The notes under the pieces are model-generated. The model did not search any database, was not told the origin of the DNA, and saw only the letters and a program-made list of their open reading frames with translations. This document shows, piece after piece, positions 1 through 64,000 of a stretch of 64,000 nt of DNA (the stretch's first letter is position 1; every line of letters begins with the position of its first letter). This stretch comes from an uncultured Acidimicrobiales bacterium (GTDB taxonomy: Bacteria > Actinomycetota > Acidimicrobiia > Acidimicrobiales > SHLQ01), in assembly GCA_937922235.1 (NCBI GenBank), contig CAKZVC010000025.1, positions 1-64,000 on the forward strand, read 5' to 3'. The translations under genes and the position numbers were made by a program.

Positions 1-82
1 CGACCGCGATCATGAGGTCGGTGATGACGGTGGCGGGGTCGCCGTTGAGATTGATGTGTGTGGTGGGTCCACCGGTTGCCAT
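1..82 (-). CDS. N-terminus of an unidentified, probably SOS-controlled protein (partial)
   Basis: An open frame reads leftwards off the window edge from an ATG at 82. The 27 visible codons use mostly C- or G-ending codons, as the real genes here do, and give a soluble-looking start (MATGGPTTHINL...). No ribosome site is visible, but a TATGAT -10 box lies at 90-95, seven bases upstream, so the gene looks leaderless. A perfect LexA palindrome (97-112) abuts this -10 box, which suggests DNA-damage control. An in-frame ATG pair at 89-94 is a less likely start. Too little is visible to name a family. Confidence 0.5.
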   Translation of the reverse strand, partial: MATGGPTTHINLNGDPATVITDLMIAV

Positions 83-96
83 AAAGAACATCATAG

Positions 97-112
97 TCGA
101 ACGTATGTTCGA
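97..112. promoter_or_regulatory. LexA (SOS) box
   Basis: The sequence TCGAACGTATGTTCGA is a perfect palindrome matching the actinobacterial and Bacillus-type SOS consensus (CGAAC-N4-GTTCG, with the outer T and A). It sits one base beyond the TATGAT -10 box of the leftward gene, where LexA binding would block RNA polymerase. It is also about 70 bp in front of the rightward PLP-enzyme gene, which has no clear promoter of its own, so control of both sides is possible. Confidence 0.85.
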
Positions 113-182
113 CTGCAAGTCGAATGATGAGAATCGGGAAAAACTCATCGGGTCGACATCGGGTAGGTCACCGCCACAGGAA

Positions 183-1301
183 ATGAAGCAGAATGGAGCA
201 ATGCACCCTGATACGTGGTTGATCTCGCAAGGACGACCGACCGAGCTTGGCGATCCGTTGAACTTCCAACCGACGATGGCGTCGAACTTCCGGCTTCCGG
301 GTGAGCGCTATTACAACCGCACCGAGGGAACCGAAACTGCCGGAGCGCTCGAAGAGCTCATCGGCGGAATCGAAGGAGGGCGAACACTCGCTTTCTCGAC
401 CGGCATGGCTGCCGTGGCGGCGGTGTTCGACAGCCTTGCGGTCGGATCGACGCTCGTCATCCCAGAAGATCCATATCACGCAACCAATGGCCTGGCAGTC
501 GAAGGTGAACGTCAGGGCCGTTGGACTGTGCGCCGTCTCGACCTTGCCGACACCGATGCGTGGGTAGCTGCGGCTGTCGATGCTGACTTGCTGTGGGTGG
601 AGACCCCGGCGAACCCGCTGATGACCGTGGCCGACCTGCCAGCTATCTGTTCGGCGCCTCGCAAAGAGGGCTGTCTCGTTGCGGTCGATGGAACGTTCGC
701 GACGCCTCTCGTGCAAAAGCCGTTGGAGCTTGGTGCCGACATCTCGATGCACTCGGCTACCAAGTTCATCGGTGGACACTCTGACTTGATGGCTGGGGTG
801 CTGACCGTGTCTGACGATGTGCTGTACGACGACCTCTGGAACCGTCGAGTTCGACTCGGTAGCACGATTGGTGGGCTCGAAGCGTTCCTCGCGATTCGAG
901 GCGCCCGCACCTTGCCGCTGCGTATGGAGCGATCGATGGAGAACGCCGCCATCTTGGCCGAGCGCCTCGACGTACACAGCGACATTGCTCGCGTTCGGTA
1001 TCCAGGCCTGCCGAGTCATGACACCCACGCACACGCAGCGAAGTTCATGGACGGCTTTGGCGCCATGATGAGCTTCGACGTAGTGGGAAGCGGCGAGCGT
1101 GCCAGCGCGGTTGTCGAACACACGTCGATCGTGAACAACGCGACGTCGCTTGGCGGCATCGAGTCAACCTGGGAACGGCGAGCCCTCATCCCGGGCCAGG
1201 AGACGATGCCTCCAACCCTCATCCGATTCTCCGTCGGCTGCGAGAACGTCGATGATCTGTGGGCTGATATCACGGCGGCGCTAGAAGCGACCAAGAACTA
1301 G
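183..1301 (+). CDS. Cystathionine gamma-synthase/lyase-type PLP enzyme
   Basis: This 372-residue protein belongs to the Cys/Met-metabolism PLP family (PF01053). These enzymes make or break C-S bonds of cystathionine, homocysteine or methionine in the cytoplasm. The PLP-binding lysine is K194 in SMHSATKFIGGHSD, preceded by the AVDGTFATP strand with the cofactor-contacting aspartate. A YYNRTEGTET segment early in the protein replaces the usual Y-x-R-x-x-NPT pocket. The frame is open back to position 12, but those 57 codons look non-coding and contain the LexA box region. ATG 183 is chosen because AGGAA lies just before it, and ATG 201 behind GGAG is the alternative. The exact reaction (synthase, beta-lyase or gamma-lyase) cannot be told from sequence. 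The next gene starts 5 bp after the stop, so the two are probably co-transcribed. Confidence 0.87.
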   Translation: MKQNGAMHPDTWLISQGRPTELGDPLNFQPTMASNFRLPGERYYNRTEGTETAGALEELIGGIEGGRTLAFSTGMAAVAAVFDSLAVGSTLVIPEDPYHATNGLAVEGERQGRWTVRRLDLADTDAWVAAAVDADLLWVETPANPLMTVADLPAICSAPRKEGCLVAVDGTFATPLVQKPLELGADISMHSATKFIGGHSDLMAGVLTVSDDVLYDDLWNRRVRLGSTIGGLEAFLAIRGARTLPLRMERSMENAAILAERLDVHSDIARVRYPGLPSHDTHAHAAKFMDGFGAMMSFDVVGSGERASAVVEHTSIVNNATSLGGIESTWERRALIPGQETMPPTLIRFSVGCENVDDLWADITAALEATKN

Positions 1302-1306
1302 CAGCT

Positions 1307-2131
1307 GTGCCGTCCGCATCTCCCGGCGCCGACTGGCTCCACGATTTGCCGCTGGCACCGGGCTCGCCCGATCTGCGCATGGGTACCCGTGCTCTCGATG
1401 TCACGCAATGGCTGCCTGTCGACGACAAGACCCCGGCCGAGATCGAGCTTCGCAAGCAGCTACTGGCCGAGCACGGGAGCGATGTTGCTCGCATCGTGCC
1501 TGGACACGAGACCGGTCTTACCGAGCTGACGTCGCTTATCGAGATCCACCTCCAACGTCGCCTCGACCCAGAGGTGGGGGCACCGGTCGATCAATTGGCC
1601 GTGGCAACCGCAGAGGACATGCTCGTGATGTGGCGCGACGAAAAACACTGGCGGCTCATCGGCGGCACGCTGCTGTTCCCGAACCAGTGGAACCTCAACG
1701 ACAAGATTGGCAAGACCGTCGCTGCCATTCACGCTCCCGTCGACGGGTACAGCGAGCTGTTGGAAGCGCGGGTCGATCAGTTCTTCGATCGGTTGAGCGC
1801 GGCTCGTCCAGTGTGGAGACGCAACTGGTTCTTCCACCAAGACCCGACCTTCTACCAGCCAAACCGGATGATCGAATCGCCGGTGTTCTCAATCGCCGAG
1901 GTCGAGCAGCTCTACATTCGGTCGGAATGGCAGACCCTTCGTCGCCTGGCATTCAGCGGCCTCATCATCTTCACGGTCAAGACCCAGGTGGAGCCGATCA
2001 CCGAGCTGAAGGCACGGCCAGCTCTTGCCGAGCAGATGTGTGTCTTTCTCGAATCAGCCTCGGCGCGCTCGCTCGAGAACAAGGATGCGACCGATCGTCA
2101 TGTCGCGATCATCGACTATCTGCGGAGCTAA
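1307..2131 (+). CDS. HODM/DUF3445 family protein (heme-dependent N-demethylase-like)
   Basis: The 274-residue protein matches the DUF3445 / heme-dependent oxidative N-demethylase alpha-subunit-like family (PF11927). Recognisable landmarks are the GGTLLFPNQWNLNDKIGK segment, the IHAPVDGYSELL segment, the WRRNWFFHQDP motif and the RSEWQTLRRLAFSGLIIFTVKT segment. The characterised HODM enzyme demethylates dimethylamine, but most members have no proven substrate, so no substrate is assigned. It starts with GTG five bases after the PLP-enzyme stop, which implies one operon. No membrane segment or signal peptide is seen. Some fungal and bacterial relatives lie beside amine metabolism genes; nothing here identifies the amine. 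Confidence 0.75.
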   Translation: MPSASPGADWLHDLPLAPGSPDLRMGTRALDVTQWLPVDDKTPAEIELRKQLLAEHGSDVARIVPGHETGLTELTSLIEIHLQRRLDPEVGAPVDQLAVATAEDMLVMWRDEKHWRLIGGTLLFPNQWNLNDKIGKTVAAIHAPVDGYSELLEARVDQFFDRLSAARPVWRRNWFFHQDPTFYQPNRMIESPVFSIAEVEQLYIRSEWQTLRRLAFSGLIIFTVKTQVEPITELKARPALAEQMCVFLESASARSLENKDATDRHVAIIDYLRS

Positions 2132-2227
2132 CGAGACTCGAGCTCACCTATTCCTTTTGATGGTGCATCCAGGGAAACCTCACTGTGCGTAGTCATCGTG
2201 AACTACATACAACACTGAGGAGTTTCC

Positions 2228-3421
2228 ATGCGTTCGATTCGACGTGCTCTCACCCGGGCACTCTCAATCCTGACCGTCACGGTTATGGCGGCTGCGGCCT
2301 TTGCTATTCCCGCATCGGCACAATCCAGCGGTGCGACAATCGCTGACACCGCGATTGCGGTTTCATCGCTCGACGGCTTCGACAACAACGATCAGGACTT
2401 CGATGTTCTGATCCAAGCGCTCATCGCTGCTGACCTTGTCGATGCAGTCGCCGACCCAGGAGCGGACCTCACGGTCTTTGCCCCAACCGACCGGGCGTTC
2501 ATTCGTCTCGCTCGTGATCTCGGCTACCGCGGCAATGACGAGGCCGCAGCCTTCAACGCCATCGTTGCAGCACTGACTGATCTTGGCGGCGGCGACCCGA
2601 TTCCCGTCCTGACGAACGTTCTGCTCTACCACGTGTCGCCCGGCTCGACCCCGTTCTCAGCGCTTAAGGCTGCCGGTTCGGCTGAGGTAGCAACGCTGCT
2701 TGGACAGTCCTTCACCGCAAACCAGCGTCAGCTCGTGGACGCTGCACCTCAGCTTCGCAACCCGTACATCAAGCGTGCGCTTACCGACATCCAGACCAGT
2801 AACGGCATCATCCACGGCATCAACCGTGTACTCGTTCCCGTCGACGTGTCTCCGGCAATGCGCAACATCCGCGGCGAGTCGCACAACCCAACGCCAACGG
2901 CCAACATCGTCGAGACTGCAATCGCTGTTTCGTCTGCTGATGGCTTCGACAGCAACAAGGGCGACTTTGACATCCTCATCAAGGCTGTCGTCACCGCTGA
3001 CCTCGCCGGCGCTCTTTCTGATGCAGGTGCTGACCTCACCGTCTTTGCTCCGACCGACAAGGCATTCGCTGTCCTCGCTCGTGACCTTGGCTACAAGGGC
3101 AAGTACGACGAAGCCGCAATGTGGGACTTCCTCGTCGGCGCACTCACCGACCTCGGTTCGGGCGACCCAATCCCTGTGCTTACGAACGTGTTGCTCTACC
3201 ACGTAGCGCCACAGTCGATCTCGTTCGCAGAGGTTCGCTCGGCACGCTCGGCAGAGGTGCCAACGCTTCTTGGCTCGAGCCTTCGGGTCAACGTTCGTCA
3301 GATCGTCGATGCCGCTCCGGCTCGTCGTGACGCTCGGATCATTCCAGCACTCACCGACGTGAACACCAGCAACGGTGTCATCCATGGAATCACCCGAGTG
3401 CTGCTTCCGCTCGACATCTAA
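2228..3421 (+). CDS. Secreted protein with two fasciclin (FAS1) domains
   Basis: The protein has 397 residues. A signal peptide (RR near the start, hydrophobic residues about 12-28) ends near ASA-QS. Two FAS1 domains follow, roughly residues 38-205 and 228-397. Each carries the H1 signature (DLTVFAPTDRAF and DLTVFAPTDKAF) and the H2 region (VLLYHV ... NGIIHGINRVL). FAS1 domains mediate adhesion at the cell surface or in the matrix. The two domains are closely similar in protein and DNA, indicating internal duplication. No sortase motif or membrane anchor is present, so release from the cell is likely. A strong ribosome site (TGAGGAG) lies seven bases before the ATG. The gene looks monocistronic and is followed by a hairpin at 3511-3544. 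Confidence 0.9.
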   Translation: MRSIRRALTRALSILTVTVMAAAAFAIPASAQSSGATIADTAIAVSSLDGFDNNDQDFDVLIQALIAADLVDAVADPGADLTVFAPTDRAFIRLARDLGYRGNDEAAAFNAIVAALTDLGGGDPIPVLTNVLLYHVSPGSTPFSALKAAGSAEVATLLGQSFTANQRQLVDAAPQLRNPYIKRALTDIQTSNGIIHGINRVLVPVDVSPAMRNIRGESHNPTPTANIVETAIAVSSADGFDSNKGDFDILIKAVVTADLAGALSDAGADLTVFAPTDKAFAVLARDLGYKGKYDEAAMWDFLVGALTDLGSGDPIPVLTNVLLYHVAPQSISFAEVRSARSAEVPTLLGSSLRVNVRQIVDAAPARRDARIIPALTDVNTSNGVIHGITRVLLPLDI

Positions 3422-3510
3422 GCTTCCCGGGCTTCGCCCTCCAAGCTTCGCAATCCGTCGCCTAGCTGCTCCTCGATGCTCGCTAGTTGTCGAAAAGCGC
3501 CGTGACGTGC

Positions 3511-3544
3511 AACCCGGTGTCTCTCGTTTGAGAGGCACCGGGTT
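3511..3544. terminator. Hairpin terminator between convergent genes
   Basis: A 15-bp stem (AACCCGGTGTCTCTC pairing with GAGAGGCACCGGGTT, one G-T pair) encloses a GTTT loop. It lies between the fasciclin gene and the opposing small membrane-protein gene and can serve both. There is no clear T-run. Confidence 0.75.
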
Positions 3545-3552
3545 GGTGCGTC

Positions 3553-3774
3553 TTAGCTGATCGAGTTTGAAAGTAGTGCTGCTCCGTTTTCGACGATCTC
3601 TCGATCTGCTCCGACGGAGAACAGAAAGATCGCTCCAAGGAACACGACCGCAGTGACCGAGATTGCGAGAAAGACGAGCACAGCAACGGTGATGAGCGCC
3701 GTTCGCTTTCGGTTCTTTGTGGAGTCGACGGGCGGGGCTGCGTTGAATGAAGTGGTTTCCATGTCACACACCAT
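3553..3774 (-). CDS. Small single-pass membrane protein, unknown function
   Basis: The 73-residue product has a short polar N-terminus, a positive patch (KNRKR) and one long hydrophobic stretch (about residues 26-52), then a short polar tail. The positive patch before the helix predicts an N-in orientation. A TAGGTT -10-like box at 3784-3789 is nine bases before this ATG, and an internal ATG at 3762 is an alternative start. It faces the fasciclin gene across a shared terminator. No family was recognised. Confidence 0.6.
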   Translation of the reverse strand: MVCDMETTSFNAAPPVDSTKNRKRTALITVAVLVFLAISVTAVVFLGAIFLFSVGADREIVENGAALLSNSIS

Positions 3775-3860
3775 GGTTGTTCGAACCTAAGAGTGATGTG
3801 AGTGCGACCCTGATCCAGACCCCTAGTTCACCCTGATAGTGGTGCAACGCGGCCGGTGTT

Positions 3861-4703
3861 CTAGGGAGTTTTTGGCGCCCAGCTTGGTGGGCGCTTTTCT
3901 AAGTATGCGGCCATGCCTTCGGCCGCTTCAGCCGATTCGAACAGCTCGGCACTTCGCGCTGCGGCCCAAGGAAACGCCTCGTCGGGGTGCATTTGCGGGA
4001 TTCGTTGCAGCACGTCTTTCGCAGCAGCGAGTGCACGCGGGCCACCGAGGAGAAGGTCATCGACGATCGCGTCAACTTCGGCGTCAAGCTCGGAGGGATC
4101 GACGGCACTAGCGATCAGGCCAAGACGGGCAGCCTCGGTGCCGTCGAAGCGTCGACCGCGAAGGAAGACAGAGGTGGCCTCGCCTCGCCGCATCTTTGGC
4201 AGGCAGATGACCGAGATGATCGCAGGTGCCACGCCAAGGCGAACTTCTGTGAATCCGAACTTCGCATCGGCATGGGCAACGGCGATGTCGAGCGCTGCCG
4301 CGAGCCCGGTGCCGCCGGCGACCGCATGGCCTGCGATTCGGCCTACCCACGGCTTTGGCGAGTCTTGGATCCGACGAAACAGCGCAAGCGGGTCAAGTCG
4401 CTCGCTGCGCGTTCGTTCGAGATTTCTCGCCTGGGGGCTCGAAACGTCGGGTCGGCCAACGCTGCTCGAATCATCGGGTTGGTTGAGGCGCTCGGATAGG
4501 TCGGCGCCCGCGCAGAACACCGATCCGGTGTTGGTGATGACCGCGACCCGCACAGCATCGTCGGTATCGACCCGATCCATCGCCGCAACAAGCTGCGTGG
4601 TGAGCGCCTGGCTCAGGGCATTCCGCTTCGCCTCGTCCTGCAGGGTGATGGTGAAGACGCCGCGGTCGTCGAGGTGAGTGCCGACGAGTGGTGCTGTGTT
4701 CAT
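3861..4703 (-). CDS. Enoyl-CoA hydratase/isomerase family protein
   Basis: A 280-residue crotonase-fold protein (PF00378), cytoplasmic, expected to act on acyl-CoA thioesters in fatty-acid or related degradation. The oxyanion-hole segments are FCAGADLSE and GHAVAGGTGLAAALD, and the FGFTEVRLGVAPA segment carries the usual catalytic glutamate. About 25 residues between FCAGADLSE and LDPLALFRRIQ are unusual for the family and are encoded by a copy of a dispersed repeat (4423-4445) also found in non-coding DNA near 15.5 kb. The gene diverges from the acyl-CoA dehydrogenase gene, which fits a shared beta-oxidation role. It appears leaderless, with TAGGTT six bases before the ATG. The true substrate is not evident. 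Confidence 0.88.
   Translation of the reverse strand: MNTAPLVGTHLDDRGVFTITLQDEAKRNALSQALTTQLVAAMDRVDTDDAVRVAVITNTGSVFCAGADLSERLNQPDDSSSVGRPDVSSPQARNLERTRSERLDPLALFRRIQDSPKPWVGRIAGHAVAGGTGLAAALDIAVAHADAKFGFTEVRLGVAPAIISVICLPKMRRGEATSVFLRGRRFDGTEAARLGLIASAVDPSELDAEVDAIVDDLLLGGPRALAAAKDVLQRIPQMHPDEAFPWAAARSAELFESAEAAEGMAAYLEKRPPSWAPKTP
4423..4445. repeat. Dispersed 23-bp repeat, copy 1 (inside enoyl-CoA hydratase gene)
   Basis: This 23-bp block (begins TTTCTCGCCTGGGGG, ends CTCGAAAC) is identical to 15527-15549, with further similarity on both sides (TCGAG before, RTCG after). Here it is translated in the minus strand as part of a family-atypical loop of the hydratase. Confidence 0.7.
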
Positions 4704-4709
4704 TCCCGA

Positions 4710-4715
4710 AACCTA
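4710..4715 (-). promoter_or_regulatory. -10 box TAGGTT of leaderless enoyl-CoA hydratase gene
   Basis: TAGGTT lies exactly six bases before the ATG at 4703. No ribosome site is present, as expected if the transcript begins at the start codon. Confidence 0.5.
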
Positions 4716-4750
4716 ACCGATCCGACGCGGTACTGAATCAGTGCAACGGG

Positions 4751-4756
4751 TACCAT
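4751..4756 (+). promoter_or_regulatory. -10 box TACCAT of leaderless acyl-CoA dehydrogenase gene
   Basis: TACCAT is five bases before the ATG at 4762. This supports ATG 4762 over the upstream GTG at 4741, which the box would overlap. Confidence 0.5.
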
Positions 4757-4761
4757 TTCGC

Positions 4762-5994
4762 ATGAACTTCGACATGCCGCCGGACGATGACCCGCGCCGG
4801 GTTGCCGTCCGTGAATGGATCACGTCGAACCCCAACCCGACCAAGAAGCAAGTTGCCGAGGCCGGATGGAATGTTCCGCACTGGCCCGAGCCCTACGGCC
4901 TCAACGCAGATCCGATGCATCAGCTGATCATCGCCGAGGAGTTTGCGGCCGCTGATGTAGGCATGCCGCTCAACCTCATTGGCATCGGCTGGGCCGCACC
5001 GGTGATCTACATGTACGGCTCGGACGAGCAACGTGAGAAGTACCTCGCTCGAATCTTCAGCGAAGAAGACCACTGGTGTCAGCTGTTCAGCGAGCCCGAT
5101 TCGGGGTCCGATCTCGCGAGTCTGAGCACGCGAGCAGTTCGAGACGGAGACGAGTACGTCATCACCGGGTCGAAGATCTGGTCGAGCGGCGCCCACGATT
5201 CGGCCTACGGAATTCTCCTCGCCCGAACCGACCCAGATGTTCCCAAGCATCGGGGTATCAGCTATTTCATCTACCCGATGGACACGCCGGGTACGACGCT
5301 GACCCCAGTGGTCGACATGACCACGGCCCATTCGTTCAATCAGGTGTTCTTCGACGAGGCTCGGATCCCCGCCAGCATGCTCGTCGGTGAGGAAGGCGAT
5401 GGGTGGCGACTGGCGAAAGCGACGCTCGCGAACGAACGGGTGGGGCTGTCATCTGGTGGAGCGATCTGGGGGCAGGGGCCGACGACGGGTGATCTGCTCG
5501 ACCTGATTCGTGCTGGCGGCCGGGTTAATGACCCGATCGCACGCGACCGCATTGCACAACTGCATGTGAAGTCGGAGGTGCTGCGGCTAAACCAGCTTCG
5601 GACACTTAGCGCCCAACTTGCTGGCAAGACTCCCGGCCCGGAGGCCTCGATTCAAAAGATCATGGCCGACGAGCTCGGTGAAGAGATCATGACGCTTGCC
5701 AAAGACCTGCAAGGTGCGGCAGGGATGCTCGAGGGGTCTGGCCCGGCCGGGCCGCTGCCTCGCACCCGTCAACACGGAGCGACCGAGATCAACTTCGCTC
5801 GTGGCGAGGAGAGCCAGTTCCCCGATGTCGATCCTGTGTGGCATTACGGATTCGTCTTTAGCCCGGCGTTGACGATCGGTGGCGGAACATTCGCCATCCA
5901 ACGCAACATCGTGGCCGAGCACGTCCTGGGACTGCCACGAGAACCAAACGTAGAGAAGGGCCTCACCTGGTCCGAGACAAGGGGAGTTTCATGA
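4762..5994 (+). CDS. Acyl-CoA dehydrogenase family protein
   Basis: This 410-residue flavoprotein belongs to the acyl-CoA dehydrogenase family. Its N-terminal helical domain is followed by the FAD-contacting QLFSEPDSGSDLASL motif (about residues 105-120), the middle beta-domain (ITGSKIWSSGA) and a C-terminal helical domain ending in GGGTFAIQRNIVAEHVLGLPRE. It would introduce a double bond into an acyl-CoA and pass electrons to ETF. The N-terminal part (about residues 20-60, with TKKQVAEAGWNVPHWPEPYG) resembles the subgroup acting on unusual or steroid-type acyl-CoAs; this is weak. ATG 4762 is preferred over GTG 4741 because of the TACCAT box. Its stop overlaps the next start (ATGA), so it leads a four-gene operon with nitronate monooxygenase, SRPBCC protein and DNA ligase. 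Confidence 0.88.
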   Translation: MNFDMPPDDDPRRVAVREWITSNPNPTKKQVAEAGWNVPHWPEPYGLNADPMHQLIIAEEFAAADVGMPLNLIGIGWAAPVIYMYGSDEQREKYLARIFSEEDHWCQLFSEPDSGSDLASLSTRAVRDGDEYVITGSKIWSSGAHDSAYGILLARTDPDVPKHRGISYFIYPMDTPGTTLTPVVDMTTAHSFNQVFFDEARIPASMLVGEEGDGWRLAKATLANERVGLSSGGAIWGQGPTTGDLLDLIRAGGRVNDPIARDRIAQLHVKSEVLRLNQLRTLSAQLAGKTPGPEASIQKIMADELGEEIMTLAKDLQGAAGMLEGSGPAGPLPRTRQHGATEINFARGEESQFPDVDPVWHYGFVFSPALTIGGGTFAIQRNIVAEHVLGLPREPNVEKGLTWSETRGVS

Positions 5995-7130
5995 GAACCA
6001 GAGTGACTGAGCTGCTAGGCATCGACATTCCAATCCTGGCGTTCAGCCACTGCCGCGACGTTGTCGCAGCCGTGAGCAAGGCCGGTGGCATGGGCGTGCT
6101 CGGCGCAGTAGCCCACACGCCGCGCAGCCTCGAGATCGACTTGGAATGGATCGAGAATGAAGTTGGCGACAAGCCGTACGGCGTCGACCTGATCATCCCG
6201 GCCAAGTACGAGGGCTCCGACAGCGGGGGAGTGACAACCCAACAACTCATCGATGCAATCCCGCCCGAGCACCGCAAGTTCGTCGACGACATCCTGGCGA
6301 AGTACGACGTGCCGCCGATGCCCGAAGGCGTGAGCGAGTCGCAGATCGCAAATTCCGAAGATGCGCTCTTCTCGGCGAACAATGCGGCACCACAGCTCGA
6401 GATCTCCCTGGCGCACAACCCATCGCTCATCGTCAACGCGCTCGGTCCTCCCACCCAGGACATGATCGAGAAGTCGAAGGACGCCGGACGTCTCGTCGGA
6501 GCGCTTGCTGGTCGACCGCAACACGCCGAGCGGCACATGAACGCTGGCGTCGACCTGCTCGTCGCGCAAGGTTCTGAGGCCGGCGGGCACACCGGCGACA
6601 TCGGGTCGATGGTCCTCATCCCGGAGATCGTCGACGCAGTTGCCGGTCGGGTGCCCGTGCTCGGTGCCGGCGGTATCGGCCGTGGTCGGCAGATGGCTGC
6701 GGCGATGGCGCTCGGCGCGTCGGGCGTGTGGTGCGGTTCGGTTTGGCTCACGACCGAGGAAGCCGAGACCCATCCAACGGTGAAGGACAAGTTCCTCAGC
6801 GCAACGTCTGCCGACACAATCCGCAGTCGCTCACGAACCGGCAAGCCCGCACGCCAGTTGAAGTCGGCGTGGACGCAAGAGTGGGAGAACCCCGAAACGC
6901 CCATGCCGCTCGGAATGCCAATGCAGCCGATTCTTATCGACAAGGCGCTCGCCCGAATCGACCGCGCCGCGAGCGACCCCAACAGCGGTGCTGCTGACCT
7001 GGCGAACTACTTCGTGGGCCAGATCGTCGGCAACATGAACGAGTCGAAGCCCGCAGCGCAGGTCGTGTTCGACATGGTCGATGAGTTCATCGACGCAACC
7101 CAAGGCTTGTACGATCAGCTGCAATCATGA
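5991..7130 (+). CDS. Nitronate monooxygenase / 2-nitropropane dioxygenase family flavoprotein
   Basis: A 379-residue FMN-dependent TIM-barrel protein (PF03060). The N-terminal LGIDIPILAFSHCRDVVAAVSKAGGMGVLG segment, the active-site GSEAGGHTGD loop (the histidine is the usual catalytic base) and the phosphate-binding VLGAGGIGRGRQ loop are all visible. Family members oxidise alkyl nitronates, but many are uncharacterised FMN oxidoreductases or enoyl reductases. An insertion of about 100 residues after residue 60 makes it longer than the roughly 320-residue bacterial norm. The gene overlaps both neighbours by four bases (ATGA), indicating translational coupling within the acyl-CoA dehydrogenase operon, so a role on a CoA-linked or small organic substrate is possible. 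Confidence 0.82.
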   Translation: MRTRVTELLGIDIPILAFSHCRDVVAAVSKAGGMGVLGAVAHTPRSLEIDLEWIENEVGDKPYGVDLIIPAKYEGSDSGGVTTQQLIDAIPPEHRKFVDDILAKYDVPPMPEGVSESQIANSEDALFSANNAAPQLEISLAHNPSLIVNALGPPTQDMIEKSKDAGRLVGALAGRPQHAERHMNAGVDLLVAQGSEAGGHTGDIGSMVLIPEIVDAVAGRVPVLGAGGIGRGRQMAAAMALGASGVWCGSVWLTTEEAETHPTVKDKFLSATSADTIRSRSRTGKPARQLKSAWTQEWENPETPMPLGMPMQPILIDKALARIDRAASDPNSGAADLANYFVGQIVGNMNESKPAAQVVFDMVDEFIDATQGLYDQLQS

Positions 7131-7618
7131 AACTTGAACCGTCGACACTCGAACTTCTCGACACTGCGGAGTTCACGCTGTCGACCGACGTCGATCTGGC
7201 CGCGTCGATCGATGAAGTGTGGGCAGTGCTCGCCGACAACACGTCGTGGACCGCGTGGTTCCACAACTGTACGAAGATGACGTACTCACACGAGACGTGG
7301 ACAGAGGCCGGCCAGCTCCGGACCATCACTAGCAAGCCGTTCGTGATCGAAGAGGTTGCGCTCGCGGTCGACGAACCCAACCGGTGGGCGATCTCATTGT
7401 TGGCGACCAACCTGCCGATGGCCAAGAGCATGATTGAAGTCCTCGACCTCACCGACACGTCTCGCAACGGCGAAGAACGCACCGAAGTGAAGTGGACCGC
7501 GGCGTTTGATCTCCCGGCTTACCTGTTGCCGGTCCGCAGCATTGCTGAGACGATCTTGGTTCGCACCTGGGGCAAGAGTCTCGAAGCGCTGCAGGACGCG
7601 GTGATCGCCCGACGCTGA
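7127..7618 (+). CDS. SRPBCC (START/Bet v1-like) family protein
   Basis: The 163-residue protein has the features of polyketide-cyclase/dehydrase-type SRPBCC proteins: an N-terminal strand entering DLAASIDEVWAVLADNTSWTAWFHN, central strands, and a long C-terminal amphipathic helix (ETILVRTWGKSLEALQDAV). Such folds bind hydrophobic ligands, and no catalytic residues can be named. Start and stop overlap the neighbouring genes (ATGA upstream, TGATG downstream), so it is translated with the operon. No signal peptide is seen. Confidence 0.75.
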   Translation: MKLEPSTLELLDTAEFTLSTDVDLAASIDEVWAVLADNTSWTAWFHNCTKMTYSHETWTEAGQLRTITSKPFVIEEVALAVDEPNRWAISLLATNLPMAKSMIEVLDLTDTSRNGEERTEVKWTAAFDLPAYLLPVRSIAETILVRTWGKSLEALQDAVIARR

Positions 7619-8601
7619 TGCCTCGGTTTCTCAAACCCATGAAGGCGGGCCCCGGGCAGCTGCCCGCGGCCAACGGCGATTGGGGATACGAGATCAAGTG
7701 GGACGGCATGCGTGTTGTTGCACACCTGCACGCTGGCGATGACCAGCCCACCGTTCGCCTGCAAACCGGAAACGGAAACGACGCAACCGTGTCGTTCCCC
7801 GAGCTCCACGGCCTCGAAGTGCTCCTCGACGGTTTTGACTCGCTCATCCTCGACGGCGAAGTCGTGGCGATCGACCCCGATGGACTTCCCAGCTTTCCCC
7901 TGCTTCAGCAACGCATGCACGTTTCGGACCCAACCGATGCCAGGCGTCGTGCGGTCAACGTGCCGGTGAGCTACGCCATTTTCGATGTGCTCCATATCAA
8001 TGGTCAAGACACGATGCGCCTACCACTTCGAGACCGTCGCCAGCTCCTTGAGCAGATCGTCGACGACGGGGAACATTGGCGGATCACGACGATGCACACC
8101 GAAGACCCTGCAGGTCTGCTCGCGACTGTGACCGAACGTGGGATGGAAGGATTGGTCGCCAAGCAGCTCTCGTCGCTCTACCAAGAAGGTAAGCGGCCCG
8201 CGGCCTGGATCAAGATCAAGCCCCGGCATCGACAAGAGTTCGTTGTTGGAGGGTGGAGCGAAGGCCGCGACGGCAACACCGGGAACCTTGGGTCATTGCT
8301 CATTGGCTACATGGACGGTGACGATCTCATCCACTGCGGCAGTGTCGGGTCGGGTCTGAACGACAGCTCACGGCGCGAGTGGCTCGCCCGTGTGTCTGAA
8401 CACGAGTTGCCCGCTCAGCCGTTCGTAAACCACGTTGACCGCAAGTCAGGTCGAACCTTCCACTGGACCGAACCGACCTACGTCGTCGAGGTCGCGTTCC
8501 ACAACTGGGAGACCGACGGTCACCTCCGTCACCCGGTGTATCTCGGCCTACGAACCGACAAGACACCAGCCGAGGTAGTGAGAGAAGCTCATTCGCAATG
8601 A
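7618..8601 (+). CDS. ATP-dependent DNA ligase (LigC/LigD-ligase type)
   Basis: A 327-residue stand-alone ligase with an adenylation domain (PF01068, about residues 1-195) and an OB-fold domain (PF04679, about 205-320). The nucleotidyl-transfer motif I is YEIKWDGMRV with catalytic K27. ILDGEVVAID is motif III, GMEGLVAKQ motif IV and WIKIKP motif V. It matches the ligase module of LigD, which seals double-strand breaks in non-homologous end joining, or the short LigC ligases. No polymerase or nuclease module and no Ku gene lie in this window. It is the last gene of an operon of metabolic redox proteins (TGATG overlap), an unexpected place for a repair enzyme. A hairpin follows at 8646-8686. Confidence 0.88.
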   Translation: MPRFLKPMKAGPGQLPAANGDWGYEIKWDGMRVVAHLHAGDDQPTVRLQTGNGNDATVSFPELHGLEVLLDGFDSLILDGEVVAIDPDGLPSFPLLQQRMHVSDPTDARRRAVNVPVSYAIFDVLHINGQDTMRLPLRDRRQLLEQIVDDGEHWRITTMHTEDPAGLLATVTERGMEGLVAKQLSSLYQEGKRPAAWIKIKPRHRQEFVVGGWSEGRDGNTGNLGSLLIGYMDGDDLIHCGSVGSGLNDSSRREWLARVSEHELPAQPFVNHVDRKSGRTFHWTEPTYVVEVAFHNWETDGHLRHPVYLGLRTDKTPAEVVREAHSQ

Positions 8602-8645
8602 GTGGGTAAGCGGTTCGATTCTGCTCTCCGTCTGTCTTCCCAAGC

Positions 8646-8686
8646 TTTGTGCACTTGTCCACCTCCTCGGTGGCAAAGTGCACAAA
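8646..8686. terminator. Hairpin terminator after DNA ligase gene
   Basis: An 18-nt arm TTTGTGCACTTGTCCACC pairs with GGTGGCAAAGTGCACAAA (two mismatches) around a five-base loop. The right arm ends in AAAA on the + strand. It ends the four-gene operon. Confidence 0.65.
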
Positions 8687-8730
8687 AGAGTCGGGGTTTG
8701 GGCGATCGCCCGTGTGGCATCGTTGGATTC

Positions 8731-8934
8731 ATGAGTTTTTGTCCTGACGATCATGAACTTGAAGAAATGATCGAGGAATTTGGAGACGATCTTCAAGGCC
8801 TCGTTGGTTGGTCATTGTCGGCCATGGCTTATAAATGTGATGCGCCAAATTCGCATTCTGTCGAAAGCCACAACAAGCAGCGCCAGCGCTGGGCTTCGGT
8901 GCTCGAAACTCACATTCGAAGTCAAGGCTGGTGA
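8731..8934 (+). CDS. Small acidic hypothetical protein (doubtful)
   Basis: An ATG at 8731 opens a 67-codon frame with an acidic N-terminal half (DDHELEEMIEEFGDD) and a basic, Q-rich end. Codon use is less GC-biased than in neighbouring genes, and no ribosome site or leaderless -10 box is seen. It lies in a 609-bp stretch (8602-9210) without a confident gene. It could be a decaying or recently acquired gene, or chance. Confidence 0.3.
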   Translation: MSFCPDDHELEEMIEEFGDDLQGLVGWSLSAMAYKCDAPNSHSVESHNKQRQRWASVLETHIRSQGW

Positions 8935-8949
8935 GGAACTCGTTGACAG

Positions 8950-9243
8950 TCATCGATTGACAGCAAGTGGCATGACTTTGATAGCGCGGACCAGGGACCC
9001 GCTCTTAACTAGGATGCGGTAGTCCTCTCTGCCATCGAAAACTGGCGGCAGTTCATCGAATTTAGCGGCGAATCGCTGGACAATCTCAAGAAGTTCGATG
9101 GTCCGAAAGTCGATAGCCGACGGCTCGCCGTTTGGGCCCCGCTGGTGTACTTGGGACTTGGAACCGGCAAGGTTCCCGCAGACGTGGTCACAGAATAGGT
9201 ACGGTCGCGTGTGGCCGAATCCGACGACGCAAGACCAAACCAA
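8950..9243 (-). CDS. Hypothetical protein, 97 residues
   Basis: This frame encodes a sensible mixed helical sequence in its last 65 residues (IDFRTIELLEIVQRFAAKF, then a beta-rich end), with moderate GC at third positions. Its nominal ATG overlaps the divergent membrane-protein gene by 33 bp, and the first 30 residues (with CDHVC) look less convincing, so the real start may lie further inside. No family was recognised. Confidence 0.35.
   Translation of the reverse strand: MVWSCVVGFGHTRPYLFCDHVCGNLAGSKSQVHQRGPNGEPSAIDFRTIELLEIVQRFAAKFDELPPVFDGREDYRILVKSGSLVRAIKVMPLAVNR
9200..9205 (+). promoter_or_regulatory. -10 box TACGGT of leaderless small membrane-protein gene
   Basis: TACGGT lies five bases before the GTG at 9211 and no ribosome site is present. 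It supports the GTG start. Confidence 0.45.
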
Positions 9244-9501
9244 GCTGCGAACCGACCTGCCTACCCGTTCATGTGGGCAATGGGCAATGCCATCTTTCTC
9301 CTGCTTGGGCTGGGTGCCATTCTCGACCCCGAGCCCCAGTCATTCGGACCGAAGGTGACCGGGTCGCTCGCGCTCCTCGCTGCCGGGGCGATGCAAGGGC
9401 GCGGTCTCGGGCCGCAATACAGCCAGAACGCCCGGCTATTCACCGCAGTCTTTCTCGCCTTCGATGCCCTAGTGATCGCGGGCATCTGGCTGATCCGCTA
9501 G
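9211..9501 (+). CDS. Small three-helix membrane protein, unknown function
   Basis: The 96-residue product has a polar N-terminus and three hydrophobic stretches (about residues 19-38, 49-63 and 77-95), so it is probably an inner-membrane protein with three helices. A glycine-rich GAMQGRGLGPQYSQNAR loop lies between helices two and three. It starts at GTG behind a TACGGT box. No family was recognised. The next gene is convergent. Confidence 0.65.
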   Translation: MAESDDARPNQAANRPAYPFMWAMGNAIFLLLGLGAILDPEPQSFGPKVTGSLALLAAGAMQGRGLGPQYSQNARLFTAVFLAFDALVIAGIWLIR

Positions 9502-9551
9502 TTCGTTCGTCCGTGACATCCACGTTTGACCCTGGACGTCACTGCAGGCGA

Positions 9552-9971
9552 CTAGGCGGTCTTGGCGATGAGAACTGCGCAGGGTGCCTTGTGAGCAACG
9601 TCTTCGGCGATGCTGCCGAGTACGCGACCGAGGCCCTGCACGTGGCGGTTGCCAACGAGGATGAGGTCGGCATCGACTTCTTCGGCTTCGTCGAGCAGGA
9701 CCTTTGCTGGTGAGCCAGGCACTGCTGCAAGGCTGACGTCGAGGTGGCATAGGTTTGACGCGAGGCTGGTTAGCTGTTCGCGAGCGATCTCCGATGAGCT
9801 CAAGAACTGCTTGTCTGTCGACTCGCCGATCTGGTGAACCTTGTCGCTCTTTTCGACAGCTGTTACAAGGTGAACCTTGGACCCGGTTGCGGTGGCGAGG
9901 TCAGCGGCCTGTTCTACTGCCCGCATCGAACGCTCTGAACCGTCGTATCCAACAACAATCTTCTTGTACAT
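9552..9971 (-). CDS. Universal stress protein (UspA family)
   Basis: A single 139-residue Usp domain (PF00582). The N-terminal KIVVGYDGSERSMRA strand-loop and the C-terminal ATP-binding motif GNRHVQGLGRVLGS (G-x2-G-x9-G-S/T type) are intact, placing it among ATP-binding Usp proteins. Such cytoplasmic proteins respond to stress or energy limitation. AGAGAAG precedes the ATG as a ribosome site. The divergent nitroreductase is a plausible redox-stress neighbour. Confidence 0.92.
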   Translation of the reverse strand: MYKKIVVGYDGSERSMRAVEQAADLATATGSKVHLVTAVEKSDKVHQIGESTDKQFLSSSEIAREQLTSLASNLCHLDVSLAAVPGSPAKVLLDEAEEVDADLILVGNRHVQGLGRVLGSIAEDVAHKAPCAVLIAKTA

Positions 9972-10072
9972 CTTCTCTACCTCTGGGCGCCGTTAGGAGT
10001 TCGGGGGGGGGTGACGCCGTATATCCAACGTTATGTACCTACTCGGCAGTAACTGATGCCGAAATCAGCAAC

Positions 10073-10093
10073 AGCGGTCACACTGTGACCGCT
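10073..10093. promoter_or_regulatory. Perfect dyad between stress-protein and nitroreductase genes
   Basis: AGCGGTCAC-ACT-GTGACCGCT is a perfect inverted repeat with a three-base centre in the 248-bp divergent region. It could be an operator or, as RNA, a hairpin. A run of nine G lies nearby at 10003-10011. Between the dyad and 10200 the DNA is GC-rich with further short inverted repeats but no gene. Confidence 0.45.
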
Positions 10094-10207
10094 ATCGCCC
10101 GCAAGGCGGGATCCGGCCCTGGCGGGCCTCGACCCGCGCTGCGGTTGGCCGGAGGCCGCGTCCGTTCGACCGAGCAAGCTCGGATCGAACTCGCCGCTTT
10201 CGCCGAC

Positions 10208-10213
10208 TACGGT
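10208..10213 (+). promoter_or_regulatory. -10 box TACGGT of leaderless nitroreductase gene
   Basis: TACGGT is six bases before ATG 10220 and no ribosome site is present. It supports this start over the long upstream extension of the open frame. Confidence 0.5.
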
Positions 10214-10219
10214 CCGTTT

Positions 10220-10867
10220 ATGGAATTTGACCTCGAACAGACCGACCGCCTGCTACTGACGACGAAGCAAATTCGCAAGCGGATGGACATGACCCGCCCG
10301 GTGCCACGTGAGACGCTGCTCGAATGCATCGATATTGCCAGTCGAGCACCAATGGGTTCGAACGTTGAGCGGAACAAATGGCTCATCGTCGAGGACGACG
10401 CGTTGAAGGCCAAGATCGCCGAGCTCTATCGGGCCAACGCCGAGCCGTACTTAGCGCAGAGCGGCGACGCCCCTGTTGACGGCCGCGCTGGCCGCGTTGT
10501 CAGTTCGGCGCGTTTCCTCTCCGATCACATGCACGAGGTGCCGGCAATGGTGATCCCGTTGCGCCTCGACCGAGTCGAAGGCTGGCCATCGGGTGACGTG
10601 TCTGGCTGGTACGGATCGGTCCTTCCCGGAGTATGGAGCTTTCAGATGGCCTTGCGGTCCCGCGGCATTGGCTCCTGTTGGACCACGCTGCATCTTGGTT
10701 CGGAGGCCGAAGTTGGCGAGCTTCTCGGCATTCCAGACACCGTGACTCAGGTCGCGATGTTGCCGGTTGGGTATTACACCGGCGACTCCTTCTCGGTCAC
10801 GCCTCGACGTCCCGCTGCCGAGATCACCTTCATTGATCAGTGGGGCGCGAAGGCCGCTGATTTGTAG
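10220..10867 (+). CDS. Nitroreductase family protein
   Basis: The 215-residue protein is of the FMN-dependent nitroreductase fold (PF00881). Typical features are an N-terminal helix then IRKRMDMTRPVPRETLLECIDIASRAPMGSN, where the R and S contact FMN, and the central GVWSFQMALRSRGIGSCWTTLH helix, with the LPVGYYTGD region near the end. These enzymes use NAD(P)H to reduce nitro groups, quinones or enones. The frame is open upstream, but that part overlaps the stress-protein gene and has no sensible composition. The start at 10220 fits the TACGGT box and domain length. Confidence 0.85.
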   Translation: MEFDLEQTDRLLLTTKQIRKRMDMTRPVPRETLLECIDIASRAPMGSNVERNKWLIVEDDALKAKIAELYRANAEPYLAQSGDAPVDGRAGRVVSSARFLSDHMHEVPAMVIPLRLDRVEGWPSGDVSGWYGSVLPGVWSFQMALRSRGIGSCWTTLHLGSEAEVGELLGIPDTVTQVAMLPVGYYTGDSFSVTPRRPAAEITFIDQWGAKAADL

Positions 10868-10943
10868 AGAATCGAGCGCCTTGCGACAAAAGTTGCGCGG
10901 CCACTAGCAACCTGTTAGACAGCCTCACATTCCTGCTAGACCT

Positions 10944-10959
10944 CCTAACAAATTGTTGG
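10944..10959. promoter_or_regulatory. Imperfect palindrome upstream of taurine-pyruvate aminotransferase gene
   Basis: CCTAACAAATTGTTGG is a 16-bp near-palindrome about 105 bp before the aminotransferase start. TTAGACA/TGTCTA-like half sites (10914-10920 and 10973-10978) flank it. It resembles, with different spacing, the TCCAACAATGTTGGA box before the TRAP operon and is a candidate operator for the taurine genes. Confidence 0.35.
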
Positions 10960-11062
10960 TAGTGTCTACAGTCACAAGCGTGGTGACAACGGTGTCGCGG
11001 TTCGCCCTGAACTCGTTCGCCATTTTCGCCTTCCATCGAGCCCCCTGAGGAGGTCGGCAGAT

Positions 11063-12439
11063 ATGACAGCAACGAACAGAGAGATTGCGCAAAAGCATCT
11101 GATGCCGCATTACACCAAGGGTGCGGCCTGGAATAACTCCAACATGCCCGTGATGGTCAGCGGCAACGGCTGCTACACCGAGGACGAGGACGGCGAGCGC
11201 TACCTCGACGGACTCGCTGGGCTGTTCTGCTCGAACATTGGCCACGGCCGAAGCGATCTCGCTGCGGCAGCCGCCAAGCAGGCCGAAAAGCTGGCGTTCT
11301 TCCCGAACTGGGGCATGGCCACGCCACCGACGATCGAGGCAGCACAGATGATTGCTGACTTCGCCCCTGGTGACGACCTCAGCGAGGTCTTCTTTGTGAG
11401 CTCGGGGTCAGAAGCTGTCGAGTCGGCCGTGAAGTTCGCCCGCAACTACCACGTAGCCCGAGGCGAAGAGACCCGCTACAAGGTGATCGCTCGCAACTGG
11501 GCGTACCACGGCACCACCCTGGGCGCCCTTTCGGTCACGGGCATCCCGAAGTTCCGCACCCAGTTCTTGCCACTCCTCTGGGACGGTGTGCATCACGTGC
11601 CGAACACCCTCGACGGCGCTGGCGCCGAAGGCACTCCTGTTGCCGAGTGGCCCTGCGTTACCGAGATTGAGCAGACGATCATCGACCAAGGTCCCGAGAC
11701 CATCTCGCTCATCATTGCCGAGCCAATTCAGAACGGCCGTGGCGCAGTGGTTCCGCCCGAGGGCTACTGGCAAGAGCTTCGCCGCATCGCTGACAAGTAC
11801 GGCATCCTCCTCGCCGCTGACGAGGTCATCTGCGCCTTTGGTCGTATGGGTCACTGGTTCGCAAGTGAACGTCTTGGCATCGAGCCCGACATGATCACCT
11901 TCGCCAAGGGCGTCACCTCGGCTTACATGCCGCTCGGCGGCGTGGTGATCAAGCGGTCACTGGTCGAAGAGACCTGGGACTCCGAACTCGGTATGTACAA
12001 CCACGGATCGACCTTTGGCGGTCACCCGGTTGCCTGCGCCGTCGCCGTTGCCAACATGAAGGCCATGCGCGACGAAGGCGTCCTTCAGAACGTGCTCGAC
12101 AACGAGCAGTATTTTCAAGACCACCTCACGAAGCTTGTCGACCGGTTCGACATCTTGAAGGAATGGCGCGGCATGGGCTACTTCTATGCCGTCGAATTCG
12201 TCGAGAGCCGTGAGCATGGCAAAGAGCTCAGCGATGAAGATCGAACCGCACTCCAAGGTGGAGTACTCGGATCGTTCGTACACGAATCCAAGCTGCTGAT
12301 CCGTCCAGACGACCGCGGCGCAACAATGTTGGTGCTTTCGCCACCGCTTATTGCCGACCGTGCCGTGCTTGACGACATCATGGAGCGAATGGTGTTTATT
12401 CTTGAGCGAACCGAAGCATGGCTGAACGGCGACCGCTAA
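11063..12439 (+). CDS. tpa: Class III aminotransferase, probable taurine-pyruvate aminotransferase
   Basis: This 458-residue enzyme is an omega-amino-acid:pyruvate-type aminotransferase (PF00202). The PLP-binding lysine is K282 in FAKGVTSAYMPLGG, D253 (AADEVICAFG) contacts the pyridine nitrogen, and SSGSEAVESAVKFARNYH binds the phosphate. Tpa converts taurine plus pyruvate to sulfoacetaldehyde plus alanine. The assignment rests mainly on context: a TauABC-type importer follows, phosphate acetyltransferase lies 6 kb away and sulfoacetaldehyde acetyltransferase 16 kb away. No alanine dehydrogenase, needed to recycle alanine, lies in the window. A very strong ribosome site (GAGGAGGT) precedes the ATG. 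A different omega-aminotransferase specificity cannot be ruled out. Confidence 0.82.
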   Translation: MTATNREIAQKHLMPHYTKGAAWNNSNMPVMVSGNGCYTEDEDGERYLDGLAGLFCSNIGHGRSDLAAAAAKQAEKLAFFPNWGMATPPTIEAAQMIADFAPGDDLSEVFFVSSGSEAVESAVKFARNYHVARGEETRYKVIARNWAYHGTTLGALSVTGIPKFRTQFLPLLWDGVHHVPNTLDGAGAEGTPVAEWPCVTEIEQTIIDQGPETISLIIAEPIQNGRGAVVPPEGYWQELRRIADKYGILLAADEVICAFGRMGHWFASERLGIEPDMITFAKGVTSAYMPLGGVVIKRSLVEETWDSELGMYNHGSTFGGHPVACAVAVANMKAMRDEGVLQNVLDNEQYFQDHLTKLVDRFDILKEWRGMGYFYAVEFVESREHGKELSDEDRTALQGGVLGSFVHESKLLIRPDDRGATMLVLSPPLIADRAVLDDIMERMVFILERTEAWLNGDR

Positions 12440-12479
12440 CGCGGCTACTGTTTCACCGGGCCTCGGCCTAAGCAATAGT

Positions 12480-12496
12480 CCGCTGGATTCCAGCGG
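12480..12496. other. Short hairpin between tpa and tauA
   Basis: CCGCTGG-ATT-CCAGCGG forms a seven-pair hairpin in the 110-bp gap. It may weaken read-through from tpa or protect the downstream mRNA end. Confidence 0.4.
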
Positions 12497-12549
12497 GCAG
12501 CGTTTCCTTCGGGAGCGTTAACTCAAAGAACTCCCGGAGGGGGAACATT

Positions 12550-13560
12550 ATGAAGAAGTGGTTAGCCGCAGTGCTTGCCGGTTTCGCACTTGTCGCCGCA
12601 GCATGTGGTGGCGGTGGCAGCAGCCTTGAGGAATTGAACGTTGCGTACTTTGCCGAGTGGCCAACGCCAAACCAGATCGGTCAGGAAGACGGATCGTTCG
12701 CTGAAGCAGTGGGTGTTGAGACGATCAACTGGATCCCGTTCAACAGTGGTGGCGAAATGTCCGAAGCAATGATCGCTGGCGACATCGACATCTCCTACTC
12801 ACAGGGTCTGACCCCGTTTGCAGGCGCAATCAACAATGGTGCTGACCTCAAGCTCGTCGGCATTGCTGTGTCCTACTCCGATGCAGATAACTGCATCGTG
12901 CAAGACAGCCTCGGTGTCACCAAGGCCAACGCTGCTGAGACCCTTGCTGGTGCAACCGTCATGACGCCATTCGGCAACGTGACGCACTACAAGATGCTCA
13001 AGATGATGGAGAACCTCGGTGTCGACATCGGCGGCCTCAACATCGTTCAGGCTGAAGGTGGCGCAACCACCGCAGCAGCATTCGAAGTTGGTGACATCGA
13101 CGTCGGCTGTGCATTCGGTGGTTCGATCGAAAACATGATCGCCAACGGTGGATCCCCAATCTTCACTGGTGCTGAGCAGCAGTCAGAGGTCGGCATCTTC
13201 ACCTACGACATCGTGTCGATCCCAACCGCATTCGGTGAAGAGAACCGTGACGTCGTTGTTGACTTCCTTCGTGCAACCGAAGAGTTCAACGACAAGTGGC
13301 GTGCAGACCCTGCAACCAACAACCCAATCATCGCGAAGGCTGCTGGTATGGAGGACGTAGGCAACTTCCTCGACGGTGAACTCTGGTTCGTCTTCCCAAC
13401 AGTCGAAGAGCAGCTCAGCTCTGACTGGCTCGCCGGCAACGTTGGCGCAGCTATGCAAGGACAGGTTGAGACCTTGGCCGAGCTCGGCGGTGGCGCACCA
13501 GCCAACGGCGACTTCCTCGGTTCAGTCGACGCAAGCTTCCTCGAAGAGGTAAGTGGATAA
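12550..13560 (+). CDS. tauA: TauA-type substrate-binding lipoprotein of sulfonate/taurine ABC transporter
   Basis: The 336-residue protein has a lipoprotein signal peptide with lipobox VAAAC (C19), so it is anchored outside the membrane. The mature part has the SsuA/TauA-like periplasmic-binding fold: LNVAYFAEWPTPNQIGQ at the start, then GEMSEAMIAGDIDISYSQG and FEVGDIDVGCAFGG segments. It delivers taurine or a related sulfonate to the TauBC importer. The ribosome site GGAGGGGG is very strong. Two tight hairpins after the stop (13573-13638) separate it from tauB and may raise its dose relative to the membrane parts, as is common for binding proteins. Confidence 0.85.
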   Translation: MKKWLAAVLAGFALVAAACGGGGSSLEELNVAYFAEWPTPNQIGQEDGSFAEAVGVETINWIPFNSGGEMSEAMIAGDIDISYSQGLTPFAGAINNGADLKLVGIAVSYSDADNCIVQDSLGVTKANAAETLAGATVMTPFGNVTHYKMLKMMENLGVDIGGLNIVQAEGGATTAAAFEVGDIDVGCAFGGSIENMIANGGSPIFTGAEQQSEVGIFTYDIVSIPTAFGEENRDVVVDFLRATEEFNDKWRADPATNNPIIAKAAGMEDVGNFLDGELWFVFPTVEEQLSSDWLAGNVGAAMQGQVETLAELGGGAPANGDFLGSVDASFLEEVSG

Positions 13561-13572
13561 GTACTACTCAGC

Positions 13573-13590
13573 TCAACGGTTCGCCGTTGA
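13573..13590. other. UUCG-tetraloop hairpin between tauA and tauB
   Basis: TCAACGG-TTCG-CCGTTGA forms a very stable small hairpin shortly after the tauA stop. UUCG loops are typical of mRNA 3'-end stabilisers. Confidence 0.5.
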
Positions 13591-13606
13591 CCTGATTTGA
13601 TGCGGT

Positions 13607-13638
13607 CGGCGCTAGGGCCCATATGGGCTCTAGCGCCG
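13607..13638. terminator. Strong 16-bp inverted repeat between tauA and tauB (attenuator or processing site)
   Basis: CGGCGCTAGGGCCCAT is followed directly by ATGGGCTCTAGCGCCG, complementary but for one G-T pair. Its place inside an operon suggests partial termination or protection of the tauA mRNA rather than a full stop. Confidence 0.6.
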
Positions 13639-13673
13639 ATTGCGTCTAGATGAGATTTTCCTAAGGGGGGAAC

Positions 13674-14477
13674 GTGCGAGACCTTTCGGTCAAAAACGTA
13701 GAAATGGTGTACGAGGTGCCAAACGGTTCCAACGTGCATGCACTGAGCAATGTGTCGTTCGATCTGGCCGCTGGCCGCCTGCTCACGCTTCTCGGTCCGT
13801 CCGGCTGCGGAAAGACAACGCTGCTCAACATCCTTGCTGGCTTCCTCGCCCCCACAGGTGGTCAGGTAACCCTCGGCAACGACATCATCACCGGCCCCGG
13901 CCAGGAACGCGGCATGGTCTTCCAGCAGGGGGCACTCTTCGAGTGGCTCAGCGTCGAAAAGAACATTGCGTTCGGCCCAAACATGAACGGTGCCGACAAA
14001 GCCCAAACGAAGGCTCGGGTCGATGAACTGCTCGACATCGTCGGCCTTGGTGGCTTCGGCGACAAGCAGATTTACGAACTCTCCGGTGGTATGCAGCAGC
14101 GTGTGGCCTTGGCCCGCTGTCTGGCAAATGACCCCGACGTGATCTTGATGGATGAGCCACTCGGTGCTCTCGACGCACTGACGCGCGAGAAGATGCAGAA
14201 GCTCATCCTCGAACTGTGGCAGGAGACGGGCAAGACCGTCATCCTCGTAACCCATAGTGTGGAAGAGGCGCTGTACCTTGGCGATCGCCTCTTCGTCATG
14301 GCTCCTCGCCCGGGCCGAATCGAACGTGACTACGACCTACCGTTCGCCGAAAAGGGTCTGCACACCGACACTCGTGAAATGAAGGCATCGCCCGAGTTCA
14401 TCGAGAAGCGTGAAGAAGTGCTCTCGCTCATCTGGGAGATGGAAGAAGAGATTATGGGTCGAACGGAGGGCGTCTGA
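13674..14477 (+). CDS. tauB: TauB-type ATPase of sulfonate/taurine ABC transporter
   Basis: A 267-residue ABC ATPase with Walker A GPSGCGKTT (residues 41-49), Q-loop in GMVFQQGALFEWLSV, signature LSGGMQQRVALAR, Walker B VILMDEPLGALD and the H-loop in ILVTHSVEEA. It energises uptake of taurine or other sulfonates through TauC. The GTG start follows a strong ribosome site (AAGGGGGG). Its stop overlaps the tauC start (TGATG). The C-terminal tail (about 40 residues, REEVLSLIWEMEEEI) is the extension commonly seen in the nitrate/sulfonate/bicarbonate subfamily. Confidence 0.9.
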   Translation: MRDLSVKNVEMVYEVPNGSNVHALSNVSFDLAAGRLLTLLGPSGCGKTTLLNILAGFLAPTGGQVTLGNDIITGPGQERGMVFQQGALFEWLSVEKNIAFGPNMNGADKAQTKARVDELLDIVGLGGFGDKQIYELSGGMQQRVALARCLANDPDVILMDEPLGALDALTREKMQKLILELWQETGKTVILVTHSVEEALYLGDRLFVMAPRPGRIERDYDLPFAEKGLHTDTREMKASPEFIEKREEVLSLIWEMEEEIMGRTEGV

Positions 14478-15493
14478 TGTCTGATGCAGGAATGGGTGCA
14501 CGAGCAGGTGGAGTTTCTGGAGCCATCGACGGGATGGACGCTGCCGCCGAATACGCACTTCCCGCCAGTAAGGCGAAGAAAAGCCCAAACAAGGATCGCA
14601 AGACCGTCACGTTCGGCGACTCGTCAGCGGTGCGCAGCGATACCCGCTGGAGCGTCATTGCGTTCATCGGCTTGATTCTGCTCTGGTGGGTATCGACGAA
14701 GCCGTGGGGCCTCGACGAGGCATTCAAGGCCGCTGACCTTTCCGATGCCGAGCGCATCACGGTCTGTAACCAAAGCGAAGAGTGCGGGCGCGATTCCTAC
14801 AGTCAGCTCGCCGGGCCACTCACGTTCCCCTCGATCCGCGACACATGGAACGCCATGGGCACACTCGCAACCGAAGGTTTCCGTGGCCCAACGTTGTGGG
14901 AGCACATGCGTGCCAGTCTCTGGCGCGTTGTCCGCGGGATGTTCTGGGGCATGGTTGTAGGAATACCGGTCGGTTTCGCAATGGGCTTGTCGAACAAGGC
15001 CCGTGGTTTCTTCGATACCATCGTCGAACTCTTTCGTCCGATTCCACCGTTCGCTCTCATCCCACTGTTCATCTTGATCTTCGGTATCGGCGACGGCACG
15101 GCTCGCAACCTTCTGATCTTCGCCAGCATCTGGATCATGATCATCGCTGCTCGAAGTGGCGTCGGTGCGGCAAGCTTGTCGAAGGTTCGTGCGGCGTATT
15201 CGCTCGGTGCGTCCAAGCGTCAGGTTCTGCAGAAGGTGCTTCTGCCGAACGCGCTCCCAGAGCTCTTCACCGGCATCCGTGTTGCGCTTGGTGTGTCCTG
15301 GGGAACCTTGGTCGCCGCCGAGCTCGTCGGCACCCGAGAGGGCCTCGGCGCCATGATCTTTGCCGCCCGCCCCTTCTTCCGTCTCGACGTTGTGGTCGCT
15401 GGCGTAATCGTCATTGCCGTCCTTGGCGTGTTTATGGACATGCTTTTGCGAATTCTTGAGGCTCGTCTCATCCCATGGCGCGGTAAGGGGTAG
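14477..15493 (+). CDS. tauC: TauC-type permease of sulfonate/taurine ABC transporter
   Basis: A 338-residue inner-membrane permease (PF00528). A hydrophilic N-terminus of about 50 residues precedes the first helix (WSVIAFIGLILLWWVS). A periplasmic segment of about 85 residues with a cysteine pair follows (VCNQSEECGRD), then the transporter domain with the EAA-type loop SLGASKRQVLQKVLLPNALPEL that contacts TauB. The long loop with paired cysteines is unusual for TauC/SsuC permeases, which are about 60-80 residues shorter. It is the last gene of the operon and is followed by a classic terminator at 15572-15600. Confidence 0.88.
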   Translation: MSDAGMGARAGGVSGAIDGMDAAAEYALPASKAKKSPNKDRKTVTFGDSSAVRSDTRWSVIAFIGLILLWWVSTKPWGLDEAFKAADLSDAERITVCNQSEECGRDSYSQLAGPLTFPSIRDTWNAMGTLATEGFRGPTLWEHMRASLWRVVRGMFWGMVVGIPVGFAMGLSNKARGFFDTIVELFRPIPPFALIPLFILIFGIGDGTARNLLIFASIWIMIIAARSGVGAASLSKVRAAYSLGASKRQVLQKVLLPNALPELFTGIRVALGVSWGTLVAAELVGTREGLGAMIFAARPFFRLDVVVAGVIVIAVLGVFMDMLLRILEARLIPWRGKG

Positions 15494-15526
15494 TGGTTCG
15501 GCGCAGGGCGCCTCACCACACTCGAG

Positions 15527-15549
15527 TTTCTCGCCTGGGGGCTCGAAAC
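15527..15549. repeat. Dispersed 23-bp repeat, copy 2 (intergenic)
   Basis: This copy is identical to 4423-4445 and lies between tauC and its terminator. It shows that the sequence also exists outside coding DNA in this genome. Confidence 0.7.
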
Positions 15550-15571
15550 ATCGCCTGATAGCAGTTTCACC

Positions 15572-15600
15572 AAGTGCCCCGAGTTCGCCTCGGGGCACTT
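15572..15600 (+). terminator. Intrinsic terminator of the tau operon
   Basis: AAGTGCCCCGAG pairs perfectly with CTCGGGGCACTT around a TTCGC loop, followed on the + strand by CCCGTTTTC. It may also serve the opposing beta-propeller gene. Confidence 0.85.
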
Positions 15601-15607
15601 CCCGTTT

Positions 15608-17050
15608 TCACCCCAGCGTTGGGAGATCGATTTTGTAGACCTCGGCGTTGGTGTCGCAGGTGCCGGCGTCGCTGTTGAAGTAGATCCGGCTGAGGTCGCG
15701 GTTGGCGACTGCGTGAGTTTCGGTCCAGTAACTGTCGCCGCAGTTATAGGTATGTGCCAGGTTGACGATCGTGCCATCTGCCAGGTTGAGTGCGAACACC
15801 TTCTCGCAGCTCCACGCAAAGCTCTCCTTGCAGTTGTAGGTGCTCGCAACGATCCAGCCAGGCGCGTCGTACGCCTTGCCGGAGAAGTGGATCGAGGTAC
15901 TGGCGTCGTCGTAGAGGTCGATATAGCGGCGCGTCTCACCGGTCACGAGGTCGACGGCCACGACCCAGCCACCGTTGTTCGATGCTGTGAAGTCGATGTA
16001 GACGTAGGTGTCATTGCCGGTCGGGCCAATGGCGATGTCGGAGTGCTCGCCTCCCTCAAAGACGAGCCGCGGGTTCGTCATGTCGAAGTTCCAGGCGTAC
16101 ATCCCGTCTTCCATGCTTGCCATGACGAAGTCGCCCGACGGTGAAGCTGAGACCCAATCGATCAGATACGGCTCGCTCGGGTTCACCGGTATCGACCCGA
16201 GAATGCGATCGTCCTCGACGTCGTAGCTGATGATTCCGACCGGGTCTTCGTCGTCGTTGTAGACCAGCCAGGCGTAGCGGGTGCCGTCAGCGCTTGGCGA
16301 ACCCTCGGAACGATCGCTCATGTACGTCGCTCCCGGGAAGATCGCACGTATCCGGCTCGTTAGGTCGGCGAGGACAACTGTGCTCCCGGTCGATACCGAC
16401 GTCTCCAGGAGCTCGAGCGTGCCAACCGAGCTGTTCCGCCCAGCCACGTGTCGGATCCGATCCGGGTTGGTCGCATGCCACTGCGGGTCGCCGTCTGGAT
16501 GCACCGGCGTCTCGGCAATCAGTTCGCCCGTTGCCCGGTCGTACACGTTGAATGTGGAGTCGCCGTGGTACGTCAACACCGCGGAGCCATCGGCGTTCTC
16601 GGCCTGGCGGCGGCTGTACGTATTGCGGTTGAAGCGGGTGCCGTCGGCTGACGTGAGCCTGGTAACCGGAAGCCCATAGGCAGGGTCGGTGCTGGTCTCT
16701 AACAGCGCGGGTCGAGTCCACGATGACGATGGTCGAGTTGCGTCTTGGCCATAGACGAGACCACCAGTGTTGGGCGTTGGGGGCGGCTGCACTGTTGGGG
16801 CGGCAACGCTCGTTGCGATCGTCGCCGGCGGTGAGCTCGTTTGTTCGCCGGCGTTCCACGGACGCGTCGTGGCAGAGGTGATCGCCGGAGCAAGTTCGGC
16901 CGGAGCGTCGACCTGAAGCACCGAACCGGATTGCGCATTGTTCTGTACGGCTCGGAACGCGGCGATGCTGAACGCCGCGCTTGTGCCTGCGAGCGTGATC
17001 AAGACGCACAGCAAAGCCAGGATTGGCCGTGAAACAGGTTCTGTCGACAT
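15608..17050 (-). CDS. Membrane-anchored or secreted beta-propeller protein
   Basis: The 480-residue protein begins with a hydrophobic segment (about residues 8-32) acting as signal or anchor. A Pro/Thr/Ser-rich linker follows (to about residue 110), then an extracytoplasmic domain with repeated beta-blade patterns (for example ADGSAVLTYHGDSTFNVYDR, SPSADGTRYAWLVYN, SASPSGDFVMASMEDGMYAWN) like WD40-like or TolB/oligogalacturonate-lyase-like propellers. Two cysteine pairs occur near the end (YNCKESFAWSCEK, YNCGDSYW), suggesting disulfides. Function is unknown. It lies between the tau operon and pta in opposite orientation, so it is probably not part of the pathway. Confidence 0.75.
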   Translation of the reverse strand: MSTEPVSRPILALLCVLITLAGTSAAFSIAAFRAVQNNAQSGSVLQVDAPAELAPAITSATTRPWNAGEQTSSPPATIATSVAAPTVQPPPTPNTGGLVYGQDATRPSSSWTRPALLETSTDPAYGLPVTRLTSADGTRFNRNTYSRRQAENADGSAVLTYHGDSTFNVYDRATGELIAETPVHPDGDPQWHATNPDRIRHVAGRNSSVGTLELLETSVSTGSTVVLADLTSRIRAIFPGATYMSDRSEGSPSADGTRYAWLVYNDDEDPVGIISYDVEDDRILGSIPVNPSEPYLIDWVSASPSGDFVMASMEDGMYAWNFDMTNPRLVFEGGEHSDIAIGPTGNDTYVYIDFTASNNGGWVVAVDLVTGETRRYIDLYDDASTSIHFSGKAYDAPGWIVASTYNCKESFAWSCEKVFALNLADGTIVNLAHTYNCGDSYWTETHAVANRDLSRIYFNSDAGTCDTNAEVYKIDLPTLG

Positions 17051-17110
17051 GTCAGTTACACGCAGAACTCATGAGTCGCGGGGGACAACCTTGCGCAAGT
17101 TCTCCGACGC

Positions 17111-17116
17111 TAGGTT
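17111..17116 (+). promoter_or_regulatory. -10 box TAGGTT of leaderless pta gene
   Basis: TAGGTT is six bases before ATG 17123 with no ribosome site. It supports the annotated start. Confidence 0.5.
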
Positions 17117-17122
17117 GAGCAC

Positions 17123-18022
17123 ATGAAAACGTCTGCACTGCAAGATTCGTGGTTCGATCGAGCCAAGGCTGACCCGAAGCGAATCGTCCTTGCCGATACC
17201 AACGATGACCGCGTCGTGCAGGCCGCCGAGCGCCTTGCGACCGAAGGCCTCGCCATTCCCGTTCTTGTCGATGATCTAGACGCCGCTCGGACCCCAGCGG
17301 TCGAGGCTGCGGCGGCCGAGATCGGTGAGAAAGCCGACCTCAACGATCCGCTGCATGTGGCGACGTTGCTTGTTCGCGCCGGGGAGGCTGACGGCTGTGT
17401 TGCCGGCGCAACCCGCCCAACTGCCGATGTGCTTCGGGCCGGGATTCGACTGCTTGGCGTGTCGCCTCAGGCCACGGCGATCAGCAGCTGCTTCTTCTTC
17501 GTGCTTCCCGACGGGCGGCCGATCGTCTACGGAGACTGCGGGGTGCTTCCCGACCCTGACGCTGACCAACTCGCTTCGGTGGCTATCTCGTCGGCGCAGA
17601 CCTTCGGCTCACTTGCGAACGACGACCCCCGTGTGGCCATGCTGTCGTTCTCGACGAAGGGGAGTGCGGAGCACCCTCGAATCGACAAGGTTCGTGAGGC
17701 CACCGCAAAAGCACACGCCCTCGCTCCGGATCTTGCACTCGACGGCGAGCTTCAGTTTGATGCTGCTTGGGTACCTGCGATCGCGGAGAAGAAGGCGCCG
17801 GACTCCGATGTCGCTGGGCAGGCGAATGTCTTCATCTTTCCCGACCTCGACTCAGGGAACATTGCCTACAAGATCACTGAGCGTCTCGGAGGAGCACTGG
17901 CCTTCGGCCCGCTGTTGCAGGGCGTGGACGGTGTTCTTCACGACCTCTCCAGGGGCTGCTCGGCTGACGACATCGTAAACGTTGCGGTGATTGCGAGCTT
18001 GCAGGCCGCGTCTGCACGCTGA
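17123..18022 (+). CDS. pta: Phosphate acetyltransferase
   Basis: A 299-residue enzyme of the short, catalytic-domain-only PTA/PTB type (PF01515; class I enzymes are about 330 residues). It interconverts acetyl phosphate and acetyl-CoA. Landmarks are KRIVLADTNDDRVVQAAERL near the start, DGCVAGATRPTADVLRAGIRLLG with the conserved G-A-x3-T segment, DCGVLPDPDADQLASVAI, and the C-terminal ANVFIFPDLDSGNIAYKITERL. In sulfonate degraders Pta handles the acetyl phosphate made by Xsc, which is encoded 10 kb away here. No acetate kinase gene is adjacent, which favours that role over overflow metabolism. The gene is monocistronic and leaderless. Confidence 0.92.
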   Translation: MKTSALQDSWFDRAKADPKRIVLADTNDDRVVQAAERLATEGLAIPVLVDDLDAARTPAVEAAAAEIGEKADLNDPLHVATLLVRAGEADGCVAGATRPTADVLRAGIRLLGVSPQATAISSCFFFVLPDGRPIVYGDCGVLPDPDADQLASVAISSAQTFGSLANDDPRVAMLSFSTKGSAEHPRIDKVREATAKAHALAPDLALDGELQFDAAWVPAIAEKKAPDSDVAGQANVFIFPDLDSGNIAYKITERLGGALAFGPLLQGVDGVLHDLSRGCSADDIVNVAVIASLQAASAR

Positions 18023-18035
18023 GCCTTCTTGAGAC

Positions 18036-18623
18036 CTAGCTATCGGCCAAGCGCTGAATACCACGACAGACAATGTCGACGATGTGCTCGAAGGTGTCGT
18101 CGAGGTCGTGGGGACTTGGATGGCCGTCGCCCGCTTCGAGGTGGGCAAAGCCATGAAACGCACTGCGAAGGGCGCGCGCTGCATGGACCTGGTCATCGGG
18201 GCTGAGGTCATAGCCGATCAGTGCAAGACCGAGCGTCTCAACGATCGCTTCGACAGCCTCCTCGAGCTCGGTGTCGCCAGCGCATGGGTAGCGGTCGGTC
18301 GCGGACATAAGACCTGGACGATCTCGCACGGCCTGTCGCCACGCCCGGCCCATCGCCCGCACTGCGTCGTCACTCGAGACTCCGACCGCTGCCTCACGTA
18401 GCCGATCGACGAGTAACTGGCGGCCTTCTAAGCTCAACCGGCGGAGGAGGTCGTCATAACCCTCAACGTGGCGGTACAGCGCTGGCTGGCTGATGCCGAG
18501 CTCACGTGCGATGCGCGTCAGCGTGACCGCATCGAGTCCCTCGTCATCGGCAATTCGGCCGGCGGTTGCGACAACGACGTCAGCGTCGAGCTGTTGGCGT
18601 GGTTCTTTTTCGGTGGTAGTCAC
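18036..18623 (-). CDS. TetR family transcriptional regulator
   Basis: The 195-residue protein has an N-terminal TetR helix-turn-helix (about residues 15-60, with LTRIARELGISQPALYRHVEG) and a ligand-binding C-terminal domain of the WHG type (RALRSAFHGFAHLEAG). The GTG start has a GAGGAG ribosome site. A perfect 14-bp palindrome just upstream (18629-18642) is a probable operator, so the gene is likely autoregulated. It is convergent to pta and upstream of the TRAP gene terminator on the same strand; the ligand is unknown. Confidence 0.9.
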   Translation of the reverse strand: MTTTEKEPRQQLDADVVVATAGRIADDEGLDAVTLTRIARELGISQPALYRHVEGYDDLLRRLSLEGRQLLVDRLREAAVGVSSDDAVRAMGRAWRQAVRDRPGLMSATDRYPCAGDTELEEAVEAIVETLGLALIGYDLSPDDQVHAARALRSAFHGFAHLEAGDGHPSPHDLDDTFEHIVDIVCRGIQRLADS

Positions 18624-18628
18624 GGGCT

Positions 18629-18642
18629 CCTCTAGTTAGAGG
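18629..18642. promoter_or_regulatory. Probable TetR operator
   Basis: CCTCTA-GT-TAGAGG is a perfect palindrome ending six bases before the regulator's start codon and overlapping its ribosome site. Binding there would block its own expression. Confidence 0.55.
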
Positions 18643-18697
18643 CTATCACGAAACTGTTATACCCAGATTTGGCTCGACTCTTCGCAAAACCCAAACG

Positions 18698-18729
18698 GGC
18701 CCGTTCGACCGTGACCGGTCGAACGGGCC
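18698..18729 (-). terminator. Terminator of the TRAP transporter operon
   Basis: A perfect 13-bp stem (GGCCCGTTCGACC / GGTCGAACGGGCC, loop GTGACC) lies after the DctQM stop. On the minus strand it is followed by GTTTGGGTTTT. Confidence 0.85.
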
Positions 18730-18754
18730 TGCTCAGAGGGAACCGTGTTCGTGG

Positions 18755-20869
18755 CTAACCGCCGACGAGTACCGAGGGCAGCCAAAGGGCTACCGGCGGG
18801 AACGCCAGCACAATGACCAATCCAATGACCTGGAGGCCCATGAACTGGAACATGCCACCGTAGATGTCCTTAAGGTCCCAGTGCGGCGCAACCCCTTTGA
18901 GGAAGTACGCCGATAGCGCCACCGGCGGCGATAACCACGCCGTCTGCAGCGTCACTGCGATGAGCACACCGAACCACACCTTGTTGTAACCGAATTCCTC
19001 AATAACCGGCAACAGGATTGGGATGAAGATCAACACAATCGGGACCCACTCAAGTGGCCATCCGAGCACGAAGATCAACAGCAAGATCAATGCCAGCATG
19101 ATCAGGTAGTGCAGCTGCATTTCGACGAGCGTGTTCGCCATTGCCGATGCAGAACCGACTCGGGAGAACACTCGCCCGAAGAAGTCCGATGCGACGACCA
19201 GGATCATGATCATTGACGTTGTGAGCATCGTGGATTCGAGTGCCCCCTTCATCAACCCAAACGTCAGTCGACGAGAGAAGATCGCCAGCACCAATGCACC
19301 CGCCGCACCGAGGGCGGAACCCTCGACGGTGGTTGCGATGCCGAACAAGATCGACCCCAGTGTGACGGCGATCAGCACGGTCGGCGGGATGATGCCTAGG
19401 AGGATTTCCTTGGCAATCTCGCTCCGGGACAGCGTCTGTTCTTCTTTCGGCAGCGGCGGACCCAACTCGGGGCTCATCCACGACCTCGTCATCGCATAAG
19501 CGATGTACAGGCCGGACAAGATGAGACCCGGGAAGATCGCCGCAGCGAACAGTTCGAGGACGTTCACGCCGAGCACCGGCGCCATCACGACGAGCATGAT
19601 GCTCGGCGGGATGAGGATGCCCAACGTTCCACCTGCGGTGATTGCGCCGGCCGACAGTTTCGTGTCGTATCCGCTGCGAGTCATCGAGGGGATTGCCATC
19701 AAACCAATAAGCGTCACGGACGCACCGACAATGCCAGTTGCAGCTGCGAAGATCGTCGCCGCAGAGATCACGGCGAGATAGAGCGAACCTCGGAGGTTCG
19801 CCATCGACAGCTGTAATGCTCGGAACAGTCGGTCCATGAGCCCCGCTTGCTCGAGCAAGTACCCCATAAAGATGAACAGGGGGATTGCTGCAAGCTGCAC
19901 GTTTGTCATGTTGTTGATTGCCGACAACGTGAACAGATTGAACACGGTGTCGCCAATTGCCCATGCGCCAAACCCGAAGCTCATCACCAACAAGGTTTGA
20001 GCGATCGGGAAACCAGCGATGATCGCTGCAAACAATGTGCCGAGCATCAGGAATCCGATGGTCTCAGTCGAGAAGTCAGGCAAGATTCCGCCAAACACGC
20101 CAACGATGCTGGAAAGCAGATCGGCGAGTCCGAAGACCCGATCACTCGGGTCTTCGCCTACGGCAACGTCATCGGGAGCCCATTCTCCGGTCAGCCCCAC
20201 GAGGCCGACCACCACCGCAACTGCCACAGCTGACAGCGCTCCAGTTTTCCACTTCGACATGGGAGCTTCCGGCTCCCATTCGCCAGCGCGGAACGCCCGG
20301 ACCGACTTCACCAGTTCGGAGAAGGACTGCAATAGCCACAAGAAGATGCCAAATGGCAGCATCGCCTTGAGAGGCCAGAACGGGCCATCCCACGGGCTGA
20401 GGATCGTCGTTTCTCGCTGGTCCCACGATTTGTACGCGAACTCCAGCGACACGTCGAGTGCCATGATCATGACCGGAATAAACAGGAGGGCGTAAATGAA
20501 GATGTCAATTCCTGACTGCTTCTTAACGCTCCATTTCCGGTACTCGAAGTCGGTGCGAATATGCCCGCTCCGCTTCAGCGTGTATGCGGCGCCCAGTAGG
20601 AAATGGGTGGCGTAGATCATGTAGCCGACGTCTTGCGCCCACACGATCGACGTGCCAAGTCCTAACGTTCGCCACAGTGCCGATCCTCCGAGGACCGCGA
20701 GGAGCGGGAGGGTCAGCCAGGCTGCGGCCTTCCCTACCCACTCGCTCATAGCGGCTATCCAGCCGATATTGCCCCCGTCGGTGTTCCACGGTTCAGCAAT
20801 ACCTTCTGCTTCCTCGTCGACCGTTACGCCGTACCTGGCGGCTACTTCGGCGTCGGTCGTAGATGTCAC
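18755..20869 (-). CDS. TRAP transporter, fused DctQ-DctM membrane protein
   Basis: In this 704-residue protein the small TRAP subunit (DctQ-like, four helices, about residues 40-200) is fused to the large permease (DctM-like, about 250-700, about twelve helices). Typical DctM features include the GSLYLAVISAATIFAAATGIVG and GILIPPSIMLVVMAPV segments. TRAP transporters import carboxylates or sulfonates with a sodium gradient, using a binding protein, here DctP encoded just upstream (ATGA overlap). Fused QM forms are known, and some belong to sulfonate importers. Because the operon shares an operator with xsc, isethionate or another sulfonate is the favoured substrate. The gene ends at a strong terminator. 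Confidence 0.88.
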   Translation of the reverse strand: MTSTTDAEVAARYGVTVDEEAEGIAEPWNTDGGNIGWIAAMSEWVGKAAAWLTLPLLAVLGGSALWRTLGLGTSIVWAQDVGYMIYATHFLLGAAYTLKRSGHIRTDFEYRKWSVKKQSGIDIFIYALLFIPVMIMALDVSLEFAYKSWDQRETTILSPWDGPFWPLKAMLPFGIFLWLLQSFSELVKSVRAFRAGEWEPEAPMSKWKTGALSAVAVAVVVGLVGLTGEWAPDDVAVGEDPSDRVFGLADLLSSIVGVFGGILPDFSTETIGFLMLGTLFAAIIAGFPIAQTLLVMSFGFGAWAIGDTVFNLFTLSAINNMTNVQLAAIPLFIFMGYLLEQAGLMDRLFRALQLSMANLRGSLYLAVISAATIFAAATGIVGASVTLIGLMAIPSMTRSGYDTKLSAGAITAGGTLGILIPPSIMLVVMAPVLGVNVLELFAAAIFPGLILSGLYIAYAMTRSWMSPELGPPLPKEEQTLSRSEIAKEILLGIIPPTVLIAVTLGSILFGIATTVEGSALGAAGALVLAIFSRRLTFGLMKGALESTMLTTSMIMILVVASDFFGRVFSRVGSASAMANTLVEMQLHYLIMLALILLLIFVLGWPLEWVPIVLIFIPILLPVIEEFGYNKVWFGVLIAVTLQTAWLSPPVALSAYFLKGVAPHWDLKDIYGGMFQFMGLQVIGLVIVLAFPPVALWLPSVLVGG

Positions 20870-22167
20870 GGGTTCTCGCCGACCTTCTCAGGGTAGTAGT
20901 TCTCGCCGATCTGCTGGTACAGCTCGGTGATGGTCAGACGGAATGGCATGACACGGTCGGCGTAGGCCTGCTGTGACTCACGCACCTCTGCGAAGAATGG
21001 ATCTTCGGCTGCAAGGTCCGTCGCTACGGTCTCCCACGCATCGATGAATGCACCGTAGAACTCCGGTGGCGTGTTGTAGATGTTGATGCCCTGCTCCTGG
21101 TACTCGGCCACGGCGTCGGCGTTGACGGTGATCGAGACGTTCTGGCAGTCGACGATGGTCGCCTGGGTGGCGATCGTGATCATTTCTTTCAAGTCGTCTG
21201 GCAGTGCGTCCCACCAGTCCATGTTGAAGAGAAGCTCACCAATGTCAGTCGACTGGTGAAGACCCTGGAGGTAGTAGTTGTCCCACACGTCCGACAGACC
21301 GAGCGCACGGTCATCGGCAGGTGAGATCCACTCTGCACCGTCGATGATGCCCGACTGTGCCGACGGAACAATGTCGCCGCCTGGCATAGCGATTGCGTCA
21401 ACGCCGAGCTCCTGGAACGTCAGTCCTGGGAGGCCGGGAGGCGAGCGGAACGGCAAGCCTTGGACGTCAGCAACGCTGGTGATTGGCTCGCTGAACCAAC
21501 CGAATGGATCTGGACCCATTGGGCACACAGGAAGTGGCTTGACGTTTACGCCGATTTCCTCGGTGTAGAGACGCTGGTAAAGCTCGAGGCCGCCACCGTC
21601 GTACATCCACGCCAGAGATGAGCTCTGGTCGAGGCCGGTCGAACCTACTGGTGGGTTCGAGAACAACGCTGCGGTTGGGTTCTTGCCGGTCCAGTAGTTG
21701 GACCATGCCATACCGACTGGGACGATGTCGCTGTCTACCGCATCGAGGATTTCGAGTGCGCCGACAACAGCACCGGACGGAACAACCTCAGCTTGGAGGC
21801 GTCCGTTCGACATGCGGTTGAGGCGCTCGCCCCACTCAACGATTTCTGCGTGGTACACCGATGACGCTGGGACGCCGGTCTGTACCTGGAACTCGAAGGT
21901 CTCGCCGCCTTGGACGACGTCGACTTCTTCATCTCCTGAATCACCCGAGTCGCCAGAGTCGCCGGAATCACCGGAGTCTCCTGAATCTCCGGAATCTCCG
22001 GAATCGCCAGAGTCGCTGCTGGAGTCGCCTCCGGCATTGTCGTTGGTCACCGCATCACCGGTGCAGGCGGCTGCGATCATTGCGGTTGCAAAGAGCACCG
22101 CTAGTAGGCGCAACAGTCGTGAAGCGCCGCGAGGCGTCTCCACGGTGTTCGCGGACTTGCTGGTCAT
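20866..22167 (-). CDS. dctP: TRAP transporter substrate-binding lipoprotein (DctP)
   Basis: A 433-residue DctP-family protein (PF03480) with a lipoprotein signal (lipobox IAAAC, C35), so it is tethered outside the membrane. A striking acidic linker of nine Ser-Gly-Asp repeats (about residues 52-80) follows, then the binding domain (FEFQVQTGVPASSVYHAEIVEW..., VGALEILDAVDSDIVPVGMAW, VQGLPFRSPPGLPGLTFQELG). The arginine in PFRSPPG is in the usual place of the carboxylate/sulfonate-contacting residue. A GAGGGGG ribosome site precedes the ATG. Two palindromes 62-92 bp upstream match the operator at iclR/xsc. It is translationally coupled to the DctQM fusion. Confidence 0.9.
   Translation of the reverse strand: MTSKSANTVETPRGASRLLRLLAVLFATAMIAAACTGDAVTNDNAGGDSSSDSGDSGDSGDSGDSGDSGDSGDSGDSGDEEVDVVQGGETFEFQVQTGVPASSVYHAEIVEWGERLNRMSNGRLQAEVVPSGAVVGALEILDAVDSDIVPVGMAWSNYWTGKNPTAALFSNPPVGSTGLDQSSSLAWMYDGGGLELYQRLYTEEIGVNVKPLPVCPMGPDPFGWFSEPITSVADVQGLPFRSPPGLPGLTFQELGVDAIAMPGGDIVPSAQSGIIDGAEWISPADDRALGLSDVWDNYYLQGLHQSTDIGELLFNMDWWDALPDDLKEMITIATQATIVDCQNVSITVNADAVAEYQEQGINIYNTPPEFYGAFIDAWETVATDLAAEDPFFAEVRESQQAYADRVMPFRLTITELYQQIGENYYPEKVGENP
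21931..22012. repeat. 9-bp minisatellite encoding (SGD)9 in dctP
   Basis: Nine imperfect 9-bp units (forms of tcc-gga-atc on the + strand) encode Ser-Gly-Asp repeats just after the lipid anchor. Synonymous variation between units shows selection for the peptide rather than a very recent expansion. The length may vary between strains. Confidence 0.8.
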
Positions 22168-22228
22168 ATATCCCCCTCAGTTGAGCGGCTCCCTCTGAGC
22201 CGCAAGGTGTGGCACCCCTACAACGAAG

Positions 22229-22243
22229 TCCAACAATGTTGGA
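22229..22243. promoter_or_regulatory. Palindromic box 1 upstream of dctP
   Basis: TCCAACAATGTTGGA is a perfect 15-bp palindrome that shares its last base with box 2 and has the same CAATG core. It is probably the second half of a tandem operator. Confidence 0.55.
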
Positions 22244-22259
22244 TTCCACAATGTGGAAG
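22243..22259. promoter_or_regulatory. Palindromic box 2 upstream of dctP (shared with iclR/xsc)
   Basis: TTCCACAATGTGGAA (22244-22258) is identical to the box at 27566-27580 between iclR and xsc. It is the best evidence that the IclR-type regulator controls this TRAP operon. Confidence 0.7.
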
Positions 22260-22379
22260 TGCCGTTCTATAACCGCATCCTTGTGTGTGACGCCGGTCAT
22301 GTCAATCCAAGCTGAGCGATTTCTGAGAAGTCGCTGGGGATTGTCCGGATAACTGATCGAGTGACGTGCCTGCGCCGAT

Positions 22380-25181
22380 CTAGAGCAGAGTCACCGGATG
22401 CTGCAGCGTGGTTCCTGAGAGTCGTGCTGCTTGCGAGCGACACGAGTATCCGGTGGCCACAGCGCGGCCGGTCGACGCCTGGGTGGCGGCGTCCCAGCCC
22501 ATATGCCAAAGCTGTTCAGACATTGCCTGATTCGCCACTTCGTGCCCGAAGATGCCGGCCATTCCACAGCACCCCAGAGCAGGGGTGTCGACCAGGTAAC
22601 CGGCCGCCGTCAGCACGTCTTCCCACTTCGAGAGCGATTCGGGCCGCGTCGCCCGTTCGGTGCAATGGCCGAGCAGCGACACCGCGCCCTTCGAACCGAC
22701 TTCGCCGGCGATGGCGCTCCGATGCTCGTGCAGGACATCGACAAGGTGGCGAACCGTGGTTGGGTAGCAGGGGTCGAACGTCGGGTACTCGTGCTCGTGG
22801 AGGAGCGCCACCGCGGGCTCGATCGCTACGGGTGTTGCGCCGGCGGCCACAATGCTTTCGACGAGGGCGCGCTGCGCCGCAACCGACTTCGCAAAGGCCA
22901 TGCGCTTTCCCTTGACATGGTCGAACTTGCCGGAGGGAACGAACGGAGACAACTCGACCTGGAGGCCAACCCGGGTCAGCAGGACTGCAGCGTGCTCGAT
23001 CGTGTCAGGCTCAAGCTTGTCGGTGAATACATCGCGTAAGAGCACGACGTTCACGTTCGTCGACGAGCTGGCATCGAAGGTGTTGAACGCCGTTGGCCCC
23101 GACCGCTTCTTTGGGGCAGGGAGGTCGATGAGGCCGAGCGCTTTCCCCGCTGGCTTTGCACCGAGGCCTGCGAGCTTCGGGGCGACCGCCGCAAGCGCCG
23201 CGAGTGATTCGAACTTGCTCAACAGCAGGTGTGCGAGCGGGCGCTTGCGAGTTTCGTAGTAGGCCTCGAAGAACTGACTCTTGAGCTCCGGGATGTTGAC
23301 CTCGACCGGACAGGTACCCGAGCACGCAGCGCATGAAAGGCATTGGTTGAGGTTCTCGGCCACCGCATCCTCAAACGCCTCGTCGCCGCCCGTCTGTCGT
23401 CGGAGCAGCATCGACCGCATCAGATCGGCGCGGCCCTTGGGAGACAATGCCGGGTCGCCGCTGGCCTTGTACGACGGGCACATCGCATCCGTAGCGGAGT
23501 GCTGGTGGCACAGCCCATTGCCATTGCACGCGAAGGCGTCGCTGAACTCTCGACGGATCTCGACGGGCACTGCTCGGTTGATCTGGCCGCGCATCGGCGC
23601 CTCGTCGAGCCCGATGATGTCGAGCTCGGAGCCTGCGGGGCGATACAGCTTCCCCGGGTTCAGGAGATCGTTTGGATCGAAGATCGCCTTGATCTGGCGC
23701 ATCAGCCCGATCGTGTCTGGTGTCAGGAACTCTGGGGCGACGTCGCCGCGGATGCCGCGTCCGTGCTCACCCCACAGAACGCCCTTGTGCTTCTTGACCA
23801 CGTCGACGACCTTGTCGGTGATGTCACGCACGAGCTTTTCGTGTCCGGGGTCGGTGATGTCGAGGGCTGGGCGAACGTGCACGCACCCGACATCGGCGTG
23901 GCCGAACATGCCGTAGGTGACGCCAAACGAATCAAGCGCCGCCCGGAAGTCGGCAATGAAGGCGGGCATGTTTGCGACCGGGACCGCGCAGTCTTCGACC
24001 ATCGCAGTTGGTCGGGCCGACAGATCGGGGGCGCCGATCTCGACCTTGGCGAGCAGTCCCACCGCGTCAGCCCGAACTTTCCAGGCCTGGGCGCGTTCGG
24101 TGGCAGTCGGGAGGGTCTGCGCCCGAACCGCACGCCCGTTCGCTTCGAGCGCTGCGTGGATGGGTGCTGGGTCGACAGGGTCGGCGCCGTCGTACTCGAG
24201 CAGCAGCACCGAGCCCTGCATGTCGCCAACGACCTGACCGAGCGCCGGCCACGCAGGCGAATTGCGGCCCGCGTCGAGCGTGCGCTCGTCGAACGACTCG
24301 ATGGCGGTCGGTCCGGTGTCGCGCATGAGCAACGCGTCTTGGAGCGCATCGTCGAAGCTGCTGTAGGCGGCGACGACGAGCGTGGTGTGCGCGGCGATGG
24401 GGGAGAGGCCGATGGTGGCCCGGGTGGTGATGCCGAGCGTGCCTTCGGAGCCGACGAGTAGCGCAAGTGGGTCGATCATGCCGTTGCGACGAAGACGGTC
24501 GATGCCGTAGCCGCTGAAGCCGCGGGCGAGCTCGGGTAGGTCGAACGTGTCGCCCTCGGAAATCTCCAGATCGAGCAGCGCCCGCCAAACCTCGCCGACG
24601 CGGCCACCGGCGTCGGCTCGTGCTTCAGCCTCGGCAATCGGAATTGGCTCGGCCCGAAACTCGGTTCCGTCAGCAAGCACAATGTCGAGCGCTTGCACGT
24701 GCCGGTGTGCCCGACCGTAGACGAGCGAGCCCTTGCCTGCAGCGTCGGTGGCGATCATGCCGCCGACCGTGGCTCGGTTGAGTGTCGAGGTATGAGGCGC
24801 CCAGAACAGTCCGTGCTTCTTGAGCTCGACGTTTAGCGCAGCGGTGACAACGCCAGGCTCGACGACGGCGGTCATGTTCTTTGCATCGATGTCGACGATG
24901 CGGTTCAGGTTCCGCTTCAGGTCGATCATCACGCCAGTTGTGAGGCTTTGACCGTTGGTGCCGGTGCCTCCACCTCGGGCAACGATGGGTCCAGGGCTCT
25001 CGCTCTCGGCGTTTGCCTTGACGACCTCGACGAGCTCACTGGTTGTCTTGGGGAGCGCGACGCCCGCAGGCGTGATCTGGTAAATCGAGTTGTCGGTCGA
25101 ATACACCGTCCGCGTGATCTCGTCGGTAGCGATGTGGTCGGCGAGTGATGCCGGGATCGAAGACGACGAAGGTGGATTCAT
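22380..25181 (-). CDS. FAD/Fe-S dehydrogenase, YdiJ-like (probable D-2-hydroxyglutarate or related 2-hydroxyacid dehydrogenase)
   Basis: This 933-residue protein joins an FAD-binding PCMH domain (FAD contact [15 protein letters not shown] at residues 67-81), an FAD-linked oxidase C-terminal domain (to about 500) and a GlpC/CCG-type iron-sulfur part. The iron-sulfur part has cysteines in [20 protein letters not shown], in [14 protein letters not shown] and in a late CCG segment (ALGCCGMAG). The layout matches E. coli YdiJ (1018 residues), a D-2-hydroxyglutarate dehydrogenase, and also D-lactate or glycolate dehydrogenases. It is divergent from a hydroxyacid-oxoacid transhydrogenase gene, whose co-product is D-2-hydroxyglutarate; that pairing favours the 2-hydroxyglutarate assignment. 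Electrons probably go to the quinone pool. A palindrome (25180-25197) overlaps the start. Sulfolactate or lactate remain possible substrates. Confidence 0.8.
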
Positions 25182-25197
25182 GGAAACAGCTTTCCAT
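25180..25197. promoter_or_regulatory. IclR-type palindrome in the divergent dehydrogenase/transhydrogenase region
   Basis: ATGGAAA-CAGC-TTTCCAT is a perfect inverted repeat overlapping the start codon of the FAD/Fe-S gene and 117 bp before the transhydrogenase start. TGGAA/TTCCA half sites are typical of IclR-family operators and also occur, in opposite order, in the boxes at 22244 and 27566. Confidence 0.5.
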
Positions 25198-25313
25198 TTT
25201 TGGGTCTAGGGTGCAGAATCGTTGGAGTCGCATCGCGAAGCGGTGGCGTCTCAATGATGATGCCAGTATGGCAACGAGTCCCGATACGGGGCAGACCAGG
25301 GGGAAGAAAAGAC

Positions 25314-26621
25314 ATGTTGTGCCAGCACTATGACCTGAAGCTTGAAGGCGCCGACACCGCGTTTAGCGTCGACGCATCGAACACCACGTTCGGCGCCGGG
25401 TGTCTTTCCGAGGCCGGTGAGATTGCAAAGTCCCTCGGAGTCAAGCGCATTGCGTTGTTCACCGACGACGCACTTGCCCAGACCCAGCATGTCGCCAAGG
25501 TGATCGCTTCGCTGAAGGCCGCCGACGTCGACATCGCCCTGTACGACAACGTGCGCGTCGAGCCCACCGACGACTCGTTCATCGCCGCATCGAAGTTCGC
25601 GAGCGACTCGAACGTCGACGGCTTCATCTCGGTTGGCGGAGGCTCGGTTATCGATACCGCGAAGGCTGCGAACCTCTACAGCACGTACCCCGCCGAATTC
25701 CTCGACTACGTCAACGCCCCGATCGGCAAAGGCATCCCGGTCCCCGGCGCCCTGAAGCCGCACATTGCTTGCCCAACCACCTCCGGCACCGGCAGTGAGT
25801 GCACCGGCATCGCCGTGTTCGACCTTCTCGAGATGAAGGCCAAGACGGGCATTGCCTCAAAGATGATCCGCCCAACCCGCGCCCTCATCGACCCCGACAC
25901 CACGCTCACCCTTCCACCGAACGTCGTCGCCGCAAGTTGCTTCGACGTACTCAGCCATGCGCTCGAGAGCTACACCGCTCGTCCTTACACCCAGCGCCCA
26001 GCCGCAGCGTCGCCAGCACTTCGCCCATCGAGCCAGGGTGCAAACCCATGGAGTGACCTCGGTTGCGCCGAGGCGCTCCGCCTTGCTGGCATCTACCTCG
26101 AGCGTGCAGTAGCCGACGCCAACGACGTCGAAGCACGTCACCAGCTCATGTGGGCGTCGACCCTCGCCGGGATTGCGTTCGGCAACGCCGGCTGTCACGC
26201 ACCACACGGCATGAGCTACTCGGTGTCAGGTCTCGTCAAGGACTTCCAGCCCGATGGATACCCCAAGGGTGAGCCGATGGTTCCCCACGGCATGAGCGTG
26301 ATCGTGAACTCACCGTCGGTCTTCCGTATCACCGGTAACGATCAGCCTGATCGCCACATCGATGGCGCACGCTTCCTCGGTGCCGACGTCGCGGACGTTG
26401 GTCCAAGCGAAGCGGGCGAAGTGCTGTCCGATCGCATCATCGAACTGATGAAGGCGACCGACATGCCGAACGGCCTTACCGGTGTTGGCTACAGCGCCGA
26501 CGACATTCCAGCGCTCGTCAACGGGTCGATCAATCAGCGTCGTCTCCTCGACAACGCGCCAATGTCGATCGACGAAGAGGTCCTCACCAACATGTACGCG
26601 GGCGCTGTCAGCTACTGGTAA
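25314..26621 (+). CDS. Hydroxyacid-oxoacid transhydrogenase-like iron-containing alcohol dehydrogenase
   Basis: A 435-residue type III (iron) alcohol dehydrogenase whose sequence follows the hydroxyacid-oxoacid transhydrogenase (ADHFE1/HOT) subgroup closely: [34 protein letters not shown] and [20 protein letters not shown] are near-identical to the animal enzyme from memory. The metal ligands D211, H215, H298 and H325 are all present, as is the nucleotide loop [13 protein letters not shown] oxidises 4-hydroxybutyrate to succinate semialdehyde while reducing 2-oxoglutarate to D-2-hydroxyglutarate. ATG 25314 is chosen because AGGGGGAAG precedes it by eight bases; the longer frame has no such site. 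The xsc context suggests isethionate as hydride donor. An ordinary NAD-dependent dehydrogenase role is the alternative. Confidence 0.83.
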
Positions 26622-26658
26622 CCGTATTGAGTCACCGCTGACGCGGTTCCTCAAACCA

Positions 26659-26684
26659 CAGAACGTCGCTGGCGCTCCGTTCTG
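26659..26684. terminator. Weak hairpin between convergent transhydrogenase and iclR genes
   Basis: CAGAACG pairs with CGTTCTG across a 12-base loop that has its own short GC pairing. No T-run follows. Confidence 0.4.
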
Positions 26685-26699
26685 CCCTGGAGCTGAGAG

Positions 26700-27503
26700 T
26701 CAGCCGACGTCGTTGAGCTTGTCTAGGCCGAGCGTGTCTCGGATTTCGTTTGCGGCAGCGATGACCTGTTCGGAAATTGCGGCAATGCGCTCGGGCGTCA
26801 TGCGCACTGTTGGACCCTGCACGGCAATGGCAGCAACCGCAACGCCATCGGCATCCAAGATCGGAGCTGCCACGCAACTGACACCGGTGATGCTCTCCTG
26901 ATCGTCAATGGCGTACCCACGTTCTTGTGTCCTTGCGAGTTCCTTCTCGTAGTCGGCTTCAGATGTGATCGACGTCGGAGTGATCTTTTTGTAGTTGAGC
27001 TTTGGAAGTGGTGAGTTGTTGAACGCCAGCAATGCCTTGCCCATCGATGAGCAGTGCATCGAGATGCGAGAGCCAGCCGGCTGGTCGAAGCGAAGTGGCT
27101 GGACGGACTCAACTCGAAGCATAACGACCACATCCTTGCCGTCGGCAATGCCCATGTTCACCGACTCGCCGGTGATGCCGCCGATGCGTTCCAGAATCGG
27201 GAGTGCGCGATCGAAGCCCCAGGACTCGCGGGCTGACTGTCCGAGGACGTGGGCAGCATGACCGAGGTGGTAGCGGTCGGTTTCGGCACTTTGTTCGAGG
27301 TAACCGCTTTGCACAAGCGCTCGCACGATGCGATGGACGGTGCTCGGACTGAGGTCTGCGTCGGCAGCAATTTCGGTAATGCCTTGCTCTGGCGTCGCGA
27401 CGAAGCTTGACAGGACGTGAAGAGCCCGGTCGATTGCCTTGGTTCCCGCCACGCTCTTTGAGCCGGAACCTGACTTGGTTGCGTCGCCTGTGTCAGATGT
27501 CAT
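26700..27503 (-). CDS. IclR family transcriptional regulator of the sulfonate genes
   Basis: A 267-residue IclR-type protein: an N-terminal winged helix-turn-helix (about residues 20-75, ITEIAADADLSPSTVHRIVRALVQSGYLEQ) and a C-terminal effector domain with MHCSSMGKALLAF, GYAIDDQESITGVSCVAAPI and the final dimer helix. The start is set at ATG 27503; a longer frame to 27542 has no support. It is divergent from xsc, and an ATTCCACAATGTGGAAT palindrome between them recurs before the TRAP operon, so this protein probably controls itself, xsc and transport. Known isethionate clusters also contain an IclR-type regulator, as I recall. The effector is not known. Confidence 0.9.
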   Translation of the reverse strand: MTSDTGDATKSGSGSKSVAGTKAIDRALHVLSSFVATPEQGITEIAADADLSPSTVHRIVRALVQSGYLEQSAETDRYHLGHAAHVLGQSARESWGFDRALPILERIGGITGESVNMGIADGKDVVVMLRVESVQPLRFDQPAGSRISMHCSSMGKALLAFNNSPLPKLNYKKITPTSITSEADYEKELARTQERGYAIDDQESITGVSCVAAPILDADGVAVAAIAVQGPTVRMTPERIAAISEQVIAAANEIRDTLGLDKLNDVG

Positions 27504-27564
27504 TAACCACGAGCATGCAGCACCTACGAGGATCAATGCCATTCCAGCGAAAAGTAGAACATTG

Positions 27565-27581
27565 ATTCCACAATGTGGAAT
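27565..27581. promoter_or_regulatory. Operator between iclR and xsc
   Basis: ATTCCACAATGTGGAAT is a perfect 17-bp palindrome in the 202-bp divergent region, 62 bp from iclR and 125 bp from xsc. The inner 15 bases recur exactly at 22244-22258. Confidence 0.75.
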
Positions 27582-27705
27582 GCTGGGAACACGTCAGTTA
27601 CAGTTCTTTCCGGGATACGAAAGTCAGTCTTACTGATCTGTTATACGCTCTCACTTGCTGCGACGAAGCGGCAACCCAAAACTTTGAATCGAATGGGGAT
27701 TTCAC

Positions 27706-29472
27706 ATGACACGGATGACGCCTAGCGAGGCTTTCGTCGAGACACTCGTGGCCAACAAGGTCGACACGACCTTCGGCATTATGGGATCGGCGTTCATGGA
27801 CGCGATGGACATTTTCGCACCCGCGGGTATTCGTCTTGTCCCCGTCGTTCACGAGCAGGGTGCAGCACACATGGCCGACGGCTACGCACGCGTGTCCGGT
27901 CGCCATGGCGTGATCATTGGTCAGAACGGCCCCGGCATCTCGAACTGCGTCACCGCAGTTGCCGCAGCGTTCTGGGCGCACTCGCCAGTCGTCATCATCA
28001 CTCCGCAGACCGGCTCGGGCGGCATTGGCCTCGGTGGCTTCCAGGAAGCCAACCAGCTCCCAATGTTCGAGGAGTTCGTCAAGTACCAAGGTCAGGTTGA
28101 CAACGAGAACCGCATGGCCGAAATCACCGCTCGTGCCTTCGACCGTGCAATCTCCGACATGGGCCCAACCCAGGTCAACATCCCCCGCGACCGATTCTAC
28201 GGCGACATCGACGTCGAGATCCCAACACCAACCCGCCTCGACCGCGGCCCCGGCGGATCGGCAACCCTCGATGCTGCAGCCGACCTTCTTGCTGAAGCTG
28301 AATTCCCCGTCCTTCTGAGCGGTGGCGGCGTCGTCCAGGGCGACGCAATGGCGGAGTGTGTAGCACTCGCCGAGCGCCTCGGCGGCCCGGTCTGCAACAC
28401 CTACCTTCACAACGACAGCTTCCCCGCAAGCCACCCACAGTGGACCGGACCTCTCGGCTACCAGGGTTCGAAGGCTGCCATGAAGCTCATCAACAAGGCC
28501 GACGTTGTCCTCGCCCTCGGCACCCGCCTCGGCCCATTCGGCACGCTCCCACAGCACGACATGGACTACTGGCCAAAGGACGCCAAGATCATCCAGGTCG
28601 ACGCCGACCACAAGATGCTTGGCCTCGTGAAGCCAGTCGACGTTGCCATCCATGGTGACGCCGGCGAAGCCGCAACCGCAATCCTCGAGCGCCTGAACGC
28701 TCGCACCCTCAAGTGCGACGCCACCAAGGACGAGCGCGCCGCAACCACTCGTGAAGAGGTCGACGCTTGGGAGGCCGAGCTCGACGCTTGGATCCACGAG
28801 AAGGACGACTTCTCGATGCAGATGATCGAAGAGGCAGAGGCCGAAGAGGGCAACTGGCTTCACCCACGCCAGGTACTCCGCGAGCTCGAGAAGGCAATGC
28901 CGCCACGTGTCATGGTCTCGACCGACATCGGCAACATCAACTCGGTGGCGAACAGCTACCTCCGCTTCGAAGAGCCACGCAGCTTTTTCGCGGCAATGAG
29001 CTGGGGCAACTGCGGATATGCACTGCCAACGATCATCGGCGCCAAGGCGGCCGCACCAGATCGTCCCGCCGTGTCCTACGCCGGTGACGGTGCTTGGGCC
29101 ATGAGCATGACCGAGATCATGACTGCGGTCCGCCACGACATTCCTGTCACCTCGATCGTCTTCCACAACCGCCAATGGGGCGCAGAGAAGAAGAACCAGG
29201 TCGACTTCTACGGCCGTCGCTTCGTAGCGGGCGAGCTCGATGGTGGCGAGAACTACGCCGAGATGGCCGAGACTTTCGGTTGCATCGGCGTGCGTGTCGA
29301 CGACATCAACGAGGTTGGGCCAGCACTCAAGGCAGCGATCGACGCTCAGATGAACGAAGGCAAGAGCACGGTTATCGAGATCATGTGCACCAAGGAACTG
29401 GGCGACCCGTTCCGTAAGGATGCACTCTCCAAGCCAGTTCGTCATCTCGCCAAGTACAAGGACTACGTCTAA
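27706..29472 (+). CDS. xsc: Sulfoacetaldehyde acetyltransferase
   Basis: A 588-residue thiamine-diphosphate enzyme that cleaves sulfoacetaldehyde with phosphate to acetyl phosphate and sulfite. The N-terminal region follows Xsc closely (MTPSEAFVETLVANKV, FGIMGSAFMDAMD, HEQGAAHMADGYARVSGRHG, QNGPGISN), with the catalytic glutamate E50. GGFQEANQLP is a hallmark separating Xsc from acetolactate synthases. The ThDP-metal motif is GDGAW...HNRQWG in the last third. The length equals that of known Xsc (about 590-600). A GGGGAT ribosome site precedes the ATG, with an IclR-type operator upstream. With Tpa, Pta and a probable isethionate branch nearby, it is the meeting point of the local sulfonate routes. 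It ends before an inverted-repeat element. Confidence 0.95.
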   Translation: MTRMTPSEAFVETLVANKVDTTFGIMGSAFMDAMDIFAPAGIRLVPVVHEQGAAHMADGYARVSGRHGVIIGQNGPGISNCVTAVAAAFWAHSPVVIITPQTGSGGIGLGGFQEANQLPMFEEFVKYQGQVDNENRMAEITARAFDRAISDMGPTQVNIPRDRFYGDIDVEIPTPTRLDRGPGGSATLDAAADLLAEAEFPVLLSGGGVVQGDAMAECVALAERLGGPVCNTYLHNDSFPASHPQWTGPLGYQGSKAAMKLINKADVVLALGTRLGPFGTLPQHDMDYWPKDAKIIQVDADHKMLGLVKPVDVAIHGDAGEAATAILERLNARTLKCDATKDERAATTREEVDAWEAELDAWIHEKDDFSMQMIEEAEAEEGNWLHPRQVLRELEKAMPPRVMVSTDIGNINSVANSYLRFEEPRSFFAAMSWGNCGYALPTIIGAKAAAPDRPAVSYAGDGAWAMSMTEIMTAVRHDIPVTSIVFHNRQWGAEKKNQVDFYGRRFVAGELDGGENYAEMAETFGCIGVRVDDINEVGPALKAAIDAQMNEGKSTVIEIMCTKELGDPFRKDALSKPVRHLAKYKDYV

Positions 29473-29480
29473 CGAGCGGT

Positions 29481-29620
29481 CTCGATTTGTTCTTCACGGT
29501 GAGTCCTTCGCTCGCCAGCATCGGCGGTCTCGCCTCCGGCTGCGCATCGCTTTGCTCGCTTGCAAAGTCGGCTTCGAGCCACCGGCGCTGTCGGCTACGG
29601 ACTCACCTGAACAAATCGAG
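29481..29620. repeat. Fold-back element after xsc (imperfect terminal inverted repeats)
   Basis: The arms CTCGATTTGTTC...GTGAGTCC (29481-29506) and GGACTCAC..GAACAAATCGAG (29599-29620) are complementary, and the GC-rich interior (with TCGC/GCTCG repeats) can extend the fold. It may act as the xsc terminator or be a small non-autonomous repeat element. No gene lies in it. Confidence 0.5.
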
Positions 29621-29751
29621 CCCACTCGCCAGCCGAAAGGCAGCTCCGGACGCCGTTTCGGTCTCGCCGAGCTCCAGCTCATCCAGGAACTCGCAATGCT
29701 CGTGCCCTCGTGTGTCGTTGCCGACCGAGGTGCAAGGATCGGGAGGTGGAC

Positions 29752-30738
29752 ATGGATTTCGAGCCGATCACGTTTGAGGAGTACGAGGCGGCGTATCGGC
29801 GGTTCATTGCTTGCTTGCAGGAGACTGGGGTCGAGCACACCGAGGCCGGATTGGATCCGGAGCATCAGCGGTTTGTGTATTTCGTTCAGGGGGATCTCGA
29901 TCCTGTCACCCACAGGGTCCCGGGCGACGATTGCTACGACCGCGAGTTTGCTGATGCCGATGAGCGCTGGCAGTACCAGCAGCAAGCGCCGTTGATGAAG
30001 GCGACGTTTGACCGAGCACTGGCATTCTTCGCAGACCGCGGCGTCACCGAATTCCCCGAGGGCTACGTCGAGTCGGAAAGCCTTGGCGGGCTGATTCAAC
30101 ACGCCGTGTCGATCCATGGCGAACAGGTTGCACGTGACTACAGCCAAGCAGAGCAAGCGCACGACGTTCGCCAGCGCATGGAGCAGTTGGAAACCCAACC
30201 AGCACCCGCTCCGTGGGAAGAGCTGGCCACTGTCCAGAACGGAAGTTTCCTCGCCGTTGGATTGTCTGATGACAGTCGTTTCTGCCTCGTGGTTGGTCAC
30301 CATGGTCGCTCAGTCGTCGACGTCACCACGGGTGAGGAGGTCGCTCGAGTTGAGAGCCACGATCTCGATTCATTCCTTTCGCGATCGAACACTGTCGCAG
30401 CAGGAATTGGACCCCTGGACGGCGTGAACATGCCGCTCGCAGGCTTGTGGGGCGGGGGACTACCGAGTTCGACGCCCGATGGTTGGTATGTCTTTCGGAT
30501 GCCGAAACAGTGGTCGGACGAGCGAATCGTTCTTCAGTGCCCGGACGCCAACATGTACAGCTCGTACAAGGGTTTGACGCAGATCGCAGCACCGTTGTCG
30601 GAACTCCGGGCTGTCGGGTTCACGCTCGACGGAGCGGTGCTTGTGGTTGCGACGAGCTCCACTCTGCAGATCTGGCGCCGGCCGATGCCCAATGAGACCA
30701 CAGGCAACAAGACTTCTACAGATAGCGTGCGATCGTGA
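29752..30738 (+). CDS. Hypothetical protein upstream of cobS
   Basis: A 328-residue, probably cytoplasmic protein with an acidic N-terminal half rich in aromatic residues (about 1-150) and a beta-rich C-terminal half with possible propeller-like strands ([49 protein letters not shown]). The start is set by an excellent ribosome site (GGGAGGTGG) before ATG 29752. Its last codons overlap the cobS start (GTGA), so it is co-translated with the chelatase genes. No family was recognised. Confidence 0.75.
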
Positions 30739-31661
30739 ACGAATCCCCAACAGTTGATGTGAGCGTCGATGAGGTCTTCGGCTTCACGACCGATCTGAAG
30801 GTGCAGGCGTTTGCCGAGCCCTCGGACTGGACGCCTGCGGTTGATCCGGCCTACTCGTTCGATCCTGAGGTGACGCTCGCGATTCTCGCTGGGTTCACCC
30901 ATAACCGGCGTGTCTTGGTTCAGGGCGCTCATGGCACTGGCAAGTCGACGCACATCGAACAGGTCGCTGCTCGACTGAATTGGCCTGCGGTTCGCGTGAA
31001 CCTCGATGGCCACATCAGCCGCATGGATCTCGTTGGACGTGACGCCATCGTTGTTCGCGACGGCGCGCAGGTCACCGAGTTCGTCGAGGGCATGTTGCCG
31101 TGGGCGTTGCAGAACCCCGTTGCGCTTATCTTCGACGAGTTCGATGCTGGTCGCCCCGACGTCATGTTCGTTATTCAGCGCGTGCTCGAGAAGGACGGGC
31201 GTCTCACACTGCTCGACCAGAACCGGGTTATCACGCCGCACCCGTCGTTCCGCTTGTTCGCCACGGCAAACACCGTGGGCCTCGGCAACCTCACCGGCCT
31301 CTATCACGGCACCCAGGTGCTCAACCAGGCACAGATCGACCGCTTCAACGTGGTTGCCACGCTCAACTATCTGGCTCCCGAGAAGGAAGCGCAGATCGTC
31401 CAGGCCCAAGTGCCAAACGCTGACCCCGCAGTAATCGACAAGATGATCGCTGTTGCGGGCCTCACTCGGGACGGCTTCGCTGCCGGCGACCTGTCGACGG
31501 TGATGTCGCCCCGCACGGTTATCAGCTGGGCCGAGAACCTCGGCATCTTCGGCGACCCGAGCTCGGCGTTCCGACTTGCGTTCGTCAACAAATGCGACGA
31601 AGCCGAACAACCGCTTGTCGCCGAGTACTTCCAGCGGGCATTCGACACCGAGCTGGCATGA
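30735..31661 (+). CDS. cobS: CobS-like AAA+ ATPase (cobaltochelatase/MoxR type)
   Basis: A 308-residue AAA+ ATPase with Walker [10 protein letters not shown] (residues 64-72), Walker [15 protein letters not shown] (about 130-142) and the sensor-1 segment [12 protein letters not shown]. The sequence follows the CobS subunit of aerobic cobaltochelatase, which with CobT drives cobalt insertion by CobN in vitamin B12 synthesis. CobN is not in this window, so a more general MoxR/VWA chaperone role with CobT cannot be excluded. The GTG start overlaps the previous gene. Its stop overlaps the ATG of a short frame made of 66-bp repeats (31658-31864), and the CobT gene follows. Confidence 0.85.
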
Positions 31662-31864
31662 GCCTTGCTGAGCGCTTGCGCGAAGGTAGCCCCGAGCGGG
31701 CCGTGAGCGTAGCGAACACGAGCGGGAATGGTGCTGAGCGCTTGCGCGAAGGTAGCCCCGAGCGGGCCGTGAGCGCAGCGAACACGAGCGGGAATGGTGC
31801 TGAGCGCTTGCGCGAAGGGAGCCCCGAGCGGGCCGTGAGCGTAGCGAACACGAGCGGGAAGTAG
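31658..31864 (+). CDS. Repeat-encoded peptide frame between cobS and cobT (doubtful)
   Basis: An ATG overlapping the cobS stop (ATGA) opens a 68-codon frame made of three 22-residue repeats (core [14 protein letters not shown] then ANTSGN). Because 66 is divisible by three the frame stays open through the repeats and stops just before cobT. It could carry ribosomes from cobS to cobT or encode a repeat peptide, or be chance. Confidence 0.3.
31669..31860. repeat. Tandem repeat: 66-bp unit, 2.9 copies
   Basis: Copies start at 31669, 31735 and 31801; the last lacks its final six bases. Copies differ at only one or two positions, indicating recent duplication or homogenisation. Each unit contains GC-rich palindromic parts (CCCGAGCGGG, and CGAGCGGG at its end). 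The array fills the cobS-cobT gap. Confidence 0.95.
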
Positions 31865-31871
31865 AGCGCGC

Positions 31872-33590
31872 ATGGAGGCTGTCGGTCGAGCAAGAGAGCG
31901 CAATGGTGCTGCGGTGCTTCGCGCTCTCGGGCGATCGCCTGAAGCCGAGTACCGCGCTGGCGTTCTCGCGATCCGCGACAAATCGGTTCCGCTCGCTGCG
32001 CCATACCTGCTCCAACCCGCGCCAAACGGAGCAGGGGACGACGGCGACACCGACGCCGGGTTTGCCCGCGGCGTGTACGACGCTATCGGTGTGCGGCTTC
32101 GCTATAGCGATCCCGAGCTCTTCGCTGCCACCGAACCAACCGAGGTCATTGCCCGAATCGTCTTCGACATGTGCGAGCAGCTGCGATGTGAGTCGCTGGT
32201 TCCCGAGTCGTTGGTGGGCACCCGACGCAACATGGATCATGCGTTTCGCCGTTGGTGTCGAGGTGAGGAGCTCACGAACACTGCTGGCGGGTTGCTGATC
32301 TTCACTGTCCTGCAGGTCGTTCGCTCTCGCCTCATCTCGCCGATCCACGACGAGCTCATCGAAGACCAGATCGAGTCGACCCGAGCGAACATCTCGCCGA
32401 TTATCGGCGTGGCGGTCAAGGGCCTTCGAGACAACCGATTCGATCAAGCAGCGTTCGCTGTACCGGCCCGCTCGTTAGCCGATGCCATCAACGACATGAT
32501 CGTCGACGGCGATGGCTCTCCTGAAGACGAACAGGCCACCGAGTCCAATTCGACCATTCTCATTCCGCCGGAGTGGAGTGAGGTCGACATGCCTGAGGGC
32601 GAAGCGGGCACCGGCGCACCCGCCGAATCTGCCGGCGGTGATGTCCAGGGCATCGAAGCGGTCGGCGACTACAAGGTCTACAACTCGGCGTACGACATCG
32701 AGCAGCTCGCCGAAGATCTGTTTCCGTTGAGCCGTCGTAGGTTCCTGCGTACTCAGCTGGACGAGCAGATCGCTGCACAGGCCGTCAGCCCGTTCGCGCT
32801 TGCCCGTCGATTGCGACGGTTGTTCTTGGGCGTCGAACGAGACGGTTGGCGCTCGGGTGAAGAAGAAGGCGTGCTCGACGCTGCTCGTCTTGGGCAGGTC
32901 ATTGCGAACCCAATGAACCGGGCAGTGTTTCGCCAAGAGCGGTACCGGCCAACCGCTCCGGCAGTGGTGACGTTCCTCCTCGACAACAGTGGCTCGATGA
33001 AGCGGCAACGTCACGAGACGGTGGCTGTTCTGGTCGACACACTTTCGCGGGCCCTCGACCTTGCGGGTGCGACAAGCGAGATCCTCGGCTTCACTACTGC
33101 CAGTTGGAATGGTGGTGAACCACGAAACGAGTGGCGCCGCGAAGGTCAGCCTCCGTCGCCTGGCCGCCTCGCCGAGACCAGCCACATCATTTACAAAGAC
33201 GCCGACACGCCGTGGAAGCGCAGCCGCCATTCCGTGTCGGCGCTTATGCGGACACAGCACTTCCGCGAAAGCGTCGACGGCGAAGCAATCGTGTGGGCCT
33301 ACAAGCGGCTGATCGAACGACCCGAACCCCGCAAGCTCCTTGTCGTGATCAGCGATGGAGCTCCGACCGAGGCAGCCACCCGATATGCGAACGGCGGTGA
33401 CTATCTCGAACGCCATCTCCGCGATGTTGTCCGCTACATCGAGCGCGAAGGCAGCGTCGAGATCGGCGCGATCGCCATCGACGAGCCGGTCGATTCACTG
33501 TTCATGAACTCCGTCGAGATGGACCTGTCAGGCACGCTCACCCTCGGCGAGTACGGTCTACTCGAACGACTCTTCGGCACACACCGTTAG
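31872..33590 (+). CDS. cobT: CobT-like cobaltochelatase subunit with VWA domain
   Basis: A 572-residue protein with an N-terminal CobT domain (about 1-215), an acidic linker (about 215-265) and a C-terminal von Willebrand A domain (about 355-570). The metal-binding MIDAS motif DNSGSM is intact near residue 371, followed by conserved SDGAPTE near the end. CobT pairs with the ATPase CobS and the large subunit CobN to insert cobalt into hydrogenobyrinate diamide. The 66-bp tandem repeat separates it from cobS, which may affect the subunit ratio. No strong ribosome site is seen. It is followed by two hairpins before a convergent gene. Confidence 0.87.
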   Translation: MEAVGRARERNGAAVLRALGRSPEAEYRAGVLAIRDKSVPLAAPYLLQPAPNGAGDDGDTDAGFARGVYDAIGVRLRYSDPELFAATEPTEVIARIVFDMCEQLRCESLVPESLVGTRRNMDHAFRRWCRGEELTNTAGGLLIFTVLQVVRSRLISPIHDELIEDQIESTRANISPIIGVAVKGLRDNRFDQAAFAVPARSLADAINDMIVDGDGSPEDEQATESNSTILIPPEWSEVDMPEGEAGTGAPAESAGGDVQGIEAVGDYKVYNSAYDIEQLAEDLFPLSRRRFLRTQLDEQIAAQAVSPFALARRLRRLFLGVERDGWRSGEEEGVLDAARLGQVIANPMNRAVFRQERYRPTAPAVVTFLLDNSGSMKRQRHETVAVLVDTLSRALDLAGATSEILGFTTASWNGGEPRNEWRREGQPPSPGRLAETSHIIYKDADTPWKRSRHSVSALMRTQHFRESVDGEAIVWAYKRLIERPEPRKLLVVISDGAPTEAATRYANGGDYLERHLRDVVRYIEREGSVEIGAIAIDEPVDSLFMNSVEMDLSGTLTLGEYGLLERLFGTHR

Positions 33591-33609
33591 CTTCGCCTGC
33601 CGGCAACTA

Positions 33610-33629
33610 CCTGGTCCCGCTGGACCAGG
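33610..33629. terminator. Hairpin after cobT
   Basis: CCTGGTCC-CGCT-GGACCAGG is a perfect eight-pair hairpin 20 bases after the cobT stop, without a T-run. Confidence 0.55.
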
Positions 33630-33657
33630 GGCCGAACGTCGTGTCACACTCCCTGAG

Positions 33658-33695
33658 TAGGCTGACTAGCGAAGCTTGCGAGCACCGTCAGCCTA
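33658..33695. terminator. Inverted repeat between convergent cobT and SnoaL-like genes
   Basis: TAGGCTGAC and GTCAGCCTA are perfectly complementary across 20 bases. Its position suggests a terminator for the leftward gene. Confidence 0.4.
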
Positions 33696-33719
33696 GGAAA
33701 TGGCTGGACAGGCTCGCTC

Positions 33720-34058
33720 TTACTTCGCAGCTGCAGAGTCCCAGTAACCGCGCTGAAAGGCGATCTTCCCATCCAGGATGTGGAAGAACCCGCATCCACG
33801 AAGCCCGATGGGGTCCGACCACTCGATGATCGCCCACTCGCCATCCTCGAACAGGTTCTCCACCACGCAGGTCATCGATTGGCGAGCAAAATCGTCCTCG
33901 AACATCTGCTGGATTGCCTCACGTCCGACGACAGGCTCAAGCACCACCTGATGGTTGACCGCATCGTCGTGATACAGCGCCACAACTGCGTCAGCATCGG
34001 CGGCGTTAAACGCCGATACCCAAGCTCGGAGGACATCTTTGGGCCGAGGTGAATTCAT
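33720..34058 (-). CDS. SnoaL-like / NTF2-like protein
   Basis: The 112-residue protein has the short SnoaL-like fold. An N-terminal helix (VLRAWVSAFNAADADAVVALYHDDAVNHQ) leads into strands with VVGREAIQQMFEDDF and a terminal GKIAFQRGYWD strand. These small proteins are isomerases, hydrolases or ligand binders, and the family does not reveal the reaction. ATG 34058 is preferred over the upstream in-frame codon at 34073. It is followed on the same strand by nothing closely linked. Confidence 0.75.
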   Translation of the reverse strand: MNSPRPKDVLRAWVSAFNAADADAVVALYHDDAVNHQVVLEPVVGREAIQQMFEDDFARQSMTCVVENLFEDGEWAIIEWSDPIGLRGCGFFHILDGKIAFQRGYWDSAAAK

Positions 34059-34151
34059 CGCCAATGCTCGCACAGTCTTTGGTCGTGCCCGCGACGTCAG
34101 TGATTCTCGTCAATAGAGGTGTCTACTCGAGCGGCTCTTCAGCACGCACCG

Positions 34152-34928
34152 CTAGCTCTTCTTCCGAGAGAACCGGGCGCCGCTCCCGATGTAGTCCTCT
34201 GAGTGGTTCTTGTGCTGCTCCTCGTCGACGGCGATTTGGCGAAGCATGTCTCCGACGGTTGCATGGAAGCCATAGTCGCCTCGATAGGCCGACTCCCATG
34301 GGGTTTCGTCGAACTCAGGGTGCTCAGCGACGAAGAGGGCGTATTGCCGCATGGCGTGATCTTCGAAGTCGCTGTTGAGTCGGTACGACCATTCTGGCTT
34401 CACTACGAAGAGCAGCCATGACAGTTGGTAATACAGGAACGAAAGGATCTGCGGAAACACCCGGTCGAAGAACCAGCGGCGCTTGTAGCCCTTGGCTTCG
34501 AGAAACTCTTCCATGATCAACAGGTGCCAGAACTCGTTGTCCTGCTCATCGCGAGCGAGGTTCACTCGGTCCTGAATGCTGCGGCTGAACGAGTGGTCGC
34601 GGTGGTTCTGCGTCTGTGCAATGTGGCCAACGTGTTCCCACGCCATGTACGGGACGCGGGCGACCAGCTCAACAAAGGCGAAGAACTCGAAGCTGCGGCC
34701 TTGAGGGAATACGTTGTTCGCAGTCCAAAAGAGCGTTCGCGCTGGGACGCCGTATCGATAGGTCGGCGTGTTGAGGAAGCGCTCCTGTTCAATCCTGAGT
34801 TCGGCCGGACTCAGCGGCATGCTGAAACAAGACTGGTAGGTGTTGGGCTGTGCGGGTCGCCCAGTGATGTCTGGCTTTGCGTCGTCCTCAAGGATCTCGA
34901 TGGCTGCCGATGCGGTTTCAATTGTCAT
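34152..34928 (-). CDS. Alternative oxidase-like diiron protein
   Basis: The 258-residue protein aligns with the alternative oxidase family (PF01786). The six expected diiron ligands can be placed: E87 (FVELVARVPY), E132 and H135 (EFWH), E189 (DFEDHAMRQY), and E236 and H239 (VDEEQHKNH). Hydrophobic helices (FVELVARVPYMAWEHV, ILSFLYYQLSWLLFVV) suit a membrane-surface protein. Alternative oxidases pass electrons from quinol to oxygen without pumping protons and tolerate sulfide and cyanide. The nominal upstream start (34955) is a TTG, so ATG 34928 is preferred. A different diiron oxygenase activity is possible, because bacterial members of this branch are little studied. Confidence 0.72.
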   Translation of the reverse strand: MTIETASAAIEILEDDAKPDITGRPAQPNTYQSCFSMPLSPAELRIEQERFLNTPTYRYGVPARTLFWTANNVFPQGRSFEFFAFVELVARVPYMAWEHVGHIAQTQNHRDHSFSRSIQDRVNLARDEQDNEFWHLLIMEEFLEAKGYKRRWFFDRVFPQILSFLYYQLSWLLFVVKPEWSYRLNSDFEDHAMRQYALFVAEHPEFDETPWESAYRGDYGFHATVGDMLRQIAVDEEQHKNHSEDYIGSGARFSRKKS

Positions 34929-35072
34929 GGACCCATCGTCATGGGAAACGGTCAAGTTCCACAGGGACCTTTGTCCCGACTACGCCAAGCGACAGAGAAC
35001 TATCGACGTTCCTCGCTGGGGTTCTTCGGCTCCGGTTACTATCGAAATTGCCCCCAAGGGCGGAGAGCTCGG

Positions 35073-35663
35073 ATGGCTGACAAGACACCGGCTGAGAAAG
35101 CCAAATTCGAATACCGCGTGTGGGGCAAGCAAAAGAAGGCCCGCAAGCTTCTCGACTCCATCGGCGAAGACAAGACCGACGAGACGATCGAAGACTGTTA
35201 TTTCCTTGGCGACGACCAGGACTGGAATGCGAAGGTTCGCGACAGCACGCTGAAGATCAAGCAGCTCGTAGCTGAGGAGAAGGGTTTCGAGCAGTGGACG
35301 TCGCAGCTCCACCACGAAAGCGACTCAACGCCCGCTCCTTTCGATGAGCTGTTCGACGATCTGCACCTCGACCGGTTGAACCGTGGCAAGTCGTTCAGCA
35401 TCAAGAAAGCAGTAAAGGGTCTCGACGACGACCATGACGCCCGTCCGGTCTTCGTGACGAAGCACCGCGTTCGGTACCGCGTCGGTTCGGTCCGCGCGGA
35501 GGTCACCGAGATCATCATCAAAGACACGGGTGACGAGCTTCAGACGATCGCCATAGTCGGCGACGATTTGGACGAGCTCGTGGCGCTCCGAAAGAAGCTC
35601 GGCCTCAAAGGCTCCGACAACGTCGCCGTCCACGTCGCTATCGATGCTGCAGTCGAGGAATAA
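35073..35663 (+). CDS. CYTH-like hypothetical protein
   Basis: A 196-residue soluble protein. KFEYRVWGKQ at the start, IEDCYFLGDDQDWNAKVRDSTLKIKQLV in the middle, and charged strands RVRYRVGSVRAEVTEIIIKDTGDELQTIAI recall the CYTH (triphosphate tunnel) fold, in which alternating charged strands bind polyphosphates; the match is tentative. The open frame extends far upstream, but that part overlaps the divergent diiron gene. ATG 35073 has GGAGAG before it. It is followed by a 33-bp palindromic repeat. Confidence 0.6.
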   Translation: MADKTPAEKAKFEYRVWGKQKKARKLLDSIGEDKTDETIEDCYFLGDDQDWNAKVRDSTLKIKQLVAEEKGFEQWTSQLHHESDSTPAPFDELFDDLHLDRLNRGKSFSIKKAVKGLDDDHDARPVFVTKHRVRYRVGSVRAEVTEIIIKDTGDELQTIAIVGDDLDELVALRKKLGLKGSDNVAVHVAIDAAVEE

Positions 35664-35714
35664 GTCTTCCAATTCGGAGAGTCCGCGCACCATCAGGCAG
35701 ATTGGTGGAGCTGA

Positions 35715-35747
35715 GTGGCGGATTAGGGACAGTCCCTCATTCGCCAC
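35715..35747. repeat. 33-bp palindromic repeat, copy 1
   Basis: A near-perfect palindrome (ends GTGGCG and CGCCAC, core GGGACAGTCCC) in the gap before the BASS symporter gene. This copy has two mismatches in its right arm (CTCATTCG). Four more copies occur in the window. Confidence 0.9.
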
Positions 35748-35765
35748 AGCGGTGTGGGGGAAGTA

Positions 35766-36629
35766 ATGGAATCGGGCGTCCTTTCTGACGTGCTGCTACC
35801 GCTAGCGATCGTGTTGATCATGATCTCGATGGGCATGACGCTCACCGGTGAGGACTTTCGCCGATTGCAGGGACAGAAGAAGGCGGTCGGCGTCGGGCTC
35901 TTCTGCCAGCTAGTCGTGCTGCCAGCGCTTGGCTTTCTCATCGCCTGGATCTTTGGGCTCGCCACGGTGTTTGCCCTCGGTATGGTGCTGCTTGTTGCCA
36001 GCCCTGGTGGGTCGACATCGAACCTCATCGTCCACGTCAGCGATGCTGACCGTGCGCTGTCACTCACCTTGACGGCACTCTCGAACATTGCAGTGTTCGT
36101 GAGCATGCCGCTGCTCATCGGACTCGGCCAGCGCGCCTTCGGCGACCTCGACGGCGATGCGGCAGTGCCGGTCGTCGACCTGATCGTCCAGATCGCGGCG
36201 CTCACGGTTGTTCCGATTGCGATCGGCATGTTCGTGCGAGCTCGCAATCCGAACTTCGCTATCAATGTGGAAGAAGCGGCGAAGCGAATAGCAACGATTG
36301 TGTTCTTTGCCATCATCATCCTCCTTGTCATCCAGAATTGGGGGACCATCGTCGACGAGGTGCCCGAGTTCGGTCCGGCGTTTGTCGCACTGAACGCGGT
36401 GGCGCTAGCTGCGGGCTGGTTCATCGCAAACGCGGCTGGGCTGAACAGCCGTGAAGCGACGACCGTCGCCATCGAGACGGGAATCCAGAACTCGACCCTG
36501 TCGATTGCGGTTGCGCTTTCGGTGTTCAACTCCGACGACCTCGCCATCGTTCCCGGCCTCTACGGATTGTGGATGCTGTTCACGGGCTTCGGGTTCGCCT
36601 ACTTCATGAAGGCTCGCAACCAGGCGTAG
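35766..36629 (+). CDS. BASS (bile acid:sodium symporter) family transporter
   Basis: A 287-residue inner-membrane protein with nine to ten helices of the SBF/BASS family (PF01758). Typical features are MISMGMTLTGEDFRRL after the first helix, LLVASPGGSTSNLIVHVSDAD in the substrate region and the ETGIQNSTLSIAVAL helix-break motif. Members import organic acids, sterol acids or other anions with sodium; the substrate here is unknown. ATG 35766 has GGGGGAAG as ribosome site and is preferred over GTG 35754. Confidence 0.88.
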   Translation: MESGVLSDVLLPLAIVLIMISMGMTLTGEDFRRLQGQKKAVGVGLFCQLVVLPALGFLIAWIFGLATVFALGMVLLVASPGGSTSNLIVHVSDADRALSLTLTALSNIAVFVSMPLLIGLGQRAFGDLDGDAAVPVVDLIVQIAALTVVPIAIGMFVRARNPNFAINVEEAAKRIATIVFFAIIILLVIQNWGTIVDEVPEFGPAFVALNAVALAAGWFIANAAGLNSREATTVAIETGIQNSTLSIAVALSVFNSDDLAIVPGLYGLWMLFTGFGFAYFMKARNQA

Positions 36630-36704
36630 AACGTCGCCAGCTTTTCGAGTGGCGGCGGTCACAAGTACGGTGCAAGCGGCTGCAGTACAAAGGGGTACGT
36701 CGCA

Positions 36705-38096
36705 ATGTCAGTTACTGATGAGACCGGGTCGACTTGCTGTGGGCCGGGCTATGCCAGCCCGGGCGATGCGATTCTGGCCGACCGCGAGAAGCTGCTCTAC
36801 ACGGTGGCGTTGTACACCGGCACGGGCATCCAGAAGCCCGACTACTTGGCGACGATCGATGCCGACCCGGAGAGCCCCACCTACTCCCAGGTGATCCATC
36901 GCCTCGAGATGCCCGGCATCGGTGATGAGCTCCATCACACTGGGTGGAACGCGTGCTCGTCGTGCCATGACGATGCGTCGATGAGTCGCAAGTATCTCCT
37001 GCTGCCTGGGGTTCGTTCAAACAACATCTACGTCGTCGACACCGCAACCGATGCAAAGGCGCCGTCGCTGCACAAAGTCATCGACGGCGACGAGATAAAA
37101 GAGAAGACGAACCTGTCCGGTCCGCACACGATCCACTGCTTGGGTTCGGAGATCATCATCTCGTTCCTTGGCGATGCTCAGGGCGAAGCGCCCGGCGGGT
37201 ACTTGCACGTCAACGAAGACTTCGAGATCGTGGGTCGGTGGGAGAACTCGATGGGCGACATTCCGTTCGGCTACGACTTCTGGTACCAGCCTCGACACAA
37301 CGTGATGATCAGTTCGGAATGGGCTGCGCCAAACACGTTCATGCCCGGCTTCGACCTCGAAGAGGTCGGCCACCTCAAGTACGGGCGGCGCTTGCATGTG
37401 TGGGATTTCGAAAAGCGCGAGCCAGTGCAGACCATGTACCTCGGCGAGGACGGGCTGCTTCCGCTCGAGGTCAAGTTCCACCACAACCCTGACAGCACTC
37501 ACGGGTTTTGTTGCGCAGCGTTGAGCTCGAACGTCATCCACTTCTGGAAAGACGATGACGACAGTGAAACCGGCGTGGGCGAGTGGAAGTGGGAGAAGAC
37601 GGTCGACGTCGAAAACGAACTGCACCCCGAGTGGCCCATCCCGCTTCCCGGTGTGATGTCGGCGTTGCTGGTCTCGATGGACGACAAGTACCTGTACGTG
37701 AACAACTGGCTGCACGGCGACATGCGCCAGTACGACATCACCGACCCGCACAACCCAGTGCTGACCGGTCAGGTGTTTATGGGTGGTCTGCTTGGCAAGG
37801 CCCCGGTCGTGAACGGGGCTGAGGTCGCCGGCGGTCCGCAAATGTTCCAGTTGTCGCTCGACGGCAAACGCCTCTACGTCACGACTTCGCTGTTCTCGAC
37901 CTGGGACAACCAGTTCTACCCTGAGATCCGCACCAAAGGCGGCGTGATGGTGATGATCGATTGCGACGTCGAGAACGGGGGTATGACCATCAACGAAGAC
38001 TTCATCGTCGACTTCGGTCAGGAACCCAACGGTCCAAGCCGCTGCCACGAGACCCGCTATCCCGGTGGCGACTGCACGAGCGACATCTGGCTCTAA
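36705..38096 (+). CDS. Selenium-binding protein 56 family, probable methanethiol oxidase
   Basis: A 463-residue beta-propeller protein of the SBP56 family (PF05694). The N-terminal CCGPGYASPGDAI and the metal/thiol motif C84-S-S-C87 in WNACSSCHDD are conserved, with histidine motifs GPHTIHCLG, FHHNPDSTHGFC and the terminal CHETRYPGGDCTSDIWL. Characterised members oxidise methanethiol to formaldehyde, hydrogen sulfide and peroxide. No signal peptide is present, unlike the periplasmic Hyphomicrobium enzyme, and no copper chaperone gene is adjacent. It is tightly coupled (TAATG) to a 2Fe-2S ferredoxin, suggesting electron transfer. A good ribosome site (AAGGGG) precedes it. Confidence 0.87.
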   Translation: MSVTDETGSTCCGPGYASPGDAILADREKLLYTVALYTGTGIQKPDYLATIDADPESPTYSQVIHRLEMPGIGDELHHTGWNACSSCHDDASMSRKYLLLPGVRSNNIYVVDTATDAKAPSLHKVIDGDEIKEKTNLSGPHTIHCLGSEIIISFLGDAQGEAPGGYLHVNEDFEIVGRWENSMGDIPFGYDFWYQPRHNVMISSEWAAPNTFMPGFDLEEVGHLKYGRRLHVWDFEKREPVQTMYLGEDGLLPLEVKFHHNPDSTHGFCCAALSSNVIHFWKDDDDSETGVGEWKWEKTVDVENELHPEWPIPLPGVMSALLVSMDDKYLYVNNWLHGDMRQYDITDPHNPVLTGQVFMGGLLGKAPVVNGAEVAGGPQMFQLSLDGKRLYVTTSLFSTWDNQFYPEIRTKGGVMVMIDCDVENGGMTINEDFIVDFGQEPNGPSRCHETRYPGGDCTSDIWL

Positions 38097-38464
38097 TGGC
38101 GACCTGGAACATCACTGTGGCCAATCAAGGCGGGGCCACGTTTACCGTCGACGCTGAGCGGCCGCTGCTCGACACGCTCGAAGAACATGGCGTCGACCTT
38201 CCCTATGGCTGTCGCTATGGCGGCTGCATCACGTGTGCTGCAAAGGTCACCGCCGGCGAAGTCGACCAGTCAGAGCAGGTTGCGCTCAACAACCGTCAAC
38301 TCAACAACGGATACGCCGTGCTGTGCGTGGCTCGACCTCTGTCGGACTGCACACTCGACGTCGGCGTCGACAGCCACGACAAGCTCTATCGCAACCCGTT
38401 CCTCGACCCGCTCGAGCCGCACGAGCTCAAGCCCGATATCGCGCAGGAGAACCCCAATGGCTGA
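38096..38464 (+). CDS. Plant-type 2Fe-2S ferredoxin
   Basis: The 122-residue protein has the C-x4-C-x2-C...C pattern of plant-type ferredoxins (C39, C44, C47, C77) in PYGCRYGGCITCAAK and AVLCVARP. It starts on the last base of the preceding gene's stop (TAATG) and overlaps the next gene by eight bases, so all three are translationally coupled. It probably shuttles electrons for one of these partners; coupling to the SBP56 protein is unusual. About 35 residues after the domain form an acidic, proline-rich tail. Confidence 0.9.
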   Translation: MATWNITVANQGGATFTVDAERPLLDTLEEHGVDLPYGCRYGGCITCAAKVTAGEVDQSEQVALNNRQLNNGYAVLCVARPLSDCTLDVGVDSHDKLYRNPFLDPLEPHELKPDIAQENPNG

Positions 38465-38972
38465 ATCCGATCTTGAGATCGCCGAAGAGATCGAACATCG
38501 CTACCACTACGACCAGGACTACTTGGCCGAGATCCTCCGATCGGTCAAGACGATTGCGATGGTTGGGGCCAGCGCAGACAAGACCAAGTTCAGCTACGGC
38601 GTGCTCCGCCAGCTGAGCGAGATCGGCTACGACATCATCCCGGTCACACCGAACCCGAAGACGACCGAGATCCGAGGCCTGAAGGTCTATCGGTCGCTCG
38701 CCGAAATCGACCGCCCCGTCGACATGGTCGACGTCTTCCGCCCGAAGGAAGAATTCTACGGAATGGCCGAGCAGGCAATAGCAATCGGCGCCAAGGTGCT
38801 GTGGGGCCAGATTGCGGTCTACGACGATGAGGCCGCAGCGCTCGCCGAAGCCGCCGGACTGAAAGTCGTCATGGACCGCTGTCCGAAGATCGAGTTGTTC
38901 CGCCCGTTCTGGAAGCCTCGCCTCGACCTCGACTTGAACCTTCCCGACAAACCGGGCGCTCCGCTGACATAG
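38457..38972 (+). CDS. CoA-binding domain protein
   Basis: A 171-residue protein of the CoA-binding_2 type (PF13380) with a Rossmann-like fold: TIAMVGASADKTKFSYGVLRQLSEIGYDIIPVTPNP, then DMVDVFRPKEE, VLWGQIAVYDDEAAALAEAAGLKVVMDRCPKIE. Similar small proteins, such as YccU/HcgD-like, bind CoA but have no settled role. The N-terminal 25 residues are acidic and helical. It overlaps the ferredoxin gene and completes the SBP56 operon. Confidence 0.85.
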   Translation: MAESDLEIAEEIEHRYHYDQDYLAEILRSVKTIAMVGASADKTKFSYGVLRQLSEIGYDIIPVTPNPKTTEIRGLKVYRSLAEIDRPVDMVDVFRPKEEFYGMAEQAIAIGAKVLWGQIAVYDDEAAALAEAAGLKVVMDRCPKIELFRPFWKPRLDLDLNLPDKPGAPLT

Positions 38973-39040
38973 CTCAGCGTGGGCAGACCTCAAGCGGTCG
39001 TGCTCGCTACCCTGGGCGTCTGCCATCAAGGGGGAACGCC

Positions 39041-41323
39041 ATGACCGCAACCGAAGGATCGATTCTCGGAAACGCCGTACTGCGCCGCGAAGACCCGACG
39101 CTGCTGCGTGGCACCGAGCAGTATCTCGACGACCTCACCGCCGAGGGCATGGTGCACGTCCACTTCGTGCGGTCCACGATTGCGCACGGCACGCTCGTCG
39201 ATGTCGACATCTCCGAAGCGGAAGGGATGCCTGGAGTTGTCGGTGTGTACTCCGCATCGAACACCGATCTTGGGTCGATGCCGTACGGGTTCGGCCACCC
39301 TGGGTTTGGACGGCCACTCTTCGCCGCCGATCGGGTCCGTCAGGTCGGCGACATCGTCGCTGCCGTCGTGGCCGAGACGCGCGATCAGGCGGTTGACGCT
39401 GCCGAGGCGATCTTCATCGACTACGACGATCTTCCCGTCGTGATCGATATGCGGACCGCTGCCGACCCCGGAACCGAGCTCCTGTTCCCCGAGACCGAAA
39501 CCAACGTGTGCTTCCACACCGAGCTCGGCGACGATGATGCACTCGAAGGCGCCGACAAGGTCGTGCAGCTCACGATCGAAAGCCAGCGGCTTGCCGGTGT
39601 GCCGATTGAACCGAACGGTGCGTTCGCCATCCCGACCCCAGGTCAGATGATGGTGTGGCTTCCGAGTCAGAACCCGCAGGCGATCGCTGGGCAGCTCTCG
39701 GGTCTCGTCGGGATCGACATGCCCGAGCTCCGTGTTGCGACACCAAAGGCCATGGGCGGTGGGTTCGGTTCCAAGGCCGGGCTCTACGCCGAGCACGTGA
39801 TCACCACGAGCCTGGCCAAGCTGCTCGATCGACCCGTGAAGTGGATCGAGAGCCGTAGCGAGAACATGGTCTCGATGGTTCACGGACGGGCCATGGTGCT
39901 CGATGCATCGATGGGGTTCGATGCCGAGGGCAACATCACCGGACTACACGTGCACGCGATTGCCGACACGGGTTGCTACCCGGTCGTGGGTGCCGTGCTG
40001 ACCACGTTCACCCAGATCATGATCCAGGGCGTCTACAACATTCCCAAGCTTCGGTACACCGCCGATTCGGTTGTGACGAACACGACCCCGGTCGGGGCCT
40101 ACCGCGGCGCTGGCCGTCCAGAAGCCACCCAGATGCTCGAACGCCTTCTCGACGTAGCCGCAAATGAGCTCGGCATCGATGCGGTCGAGCTCCGGCGCAG
40201 AAACTTCATCTCGCCTGACGCGTTCCCGTTCACCACCCACTCGGGTGCCAACTACGACAACGGCGAATACGCCATGAGCCTCGACGCCGCACTGGCTGCC
40301 GCCGACGTGCCATCACTGCGAGCCGAGCAAGCGAGTCGCCGGGCAAGCGGTGCTGCCAAGCAACTCGGCATTGGCATCAGCACCTACGTCGAGGTCACCG
40401 CACCAGCTGGGCTGCATGTTGAGTACGGCAAGATCGAGATCACACCCGAGGGCAAAGTCATCGGCCGGGTCGGAACCAGCGCACACGGCCAAGGCCACAT
40501 CACGTCGTTCTCGATGATCATCTCCGACTGGCTCGGCGTGCCGATGGACGACATCACGATCCTTCAATCCGACACCGGTGAGGTGCCAAAGGGAGCGGGA
40601 ACCATGGGGTCGCGCTCGCTGCAGACCGCCGGCTCGGCCATGTACGTCGCATCCGAGACCGTGTTCCAGAAAGCACAGAAGCTCGCAGCGCACCTGCTCG
40701 AAGCCGCACCTGAAGACATCGTCAAAGCCGACGGCGGTCTCGGCGTCGCAGGCGTGCCCGCAAAGGTCGTCAGCTGGGCCGAGCTCTACGCTGCCGCCAA
40801 CGACGACTCGCAGCGGCCGGCCGACGTCGAGCCTGGGCTCGAGCACGAACTCGATTTTGATGGCAGTGATTCGACCTATCCATTTGGCTCGCACGTCTCG
40901 GTTGTCGAGGTCGATGTTGAGACCGGCGCGGTCGAGATGCTGCGCCACGTTGCGGTCGACGACGCCGGCCGAATTCTCAACCCGATGATCGTCACTGGCC
41001 AGCAGCACGGTGGCATTGCGCAGGGCGCGGCTCAGGCGTTGTTCGAAGGCATCCAATACGACGAGTGGGGGAACCCGGTCACGTCGAATCTGGCCGACTA
41101 CGCCATCCCGGCCGCTAGCGAGTTCATCTCGTTCGAGGCCTCGAACATGGAAACCCCGACGTTCCGTAACCCGCTCGGCGCCAAGGGCATCGGCGAGTCC
41201 GGAACAATCGGCTCAACACCGGCAATTCACAACGCCGTACTCGATGCAATCTCGCATCTCGGCGTCCGCCATATCGACATGCCACTCACCCCCCGCAAAG
41301 TCTGGGCGGCCATCAACTCCTAA
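39041..41323 (+). CDS. Molybdenum hydroxylase large subunit (xanthine dehydrogenase / CO dehydrogenase family)
   Basis: A 760-residue protein with the aldehyde oxidase a/b hammerhead domain (about 15-125) and the molybdopterin-binding domain. Landmarks are GGGFGSKAG, AYRGAGRPEATQML (the loop that in CO dehydrogenase carries AYRCSFR, so this is not a form I CO dehydrogenase), HGQGHITSF and the catalytic GAKGIGESGTIGS. It would hydroxylate an aldehyde or heterocycle. The FAD and 2Fe-2S subunits normally encoded beside it are absent; the nearby ferredoxin gene is of plant type, not of this family. AAGGGGG precedes the ATG. A palindromic repeat follows four bases after the stop. Confidence 0.88.
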   Translation: MTATEGSILGNAVLRREDPTLLRGTEQYLDDLTAEGMVHVHFVRSTIAHGTLVDVDISEAEGMPGVVGVYSASNTDLGSMPYGFGHPGFGRPLFAADRVRQVGDIVAAVVAETRDQAVDAAEAIFIDYDDLPVVIDMRTAADPGTELLFPETETNVCFHTELGDDDALEGADKVVQLTIESQRLAGVPIEPNGAFAIPTPGQMMVWLPSQNPQAIAGQLSGLVGIDMPELRVATPKAMGGGFGSKAGLYAEHVITTSLAKLLDRPVKWIESRSENMVSMVHGRAMVLDASMGFDAEGNITGLHVHAIADTGCYPVVGAVLTTFTQIMIQGVYNIPKLRYTADSVVTNTTPVGAYRGAGRPEATQMLERLLDVAANELGIDAVELRRRNFISPDAFPFTTHSGANYDNGEYAMSLDAALAAADVPSLRAEQASRRASGAAKQLGIGISTYVEVTAPAGLHVEYGKIEITPEGKVIGRVGTSAHGQGHITSFSMIISDWLGVPMDDITILQSDTGEVPKGAGTMGSRSLQTAGSAMYVASETVFQKAQKLAAHLLEAAPEDIVKADGGLGVAGVPAKVVSWAELYAAANDDSQRPADVEPGLEHELDFDGSDSTYPFGSHVSVVEVDVETGAVEMLRHVAVDDAGRILNPMIVTGQQHGGIAQGAAQALFEGIQYDEWGNPVTSNLADYAIPAASEFISFEASNMETPTFRNPLGAKGIGESGTIGSTPAIHNAVLDAISHLGVRHIDMPLTPRKVWAAINS

Positions 41324-41326
41324 CGA

Positions 41327-41359
41327 GTGGCGGATTAGGGACAGTCCCTAATCCGCCAC
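41327..41359. repeat. 33-bp palindromic repeat, copy 2
   Basis: A perfect palindrome but for the central base (core GGGACAGTCCC), three bases after the molybdenum hydroxylase stop and 14 bases from the convergent gene's stop. It can act as a shared terminator. Confidence 0.92.
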
Positions 41360-41372
41360 TCTCCTGAAGTTG

Positions 41373-41951
41373 CTAGGTGTTGTGTCGTGAACCCAACCGA
41401 CAGAGATAACCGACGACGCGAGCTCGAAGCGATTCACGCTTAACGGTGTCTTGGACCGTTTCGCGCACATCGTCTTGGAAGTGGTCGCCGTCAGCCCATC
41501 GTTGAAGATCCTCAGCCAGTTCAGCAAGCATTCGGTAGTCCATCGAAAGGCCGTGCTTGTCGACCGATCCGTCAGCAAGTCGTAGTCGGAGCTGTTGGTG
41601 GTCATAGGCGACCTTCGAAACGTCGTCTCGGGTGTAGGTGCGCGTCCGCGTTATCGTGCGGACTTCAAGGTCGTGAAAGGTCGCTCGAACGCCGAGCCAT
41701 GAGCGATGGCGAAGCAAGACGAACGCCATAAACGCCATCGGGGCCGCACCGAAAATAAGCTCGATGCTGTTTGCTGATATGTCGCCGCCGTCGAACCTGA
41801 TCCCGTCGAGAAACGGAGCAGTCCATACCACCATTGCTAGAGCAACCAGCAATGCGTTCACGCGGCGGCGCGAGTCCGGGACGTGCGAGAGCACAATCTC
41901 GTCATCCATGCCGCGCGGTTCGTGCGCGGCGTTGAGATCCACGCCGTACAT
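41373..41951 (-). CDS. Membrane protein with two helices and a cytoplasmic domain, unknown function
   Basis: The 192-residue protein has two hydrophobic helices (about residues 31-48 and 64-82) and a C-terminal soluble domain with a PH-like beta run (LGVRATFHDLEVRTITRTRTYTRDDVSKVAYDHQQLRLRLADG) and a terminal helix. Both flanks carry copies of the 33-bp repeat. No family was recognised. Confidence 0.7.
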   Translation of the reverse strand: MYGVDLNAAHEPRGMDDEIVLSHVPDSRRRVNALLVALAMVVWTAPFLDGIRFDGGDISANSIELIFGAAPMAFMAFVLLRHRSWLGVRATFHDLEVRTITRTRTYTRDDVSKVAYDHQQLRLRLADGSVDKHGLSMDYRMLAELAEDLQRWADGDHFQDDVRETVQDTVKRESLRARVVGYLCRLGSRHNT

Positions 41952-41974
41952 GTACCGATGATCGGATCTTCTGA

Positions 41975-42007
41975 GTGGCGAATTAGGGACTGTCCCTAAT
42001 CCGCCAC
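41975..42007. repeat. 33-bp palindromic repeat, copy 3
   Basis: The core is GGGACTGTCCC with one arm mismatch (GCGAAT versus ATCCGC). Unlike the other copies it lies between two divergent gene starts, so it cannot simply be a terminator. Confidence 0.92.
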
Positions 42008-42105
42008 TCTGCAGACAAACATGCGCACGACCGGCTGACCAGATGTCCGGACCAATCGGTTCGGCGAATTGAGGCCGGAGGTGTCCTTCAGGGAATGCAG
42101 GTTTC

Positions 42106-42111
42106 TACGGT
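42106..42111 (+). promoter_or_regulatory. -10 box TACGGT of leaderless siroheme operon
   Basis: TACGGT lies six bases before ATG 42118, with no ribosome site. Confidence 0.5.
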
Positions 42112-42117
42112 GCCTGC

Positions 42118-42810
42118 ATGTCCGAAAGTGTGTTTCCCGATGCCCGACCATTTCCGGTCAACCTCCGGCTCGCTGGCAAAGCTGTTCTGGTTGTTGGGGC
42201 GGGTCTTGTAGCGCACCGGAAGATCGGCCAGCTTCTTGAGGCCGGTGCAAACGTCACTGCAGTCGGCCCAGAAGTGCACCCAGCACTCGAGCAGCTGGCT
42301 AGCGAACCACTTCCGGTCGGGTCGTTGACGCTGGAGCGCCGTCGATACACCTCGGGTGAGGTTGGGGCCTACCTTCTCGCTGTCACATGCACCGACGATC
42401 CGGCGGTCAACTCCCGTGTACACAAGGACGGCATTGCCTCCGGCGTCTGGGTGAACTCGGCCGATGATCCCGAGAACTGCGAGTTCACGCTCGCCTCGGT
42501 CGTGCGCCAAGGCGACCTCCAAATCACCATCTCAACCGAAGGTCGCTCGCCTGCATTGGCGATGTGGCTCCGCAAGAAGTTCGAGCGAGAGTTCACCGCC
42601 GAATGGGCCGAGCTGCTCGACCTCCTGTCCGACGTGCGAGACGAGGCCCGCCACGAGCTCGGCACGAGCGAGATCCACGGTTGGATCGAAGCCCTCGATG
42701 CAGGTGTTCCCGAGCTCGTCGCTCAAGGCGAACACGATGCAGCACGTCAGGTGCTCCGAGAGCATCTCGGACTCTCCAAAGCCGCAACCGAGTTGAAGGC
42801 GAGCGCATGA
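42118..42810 (+). CDS. Precorrin-2 dehydrogenase / sirohydrochlorin ferrochelatase (CysG N-terminal type)
   Basis: A 230-residue Met8/SirC-like protein that oxidises precorrin-2 with NAD and may insert iron to give siroheme. The nucleotide-binding GKAVLVVGAGLVAHRKIGQLLEAGANVTAVGP segment is at residues 20-50, with NSADDPENCEFTLASVV and STEGRSPALAMWLRK as the further family motifs. It overlaps the next gene (ATGA), the uroporphyrinogen methyltransferase, and is followed by a siroheme enzyme, so the three genes make and use siroheme. Whether it has ferrochelatase activity itself is not visible. Confidence 0.9.
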   Translation: MSESVFPDARPFPVNLRLAGKAVLVVGAGLVAHRKIGQLLEAGANVTAVGPEVHPALEQLASEPLPVGSLTLERRRYTSGEVGAYLLAVTCTDDPAVNSRVHKDGIASGVWVNSADDPENCEFTLASVVRQGDLQITISTEGRSPALAMWLRKKFEREFTAEWAELLDLLSDVRDEARHELGTSEIHGWIEALDAGVPELVAQGEHDAARQVLREHLGLSKAATELKASA

Positions 42811-43583
42811 CCGTTCACCTCGTCGGAGCCGGCCCGGGCGACCCCGAACTGCTCACGCTCAAGGCCGCACGCCTCATCGGACGCGCCGATGTGGTGGTCT
42901 ACGACCGACTCGTCGGCGCTGAGATCCTCGACATGATCGCGCCATGGGCTGAGCGCATCGACGTGGGCAAGGACCCCTACGGCAGATCAGTTCCACAGGT
43001 CGAGATCAACCAGATCCTCATCGAGCAGGGAAGCCGACATTCCTCGGTTGTTCGCCTGAAAGGCGGAGACCCCTACGTCTTCGGTCGTGGCGGGGAAGAG
43101 GCGATCGCACTCGCCGCCTCCGGAATCGACGTTGACGTCGTCTCCGGAATCACGTCGGCGATCGCCGGCCCTGCAGCTGCGGGAATCCCCGTGACCCACC
43201 GAGGAACCAGCAGCGGGTTCACCGTCGTCACCGGATTCCAAAACCCCGACAACCCACAGCGTCTCGACTGGGACGCGGTGGCCAAGCTCGGCACGACGCT
43301 CGTCATCTTGATGGGGGCATCACGAGCCCAAACCATCCGCGATGCCCTTCTCGATGGCGGGGCGCCTTCGACCACGCCGGTCGCCGTCGTGCATCGAGCA
43401 ACCACTAGTCAGCAAGAGGTGTCCCGCCTGACTCTCGCCGAGCTCGGCGAAACCCCCGTGGCGAACCCATCGATCATCGTCGTTGGGCCCGCCGCTGCGC
43501 TCGACCTCGCCCGTATCTCCACGACCGCAACCGAAGTTCCTCCATTCGAGGCCACCCAAGGAGTCATCCCATGGCTGTCATAA
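42807..43583 (+). CDS. cobA: Uroporphyrinogen-III C-methyltransferase
   Basis: A 258-residue SAM-dependent tetrapyrrole methylase (PF00590) that makes precorrin-2. Signature segments are VHLVGAGPGDPELLTLKAARLI at the start, VVRLKGGDPYVFGRGGEEA (the diagnostic GGDP loop), SGITSAIAGPAAAGIPVTHRG and NPSIIVVG near the end. The length is that of single-domain SUMT enzymes. It lies between the precorrin-2 dehydrogenase and the siroheme reductase genes with overlaps at both ends (4 and 13 bp), indicating tight coupling. Precorrin-2 could also feed B12 synthesis, for which CobS/CobT-like genes lie 10 kb upstream. Confidence 0.94.
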   Translation: MTVHLVGAGPGDPELLTLKAARLIGRADVVVYDRLVGAEILDMIAPWAERIDVGKDPYGRSVPQVEINQILIEQGSRHSSVVRLKGGDPYVFGRGGEEAIALAASGIDVDVVSGITSAIAGPAAAGIPVTHRGTSSGFTVVTGFQNPDNPQRLDWDAVAKLGTTLVILMGASRAQTIRDALLDGGAPSTTPVAVVHRATTSQQEVSRLTLAELGETPVANPSIIVVGPAAALDLARISTTATEVPPFEATQGVIPWLS

Positions 43584-45376
43584 CCCCCCAACTTCCCGAC
43601 GTTGACCTGACGCCGCCAGAGGTCACCGACCCCGACATTGCTTCGGACATCGCGAAGTTCGAAGAGCTCCTCCCGCAGTACCTCGCCGGCGAGATCGACG
43701 AAGACGTGTTCCGAGTGTTCCGGCTTACCAACGGCATTTACGGCCAGCGCCAAGGCGGACGCAACCAGATGATCCGGGTGCGGATGCCCTACGGGAGCAT
43801 CACCGCCGACCAGCTCGACATGCTTGGGTTCGTGGCTAAGAACTACTCACGCCAGTGGGGTCACATCACCACCCGACAGAACATCCAGATGCACTTTGTG
43901 CAGCTCGAGCTCATCCCCGAGGTTATGAAGCACCTCGGCTCGGTCGGGCTGTCGACCCGCGAAGCCTGCGGCGACACCATCCGCAATGTCCAGGGCTGCC
44001 ATCTTGCCGGCGCATGCCCGTACGAAGTGCTCGACGTGAGCGCCTGGGCCGAGGCCGCCAACGACCACTTCATCCGCAACCCACTGGGCCAGCGCCTGCC
44101 CCGCAAGTTCAAGATCAACTTCTCGGGCTGCGACACCGACTGCGGCCAGGCGATGTTCAACGACGCTGGCGTCATTGCCGTTACCCGCACCCTCGACGAC
44201 GGCACTATCGAAGCTGGCTTCCGTGTCTTCGTCGCCGGCGGACTCGGTGCGAACCCACACGCTGCCCTCGCCGTCGAAGAGTTCACGCCCAAGGAGGAGC
44301 TACTGCCCACGATCGAATCGATCCTTCGCGTCTTCGAACAGACGGGCAACCGCTCCAACAAGCTCCGGGCTCGCATGAAGTGGGTCGTTGGCGAGCTCGG
44401 CTGGGAAGAGACCCAGCAGCGAATCCTGTCAACCCGCAAGCTTCTCATTGCGTCATCGAGCTGGCCCGGCGGTATTCCTGAAGCGGTTGAGAAGGCCGGA
44501 GACGCACCGGCTGGCCGAGGCACCGGACCCATGACGGCAATTGGCCATGGCGTCAACGTCGCATTCGGTTCGCAAACTCCTTACGACCGCTGGGAAGCCG
44601 CCAACGTTGTGCGCGGTGCGGCCAACGGAACCGTCTCGGCCTACGCGTGGTGCCGCCTTGGCGACATCACCGTCGAACAGTTCCACGGCATGGCATCGAT
44701 CGTGCGTGACTTCGACGTCGAGGTCCGCGCAACCAACCGCCAGAACTTCATCCTTCGCGGGCTCAGCGATGAGCAGCTCCCCGAGCTCCATCGCCGTTTG
44801 GGCGAGCTCGACATGGCCCAGCCTGGCGCCGAGCTCGTGCGCGATGTTCTATCGTGCCCCGGCGCTGACACGTGCGGCCTCGCGGTGACGCAGTCCCGCG
44901 GTTTGGCCTCGGCCATTGGTGAACAGCTCGAAGAGCATGGTCTGGCTGAAGTATCAGGCGTGCGCATCAACATCAGCGGCTGCACAAACTCGTGCGGCCA
45001 CCACCACACGGCCGATATCGGCTTCTTCGGCGTCGAGCGTCGAGCCCATGGACAGAGCGCTCCCGGCTATCAGATGTTGCTCGGCGGCCATGTCGGTCAG
45101 GAACAGATCCAGTTCGGAGCGAAGGCCCTCCGACTTCCCGCCAAGGCAGCCCCAGAAGCGGCGATCCGCGTCATCCGTCGATTTACCGAAGAGCGAGACG
45201 CCGGCGAAGCTTTTGCCGCGTGGCTCGAACGGGTTGGCGGCGCTGACGCAGTTGCCAGCGACTTGGCCGACCTCGGCGTCTTCCCCGAACCAGCCCTAGC
45301 TCCTGACTTCTACGTCGACTTCGACGAGACCAGCCCATACGTCAAAGACGTGGGCGTATCTGAGTGCGCAACCTGA
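43571..45376 (+). CDS. Siroheme-dependent sulfite or nitrite reductase
   Basis: A 601-residue assimilatory-type reductase with two ferredoxin-like half domains. The siroheme/4Fe-4S ligands in the C-terminal half are C429-x5-C435 and C471-x3-C475 (CPGADTCGLAVTQ, NISGCTNSCGHHH). The N-terminal half carries the same pattern, C143-x5-C149 and C187-x3-C191, which most sulfite and nitrite reductases have lost. It reduces sulfite to sulfide or nitrite to ammonium with ferredoxin; sequence alone does not decide. Siroheme genes upstream and MetF downstream, with the organosulfur genes nearby, favour sulfite. It overlaps the methyltransferase gene by 13 bp. Confidence 0.88.
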   Translation: MAVITPQLPDVDLTPPEVTDPDIASDIAKFEELLPQYLAGEIDEDVFRVFRLTNGIYGQRQGGRNQMIRVRMPYGSITADQLDMLGFVAKNYSRQWGHITTRQNIQMHFVQLELIPEVMKHLGSVGLSTREACGDTIRNVQGCHLAGACPYEVLDVSAWAEAANDHFIRNPLGQRLPRKFKINFSGCDTDCGQAMFNDAGVIAVTRTLDDGTIEAGFRVFVAGGLGANPHAALAVEEFTPKEELLPTIESILRVFEQTGNRSNKLRARMKWVVGELGWEETQQRILSTRKLLIASSSWPGGIPEAVEKAGDAPAGRGTGPMTAIGHGVNVAFGSQTPYDRWEAANVVRGAANGTVSAYAWCRLGDITVEQFHGMASIVRDFDVEVRATNRQNFILRGLSDEQLPELHRRLGELDMAQPGAELVRDVLSCPGADTCGLAVTQSRGLASAIGEQLEEHGLAEVSGVRINISGCTNSCGHHHTADIGFFGVERRAHGQSAPGYQMLLGGHVGQEQIQFGAKALRLPAKAAPEAAIRVIRRFTEERDAGEAFAAWLERVGGADAVASDLADLGVFPEPALAPDFYVDFDETSPYVKDVGVSECAT

Positions 45377-45419
45377 TCGTCAGCAACGAACTGAACCTCA
45401 CCTATGAGCGGAGACCGCG

Positions 45420-46403
45420 ATGAGTAGAGAACGTGAAGTACATCAGCCAGGCGTATTGGGCTTGGCCGCAGCCGAACGGTTAGCTCGCCGGCCCTGGCCC
45501 GCTCGACCCATCCGGCCCGACATCGAAGTGTCGTTCGAGTTCTTCCCGCCGAGCACCGAAGCCGGCGGACAGTCCCTCGGGGAGTGCGTTCGGGAGCTTG
45601 CGGCGTTTGCTCCCAGCTTCGCGAGTGTCACCTACGGGGCTGGCGGTTCGACCCAACTCAAGACGCTGGCAACACTGGCGGTGTTACGAGAATCGACTGA
45701 GCTCGGTCTTGCCGGGCACCTGACCTGTGTAGCGAAATCGGCGGGCGAGGTTCAGCAGGTGGTCGATGCGTACCTCTCGGGTGGTGTGCGCCGAATCGTT
45801 GCGCTTCGAGGGGATGCACCCGAAGGCGGCCCGAACGGCGGCGTTGCCCCCGATGGCTATGCGACGGCCGCTGAGCTCGTCCGAGGGATTCGGTCGCGTC
45901 CGGACGGTGACGCGTTCGACATCTCCGTCGCCGGGTATCCCGAGACGCACCCAAAAGCTCAATCAGCCGATGCCGACATCGAGAGCTTGAAGGAGAAGGT
46001 TGACGCAGGCGCTGACCGAATCTTGACGCAGTACTTCTTCGACAACGACGACTTCAGGCGGTTCTTTGAACGATGCCGAGCGGCCGGAATCAACATCCCA
46101 ATCATTCCGGGCATCATGCCCGTCACGAACTTCGCACGCCTCCAACGATTCTCCGCTCGATGCGGAGCGACGATTCCGTCATGGATGGAAGAGTTGCTCG
46201 GCCCACTCGATGATGACCCGGCAGTGCAACGGTTGGTCGCCGCCACGGTGGCCGCCGAGCAGTGTCGTGACCTGCTTGAGTTCGGTATCCGCCAGTTTCA
46301 CTTCTACACGATGAACAAACCCGAGCTCACCGCAGCAACGTGTCGAATTCTCGGTGTTCGTCCTGCGCCGGTTGCGCTCGACGTCCGTGAGGATGTTGGC
46401 TAG
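45420..46403 (+). CDS. metF: Methylenetetrahydrofolate reductase
   Basis: A 327-residue FAD-dependent TIM-barrel enzyme (PF02219) that makes 5-methyl-tetrahydrofolate for methionine synthesis. The catalytic region VSFEFFPPSTEAG (with the acid-base glutamate), SVTYGAGGST, HLTCVAKS, RIVALRGDAP and DRILTQYFFDNDDF are all present. The N-terminal 33 residues before the barrel are longer than in E. coli. GGAGA precedes the ATG. It follows the siroheme reductase gene by 43 bp on the same strand, so they may share a transcript linking sulfide supply to methionine. It ends two bases from the convergent egtD stop. Confidence 0.94.
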   Translation: MSREREVHQPGVLGLAAAERLARRPWPARPIRPDIEVSFEFFPPSTEAGGQSLGECVRELAAFAPSFASVTYGAGGSTQLKTLATLAVLRESTELGLAGHLTCVAKSAGEVQQVVDAYLSGGVRRIVALRGDAPEGGPNGGVAPDGYATAAELVRGIRSRPDGDAFDISVAGYPETHPKAQSADADIESLKEKVDAGADRILTQYFFDNDDFRRFFERCRAAGINIPIIPGIMPVTNFARLQRFSARCGATIPSWMEELLGPLDDDPAVQRLVAATVAAEQCRDLLEFGIRQFHFYTMNKPELTAATCRILGVRPAPVALDVREDVG

Positions 46404-46405
46404 CG

Positions 46406-47383
46406 CTACACCTTGCGAGCGAGCGTCATGCCGAAGTCGCCGTTGCTGTCGGTCCACTGCTGGACGACGGACAAGCCAGCCTCGGCGAGCTCGGCGGCGA
46501 CACCATCGAGGTGGAACTTCGCGCTGATCTCGGTGTGAAGCTCTTCGCCCTCGGCAAAGTCGACAACCAGATCAAGATCGTCAATACGAACCTGTTGGGC
46601 TTTGGTGCTGCGGATGCGAATGTCGATCCATTCGTTCTCTGCATCCCAGTCGGCCGCATGCTCGAAGTGGTCGAGGTCGAAGTCGGCGTTGAGCTCGCGG
46701 TTCATCATGGTGAGCAGGTTCAGGTTGAACTTGTCGGTGACACCTTCGGCATCGTTGTACGCAGCCCACAGTCGTGCAGGCTCCTTCACGAGGTCGGTGC
46801 CGAGCAAGAAGGTTCCGCCCTCGTTGAGGGCGCTGGCGACATCGGCGATGAACTTCGTTCGGGATGCCGGTGGGAAGTTGCCAATGGTGCTTCCGAGGAA
46901 CGCGATCATGCCGGTTCCGTCGATCGGTGCGAGTGGGATGTGGCGATCGAAGTCGCCGACGACGCCGCCGATCTCGACACCTGGGTAGTCGTCGCTGATT
47001 TCCCCTGCGGCGAGACGGAGCATCTCGTCGCTCACATCGAACGGAACATATCGCTTAAGGACGCCGGCCTTGGCCATTGCGTCGAGGAGCACTCGACTCT
47101 TCTCGCTGGTGCCCGATCCGAGCTCGACCAATGTGTCGGCGCCCGCTGCGGCGACGATCTCGTCGGAGTACGTCTGGAGAATCTCGCGCTCGGCGCGGAA
47201 GGGGTAGTACTCGTCGAGTTTGGTGATCGCGTCGAAGAGCTGCGAACCGAGCTCGTCATAGAACCACTTCGCCGGAATCGACTTGTTAGCGGCGGTGAGT
47301 CCGTTGCGGACATCCTCCTCCAAGGTGGTGCGCCACCAATCAGGCTCGAGGTGCACGTCGATGGTCGTGGTTTGTGTAGCCAT
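46406..47383 (-). CDS. egtD: L-histidine N-alpha-methyltransferase (ergothioneine synthesis)
   Basis: A 325-residue SAM-dependent methyltransferase of the EgtD family (PF10017), which trimethylates histidine to hercynine. LTAANKSIPAKWFYDELGSQLFDAITKLDEYYPFRAE at the N-terminus, the SAM loop VELGSGTSEKSRVLL and FLGSTIGNFPPASRTKF are diagnostic. It follows egtB on the same strand with a 33-bp repeat in the 61-bp gap. The remaining ergothioneine genes (egtA, egtC, egtE) are not in the window. Confidence 0.95.
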   Translation of the reverse strand: MATQTTTIDVHLEPDWWRTTLEEDVRNGLTAANKSIPAKWFYDELGSQLFDAITKLDEYYPFRAEREILQTYSDEIVAAAGADTLVELGSGTSEKSRVLLDAMAKAGVLKRYVPFDVSDEMLRLAAGEISDDYPGVEIGGVVGDFDRHIPLAPIDGTGMIAFLGSTIGNFPPASRTKFIADVASALNEGGTFLLGTDLVKEPARLWAAYNDAEGVTDKFNLNLLTMMNRELNADFDLDHFEHAADWDAENEWIDIRIRSTKAQQVRIDDLDLVVDFAEGEELHTEISAKFHLDGVAAELAEAGLSVVQQWTDSNGDFGMTLARKV

Positions 47384-47408
47384 TGGAGGTCCTCTGGTTG
47401 GGGGAGAA

Positions 47409-47441
47409 GTGGCGAATTAGGGACAGTCCCTAATTCGTCAC
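47409..47441. repeat. 33-bp palindromic repeat, copy 4
   Basis: The core is GGGACAGTCCC with one arm mismatch (TCGTCAC). It sits between egtB and egtD on the same strand, starting three bases after the egtB stop, where it could reduce read-through into egtD. Confidence 0.92.
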
Positions 47442-47444
47442 TGA

Positions 47445-48689
47445 CTAGCTGGTGACGTTGCGGGCGAGCCGAAGGCCCGAGAAGTGCCAGCGAGTCGCTG
47501 GATAGAAGAAGTTGCGGTAGCTGGATCGCACGTGGCCCGGGGGAGTGGCGACACATCCGCCGCGCAAGACCCACGTGTTCACCATGAACTTGCCGTTGTA
47601 TTCGCCAACGGCGCCATCGGCTGTTTCGAAACCGGGGTATGGCGCATACGAGCTCGACGTCCATTGCCAAAGCTCGCTGAACATCTGGCGGAGTTCGCCG
47701 GTCGGTGGCTCGGCGGGCTCGGGATGAACGATGTCTCGCTCGCCAGCACCGGACGGGATCGACACCGTCGCCGCGGCATGCTCCCATTCGGCTTCGGTTG
47801 GCAGCCGTGCACCAGACCACGAAGCAAACGCATCTGCTTCGTAGTAGCTGAGGTGACTCACCGGCTCGGCCGGGTCGATAGGACGGAGTCCGGTGAGGGT
47901 GAAGATCATCCACTCTCCGTCGATCTCGTACCAGTACTCGGGTGCTCGCCAACCGGTCTTCTTGACGGTGTGCCATCCATCGGAAAGCCAGTGCGCCGGA
48001 CTGTCGTAGCCACCGGCGGCCATGAACTCGAGCCACTCACCGCAGGTCACGAGGCGATCGGCCAGCTCGAACGGTTGGAGCAACACGTCGTGCTGGGGCA
48101 GTTCGTTATCGAAGCTGAAGTCAGCGCCCTTGTGCCCGAGCGATGTGATGCCTCCCTGGAAACGAACCCACGAGACGTCGCTTGGCTCGGTTGCTGCAGG
48201 ATCGTCGACGTTGGGATAGTACGACGGGGCCAACGGGTTCAACGAGAACAGATGCTTGATGTCCATGAGCAGAAGCTCTTGGTGCTGCTGCTCATGATGA
48301 AAGCCAAGAATGACCAGCTCACGCACCTCGGGCGACAGATCGCCGTCGAGCAATTGAAGCATTGCCTCATCGACGTGGGCGCGGTACTCGCCGACTTCGA
48401 CCGCGTTCGGACGGGTGATCATGCCCCGCTCGGCTCGTGTATGTCGAGGGCCTGCGGCTTCGTAGTACGAGTTGAAGAGGAAGGCGTACATCGGGTCGAG
48501 CTCGTCGTACCCATCGAGGTACGGCTTGACGAGGAAGGTCTCGAAGAACCAGGTCACGTGGGCCCGATGCCATTTCGTAGGGCTGGTATCGGGCATCGAC
48601 TGGACCACTTGATCCTCAGGGGAGATCAGCGAGGCCAGTGCCTCCGTGCGACCTCGGACTTCCCGATAGCGCGCAGAAAGATCGATCAC
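47445..48689 (-). CDS. egtB: Hercynine oxygenase EgtB
   Basis: A 414-residue non-heme iron enzyme that joins hercynine to gamma-glutamylcysteine or cysteine by an oxidative C-S bond. The N-terminal DinB-like domain holds the iron ligands (WHRAHVTWFFE and HHEQQHQELLLMD), and the C-terminal formylglycine-generating-enzyme-like domain shows EWEFMAAGGY-like, RLPTEAEWEHAA and WVLRGGCVATPPGHVRSSYRN segments. The GTG at 48689 is chosen because the family usually starts at IDLSARYREV and a TACCAT box lies seven bases upstream. An ATG at 48740 would add 17 residues. Confidence 0.93.
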   Translation of the reverse strand: MIDLSARYREVRGRTEALASLISPEDQVVQSMPDTSPTKWHRAHVTWFFETFLVKPYLDGYDELDPMYAFLFNSYYEAAGPRHTRAERGMITRPNAVEVGEYRAHVDEAMLQLLDGDLSPEVRELVILGFHHEQQHQELLLMDIKHLFSLNPLAPSYYPNVDDPAATEPSDVSWVRFQGGITSLGHKGADFSFDNELPQHDVLLQPFELADRLVTCGEWLEFMAAGGYDSPAHWLSDGWHTVKKTGWRAPEYWYEIDGEWMIFTLTGLRPIDPAEPVSHLSYYEADAFASWSGARLPTEAEWEHAAATVSIPSGAGERDIVHPEPAEPPTGELRQMFSELWQWTSSSYAPYPGFETADGAVGEYNGKFMVNTWVLRGGCVATPPGHVRSSYRNFFYPATRWHFSGLRLARNVTS

Positions 48690-48696
48690 AGTACTG

Positions 48697-48702
48697 ATGG
48701 TA
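48697..48702 (-). promoter_or_regulatory. -10 box TACCAT of leaderless egtB
   Basis: TACCAT is seven bases before GTG 48689. It decides this start against the upstream ATG. Confidence 0.5.
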
Positions 48703-48777
48703 ACCAGGCGATGAGCGGAGAATATTCCGTCATTGGCCACATACCCTACAAATGCGTGGATTTGTCTGGTGGCGGCG

Positions 48778-48783
48778 TAGTCT
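48778..48783 (+). promoter_or_regulatory. -10 box TAGTCT of leaderless gntR-type gene
   Basis: TAGTCT lies six bases before ATG 48790, with no ribosome site. Confidence 0.5.
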
Positions 48784-48789
48784 GTCTCG

Positions 48790-49551
48790 ATGTCGTTCTC
48801 GCTCGACCGAACAAGTCCGATGCCTTTGTGGGCCCAGCTTGAGGCCGAACTCCGCCGCCGGCTTGAAGCCGGCGAATTTGATGGTGGCTTTCCAACCGAC
48901 GCGCAGCTGGTGAAGCGCTACGACGTCAGTCGCCACACCGTCCGTGAAGCGATCCGGCATCTGAATAAGGCAGGCGTTCTTCGACGTGAACGTGGTCGTG
49001 GAACAGTGGTCAATCGAAGCGCAGAGTTCGAACAACCGCTCGGTGGGCTCTACAGCCTCTTCCGTTCCATCGAGGACGCCGGCGTTGAACAGCGCTCCGA
49101 GGTCATTGAGGTGGGCAGTCGTCAGAGCGCGGAGGCTGCAGGTCACCTCGGGCTGAACGACGATGCCGAACTGTTCTACCTTGAGCGAATTCGATTCGCC
49201 GGCGACCTTCCCCTCGCAGTAGATCGAGCATGGATGCCGCTGGCCGTAGCCGAACCGCTGCTAACCGCCGACTTCAGCCACACCGCGTTGTACGACGAGC
49301 TCGAGCGAGCAACAGGCGTCCGCCCAAACCGAGGCTGGGAACGGCTGGCTCCGGTCTTGCCGAGCTTCGCCGATCGCGAACGCCTCGACCTCGGGCGCAA
49401 CGACGCTGCGTTCTTCCTTGAGCGTCTTGGTCAACACGAGGAGCGGATCATCGAATGGCGCACGACGACCATTCGTGGCGACCGGTACCGCTTTGTTGCG
49501 GATTGGTCACTTCATGAAGGCGGCGGCATGCCGCTCCGTGCGCGAATGTGA
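48790..49551 (+). CDS. GntR family regulator with UTRA domain
   Basis: A 253-residue HutC-type regulator. The N-terminal winged helix (about 10-75) has PLWAQLEAELRRRLEAGEF and LVKRYDVSRHTVREAIRHLNKAGVLRRERGRGTVV. The C-terminal UTRA effector domain spans about 95-245 (LFYLERIRFAGDLPLAVDRAWMP ... EERIIEWRTTTIRGDRYRFVADWS). It is divergent from egtB across about 100 bp, so it may control ergothioneine synthesis. HutC-type proteins often sense histidine-derived compounds, which would fit, but this is inference. Confidence 0.92.
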   Translation: MSFSLDRTSPMPLWAQLEAELRRRLEAGEFDGGFPTDAQLVKRYDVSRHTVREAIRHLNKAGVLRRERGRGTVVNRSAEFEQPLGGLYSLFRSIEDAGVEQRSEVIEVGSRQSAEAAGHLGLNDDAELFYLERIRFAGDLPLAVDRAWMPLAVAEPLLTADFSHTALYDELERATGVRPNRGWERLAPVLPSFADRERLDLGRNDAAFFLERLGQHEERIIEWRTTTIRGDRYRFVADWSLHEGGGMPLRARM

Positions 49552-49596
49552 GAATCCGCCTAGGTAAAGCGACCTAGCCAAAATAATCGGAAAAGC

Positions 49597-49613
49597 TTCT
49601 CAAGTGTTGAGAA
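49597..49613. promoter_or_regulatory. Palindrome upstream of lysozyme-like gene
   Basis: TTCTCAA-GTG-TTGAGAA is a perfect inverted repeat in an AT-rich 146-bp gap that also holds CTAGGT...ACCTAG (about 49560-49577). It may be an operator of the following gene or a weak terminator of the regulator gene. Confidence 0.35.
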
Positions 49614-49683
49614 ATCAACCGAATATCACCCTCCGTGCCGACTGTCACGCGGTGTTCGCTAGGATTTTCACGCTCGGGGTGCG

Positions 49684-49689
49684 TACTCT
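49684..49689 (+). promoter_or_regulatory. -10 box TACTCT before secreted lysozyme-like gene
   Basis: TACTCT is eight bases before GTG 49698. It supports this start, which also gives a proper signal peptide. Confidence 0.45.
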
Positions 49690-49697
49690 TGCGCCCC

Positions 49698-50609
49698 GTG
49701 AGTAAAAGTTACGATTCTGTTACGCCCAAGCGACGCCCTGCTATTCGGGGAGTCCTCGCCGTCACGGCCATCGTCACCATCTTCGGTGCATCGGTCAGTG
49801 CCGCCCAAGAGGTCGACGTTGAGCCAGTGACCGCTGTTGTCGCTCAGGCCACGCTCACCCTCCCCACCACAACGAGCACCACGACCGTCGCTCCGACGAC
49901 GACTGCTGCGCCAGCGACGACGGCAGCTCCAGTTGTGGCCGCTGATGAGGCGCCGATCGTCGACGAGCTCGTCGAGCTTTCCAGCGAGGACGCTGCGCCT
50001 GCAGGCTACGCACTCATCGATCCTGTCGACCTCGAACTTCCAGCTGACCTCGAGTCTCCCGCCGACCTTGACGATGCCGAGAGCGATGCACCTCAGAACC
50101 TGAGCCTTGCCGATGCTGCGGCTCCGTCCGACGAGATCCTTGAGCTAGTTGCTCGAGTCGAGGAGAAGGACCGTCAGATCGCTGTTCTTTCCGAGCAGCT
50201 CGCCTACCTTCGCCAAGCGCAGCTCACGAACCAGGTTGCCTCAGACCCTGGTGTCGACGTTGGCTCGTTGTCGACGAAGGCTCGGCTAACTCGTGCAGAG
50301 AATGCTGCAGCAATGGATTTGTGGCGTGCTGGCTACACCCTGGGTGGCGGCCGCAACCTACCTGCCTTCGAGAACACCATCCTTCCGTGCGAGAGCGGAT
50401 CGCAGCCAAACCCTGACACCGCGGTTGGGCGCACCGACGACTGGGGTCGTTCCCAGATCAACCGTCCGACGTGGAAGAAGCGCTTTGAGTCGCTGACCGG
50501 CGCTGATTTTGAGACCGGCATCATCAACCCGACGCTAAACGGCTTCATGGCTGCACACGTCGAGCAAGAGCAGGGCCTTACCGCCTGGACCTGCTGGCGT
50601 AAGCGCTAG
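49698..50609 (+). CDS. Secreted lysozyme/transglycosylase-like cell-wall protein
   Basis: The 303-residue protein has a signal peptide (hydrophobic residues about 18-34), a Thr/Pro/Ala-rich linker (about 50-80), an acidic region, a short coiled coil (about 143-180, EILELVARVEEKDRQIAVLSEQLAYLRQAQ) and a C-terminal domain of about 90 residues resembling Slt/Rpf-type lysozyme folds. E232 in LPCESGSQPNP is the likely catalytic acid, with DDWGRSQINRPTWKKRFESLTG downstream. It probably cuts or remodels peptidoglycan. The frame opens at 49635, but GTG 49698 fits both the TACTCT box and the signal peptide. Confidence 0.72.
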   Translation: MSKSYDSVTPKRRPAIRGVLAVTAIVTIFGASVSAAQEVDVEPVTAVVAQATLTLPTTTSTTTVAPTTTAAPATTAAPVVAADEAPIVDELVELSSEDAAPAGYALIDPVDLELPADLESPADLDDAESDAPQNLSLADAAAPSDEILELVARVEEKDRQIAVLSEQLAYLRQAQLTNQVASDPGVDVGSLSTKARLTRAENAAAMDLWRAGYTLGGGRNLPAFENTILPCESGSQPNPDTAVGRTDDWGRSQINRPTWKKRFESLTGADFETGIINPTLNGFMAAHVEQEQGLTAWTCWRKR

Positions 50610-50696
50610 CTCAACCCACCGCTTCGGAATCTGGGAACGGTCGAGCACACACAGCGTGCTCAATTGCGCCTAGATCCCCTGGCCGGGCTTGGCTGG

Positions 50697-51593
50697 CTAG
50701 GAGAGGTCCGCGAGCAGTGCGACTGCCAACTTTGGCAGCGGTTTCTTTGCGGGCCAGACGGCTCGGAGATCTCGTTCGATCTTGAGGTTCTCAACCTCGA
50801 CTTCGACCAACTGGCCGTCGGCGAGTTCGCTCGCAACGGCAAGCCGGCTTATCACCGTTGGCGAGTTGCCAGACAGAACGGCACTTCGAACCGCTGATGT
50901 CGAGCCCAGTTCGAGCACTGATACCGGCGCTCCGTGACCGGCATCGGTCAGCGCCTGCTCCAGGGCTTCGCGAGTGCCTGAGCCTTTCTCTCGCATGACG
51001 AGCGGAGTCTCGGCGAGCTCGGTCATGTCAATCGAGGTCCGAGTAGCCCAGGGATGTTCGGGTGGGACGACGGCCACGAGTTGATCGTGGCCGACGATCT
51101 GTTCCTTCATCGATGGGGTCTTGAGTGGCGTCTCGATAAAGCCAAGGTCGGCTTCGCCGCGCTCGAGCTCGCTTAACACGTGGGTCGAGTTCTCGACATC
51201 CAATGCCACGGTGTCGCGTGGGTGCTCTCGGGCGAAGCGGCCAAGCCAGGTCGGCAGGAGGTATTCGGCAATCGTGTAGCTCGCTGCGATGCGGAGACGG
51301 CCCGATTGTTCAGCCTTGAGTGCTTCGAGCCCTGCCTCAAGATCGTGCGCTGCGCGAAGGATCGCGTCGGTCCAACCCGAGACAACGATCCCCTCAGGTG
51401 TTGGCGTTGAGCCACGGGCTGACCTGTCGAGCAATTTCACCCCAAGCTGACGCTCGAGGTTGCGAATCCGGCTGCTCGCCGATGGCTGGGCGATGCCATG
51501 CATTTTGGCTGCTCGACCAAGGCTGCCGAGCTCGACAACCGAGGCGTACAGATCGAGCGCGGTTAGATCGGGGAAACTCGCGGAGAGTGGCAT
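50697..51593 (-). CDS. LysR family regulator, divergent from the Soe-like genes
   Basis: A 298-residue LysR-type protein: an N-terminal helix-turn-helix (about 8-67, LGRAAKMHGIAQPSASSRIRNLERQLGVKLLDRS) and a C-terminal co-inducer domain (about 95-295; TIAEYLLPTWLGRF, ADLGFIET, VAVVPPEHPWA). The wide similarity to CysL/CbbR-type regulators fits control of sulfur oxidation. It is divergent from the sulfite-oxidising enzyme genes across 75 bp that contain two palindromes. A TAGTCT box five bases before the ATG suggests a leaderless transcript overlapped by one palindrome, consistent with autorepression. Confidence 0.93.
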   Translation of the reverse strand: MPLSASFPDLTALDLYASVVELGSLGRAAKMHGIAQPSASSRIRNLERQLGVKLLDRSARGSTPTPEGIVVSGWTDAILRAAHDLEAGLEALKAEQSGRLRIAASYTIAEYLLPTWLGRFAREHPRDTVALDVENSTHVLSELERGEADLGFIETPLKTPSMKEQIVGHDQLVAVVPPEHPWATRTSIDMTELAETPLVMREKGSGTREALEQALTDAGHGAPVSVLELGSTSAVRSAVLSGNSPTVISRLAVASELADGQLVEVEVENLKIERDLRAVWPAKKPLPKLAVALLADLS

Positions 51594-51595
51594 GC

Positions 51596-51625
51596 CATAG
51601 ACTATAGCTATGACCTCAAAGGTCA
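51596..51625. promoter_or_regulatory. Adjacent palindromes in the LysR-Soe divergent region
   Basis: CATAG-N7-CTATG (51596-51612) fits a LysR T-N11-A box and overlaps the regulator's TAGTCT -10 box (51599-51604, minus strand). TGACCT-CAA-AGGTCA (51611-51625) is a perfect inverted repeat next to it. Confidence 0.55.
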
Positions 51626-51658
51626 GAGGCTCCTTCTATGAGTGTGTTCTAGGGCACA

Positions 51659-51664
51659 TACTCT
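51659..51664 (+). promoter_or_regulatory. -10 box TACTCT before the Soe-like operon
   Basis: TACTCT lies four bases before GTG 51669. Transcription would begin at or just inside the start codon. Confidence 0.4.
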
Positions 51665-51668
51665 AGGG

Positions 51669-53213
51669 GTGACAAAACTCGGCTTTCTTCTCGACAGTGA
51701 CAACTGCATTGGTTGTCATGCCTGCACGGTCGCCTGCAAGAGCGAACATGACGTTCCGCTCGGCGTAAACCGGACGTGGGTCAAGTACATCGAAACGGGC
51801 ACCTTCCCCGACGTTGCACGCAAGTTCAACGTCATGCGCTGCAACCAGTGCGAGGACGCCCCGTGTATGGCGATCTGCCCAACGTCGGCGCTCTTCCGCT
51901 CTGACAACGGTGTGGTCGACTTCCAGGACGACGACTGCATTGGCTGTAAGTCATGCATGAACGCCTGCCCGTACGACGCGCTCTACATCAACCCCGAGAC
52001 GAACACGGCGCATAAGTGCAACATGTGTAATCACCGCCTCGAACAAGACCTCGAGCCGTCGTGCCAGATCGTGTGCCCGACCGAGGCAATCATCATTGGA
52101 GACCTCGACGATCCAACCTCGAAGATCAGCCAGATGATCAGCCGCAACGATGTGGCTGTTCGGGCTCCCGAGCAGAACACCAAGCCGAAGGTGTTCTACA
52201 AAGGCGCCGACCAGGCTGCACTCGACCCGACCCGCACGGCGATTGCGAACGACGGCATGATCTGGGCCGACACCACCGACCAGCACCCCTCCGTTCCTGT
52301 CACGCTCGGAAAGAAGCCGGTCGAGATGGACGGCGTTGTCGCTCGAACCGCATACACCACCAAGCACAAGCCAACGTGGGGTCAGATGGTGTCGGGCTAC
52401 CTCGTCACCAAGGCGATTGCGGGTGGCGCAATGCTCATTGCAGCGCTGCAGGTGCTCCTCGGACACGCTGACGCCCAAGGCACGGTCGGCGTGATGGCTC
52501 CCCTCGTCGGACTCATCTTCCTCGGCATCACCTCGGCGTTGCTGATCGGCGATCTCAAGCAGCCGACTCGCTTCTACTACTTGCTCACGAAGGGCAACTG
52601 GACGAGTTGGCTGGTGAAGGGTGCCTACGTTCTGATGGCGTTCAGCATCGTGACCGGCCTGTGGTTCATCGGAGGAATCCTCGAATCGGAGAGCTTCCTG
52701 AAGGTCCTTGCCATACCCGCCGCGCTCACCGGTGCTGCAGTTGCTGGCTACACCGCGTTCTTGTTCGCTCAGTGCGAAGGTCGCGACCTCTGGCAGACGC
52801 CATTGCTGCTGCCGATGCTTCTCGCCCGTGCGGTCACCGCAGGCGCAGCCACATGGCTGATCGCCGATGCTGTTCTTGATGTGCGCTCACCCGATGCCAT
52901 CCGTTGGGCATTGGTCGGCGGCGTCGTTGCCGTCCTTGCGCTCAGCTGGATGGAGACCGTCAGCCACGGCAGCCGCCACGTTGAGCTCGCGGTTCACGAA
53001 ATGGTCAAGGGCAAGCACAGCCAGATGTTCTGGGGCGGCATCATCTTTGGAGCGATCGTTCCGCTCGTGCTCACCATCTTCGCCCTCACGATCGGTGGCT
53101 CTGACGCCGGCGCAGTATCGCTCGGCACCTTCGCCGGCATCTTCGCCCTCGTCGGCATGTTCCTGTCCGAAACCGCCTTCGTCCGCGCCGGCCAATCCGT
53201 CCCCCTCTCCTAG
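51669..53213 (+). CDS. Fused iron-sulfur and NrfD-type membrane subunit of a molybdoenzyme (SoeB-SoeC-like)
   Basis: In this 514-residue protein a four-cluster ferredoxin-like subunit (cysteines 13/16/19/23, 58/61/66/70, 90/93/96/100 and 117/120/132/136) is fused through a linker to a quinone-interacting membrane part (about 225-512) with eight or more helices, of the NrfD/DmsC type. In SoeABC, PsrABC and DmsABC these are separate B and C subunits. Electrons from the molybdenum subunit, encoded next, would pass through the clusters to the quinone pool. GTG 51669 removes nine unlikely residues and fits the TACTCT box. A long hairpin lies between it and the next gene. Confidence 0.85.
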   Translation: MTKLGFLLDSDNCIGCHACTVACKSEHDVPLGVNRTWVKYIETGTFPDVARKFNVMRCNQCEDAPCMAICPTSALFRSDNGVVDFQDDDCIGCKSCMNACPYDALYINPETNTAHKCNMCNHRLEQDLEPSCQIVCPTEAIIIGDLDDPTSKISQMISRNDVAVRAPEQNTKPKVFYKGADQAALDPTRTAIANDGMIWADTTDQHPSVPVTLGKKPVEMDGVVARTAYTTKHKPTWGQMVSGYLVTKAIAGGAMLIAALQVLLGHADAQGTVGVMAPLVGLIFLGITSALLIGDLKQPTRFYYLLTKGNWTSWLVKGAYVLMAFSIVTGLWFIGGILESESFLKVLAIPAALTGAAVAGYTAFLFAQCEGRDLWQTPLLLPMLLARAVTAGAATWLIADAVLDVRSPDAIRWALVGGVVAVLALSWMETVSHGSRHVELAVHEMVKGKHSQMFWGGIIFGAIVPLVLTIFALTIGGSDAGAVSLGTFAGIFALVGMFLSETAFVRAGQSVPLS

Positions 53214-53214
53214 A

Positions 53215-53263
53215 AAAATTTCGTGGTTCGAACACACAGGATGTGTTCAAACCACGAAATTTT
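53215..53263. other. Long intercistronic hairpin between the two Soe-like genes
   Basis: AAAATTTCGTGGTT-GAACACA pairs with TGTGTTC-AACCACGAAATTTT (22 bases per arm, one mismatch, loop CAGGA). It begins right after the stop codon, has A- and T-rich ends typical of bidirectional terminators, and would give partial termination or mRNA protection inside the operon. Confidence 0.7.
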
Positions 53264-53280
53264 CGCCAGAAAGTTCGAAA

Positions 53281-56124
53281 ATGACTGATCTACAGAAGTA
53301 TCCACCGCTCAAGGACTGGCACGACGTCACCTCGCTCGACGCGAAGGCCTGGCCGACCAAGGTCGAGAAGCACCACACCCTTGTGCCGACCAGCTGCTTC
53401 AACTGCGAAGCGGGATGCGGTCTGACCGCCTGGTTCAACAAGGACACCGGCGAGATCGAGAAGGTCGAAGGCAACCCGGAGCATCCCGCGAGCCGTGGCC
53501 GCAACTGCGCCAAAGGTCCGGCAACGCTGAACCAGATCTACGACCCTGAGCGCATCATGTTCCCCATGAAGCGCGTCGGCGAGCGTGGTTCGGGCCAGTG
53601 GGAGCGCATCAGCTGGGACACCGCACTGCAAGAGCTCGGCGAACGCCTTCGTACGGCGTTCAAGGAAGACCGCCACAACGAGGTCATGTACCACGTGGGT
53701 CGTCCAGGAGAAGAGGGCTACACCAACCGCGTGCTGCAGGCATGGGGCGTCGACGGGCATAACAGTCACACGAACATCTGCTCGTCGAACGCACGCATTG
53801 GATACCAGAGCTGGATGGGTCACGATCGTCCGTCCGCCGACTACGCCAACGCTGACGTCATCTTCCTTATCTCGGCTCACCTCGAGTCGGGTCACTACTT
53901 CAACCCGCACGCACAGCGCATTCTTGAAGCCCAGAGCCGCGGCGCCACCGTCATCGTCTGCGACCCGCGTCTGTCGAACACCGGCTCGAAGGCCGACCAC
54001 TGGCTGCCGACCTGGCCCGGAACCGAGCCGTTCCTGTGCCTGTCGATCATCCACGAAATGCTCGAGAACGACACGTGGAACAAAGAGTTCGTCGAGCGCT
54101 GGGTCAACTGGGACACCTTCCTCGCAGAAGAGTTCCCCGACATGCCGAACGACTTCGCCTCGGTCGGACCGGCGCTGAAGCAGCATTACGCCGAGTACAC
54201 CCCTGAGCGCGCCGAGCACGTTACGGGCATTCCTGCAGCCCAGATCCGCGAGATCGCCGACATCATCGGCCGTCACCCAACCAAGTTCGCCTCGCACAAC
54301 TGGCGTGCAGCCGGTGCCGGCAACATGGGTGGCTGGCAGGTCGCTCGCTGCTTGTTCTTCATTGCGGTCATGACCGGTTCGGTCGCCACCGAAGGCGGCA
54401 CCTCGGGCAACGGCTGGAACAAGTTCAAGCCAGCCGCCCCGCTCGGCGCTCCGGGCATCGAACGCTGGAACGACCTCGAGTGGCCAAAGGAATACCCGCT
54501 CTCGTACCACGAGATGTCGATCCTGCTTCCGCACTTCCTCAACGAGGGCCGCGGCAAGCTCGACACCTACTTCAGCCGTGTATACAACCCGATCTGGACG
54601 AACCCCGACGGGTTCTCGTGGATGGAAGCCCTCACCGACGAGGAGAAGGTCCACTGCCACGTCGCACTGACGCCAACGTGGAACGAGACCGCCTGGTTTG
54701 CCGACTACGTGCTGCCGATGGGCGTGGGCGCTGAGCGCCACGACGTGGTCAGTTACGAGACGCACCAGGGACGTTGGATTGCGTTCCGGCAGAGCGTGTT
54801 CCGCCGCTTCGCTGAGATCCAGGGCGAGGACGTCAACGAAGACTCCCGTACCCATGAGTTCAACCCCGGCGAAGTTTGGGAAGAGAACGAGTTCTGGATC
54901 GACCTGAGCTGGGCCATCGACCCCGACGGCGACATGGGCATCCGCCAATGGTTCGAGTCGAAGAAGAACCCGGGCAAGCCAATCGGTGTCGATGAGTACT
55001 ACGAGATCATGTTCACCGAGAACGTGCCCGGCCTCAAGGAAGAAGCCGAAGCCGCTGGCGAGACGCCCCTTGAGTACATGCGCAACCGCGGTGCCTACTC
55101 GATCCCGGGCGACCAGGAAACGCCGTACGAGCGCAACATCGACCCGTCTGTAGTCGAAGGCTGCGAGAAGGACGAAGGCGGCGTCTACCGAAAGCCAGGA
55201 ACGTCGGGCATGTGGGACGGCACCCCCGAAGGTCTGGCCGACATCAAGCTCGCTGGCCTCGGCGACGGTTCACCCGCCATCGAGATCGACGGCGAGCTTA
55301 AAGAGGGCTTTGTCACCCCGTCGAAGAAGCTCGAGCTGTTCTCGACCACGCTCAAGGACTGGGGCTGGCCCGAGTACGCCACACCGAAGTGGATCCCAAG
55401 CCACGTGCATTGGGAAGAGCTCGACATGGCCGGCACCGAGCGCATCTTGTTGCCGACCTGGCGCATTCCCACGCTCATTCACACCCGTTCGGCGAACTCG
55501 AAGTGGCTTGCCGAGATCAGCCATCGTCATCCGCTGTGGTTGCATCCTGAAGACGCTGAGAAGCTCAACATCGGTGAGAACGGACTTGTTCGTGTCACCA
55601 CCCGCATTGGTCACTTCGTGATCAGCGCGTGGCAGACCGAGGGCATCCGCCCTGGTGTTGTCGCAGCATCGCATCACATGGGCCGCTGGCGTCTTGAGGA
55701 AGACAAGGCTCGTAGCTGGGGCGCTGGTAAGGCCGACATCAAGTTCCCTGATCGTCAGCCTGACGAGCGCGGTGTGTGGAAACTCAAGCGCACCGATGGC
55801 ATCCGCACCTGGGATTCCGACGACGACGACACCAACCGCATCTGGTGGACCGACACCGGTGTGCACCAGAACCTGACGTTTGCCGTGCAGCCCGACCCGA
55901 TTTCGGGCATGCAGTGCTGGCACCAGCGGGTGCACGTGACTCCTGCCGAGCCGGGTGACCAGTACGGCGATGTCGTTGTGGACACGAACAAGTCACGCGA
56001 GGCCTACCTCGAGTGGCTCGACAAGACCCGTCCAGCACCTGGCCCCGGTGGCCTGCGTCGCCCGCTGTGGTACGCCCGTCCACTCAAGCCAACCGCACCG
56101 ACCTACCTCAGCCCAGACGCGTAG
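53281..56124 (+). CDS. Molybdopterin oxidoreductase, probable sulfite-oxidising SoeA-like subunit
   Basis: A 947-residue bis-MGD enzyme of the DMSO-reductase family. The N-terminal 4Fe-4S site is C39-x2-C42-x3-C46-x29-C76, and C167 in HTNICSSNARIG is the probable molybdenum ligand. MGD-binding segments include SAHLESGHYFNPHAQRI and CDPRLSNTGSKADHWLP; the C-terminal domain begins near LLPTWRIPTLIHTRSANSKWL. There is no Tat signal, so it acts in the cytoplasm, like SoeA and unlike periplasmic reductases. Together with the fused B-C subunit it would oxidise sulfite to sulfate for the respiratory chain, a fitting sink for Xsc-derived sulfite. Thiosulfate, polysulfide or other oxyanion activity remains possible. 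The ATG at 53281 replaces a long upstream open frame inside the previous gene. Confidence 0.82.
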   Translation: MTDLQKYPPLKDWHDVTSLDAKAWPTKVEKHHTLVPTSCFNCEAGCGLTAWFNKDTGEIEKVEGNPEHPASRGRNCAKGPATLNQIYDPERIMFPMKRVGERGSGQWERISWDTALQELGERLRTAFKEDRHNEVMYHVGRPGEEGYTNRVLQAWGVDGHNSHTNICSSNARIGYQSWMGHDRPSADYANADVIFLISAHLESGHYFNPHAQRILEAQSRGATVIVCDPRLSNTGSKADHWLPTWPGTEPFLCLSIIHEMLENDTWNKEFVERWVNWDTFLAEEFPDMPNDFASVGPALKQHYAEYTPERAEHVTGIPAAQIREIADIIGRHPTKFASHNWRAAGAGNMGGWQVARCLFFIAVMTGSVATEGGTSGNGWNKFKPAAPLGAPGIERWNDLEWPKEYPLSYHEMSILLPHFLNEGRGKLDTYFSRVYNPIWTNPDGFSWMEALTDEEKVHCHVALTPTWNETAWFADYVLPMGVGAERHDVVSYETHQGRWIAFRQSVFRRFAEIQGEDVNEDSRTHEFNPGEVWEENEFWIDLSWAIDPDGDMGIRQWFESKKNPGKPIGVDEYYEIMFTENVPGLKEEAEAAGETPLEYMRNRGAYSIPGDQETPYERNIDPSVVEGCEKDEGGVYRKPGTSGMWDGTPEGLADIKLAGLGDGSPAIEIDGELKEGFVTPSKKLELFSTTLKDWGWPEYATPKWIPSHVHWEELDMAGTERILLPTWRIPTLIHTRSANSKWLAEISHRHPLWLHPEDAEKLNIGENGLVRVTTRIGHFVISAWQTEGIRPGVVAASHHMGRWRLEEDKARSWGAGKADIKFPDRQPDERGVWKLKRTDGIRTWDSDDDDTNRIWWTDTGVHQNLTFAVQPDPISGMQCWHQRVHVTPAEPGDQYGDVVVDTNKSREAYLEWLDKTRPAPGPGGLRRPLWYARPLKPTAPTYLSPDA

Positions 56125-56135
56125 CTCGCTCGCTA

Positions 56136-56168
56136 GTGGCGGATTGGGGACTGTCCCTAATCCGCCAC
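56136..56168. repeat. 33-bp palindromic repeat, copy 5
   Basis: The core is GGGACTGTCCC with one arm mismatch (GATTGG). It lies 12 bases after the SoeA-like stop and just before the acyltransferase start. Confidence 0.92.
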
Positions 56169-56183
56169 TGCTAGAACATCGGT

Positions 56184-57227
56184 GTGACCGGAGAGATACG
56201 TTCGCTCAACTCGTTACGAGGCATCGCCGCGCTCATCGTTCTGGTCTCACACTTCTCTGGAGCGACCGGGTGGCTAGGGGAGTATCCGGCGAGCGGCTCC
56301 GGGCAGCTCGGCGTGATGCTGTTCTTCATCCTCAGCGGCTTTCTGATGGGGTATCTCTACCTACATCAGCCGGCTACCAAGGCGACGATCCGGCGATACG
56401 CCGTTTCCCGCGTTGCACGTGTTGTCCCGCTCTTTGCTGCGGTCGTGGCGCTCTCAGCGGTTCTTCCTCGGGTCGGTATCGCCGGGGTGCTCTACGACCT
56501 TCCAACCCGCAGTCAGGTGATCTCCCACGTGTTCCTCTTGTCGGGCAAGAGCATCTTGTGGACGATTCCAACCGAGCTGCAGTTCTATCTCGTCTTCGTG
56601 ATCTGGTGGATCGTCTACCGGAAGGCACCGATCAAGGCGCTGCCAATCGTGGCTGCAGTGCTGAGCATCGTCTTCGCCACGAGGCGCTTCAGCGGCGAGT
56701 TCGGCAGCATCCCGTACGAGTTTCGCCTGCCGCAGGTCATTCCGTATTTCGCCATTGGGGTGCTGTTTGGCTTGGCGTATCGGAAATGGCCAGAGGGCAG
56801 CCAACGGCAACATCCCGCATTCGCTGCCGTTCTTGTCCTGGTCGTCGGGCTCTACCCGAAAGTCTTTGAGGCGATCGTCGGCGAGCGCCACCAGCTATGG
56901 CGAGACGCACGCGTCTTCGTCGCCATGTCGCTGATCTTTGCCGTCATCGTGTTTCTGGTCCCCAAAGATTCACCCGTGTTGGCGAATCGCCTCGGTGACT
57001 TCTTTGGCCAGATCTCGTACTCGCTGTACCTACTTCACGTTCCCGTGATGTGGGCCGTGCGCAAGCTGACGCTTGACGACACGTTGCGGTTCGTGATCTT
57101 TCTGGCCGCGTCAGTTGCCGTGGCGACGATCAGTTTTCAGTTTTTCGAACGCCCTATGGCGCAAACTATGCGACGACTGGCGTTAGCCCGGGGCGAAGAG
57201 GAATCTCTTCGTTCGCCTCTTCGCTAA
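56184..57227 (+). CDS. Acyltransferase 3 family membrane protein
   Basis: A 347-residue inner-membrane protein of the OafA/YrhL type (PF01757) with about ten helices. The N-terminal SLNSLRGIAALIVLVSHFSGA motif carries the conserved R and H of the family, with FFILSGFLMGYLYLHQ and RYAVSRVARVVP next, and SYSLYLLHVPVMWAVRK near the end. Such proteins transfer acyl groups to sugars, lipids or peptidoglycan. It begins with GTG and follows a 33-bp repeat. Its 3' end overlaps a small gene on the other strand. Confidence 0.9.
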   Translation: MTGEIRSLNSLRGIAALIVLVSHFSGATGWLGEYPASGSGQLGVMLFFILSGFLMGYLYLHQPATKATIRRYAVSRVARVVPLFAAVVALSAVLPRVGIAGVLYDLPTRSQVISHVFLLSGKSILWTIPTELQFYLVFVIWWIVYRKAPIKALPIVAAVLSIVFATRRFSGEFGSIPYEFRLPQVIPYFAIGVLFGLAYRKWPEGSQRQHPAFAAVLVLVVGLYPKVFEAIVGERHQLWRDARVFVAMSLIFAVIVFLVPKDSPVLANRLGDFFGQISYSLYLLHVPVMWAVRKLTLDDTLRFVIFLAASVAVATISFQFFERPMAQTMRRLALARGEEESLRSPLR

Positions 57228-57294
57228 CCAGCGCAGCAGTCAGTGCAGCCAGTGCACCTACACACATCGATCCAATTGTCATTGCGATTTTCAT
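57166..57294 (-). CDS. Small 42-residue membrane or exported peptide
   Basis: ATG 57294 has a near-ideal ribosome site (GGGAGGA, five bases away). It opens a 42-codon frame with a hydrophobic N-terminal stretch (about residues 3-22) and an acidic tail (SEEANEE). It overlaps the last 62 bases of the acyltransferase gene in antisense. The good ribosome site favours it over a longer frame starting at 57399. Confidence 0.45.
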   Translation of the reverse strand: MKIAMTIGSMCVGALAALTAALVSEEANEEIPLRPGLTPVVA

Positions 57295-57418
57295 AGGTCC
57301 TCCCGCAGTTCCGTATGACCACTCGCTTGTACAAGTAGTACACCCAATTGTGCCGTTTGTCTCACCAGGAGAGAATGGGTATTGGTCCCCTGTGGACAAC
57401 GATTTTCGGGCCTGGAAC

Positions 57419-57433
57419 AGTCGAAATTCGACT
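57419..57433. promoter_or_regulatory. Perfect palindrome upstream of amidohydrolase gene
   Basis: AGTCGAA-A-TTCGACT lies about 125 bp before the amidohydrolase start, in a 263-bp gap. Confidence 0.4.
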
Positions 57434-57450
57434 AACGAACGTTGGACCTA

Positions 57451-57520
57451 TATCGAATAGAGATGCGGGCTCTATCGAATAGATGATGTCGCTGGATGCT
57501 CTGTGAACGGCGTCTATTCG
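57451..57520. promoter_or_regulatory. Three TATCGAATAGA-type half sites upstream of amidohydrolase gene
   Basis: TATCGAATAGA occurs at 57451-57461 and 57473-57483, exactly 22 bp (two helical turns) apart, and TCTATTCG, the inverted form, at 57513-57520. The regular phasing suggests cooperative binding by a regulator. Confidence 0.5.
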
Positions 57521-57545
57521 GCTTGGACAGCCATCGGCGGCGATC

Positions 57546-57551
57546 TACGTT
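57546..57551 (+). promoter_or_regulatory. -10 box TACGTT of leaderless amidohydrolase gene
   Basis: TACGTT is six bases before ATG 57558, with no ribosome site. Confidence 0.5.
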
Positions 57552-57557
57552 CTGTGC

Positions 57558-58607
57558 ATGATCGAGATGCCTGTTGAAGAGTTCGTCGACCCCCATATCC
57601 ACCTCTTCGACCTCAAAGGCACGCCGCGACCAATGCAGCCGTTAGGCAAGCTCTTCGGCTGGAACGAGCGCGTGCTCCGATTCATGGCCACCAAGCTCAT
57701 GCCGAACGACACGATTGCGTTCTTCGGCGACAAGACCGACCTACTCGGCGACTACTTGCCGCCGCACTACCGAGCCGACACAGCCTCGTCGAAGGTCGGT
57801 CGCTATGTGCATATCCAGGCTGGTTGGACCGACGACAAACCGCTCGATCCGGTAGGGGAGACAGCGTGGCTCGACGCGCTCGAGGATGGCCCGGCCGGCA
57901 TCGTCGCACACGCAGACCTCTCGCTCGGCGCAGACGTGGCGCGAGTACTCAAGGCCCACCGGTCCGCCAGTTCACGCCTGCGCGGTATTCGGCACATGCT
58001 TTCGTGGCATCCCTCCGACACCATCATGGACTTCGCCCACAAGGCTGAGCTCAGTCGAACGTCGTCGTTTCGTGCCGGGTTCGACCAGCTCGCCGAACAT
58101 GACCTGTCGTACGACGCATGGTGTTACAGCACCCAGCTTGGCGAAGTGGCCGAGCTCGCCGCCTACAACCCGAGCGTCCCGATGGTGTTGTGTCACGCCG
58201 GTACGCCCATCGGCTATGCGGGTGAATACGGCGGCATTGGGGTGTCGACCCAAGAACGAGCCCGCATCGGCGACGAATGGCGAGCGGGAATCGACGCAGT
58301 CGCTGCGCAGGGACACGTGCACTGCAAGCTCTCCGGCCTCCTCATGCCGGTGCTCGGCTTTGGGTACGAGTCGTCGTCAGCACCAACGGTTGCGGAGCTC
58401 GTCGACAAGCTCGGCCCGATCGTCGAACACTGCATCGATGCGTTCGGGCCTGAACGATGCATGGTCGCATCGAACTTCCCCGTCGACCGCGTCGGCGCTA
58501 GCTACCAAGCCGTCACCGCAGCGATGGTCGAGATCACTGCTCGCTACGGCGCCGACGCACAGCAAGCCATGTTCGCCGACACCGCTGTGTCCTTCTACCG
58601 GATCTAG
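57558..58607 (+). CDS. Amidohydrolase-related protein (metal-dependent TIM barrel)
   Basis: A 349-residue protein of the amidohydrolase_2 family (PF04909). The N-terminal VDPHIHLFD gives the metal-binding H-x-H, VHIQAGW and VLCHAGTP follow, and MVASNFPVD supplies the late aspartate. Members hydrolyse lactones or decarboxylate aromatic and dicarboxylic acids (ACMSD-like); the substrate is not clear. Repeated half sites upstream suggest specific induction. Its stop overlaps the convergent QueF-like gene by four bases. Confidence 0.85.
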   Translation: MIEMPVEEFVDPHIHLFDLKGTPRPMQPLGKLFGWNERVLRFMATKLMPNDTIAFFGDKTDLLGDYLPPHYRADTASSKVGRYVHIQAGWTDDKPLDPVGETAWLDALEDGPAGIVAHADLSLGADVARVLKAHRSASSRLRGIRHMLSWHPSDTIMDFAHKAELSRTSSFRAGFDQLAEHDLSYDAWCYSTQLGEVAELAAYNPSVPMVLCHAGTPIGYAGEYGGIGVSTQERARIGDEWRAGIDAVAAQGHVHCKLSGLLMPVLGFGYESSSAPTVAELVDKLGPIVEHCIDAFGPERCMVASNFPVDRVGASYQAVTAAMVEITARYGADAQQAMFADTAVSFYRI

Positions 58608-58987
58608 CTCTTGGCCTTGGCGGTCACTTCGGTAGCAATCCCGCCACGAACGTTCTGGGCAAGCGTGACTTCGACGTCGGCCACCCCATCACCAATCGCG
58701 GCGATGTGGTCGGCCAGCTCGCCTACGAGGTGCTCGGCGAAAGTGCGTTTGTCGCGATAGGTCGTCAGCCACAGCTTGAGCGACTTTGATTCGATCGCCT
58801 CGGTCACTGCGGTATAGCTCAGCGTCGCCGAATAGATATCGGGTTGGATTCCCTCGACCGCTGGGCACAAGGCTTGAAGCTCGTCGGTGTGGAAGACCAC
58901 CCGTACCGGTCGGTCAACTGGAAAGGTGTCGAGCCGGCCATATTCGTCCTGGCCGACGCTGCGGCCAAGCATGAAATCGTTATCCAT
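58604..58987 (-). CDS. queF: QueF-like protein (7-cyano-7-deazaguanine reductase family)
   Basis: A 127-residue T-fold protein resembling unimodal QueF, which reduces preQ0 to preQ1 with NADPH in queuosine synthesis. The ESKSLKLWL motif (residues 66-74) and the nucleophile region with C41 are present. However, the usual C-P-x4-P-D spacing (Cys to Asp seven apart) is nine here (C41, D50), a two-residue insertion. No other queuosine gene is in the window. It may be a true QueF in an organism that salvages preQ0, or a relative with another substrate. Confidence 0.68.
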   Translation of the reverse strand: MDNDFMLGRSVGQDEYGRLDTFPVDRPVRVVFHTDELQALCPAVEGIQPDIYSATLSYTAVTEAIESKSLKLWLTTYRDKRTFAEHLVGELADHIAAIGDGVADVEVTLAQNVRGGIATEVTAKAKS

Positions 58988-58993
58988 GATTCC

Positions 58994-58999
58994 AGGCTA
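58994..58999 (-). promoter_or_regulatory. -10 box TAGCCT of leaderless QueF-like gene
   Basis: TAGCCT lies six bases before ATG 58987, with no ribosome site. Confidence 0.5.
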
Positions 59000-59074
59000 T
59001 GACCCCTGGAGCGCCGATTCTCGAACAACGAAAGAACACTCAAGTGCGCGATCGGCGTAGTCGACCTCTTCAGC

Positions 59075-59605
59075 ATGTTCTTCCAGAATCGTGGCAAGTC
59101 GAGCAAACCTTCTCGTCAGCAAGAGCTGTCGATCCGATGGTGGGAATGGGCATTCTCGGAGCCATCAGCGACCAACCCAGTGCTCGACCGCACCGGCGAG
59201 TTTGCCCACCGAAACCAACCCCAGGACGTGTTCTTTCTCGCTGGCACGTTCGGCACGCAGGAGATGCGTAAGTGCGTTGTTCCCGCAAACACTGAGGTGT
59301 TCTTCCCAATCTTGAACATCTTCGGTGGCCGCTTTGCAGACCTAAGTGACCCGTTTCCCTCACCTCAGCTCAAGGCCGAGCTCGACCGTGCCCCACTCGA
59401 GATCCAGTACATCGAGAGCAACCCGGCAAAGGTCACCGGCGTTGCTGGCAACCCCATGGAGATGCCAGGAACATCGGTCATCAAGAGCTCGGGATACTGG
59501 TGTCACCTGGAGGCTGTGCCTGCCGGCCGTCATCACCTCAGCTTTGCGGGTGTGAGTCAAGGTTTCGGGGTCGCCGTCGACTACGACCTGACAGTGGCGG
59601 CATAG
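59075..59605 (+). CDS. Hypothetical protein, 176 residues
   Basis: A soluble-looking, beta-rich protein starting with a basic stretch then WWEWAFSEP and DVFFLAGTFG. Two cysteines are present (RKCVVPANTEVFFPILN and GYWCHLEA). Similar proteins are often exported, but no signal peptide is seen here and the start is uncertain. The pattern of a WWxW motif followed by FFLAGTFG is shared by a group of uncharacterised bacterial proteins, from memory. No function is assigned. Confidence 0.6.
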   Translation: MFFQNRGKSSKPSRQQELSIRWWEWAFSEPSATNPVLDRTGEFAHRNQPQDVFFLAGTFGTQEMRKCVVPANTEVFFPILNIFGGRFADLSDPFPSPQLKAELDRAPLEIQYIESNPAKVTGVAGNPMEMPGTSVIKSSGYWCHLEAVPAGRHHLSFAGVSQGFGVAVDYDLTVAA

Positions 59606-59612
59606 CGCCGAG

Positions 59613-60275
59613 CTAGCGTCCGCCGGGCATCTCATCGGAGCGACCGAGCTTCTCCAGACGGCGACGAATCCAAATTGGCGATTCGTAGTGCTTGCCCTCT
59701 TCGGTGGCTTTCATCATCTCGCCGTCAGCAGCCCACACATGGCAGCTATCGCGCACGAATGACTGCGCGATCGCCGCCTGCTCTTGGTCGGTTTCTTCGT
59801 AGTCCCATGGCTTAGGACTATCGGGGTCGGCCATCTGCATGGAGTACATCGACTGGATTGCCACCGGGGCCATTGCCTTGAGCAGCGCACCAACGTGCGT
59901 GCAGCCGTTCGGCCCGCCGAACAACGTCGTGAGTTGTCGGGAGAACCCGCGTGCGATCGATGAGCCGACGAGCTGTTGGTAAGCGCCCTCGATCGACGGG
60001 CATTTCTCATGGGGATGCGTGTCCAGAACGACCTCGACGGTCTGAATTTCGAGAAACGGGTAGCTCACCACCAAGTCGACGACCATGTCGTGGACGTCGA
60101 GCGTCTCAGTATCGTCGGGAACGTACAAACCGGCGGGCTTGGTGTCGGTTACTCGTCCCCGGACTCGCATGGTCTGTCCATCGATCCGATACGACTTCAC
60201 GTCGTAGGTGCGCGTATGGATTGGGATCTCAGTTTCGCCGGGAGGCGTTGGGATTCGGGACTCGATGTTCGTCAC
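59613..60275 (-). CDS. DUF2889 family protein
   Basis: The 220-residue protein belongs to DUF2889 (PF11136): an N-terminal YDVKSYRIDGQTMRVRGRVTDTKP strand region, a central GAYQQLVGSSIARGFSRQLTTLFGG segment and the conserved GCTHVGALLKAMAPVAIQ helix. Members are found in actinobacteria and proteobacteria without known function. It starts with GTG six bases after a TACCGT box. It is divergent from the MOSC gene. Confidence 0.85.
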   Translation of the reverse strand: MTNIESRIPTPPGETEIPIHTRTYDVKSYRIDGQTMRVRGRVTDTKPAGLYVPDDTETLDVHDMVVDLVVSYPFLEIQTVEVVLDTHPHEKCPSIEGAYQQLVGSSIARGFSRQLTTLFGGPNGCTHVGALLKAMAPVAIQSMYSMQMADPDSPKPWDYEETDQEQAAIAQSFVRDSCHVWAADGEMMKATEEGKHYESPIWIRRRLEKLGRSDEMPGGR

Positions 60276-60281
60276 GTTGCC

Positions 60282-60287
60282 ACGGTA
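60282..60287 (-). promoter_or_regulatory. -10 box TACCGT of leaderless DUF2889 gene
   Basis: TACCGT lies six bases before GTG 60275 and supports that start. Confidence 0.5.
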
Positions 60288-60323
60288 CTCGGGGCGCTCG
60301 ACCAGTACCGACCCGTGGACTCC

Positions 60324-60329
60324 TAGCCT
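60324..60329 (+). promoter_or_regulatory. -10 box TAGCCT of leaderless MOSC gene
   Basis: TAGCCT lies six bases before ATG 60336. Confidence 0.5.
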
Positions 60330-60335
60330 TGAGGG

Positions 60336-60809
60336 ATGACCACCGTTGTCGCTCTTCAGCTAGCCAAGGCCTCTGGCCTCGAAATGTCGCCTCGTAACGT
60401 CATCGAGATCCTCGACGGTCACGGCATTACCGACGACCGCTACGAGAACGCCCGGCATCGCCAGGTGACTGTCCAGTCGCTCGAAGAGATAGCGCTCGCC
60501 GAAGCCGAGGTGGGCCGCGAACTTCCGGCGATTCATACGCGCCGCAACATCACGCTGGCCTCCGGTCTGCTCGACCGTACGCCCGGCGCACGTATCCGGA
60601 TCGGTACTCCTGGAGGCGACCACTGGGTCGAGCTCGAAGTGGTGCGCGATGCGGCCCCATGCAAACTGCTCGAAGACAACCTCGGACGCGACGCCAAGCT
60701 TGCTCTGCACAAGCGCGCTGGTGTTTGTTACCGCACGATCAGCGGTGGGCAGATTCGGCTCGGTGATGAGATGGTTGTCGTGTCACACCACGAAGCGGCA
60801 ACTGGCTAA
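60336..60809 (+). CDS. MOSC domain protein
   Basis: A 157-residue single-domain MOSC protein (PF03473). Its conserved cysteine is in the APCKLLEDNLG segment, as in the sulfur-carrying or molybdenum-binding cysteine of the C-terminal domain of molybdenum cofactor sulfurase and of YiiM/MARC proteins. RYENARHRQVTVQSLEEIALAE and GAGVCYRTISGGQIRLGDEM-like parts complete the barrel. It may handle sulfur or molybdenum cofactor for enzymes such as the molybdenum hydroxylase encoded here. It is convergent with the quinone oxidoreductase gene, with three bases between stops. Confidence 0.82.
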   Translation: MTTVVALQLAKASGLEMSPRNVIEILDGHGITDDRYENARHRQVTVQSLEEIALAEAEVGRELPAIHTRRNITLASGLLDRTPGARIRIGTPGGDHWVELEVVRDAAPCKLLEDNLGRDAKLALHKRAGVCYRTISGGQIRLGDEMVVVSHHEAATG

Positions 60810-60812
60810 GCC

Positions 60813-61808
60813 CTACCGAACCTCGACGACGACCTTGCCCTTGGCTCGTCGTTCAGCGAGCTCCTTGATGGCATCGGCCCCCGCTGACAGTGGGTACTTG
60901 CTGGTGACGTGCGGCTTGATCTTGTCGTCGGAGTACATGGCGAAGAGCTCAGCCACGTTGTTGGCGTGCGCCTCGGGGTTCACGAACGTAAAGGCTCCCC
61001 AGAACACGCCGACGATCTGACACGACTTCAGCAACGCAAGGTTCAGCGGGATTTTCGGTATGCCAGCCGGAAAGCCCACAACAAGAAAGCGACCTTCCCA
61101 GTTGAGTGCCCGAATGGCGGGCTCGGCGAAGTCGCCTCCAACCGCGTCGTAGACGATGTCGACTCCTCCTCCGCCAGCTTCCTTGATCTGGGTCGACAGC
61201 GCCTTCTGCTGATCGCGATCGAGCGGGCCCCGTGGATACACAATGCCGCTGTCTGCCCCGTTGGCAATGCACAGGTCGACCTTCTCCTGGCTCGAGCAGC
61301 CAGCGATGACCTTGAGGCCCAGCGCCTTGCCAAGCTGCACGGCAGCAAGGCCGACGCCGCCTGCTGCACCAAGAACGAATAGCGTCTCGCCCTCTTGGGC
61401 GTCGGCGCGCTGGCGGAGTGCGTGATGGCTTGTGCCGTACGTGAGGAGGAACGATGCGGCTTCGTCGAACGGCATGTCATCGGGGATTGCGTAACACGAG
61501 GCCGCGGGAACTGAGACCTGTTCGGCGAACCCGCCGTGACCAGGGGCGGCAAGCACCCGGTCGCCAACCGCCAGCGTCGTAACGTTCTCGCCCACCGAGG
61601 AAACAACGCCGGACACCTCAGCGCCCGGCGCGAACGGGCGCGGCGGTTTGACCTGGTACAGATCCTCGATGATGAGCACGTCGGGAAAGTTGACCGAGCT
61701 CGCATGCACATCGATCACCACGTCATCAGCGCCAGCAACGGGTGCATCGACATCGGACAGAACGAGGGTGTCGGGGCCGCCGACCTCAACGGAAAGAAGT
61801 GTCTTCAT
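60813..61808 (-). CDS. Quinone oxidoreductase-type MDR protein (NADPH:quinone reductase family)
   Basis: A 331-residue medium-chain reductase without structural zinc. It shows SSVNFPDVLIIEDLYQ and FAPGAEVSGVV in the catalytic domain and GAAGGVGLAAVQLGKALGLKVIAG (the A-x-GGVG nucleotide loop) in the Rossmann domain (about 145-170). Members reduce quinones or enones or act on CoA enones with NADPH. The closing HVTSKYPLSAGADAIKELAERRAKGKVVVE is typical. Substrate unknown. Confidence 0.9.
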   Translation of the reverse strand: MKTLLSVEVGGPDTLVLSDVDAPVAGADDVVIDVHASSVNFPDVLIIEDLYQVKPPRPFAPGAEVSGVVSSVGENVTTLAVGDRVLAAPGHGGFAEQVSVPAASCYAIPDDMPFDEAASFLLTYGTSHHALRQRADAQEGETLFVLGAAGGVGLAAVQLGKALGLKVIAGCSSQEKVDLCIANGADSGIVYPRGPLDRDQQKALSTQIKEAGGGGVDIVYDAVGGDFAEPAIRALNWEGRFLVVGFPAGIPKIPLNLALLKSCQIVGVFWGAFTFVNPEAHANNVAELFAMYSDDKIKPHVTSKYPLSAGADAIKELAERRAKGKVVVEVR

Positions 61809-61904
61809 GGTCTCTTGCTAGTCGATCTGACTAGGGTCTGCCCAAGTCACAAATGTGAACCGCGAGGTACGGCAGGCGTACTTACGGTGCACATTTGTCT
61901 ATGT

Positions 61905-61909
61905 GGGAG
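61905..61909 (+). promoter_or_regulatory. Ribosome binding site deciding the TTG start of the amidase gene
   Basis: GGGAG lies six bases before TTG 61915; none of the earlier in-frame starts has such a site. Confidence 0.5.
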
Positions 61910-61914
61910 TTGTC

Positions 61915-63345
61915 TTGAGCGACGAGAGTAGATGGTGGGACGGAACACAGATGGCCGAGGCCGTTGCGTCTGGCGATGTGAGCGCATCTGAAATGCTCGA
62001 GGCTGCGATCGAACGCAGTGAAGCGGGGGAGCCGAAGCTCAATGCGATGACGCTGCGATGGTTCGACGAGGCGCGCAGCATTGCGGCGGAATCACCGGGC
62101 GGTCCGTTCGGTGGAGTTCCGTTCTTGCTGAAGGACTTGTGGATCCAGTACGCCGGGCAGGGTCGAACCGACGGAAACGTAGCGCTCGCGGCGAATCCAC
62201 CGATCTCCGCCGTAGATTCCGTGCTCACTACAAGGTTCAAGGCAGCCGGTCTGGTCACCTACGGTCGAACGGCAAGCCCGGAGATGGGGTCGATCCCGGT
62301 CACCGAATCCCACGCCCACGGCGACACCCGAAATCCATGGGACACCTCCCGATCGCCAGGCGGATCAAGCGGCGGCGCAGCAGCGGCGGTAGCTGCGGGG
62401 TATCTCCCGATGGCCCATGCGACCGATGGCGGTGGTTCGATCCGAATCCCCGCAGCGTTCTGTGGCCTCGTTGGACTGAAGCCATCCCAAGGCCGGATCA
62501 CCATGCAAGGCCATGGCATCGAGAACGGCCTTGGTGTCGACGGTTTCGTCACACGGTCCGTCCGCGATACGGCGCGACTTCTCGACGCGGTCCACGGTCC
62601 GGGTGTCGGTGACACGGTCGCAGCGCCAGCGCCGACGCGCCCCTATGTCGACGAGCTAGCGAACCCGCCGGGCCCGCTCAAGATCGGCATGTTGGACGTT
62701 CACCCCTTTGGCAGCGAGCTCCACGCCGAATGCCAAGCGGCGGTCCGAAATGCTGCCGCAACGCTCGAAGCTATGGGGCATCACGTTGAGGTCGCTCACC
62801 CGGCCTCGATGGATAACAGCGAGCTCACCTCTCGCTTCATGGCGATGTGGTTTGCGGGCCGACGTATGGGCGTGGCGAACATGGGCCGTGCGATTGGTCG
62901 GGACCTCACCGAGGACGAGGTCGAGCCGCAAAACTGGGTGATGTCTGAACAGGCCAACTCGATGAGCGCCTACGACTACGCGGACGCGTTGGCCGCGGTC
63001 GCGCAATACCGCCGCGACACCCAGCAGTGGTGGGCTGATGGTTGGGACCTGCTCCTGACACCCACGATGGCTGGCATCCCGCCAAAGATCGGTGAGCTCA
63101 CGGCCAAGCCCGGCGACCCGATGGCCGGCGTGGCTAAGGCGATCGACCTGTGTCCATTCACGCCGCCGTTCAACACAACGGGCCAACCGGCAATCAGCTT
63201 GCCGCTGCACTGGAGTGCAGATGGTCTTCCGATCGGCGTTCAACTTGTCGCTGCTTACGGACGAGACGACCTGCTCATCTCGGTCGCTGCCCAACTCGAA
63301 CAAGCAACCCCGTGGGACGACCGCCACCCCGACATCAGCGACTAA
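61915..63345 (+). CDS. Amidase signature family protein
   Basis: A 476-residue amidase (PF01425). With the chosen start, the Ser-cisSer-Lys triad is K73 (PFLLKDLW), S151/S152 region (PGGSSGGAAAA) and nucleophile S175 (TDGGGSIRIPAA). It hydrolyses a carboxamide to acid and ammonia; the amide is unknown. The frame opens at 61855, but TTG 61915 has a clear ribosome site (GGGAG, six bases away) and gives the usual family N-terminus. GTG 61903 would place that site inside the gene. Confidence 0.9.
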   Translation: MSDESRWWDGTQMAEAVASGDVSASEMLEAAIERSEAGEPKLNAMTLRWFDEARSIAAESPGGPFGGVPFLLKDLWIQYAGQGRTDGNVALAANPPISAVDSVLTTRFKAAGLVTYGRTASPEMGSIPVTESHAHGDTRNPWDTSRSPGGSSGGAAAAVAAGYLPMAHATDGGGSIRIPAAFCGLVGLKPSQGRITMQGHGIENGLGVDGFVTRSVRDTARLLDAVHGPGVGDTVAAPAPTRPYVDELANPPGPLKIGMLDVHPFGSELHAECQAAVRNAAATLEAMGHHVEVAHPASMDNSELTSRFMAMWFAGRRMGVANMGRAIGRDLTEDEVEPQNWVMSEQANSMSAYDYADALAAVAQYRRDTQQWWADGWDLLLTPTMAGIPPKIGELTAKPGDPMAGVAKAIDLCPFTPPFNTTGQPAISLPLHWSADGLPIGVQLVAAYGRDDLLISVAAQLEQATPWDDRHPDISD

Positions 63346-63372
63346 CAACGATTCATGGAACGCGCGGCTTTC

Positions 63373-63385
63373 GGGGTCAGACCCC
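63373..63385. terminator. Short GC palindrome between convergent amidase and ABC-F genes
   Basis: GGGGTC-A-GACCCC is a perfect 13-bp palindrome in the 65-bp gap and may act as a weak terminator or repeat remnant. Confidence 0.4.
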
Positions 63386-63410
63386 AACGGCCGCGGAAGC
63401 GCCAGTTTTG

Positions 63411-64000
63411 TCAGTGCCGCTCGGTGCAGCGGCCGTTGTCGAGGTCGATCCAGCGCGTGATGCGAACCCGATCGAGCATCGACCGGTCATGACTCACCAG
63501 TAGAACGGTTCCCTCGAAGGTCTCAAGCGCCTGCTCAAGCTGTTCGATCGCCTCCATGTCGAGGTGGTTCGTCGGCTCATCGAGGACGAGCAGGTTCGCT
63601 CCCGTGGCCATGAGCAATGCAAGCGAGGCACGTGTTCGCTCGCCGGGTGAGAGCGTGTCGGCCAGGCGGGGGACGTGCTCAGCCCCAAGTCCAAACTTGG
63701 CAAGCAACGTGCGTGTGTCGGCAACGGACTGCTCAACTCCATGGGCCTCGGCTGCATCCATGAACTCGCGCAGCAGCGGGTGTTCACCCATCAGATGGCA
63801 GCGCGCTTGCTCGATCTCTCCGACCTTGACGCTTCGCCCGCAGTCGACTTCTCCAGCGTCGGGTTCGATCCGGCCAAGGAGGAGCCCGATGAGGGTCGAC
63901 TTGCCCGAACCATTCGGGCCAACGAATGCGATCCTGTCGCCATAGGTGACGGTGAGGTCGACGGGGCCCAACCGAAAGCCGCCCCGCTCGACCGTTGCCT
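63411..64000 (-). CDS. ABC-F family ATPase, C-terminal part (runs off the window)
   Basis: The frame continues past 64000, so only the last ABC domain (about 195 residues) is visible. It has Walker A VGPNGSGKST, a signature variant LSPGERTRASL in place of LSGGE, Walker B NLLVLDEPTNHLDME and the H-loop LLVSHDRSM. The lack of membrane segments and the DEPTNHLD form are typical of ABC-F proteins, which act on ribosomes in translation or antibiotic protection. The TTG at 63971 is not the real start. Confidence 0.85.
   Translation of the reverse strand, partial: ATVERGGFRLGPVDLTVTYGDRIAFVGPNGSGKSTLIGLLLGRIEPDAGEVDCGRSVKVGEIEQARCHLMGEHPLLREFMDAAEAHGVEQSVADTRTLLAKFGLGAEHVPRLADTLSPGERTRASLALLMATGANLLVLDEPTNHLDMEAIEQLEQALETFEGTVLLVSHDRSMLDRVRITRWIDLDNGRCTERH

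Follow-up and report, generated by a model that had tools for sequence, protein, structure and literature searches.

The left edge of the window (the whole 64,000-nt stretch analysed, bases 1–64000 of contig C25) very probably holds the promoter and the first 27 codons of a LexA-controlled DUF222/13E12-type HNH nuclease gene, a copy that moved in between hisA and the gene of a PLP enzyme and brought its own promoter with it. The metagenome-assembled genome (MAG) comprises 4.4 Mb in 118 contigs at ~88% completeness, and its closest public relatives are Acidimicrobiales MAGs. Window position 1 is also base 1 of C25, and the leftward sequence ends there in this assembly. The gene is located on the minus strand at 1..82 with its ATG at 82, and after this start codon the frame reads MATGGPTTHINLNGDPATVITDLMIAV up to the contig edge, which cuts it.

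We first describe the promoter. The sequence TCGAACGTATGTTCGA at 97..112, to which no strand is assigned, is a perfect 12/12 TCGAAC-N4-GTTCGA palindrome of the actinobacterial LexA (SOS) box type. It is the sole match to CGAACN4GTTCG in the 64-kb window, where 0.15 would be expected by chance, and the exact TCGAACN4GTTCGA pattern occurs eight times in the whole genome compared with once for a reversed control pattern. On the minus strand, a putative −10 element TATGAT (90..95, 5/6 to consensus) lies 17 nt from a weak putative −35 element TTGCAG (113..118, read 118–113, 3/6 to consensus), and the LexA box is contained in this 17-nt spacer. TATGAT is followed after 7 nt by the ATG (82–80), which is thus leaderless. 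A generic sigma-70 scan did not call this window-edge promoter because the −35 is weak; the TTGCAG sits in a CGACTTG motif common to the paralogs, on which the layout of the whole promoter recurs. No PafBC-type promoter (TGTCAC or TGTCRGTG, fixed spacer, TANNNT) is present upstream of the window gene. Moreover, lexA of the same genome (contig C33) has two 11/12 boxes upstream, and a box of at least 10/12 was found near the full-length lexA loci of relatives in 16 of 16 cases. The preliminary description had named a perfect SOS box on a leaderless promoter, and both parts are borne out by the exact palindrome, by the many paralogs with an equal arrangement and by the lexA boxes.

The same description had assigned the gene to an unknown family, which did not hold, as promoter and N-terminus recur at two loci of the MAG that open 13E12/DUF222-type HNH genes. 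Window bases 1–122 recur at C59:78563–78686 with 96% identity, and bases 73–122 recur at C113:938–989 with 88% identity; each of these copies lies at a contig end and opens a long frame, that of C113 staying open for 315 codons until the contig stops. The C25 and C59 copies are 100% identical in the 30 nt preceding the start codon and 98.8% identical in the first 82 nt of coding sequence, and upstream of −41 they share only 29%, so that identity between copies stops about at the putative −35 (113..118). Therefore the repeat ends at its own −35. Judged from this alignment, the promoter belongs to the gene family.

The 141 bases at the end of C113 recur without a difference at the beginning of contig C2. 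This contig starts inside the same gene family and then continues into hisA (C2:784). The missing 3′ half of the window gene probably starts contig C2. We infer this C25–C2 join, and the 141 bases common to C2 and C113 would also fit with C2 continuing the C113 copy; the family assignment appears clear whichever of the two contigs C2 joins. The unassembled middle of the window gene was not found elsewhere in the MAG. An early close of the frame just beyond the window edge, which would have counted against the observation, is countered by the close paralogs, open for at least 315 codons, and by C2 with the likely C-terminus. At this locus the genes would most simply be ordered as hisA, nuclease gene, PLP gene, the two ends of the nuclease gene lying on C2 and C25.

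The flanking host gene on the other side encodes a cystathionine gamma-lyase/synthase-type PLP enzyme (201..1301, plus strand, divergent), and is followed by a gene for a HODM_asu-like (haem-dependent oxidative N-demethylase alpha-like) protein (1307..2131, plus strand), a neighbour of the PLP gene and not part of the system. In three sister genomes (L013, L014 and L018) hisA is divergently adjacent to the ortholog of this PLP gene, and in L015 the two are separated by one extra gene. With hisA beside the PLP gene in sister genomes, the nuclease gene has the look of an insertion, and we infer insertion here rather than loss in the sisters. Alignment of the hisA–PLP intergenic regions was limited to 19 bp at hisA and a short piece ahead of the PLP start, and showed no readable junction or target duplication. 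Terminal inverted repeats of the kind expected at transposon ends were not found in window 1–2300, which holds the single assembled edge of the unit. The extra gene in L015 (L015:1132–3741) is a different one of 869 aa, and the spot may be a repeated insertion site. The PLP coding start (201) is 89 bp beyond the LexA box, and co-control of the divergent enzyme had been raised as a possibility. This is not supported and was rejected: the box is not conserved at the orthologs, none having been found within the fetched flanks at L013–L015 and L017–L019, and the box arrives with the inserted gene. At L016 a LexA box lies 2.5 kb from the PLP ortholog.

The window gene can be regarded as a copy of a dispersed, multicopy family of the DUF222/13E12 type, predicted to encode HNH endonucleases, with at least 16 loci in this genome. 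Pfam searches with the window, C59 and C113 fragments alone gave nothing, DUF222 (PF02720) included for C113 and C59, and the identity came via the paralogs and C2. On C2 the HNH domain (PF01844) scored 28.4 bits against a Pfam cut-off of 21.4, an assignment that reaches the window gene through the C25–C2 join or through the close paralogs; the end of DUF222 on C2 scored 21.3 bits, just below the cut-off of 24.4. The H-H, N and H residues of HNH and both CxxC pairs are conserved. Moreover, the window subfamily is homologous over its full length to the DUF222-positive paralogs (hhalign 99%, E 8e-18, 352 columns). We modelled the structure of the C5 paralog (461 aa, mean pLDDT 70). Its helical N-terminal region, residues 46–165, aligns with ParB/Noc DNA-binding domains at Z up to 7.8 (ten top rows), and its C-terminal residues 342–415 align with the HNH domains of Cap5, IscB and McrA-type enzymes at Z 6.0–6.7. 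Foldseek gave no match to this model at E≤0.001; with VIA-align the matches fell into coherent ParB/Noc and HNH groups, all with Z <8, a level that is no proof of fold. The product is best read from the model as a DNA-binding nuclease that would be made only under damage.

The association of box and family extends over the genome and its relatives. Seven of the eight perfect LexA boxes in this genome are on the nuclease family. The eighth (L009, G000:C47:84031–84046) has the end of parB on one side and a peptidoglycan-binding/amidase-like gene on the other. Nine family genes of this genome have a box of 11–12/12, located 28–30 bases before the ATG and farther upstream in C14. The 12 genomes of this genus and its sister genus have 53 perfect boxes in total, and in 27 cases (28 if the window's own is included) a family gene follows within 300 bp downstream. 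In eight genomes belonging to other families of the order, where DUF222 genes are common, this holds for 0 of 13 perfect boxes; therefore the wiring is a trait of this lineage. Two of these other genomes (G013 and G017) have 13 and 11 DUF222 matches and no perfect LexA box. Damage wiring is, on these predicted promoters, not universal for the DUF222 family.

For a family-wide count we picked 80 further family genes from G000–G011 by protein similarity, not by promoter; these genes are related to each other and not independent. An upstream LexA box of ≥11/12 was found in 45 of the 80 and one of ≥10/12 in 58, a PafBC-like motif in 26, and either a box of ≥10/12 or the PafBC-like motif in 75. Control stretches of equal length inside the same genes gave 4/80 (≥10/12), 0/80 (≥11/12) and 0/80 (PafBC-like motif). 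The strict order of box, TANNNT, 6–7 nt and ATG is present in 32 of the 52 family genes with a box of ≥11/12 (45 of the 80 plus seven from G000).

The second promoter type has the pattern TGTCAC-N10-TANNNT (PafBC-like). In five family genes of this genome GTGTCACACC, a fixed spacer and TANNNT are found in place of the LexA box, with the ATG 6–7 bases on, and in two family genes (C59:21.5 kb and C78) both motifs overlap. The PafBC-like motif also precedes recA and rmuC, as well as a comM-like and a UPF0102 gene, all assigned from their translated sequences. At recA (L168, G000:C33, around 77056) a 10/12 LexA-like box lies just upstream of the PafBC-like promoter, a double arrangement that resembles the two-promoter recA of mycobacteria. 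Two tandem genes on contig C95 encode proteins that match PafB (E 1.2e-27) and PafC (E 6.7e-27). In a tree of N-termini the promoter classes were clustered, and the PafBC-like class (class B) needs at least 9 label changes; this tree of 137 columns has long branches, is weak and was used only for clustering and swaps. Promoter swaps appear to have occurred more than once.

Related sequences were also seen outside the family. Five further loci (L162, L166, L169, L173 and L176) stand behind TGTCACAC-N8-TANNNT and are candidate members of a PafBC-type regulon, with putative products that are small proteins, DNA methylase-like or DUF4065-like. Matches to TGTCACAC-N8-TANNNT at C25:33642, C27, C39 and C42 were not counted as promoters, being part of a palindromic REP-like repeat; this element is TGTCACACTCCCTGAGTAGGCTGACTAGCGAAGCTTGCGAGCACCGTCAGCCTA at window 33642–33697 and also occurs in C27 (twice), C39 and C42. 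A REP-associated-transposase-like protein (L178, C114) is encoded behind a PafBC-like promoter.

These observations are consistent with the following model. LexA bound to the box between −35 and −10 would block RNA polymerase. On DNA damage, RecA filaments would form and LexA would cleave itself, releasing the box, and a leaderless mRNA would be transcribed from just before the ATG. The resulting protein would combine an N-terminal helical, ParB/Noc-like DNA-binding region with a C-terminal zinc-ribbon HNH domain. The gene copy would have moved between hisA and the PLP gene carrying this promoter.

What such a nuclease would be for can be explained in several ways. It may belong to a set of host DNA-repair nucleases, damage-induced enzymes for mismatches or blocked forks that are kept for their survival benefit, and we consider this a tentative and somewhat unlikely explanation. 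The two damage regulons are the same as those of recA, rmuC, comM and lexA, and a repair role has been proposed for the 13E12 HNH genes of Mycobacterium tuberculosis (PMC4181829); however, copy number varies strongly among close relatives (6 to 26 family matches per genome), and the scattered positions are unlike those of core repair genes.

Slightly less probable, and unlikely in our estimate, is a selfish dispersal triggered by damage, in which the HNH nuclease, induced together with recA, cuts sites related to its own copies and repair then copies the gene in a homing-like or gene-conversion process. Arguments for it are the many scattered copies, sharply bounded at their own promoter, the copy gained at the hisA–PLP locus in comparison with the sisters, and the mosaic copies, the N-terminus on C25 being like that of C59 and the start of C2 identical to C113. 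Moreover, the REP13E12 loci of M. tuberculosis, which have no defined function, are hot spots of gene conversion (PMC13061034), and REP13E12 has been described as mobile-element-like and damage-activated (PMC5005354). Nevertheless near-identical paralogs can undergo gene conversion without a nuclease, the cut sites are hypothetical, and no terminal repeats were found within window 1–2300. A wider form of it, in which the HNH paralog family is wired to two interchangeable damage sensors (LexA-type and PafBC-type) with repeated promoter swaps and the nuclease drives its own copying when recA is abundant, is in our opinion doubtful.

Equally doubtful is a damage-triggered defence or suicide nuclease against phages or plasmids, fired when infection induces SOS. 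The modelled HNH domain aligns with that of the CBASS effector Cap5 and with modified-DNA restriction enzymes, and the predicted damage-inducible control and high turnover would also suit such a function; however, PADLOC gave no match, which led us to reject a known defence system, and no accessory defence genes were found at the copies examined. A phage or plasmid origin was likewise rejected, with a single weak match in each of the two record sets. That the box is a chance palindrome or the site of another regulator, the gene not being damage-controlled, is highly improbable: LexA binding at the box is a prediction from sequence and the remaining LexA regulon (dnaE2, imuAB) was not located here, but dozens of paralogs carry the box at an equivalent place in their promoters, for which a chance palindrome was rejected, and lexA and recA of this lineage bear the same motif.

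Actinobacteria commonly carry 13E12/DUF222-HNH genes, which are without defined function. In this lineage nearly all copies stand behind one of two damage-response promoters and vary strongly in number and position, which suggests that damage induction is a defining trait there and not a mycobacterial detail. Control by LexA or by PafBC according to promoter class, nuclease activity and the spread of copies on damage become testable predictions in non-pathogenic relatives, and, if the PafBC-like motif is confirmed, the promoter class of this regulator extends to Acidimicrobiales. LexA control of 13E12 HNH genes is already known in M. tuberculosis, where these genes belong to the LexA regulon (PMC4181829, PMC5005354) and five putative HNH endonuclease genes are RecA-dependent after mitomycin C (PMC8151990); what is new is this lineage, a wiring that is nearly total and its division between two sensors. 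In the part of the literature covered, where absence is weak evidence, no description was found of a DUF222-HNH family wired almost completely to LexA or PafBC, or of such wiring in Acidimicrobiales.

Compared with the REP13E12 HNH proteins of M. tuberculosis (such as Rv0515, Rv1702c, Rv3074 and Rv3776), the present family is alike in its DUF222/HNH-type architecture, in its many dispersed copies and in LexA/SOS control, which is established there (PMC4181829, PMC5005354) and predicted here from the promoters; gene conversion between copies, described there (PMC13061034), would be a further shared feature. It differs in its Acidimicrobiales host, in that nearly every copy is damage-wired and mostly leaderless, in that about a third have a PafBC-like promoter, alone or overlapping a LexA box, and in that the closest subfamily, for the greater part of its length, scores below the DUF222 cut-off. 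The resemblance to ParB/Noc domains and to the HNH nucleases Cap5, IscB and McrA-type enzymes is at fold level only (Z <8, identity about 10–20%). The box is identical in its core to the actinobacterial LexA box, given as tCGAAC-N4-GNNCGa in Streptomyces (PMC9380542) and as MKWMTCGAAMRYWTGTTCGA in M. tuberculosis (PMC4181829), and likewise lies in the promoters of both damage genes and lexA; here, in contrast, seven of the eight perfect copies serve the nuclease family, and lexA and recA have imperfect ones. PafBC-dependent, RecA-independent promoters of mycobacteria have the form tTGTCRgtg-N8-TannnT (PMC5656591), with the variant TGTCAC-N10-TA-N3-T in M. tuberculosis (PMC8151990). The class B promoter of the sister paralogs has equal spacing and is also present upstream of recA, in a genome with tandem PafB/PafC homologs on C95, whereas its sequence is TGTCACACC and not TGTCRGTG, and the window copy, without this motif, has the LexA box.
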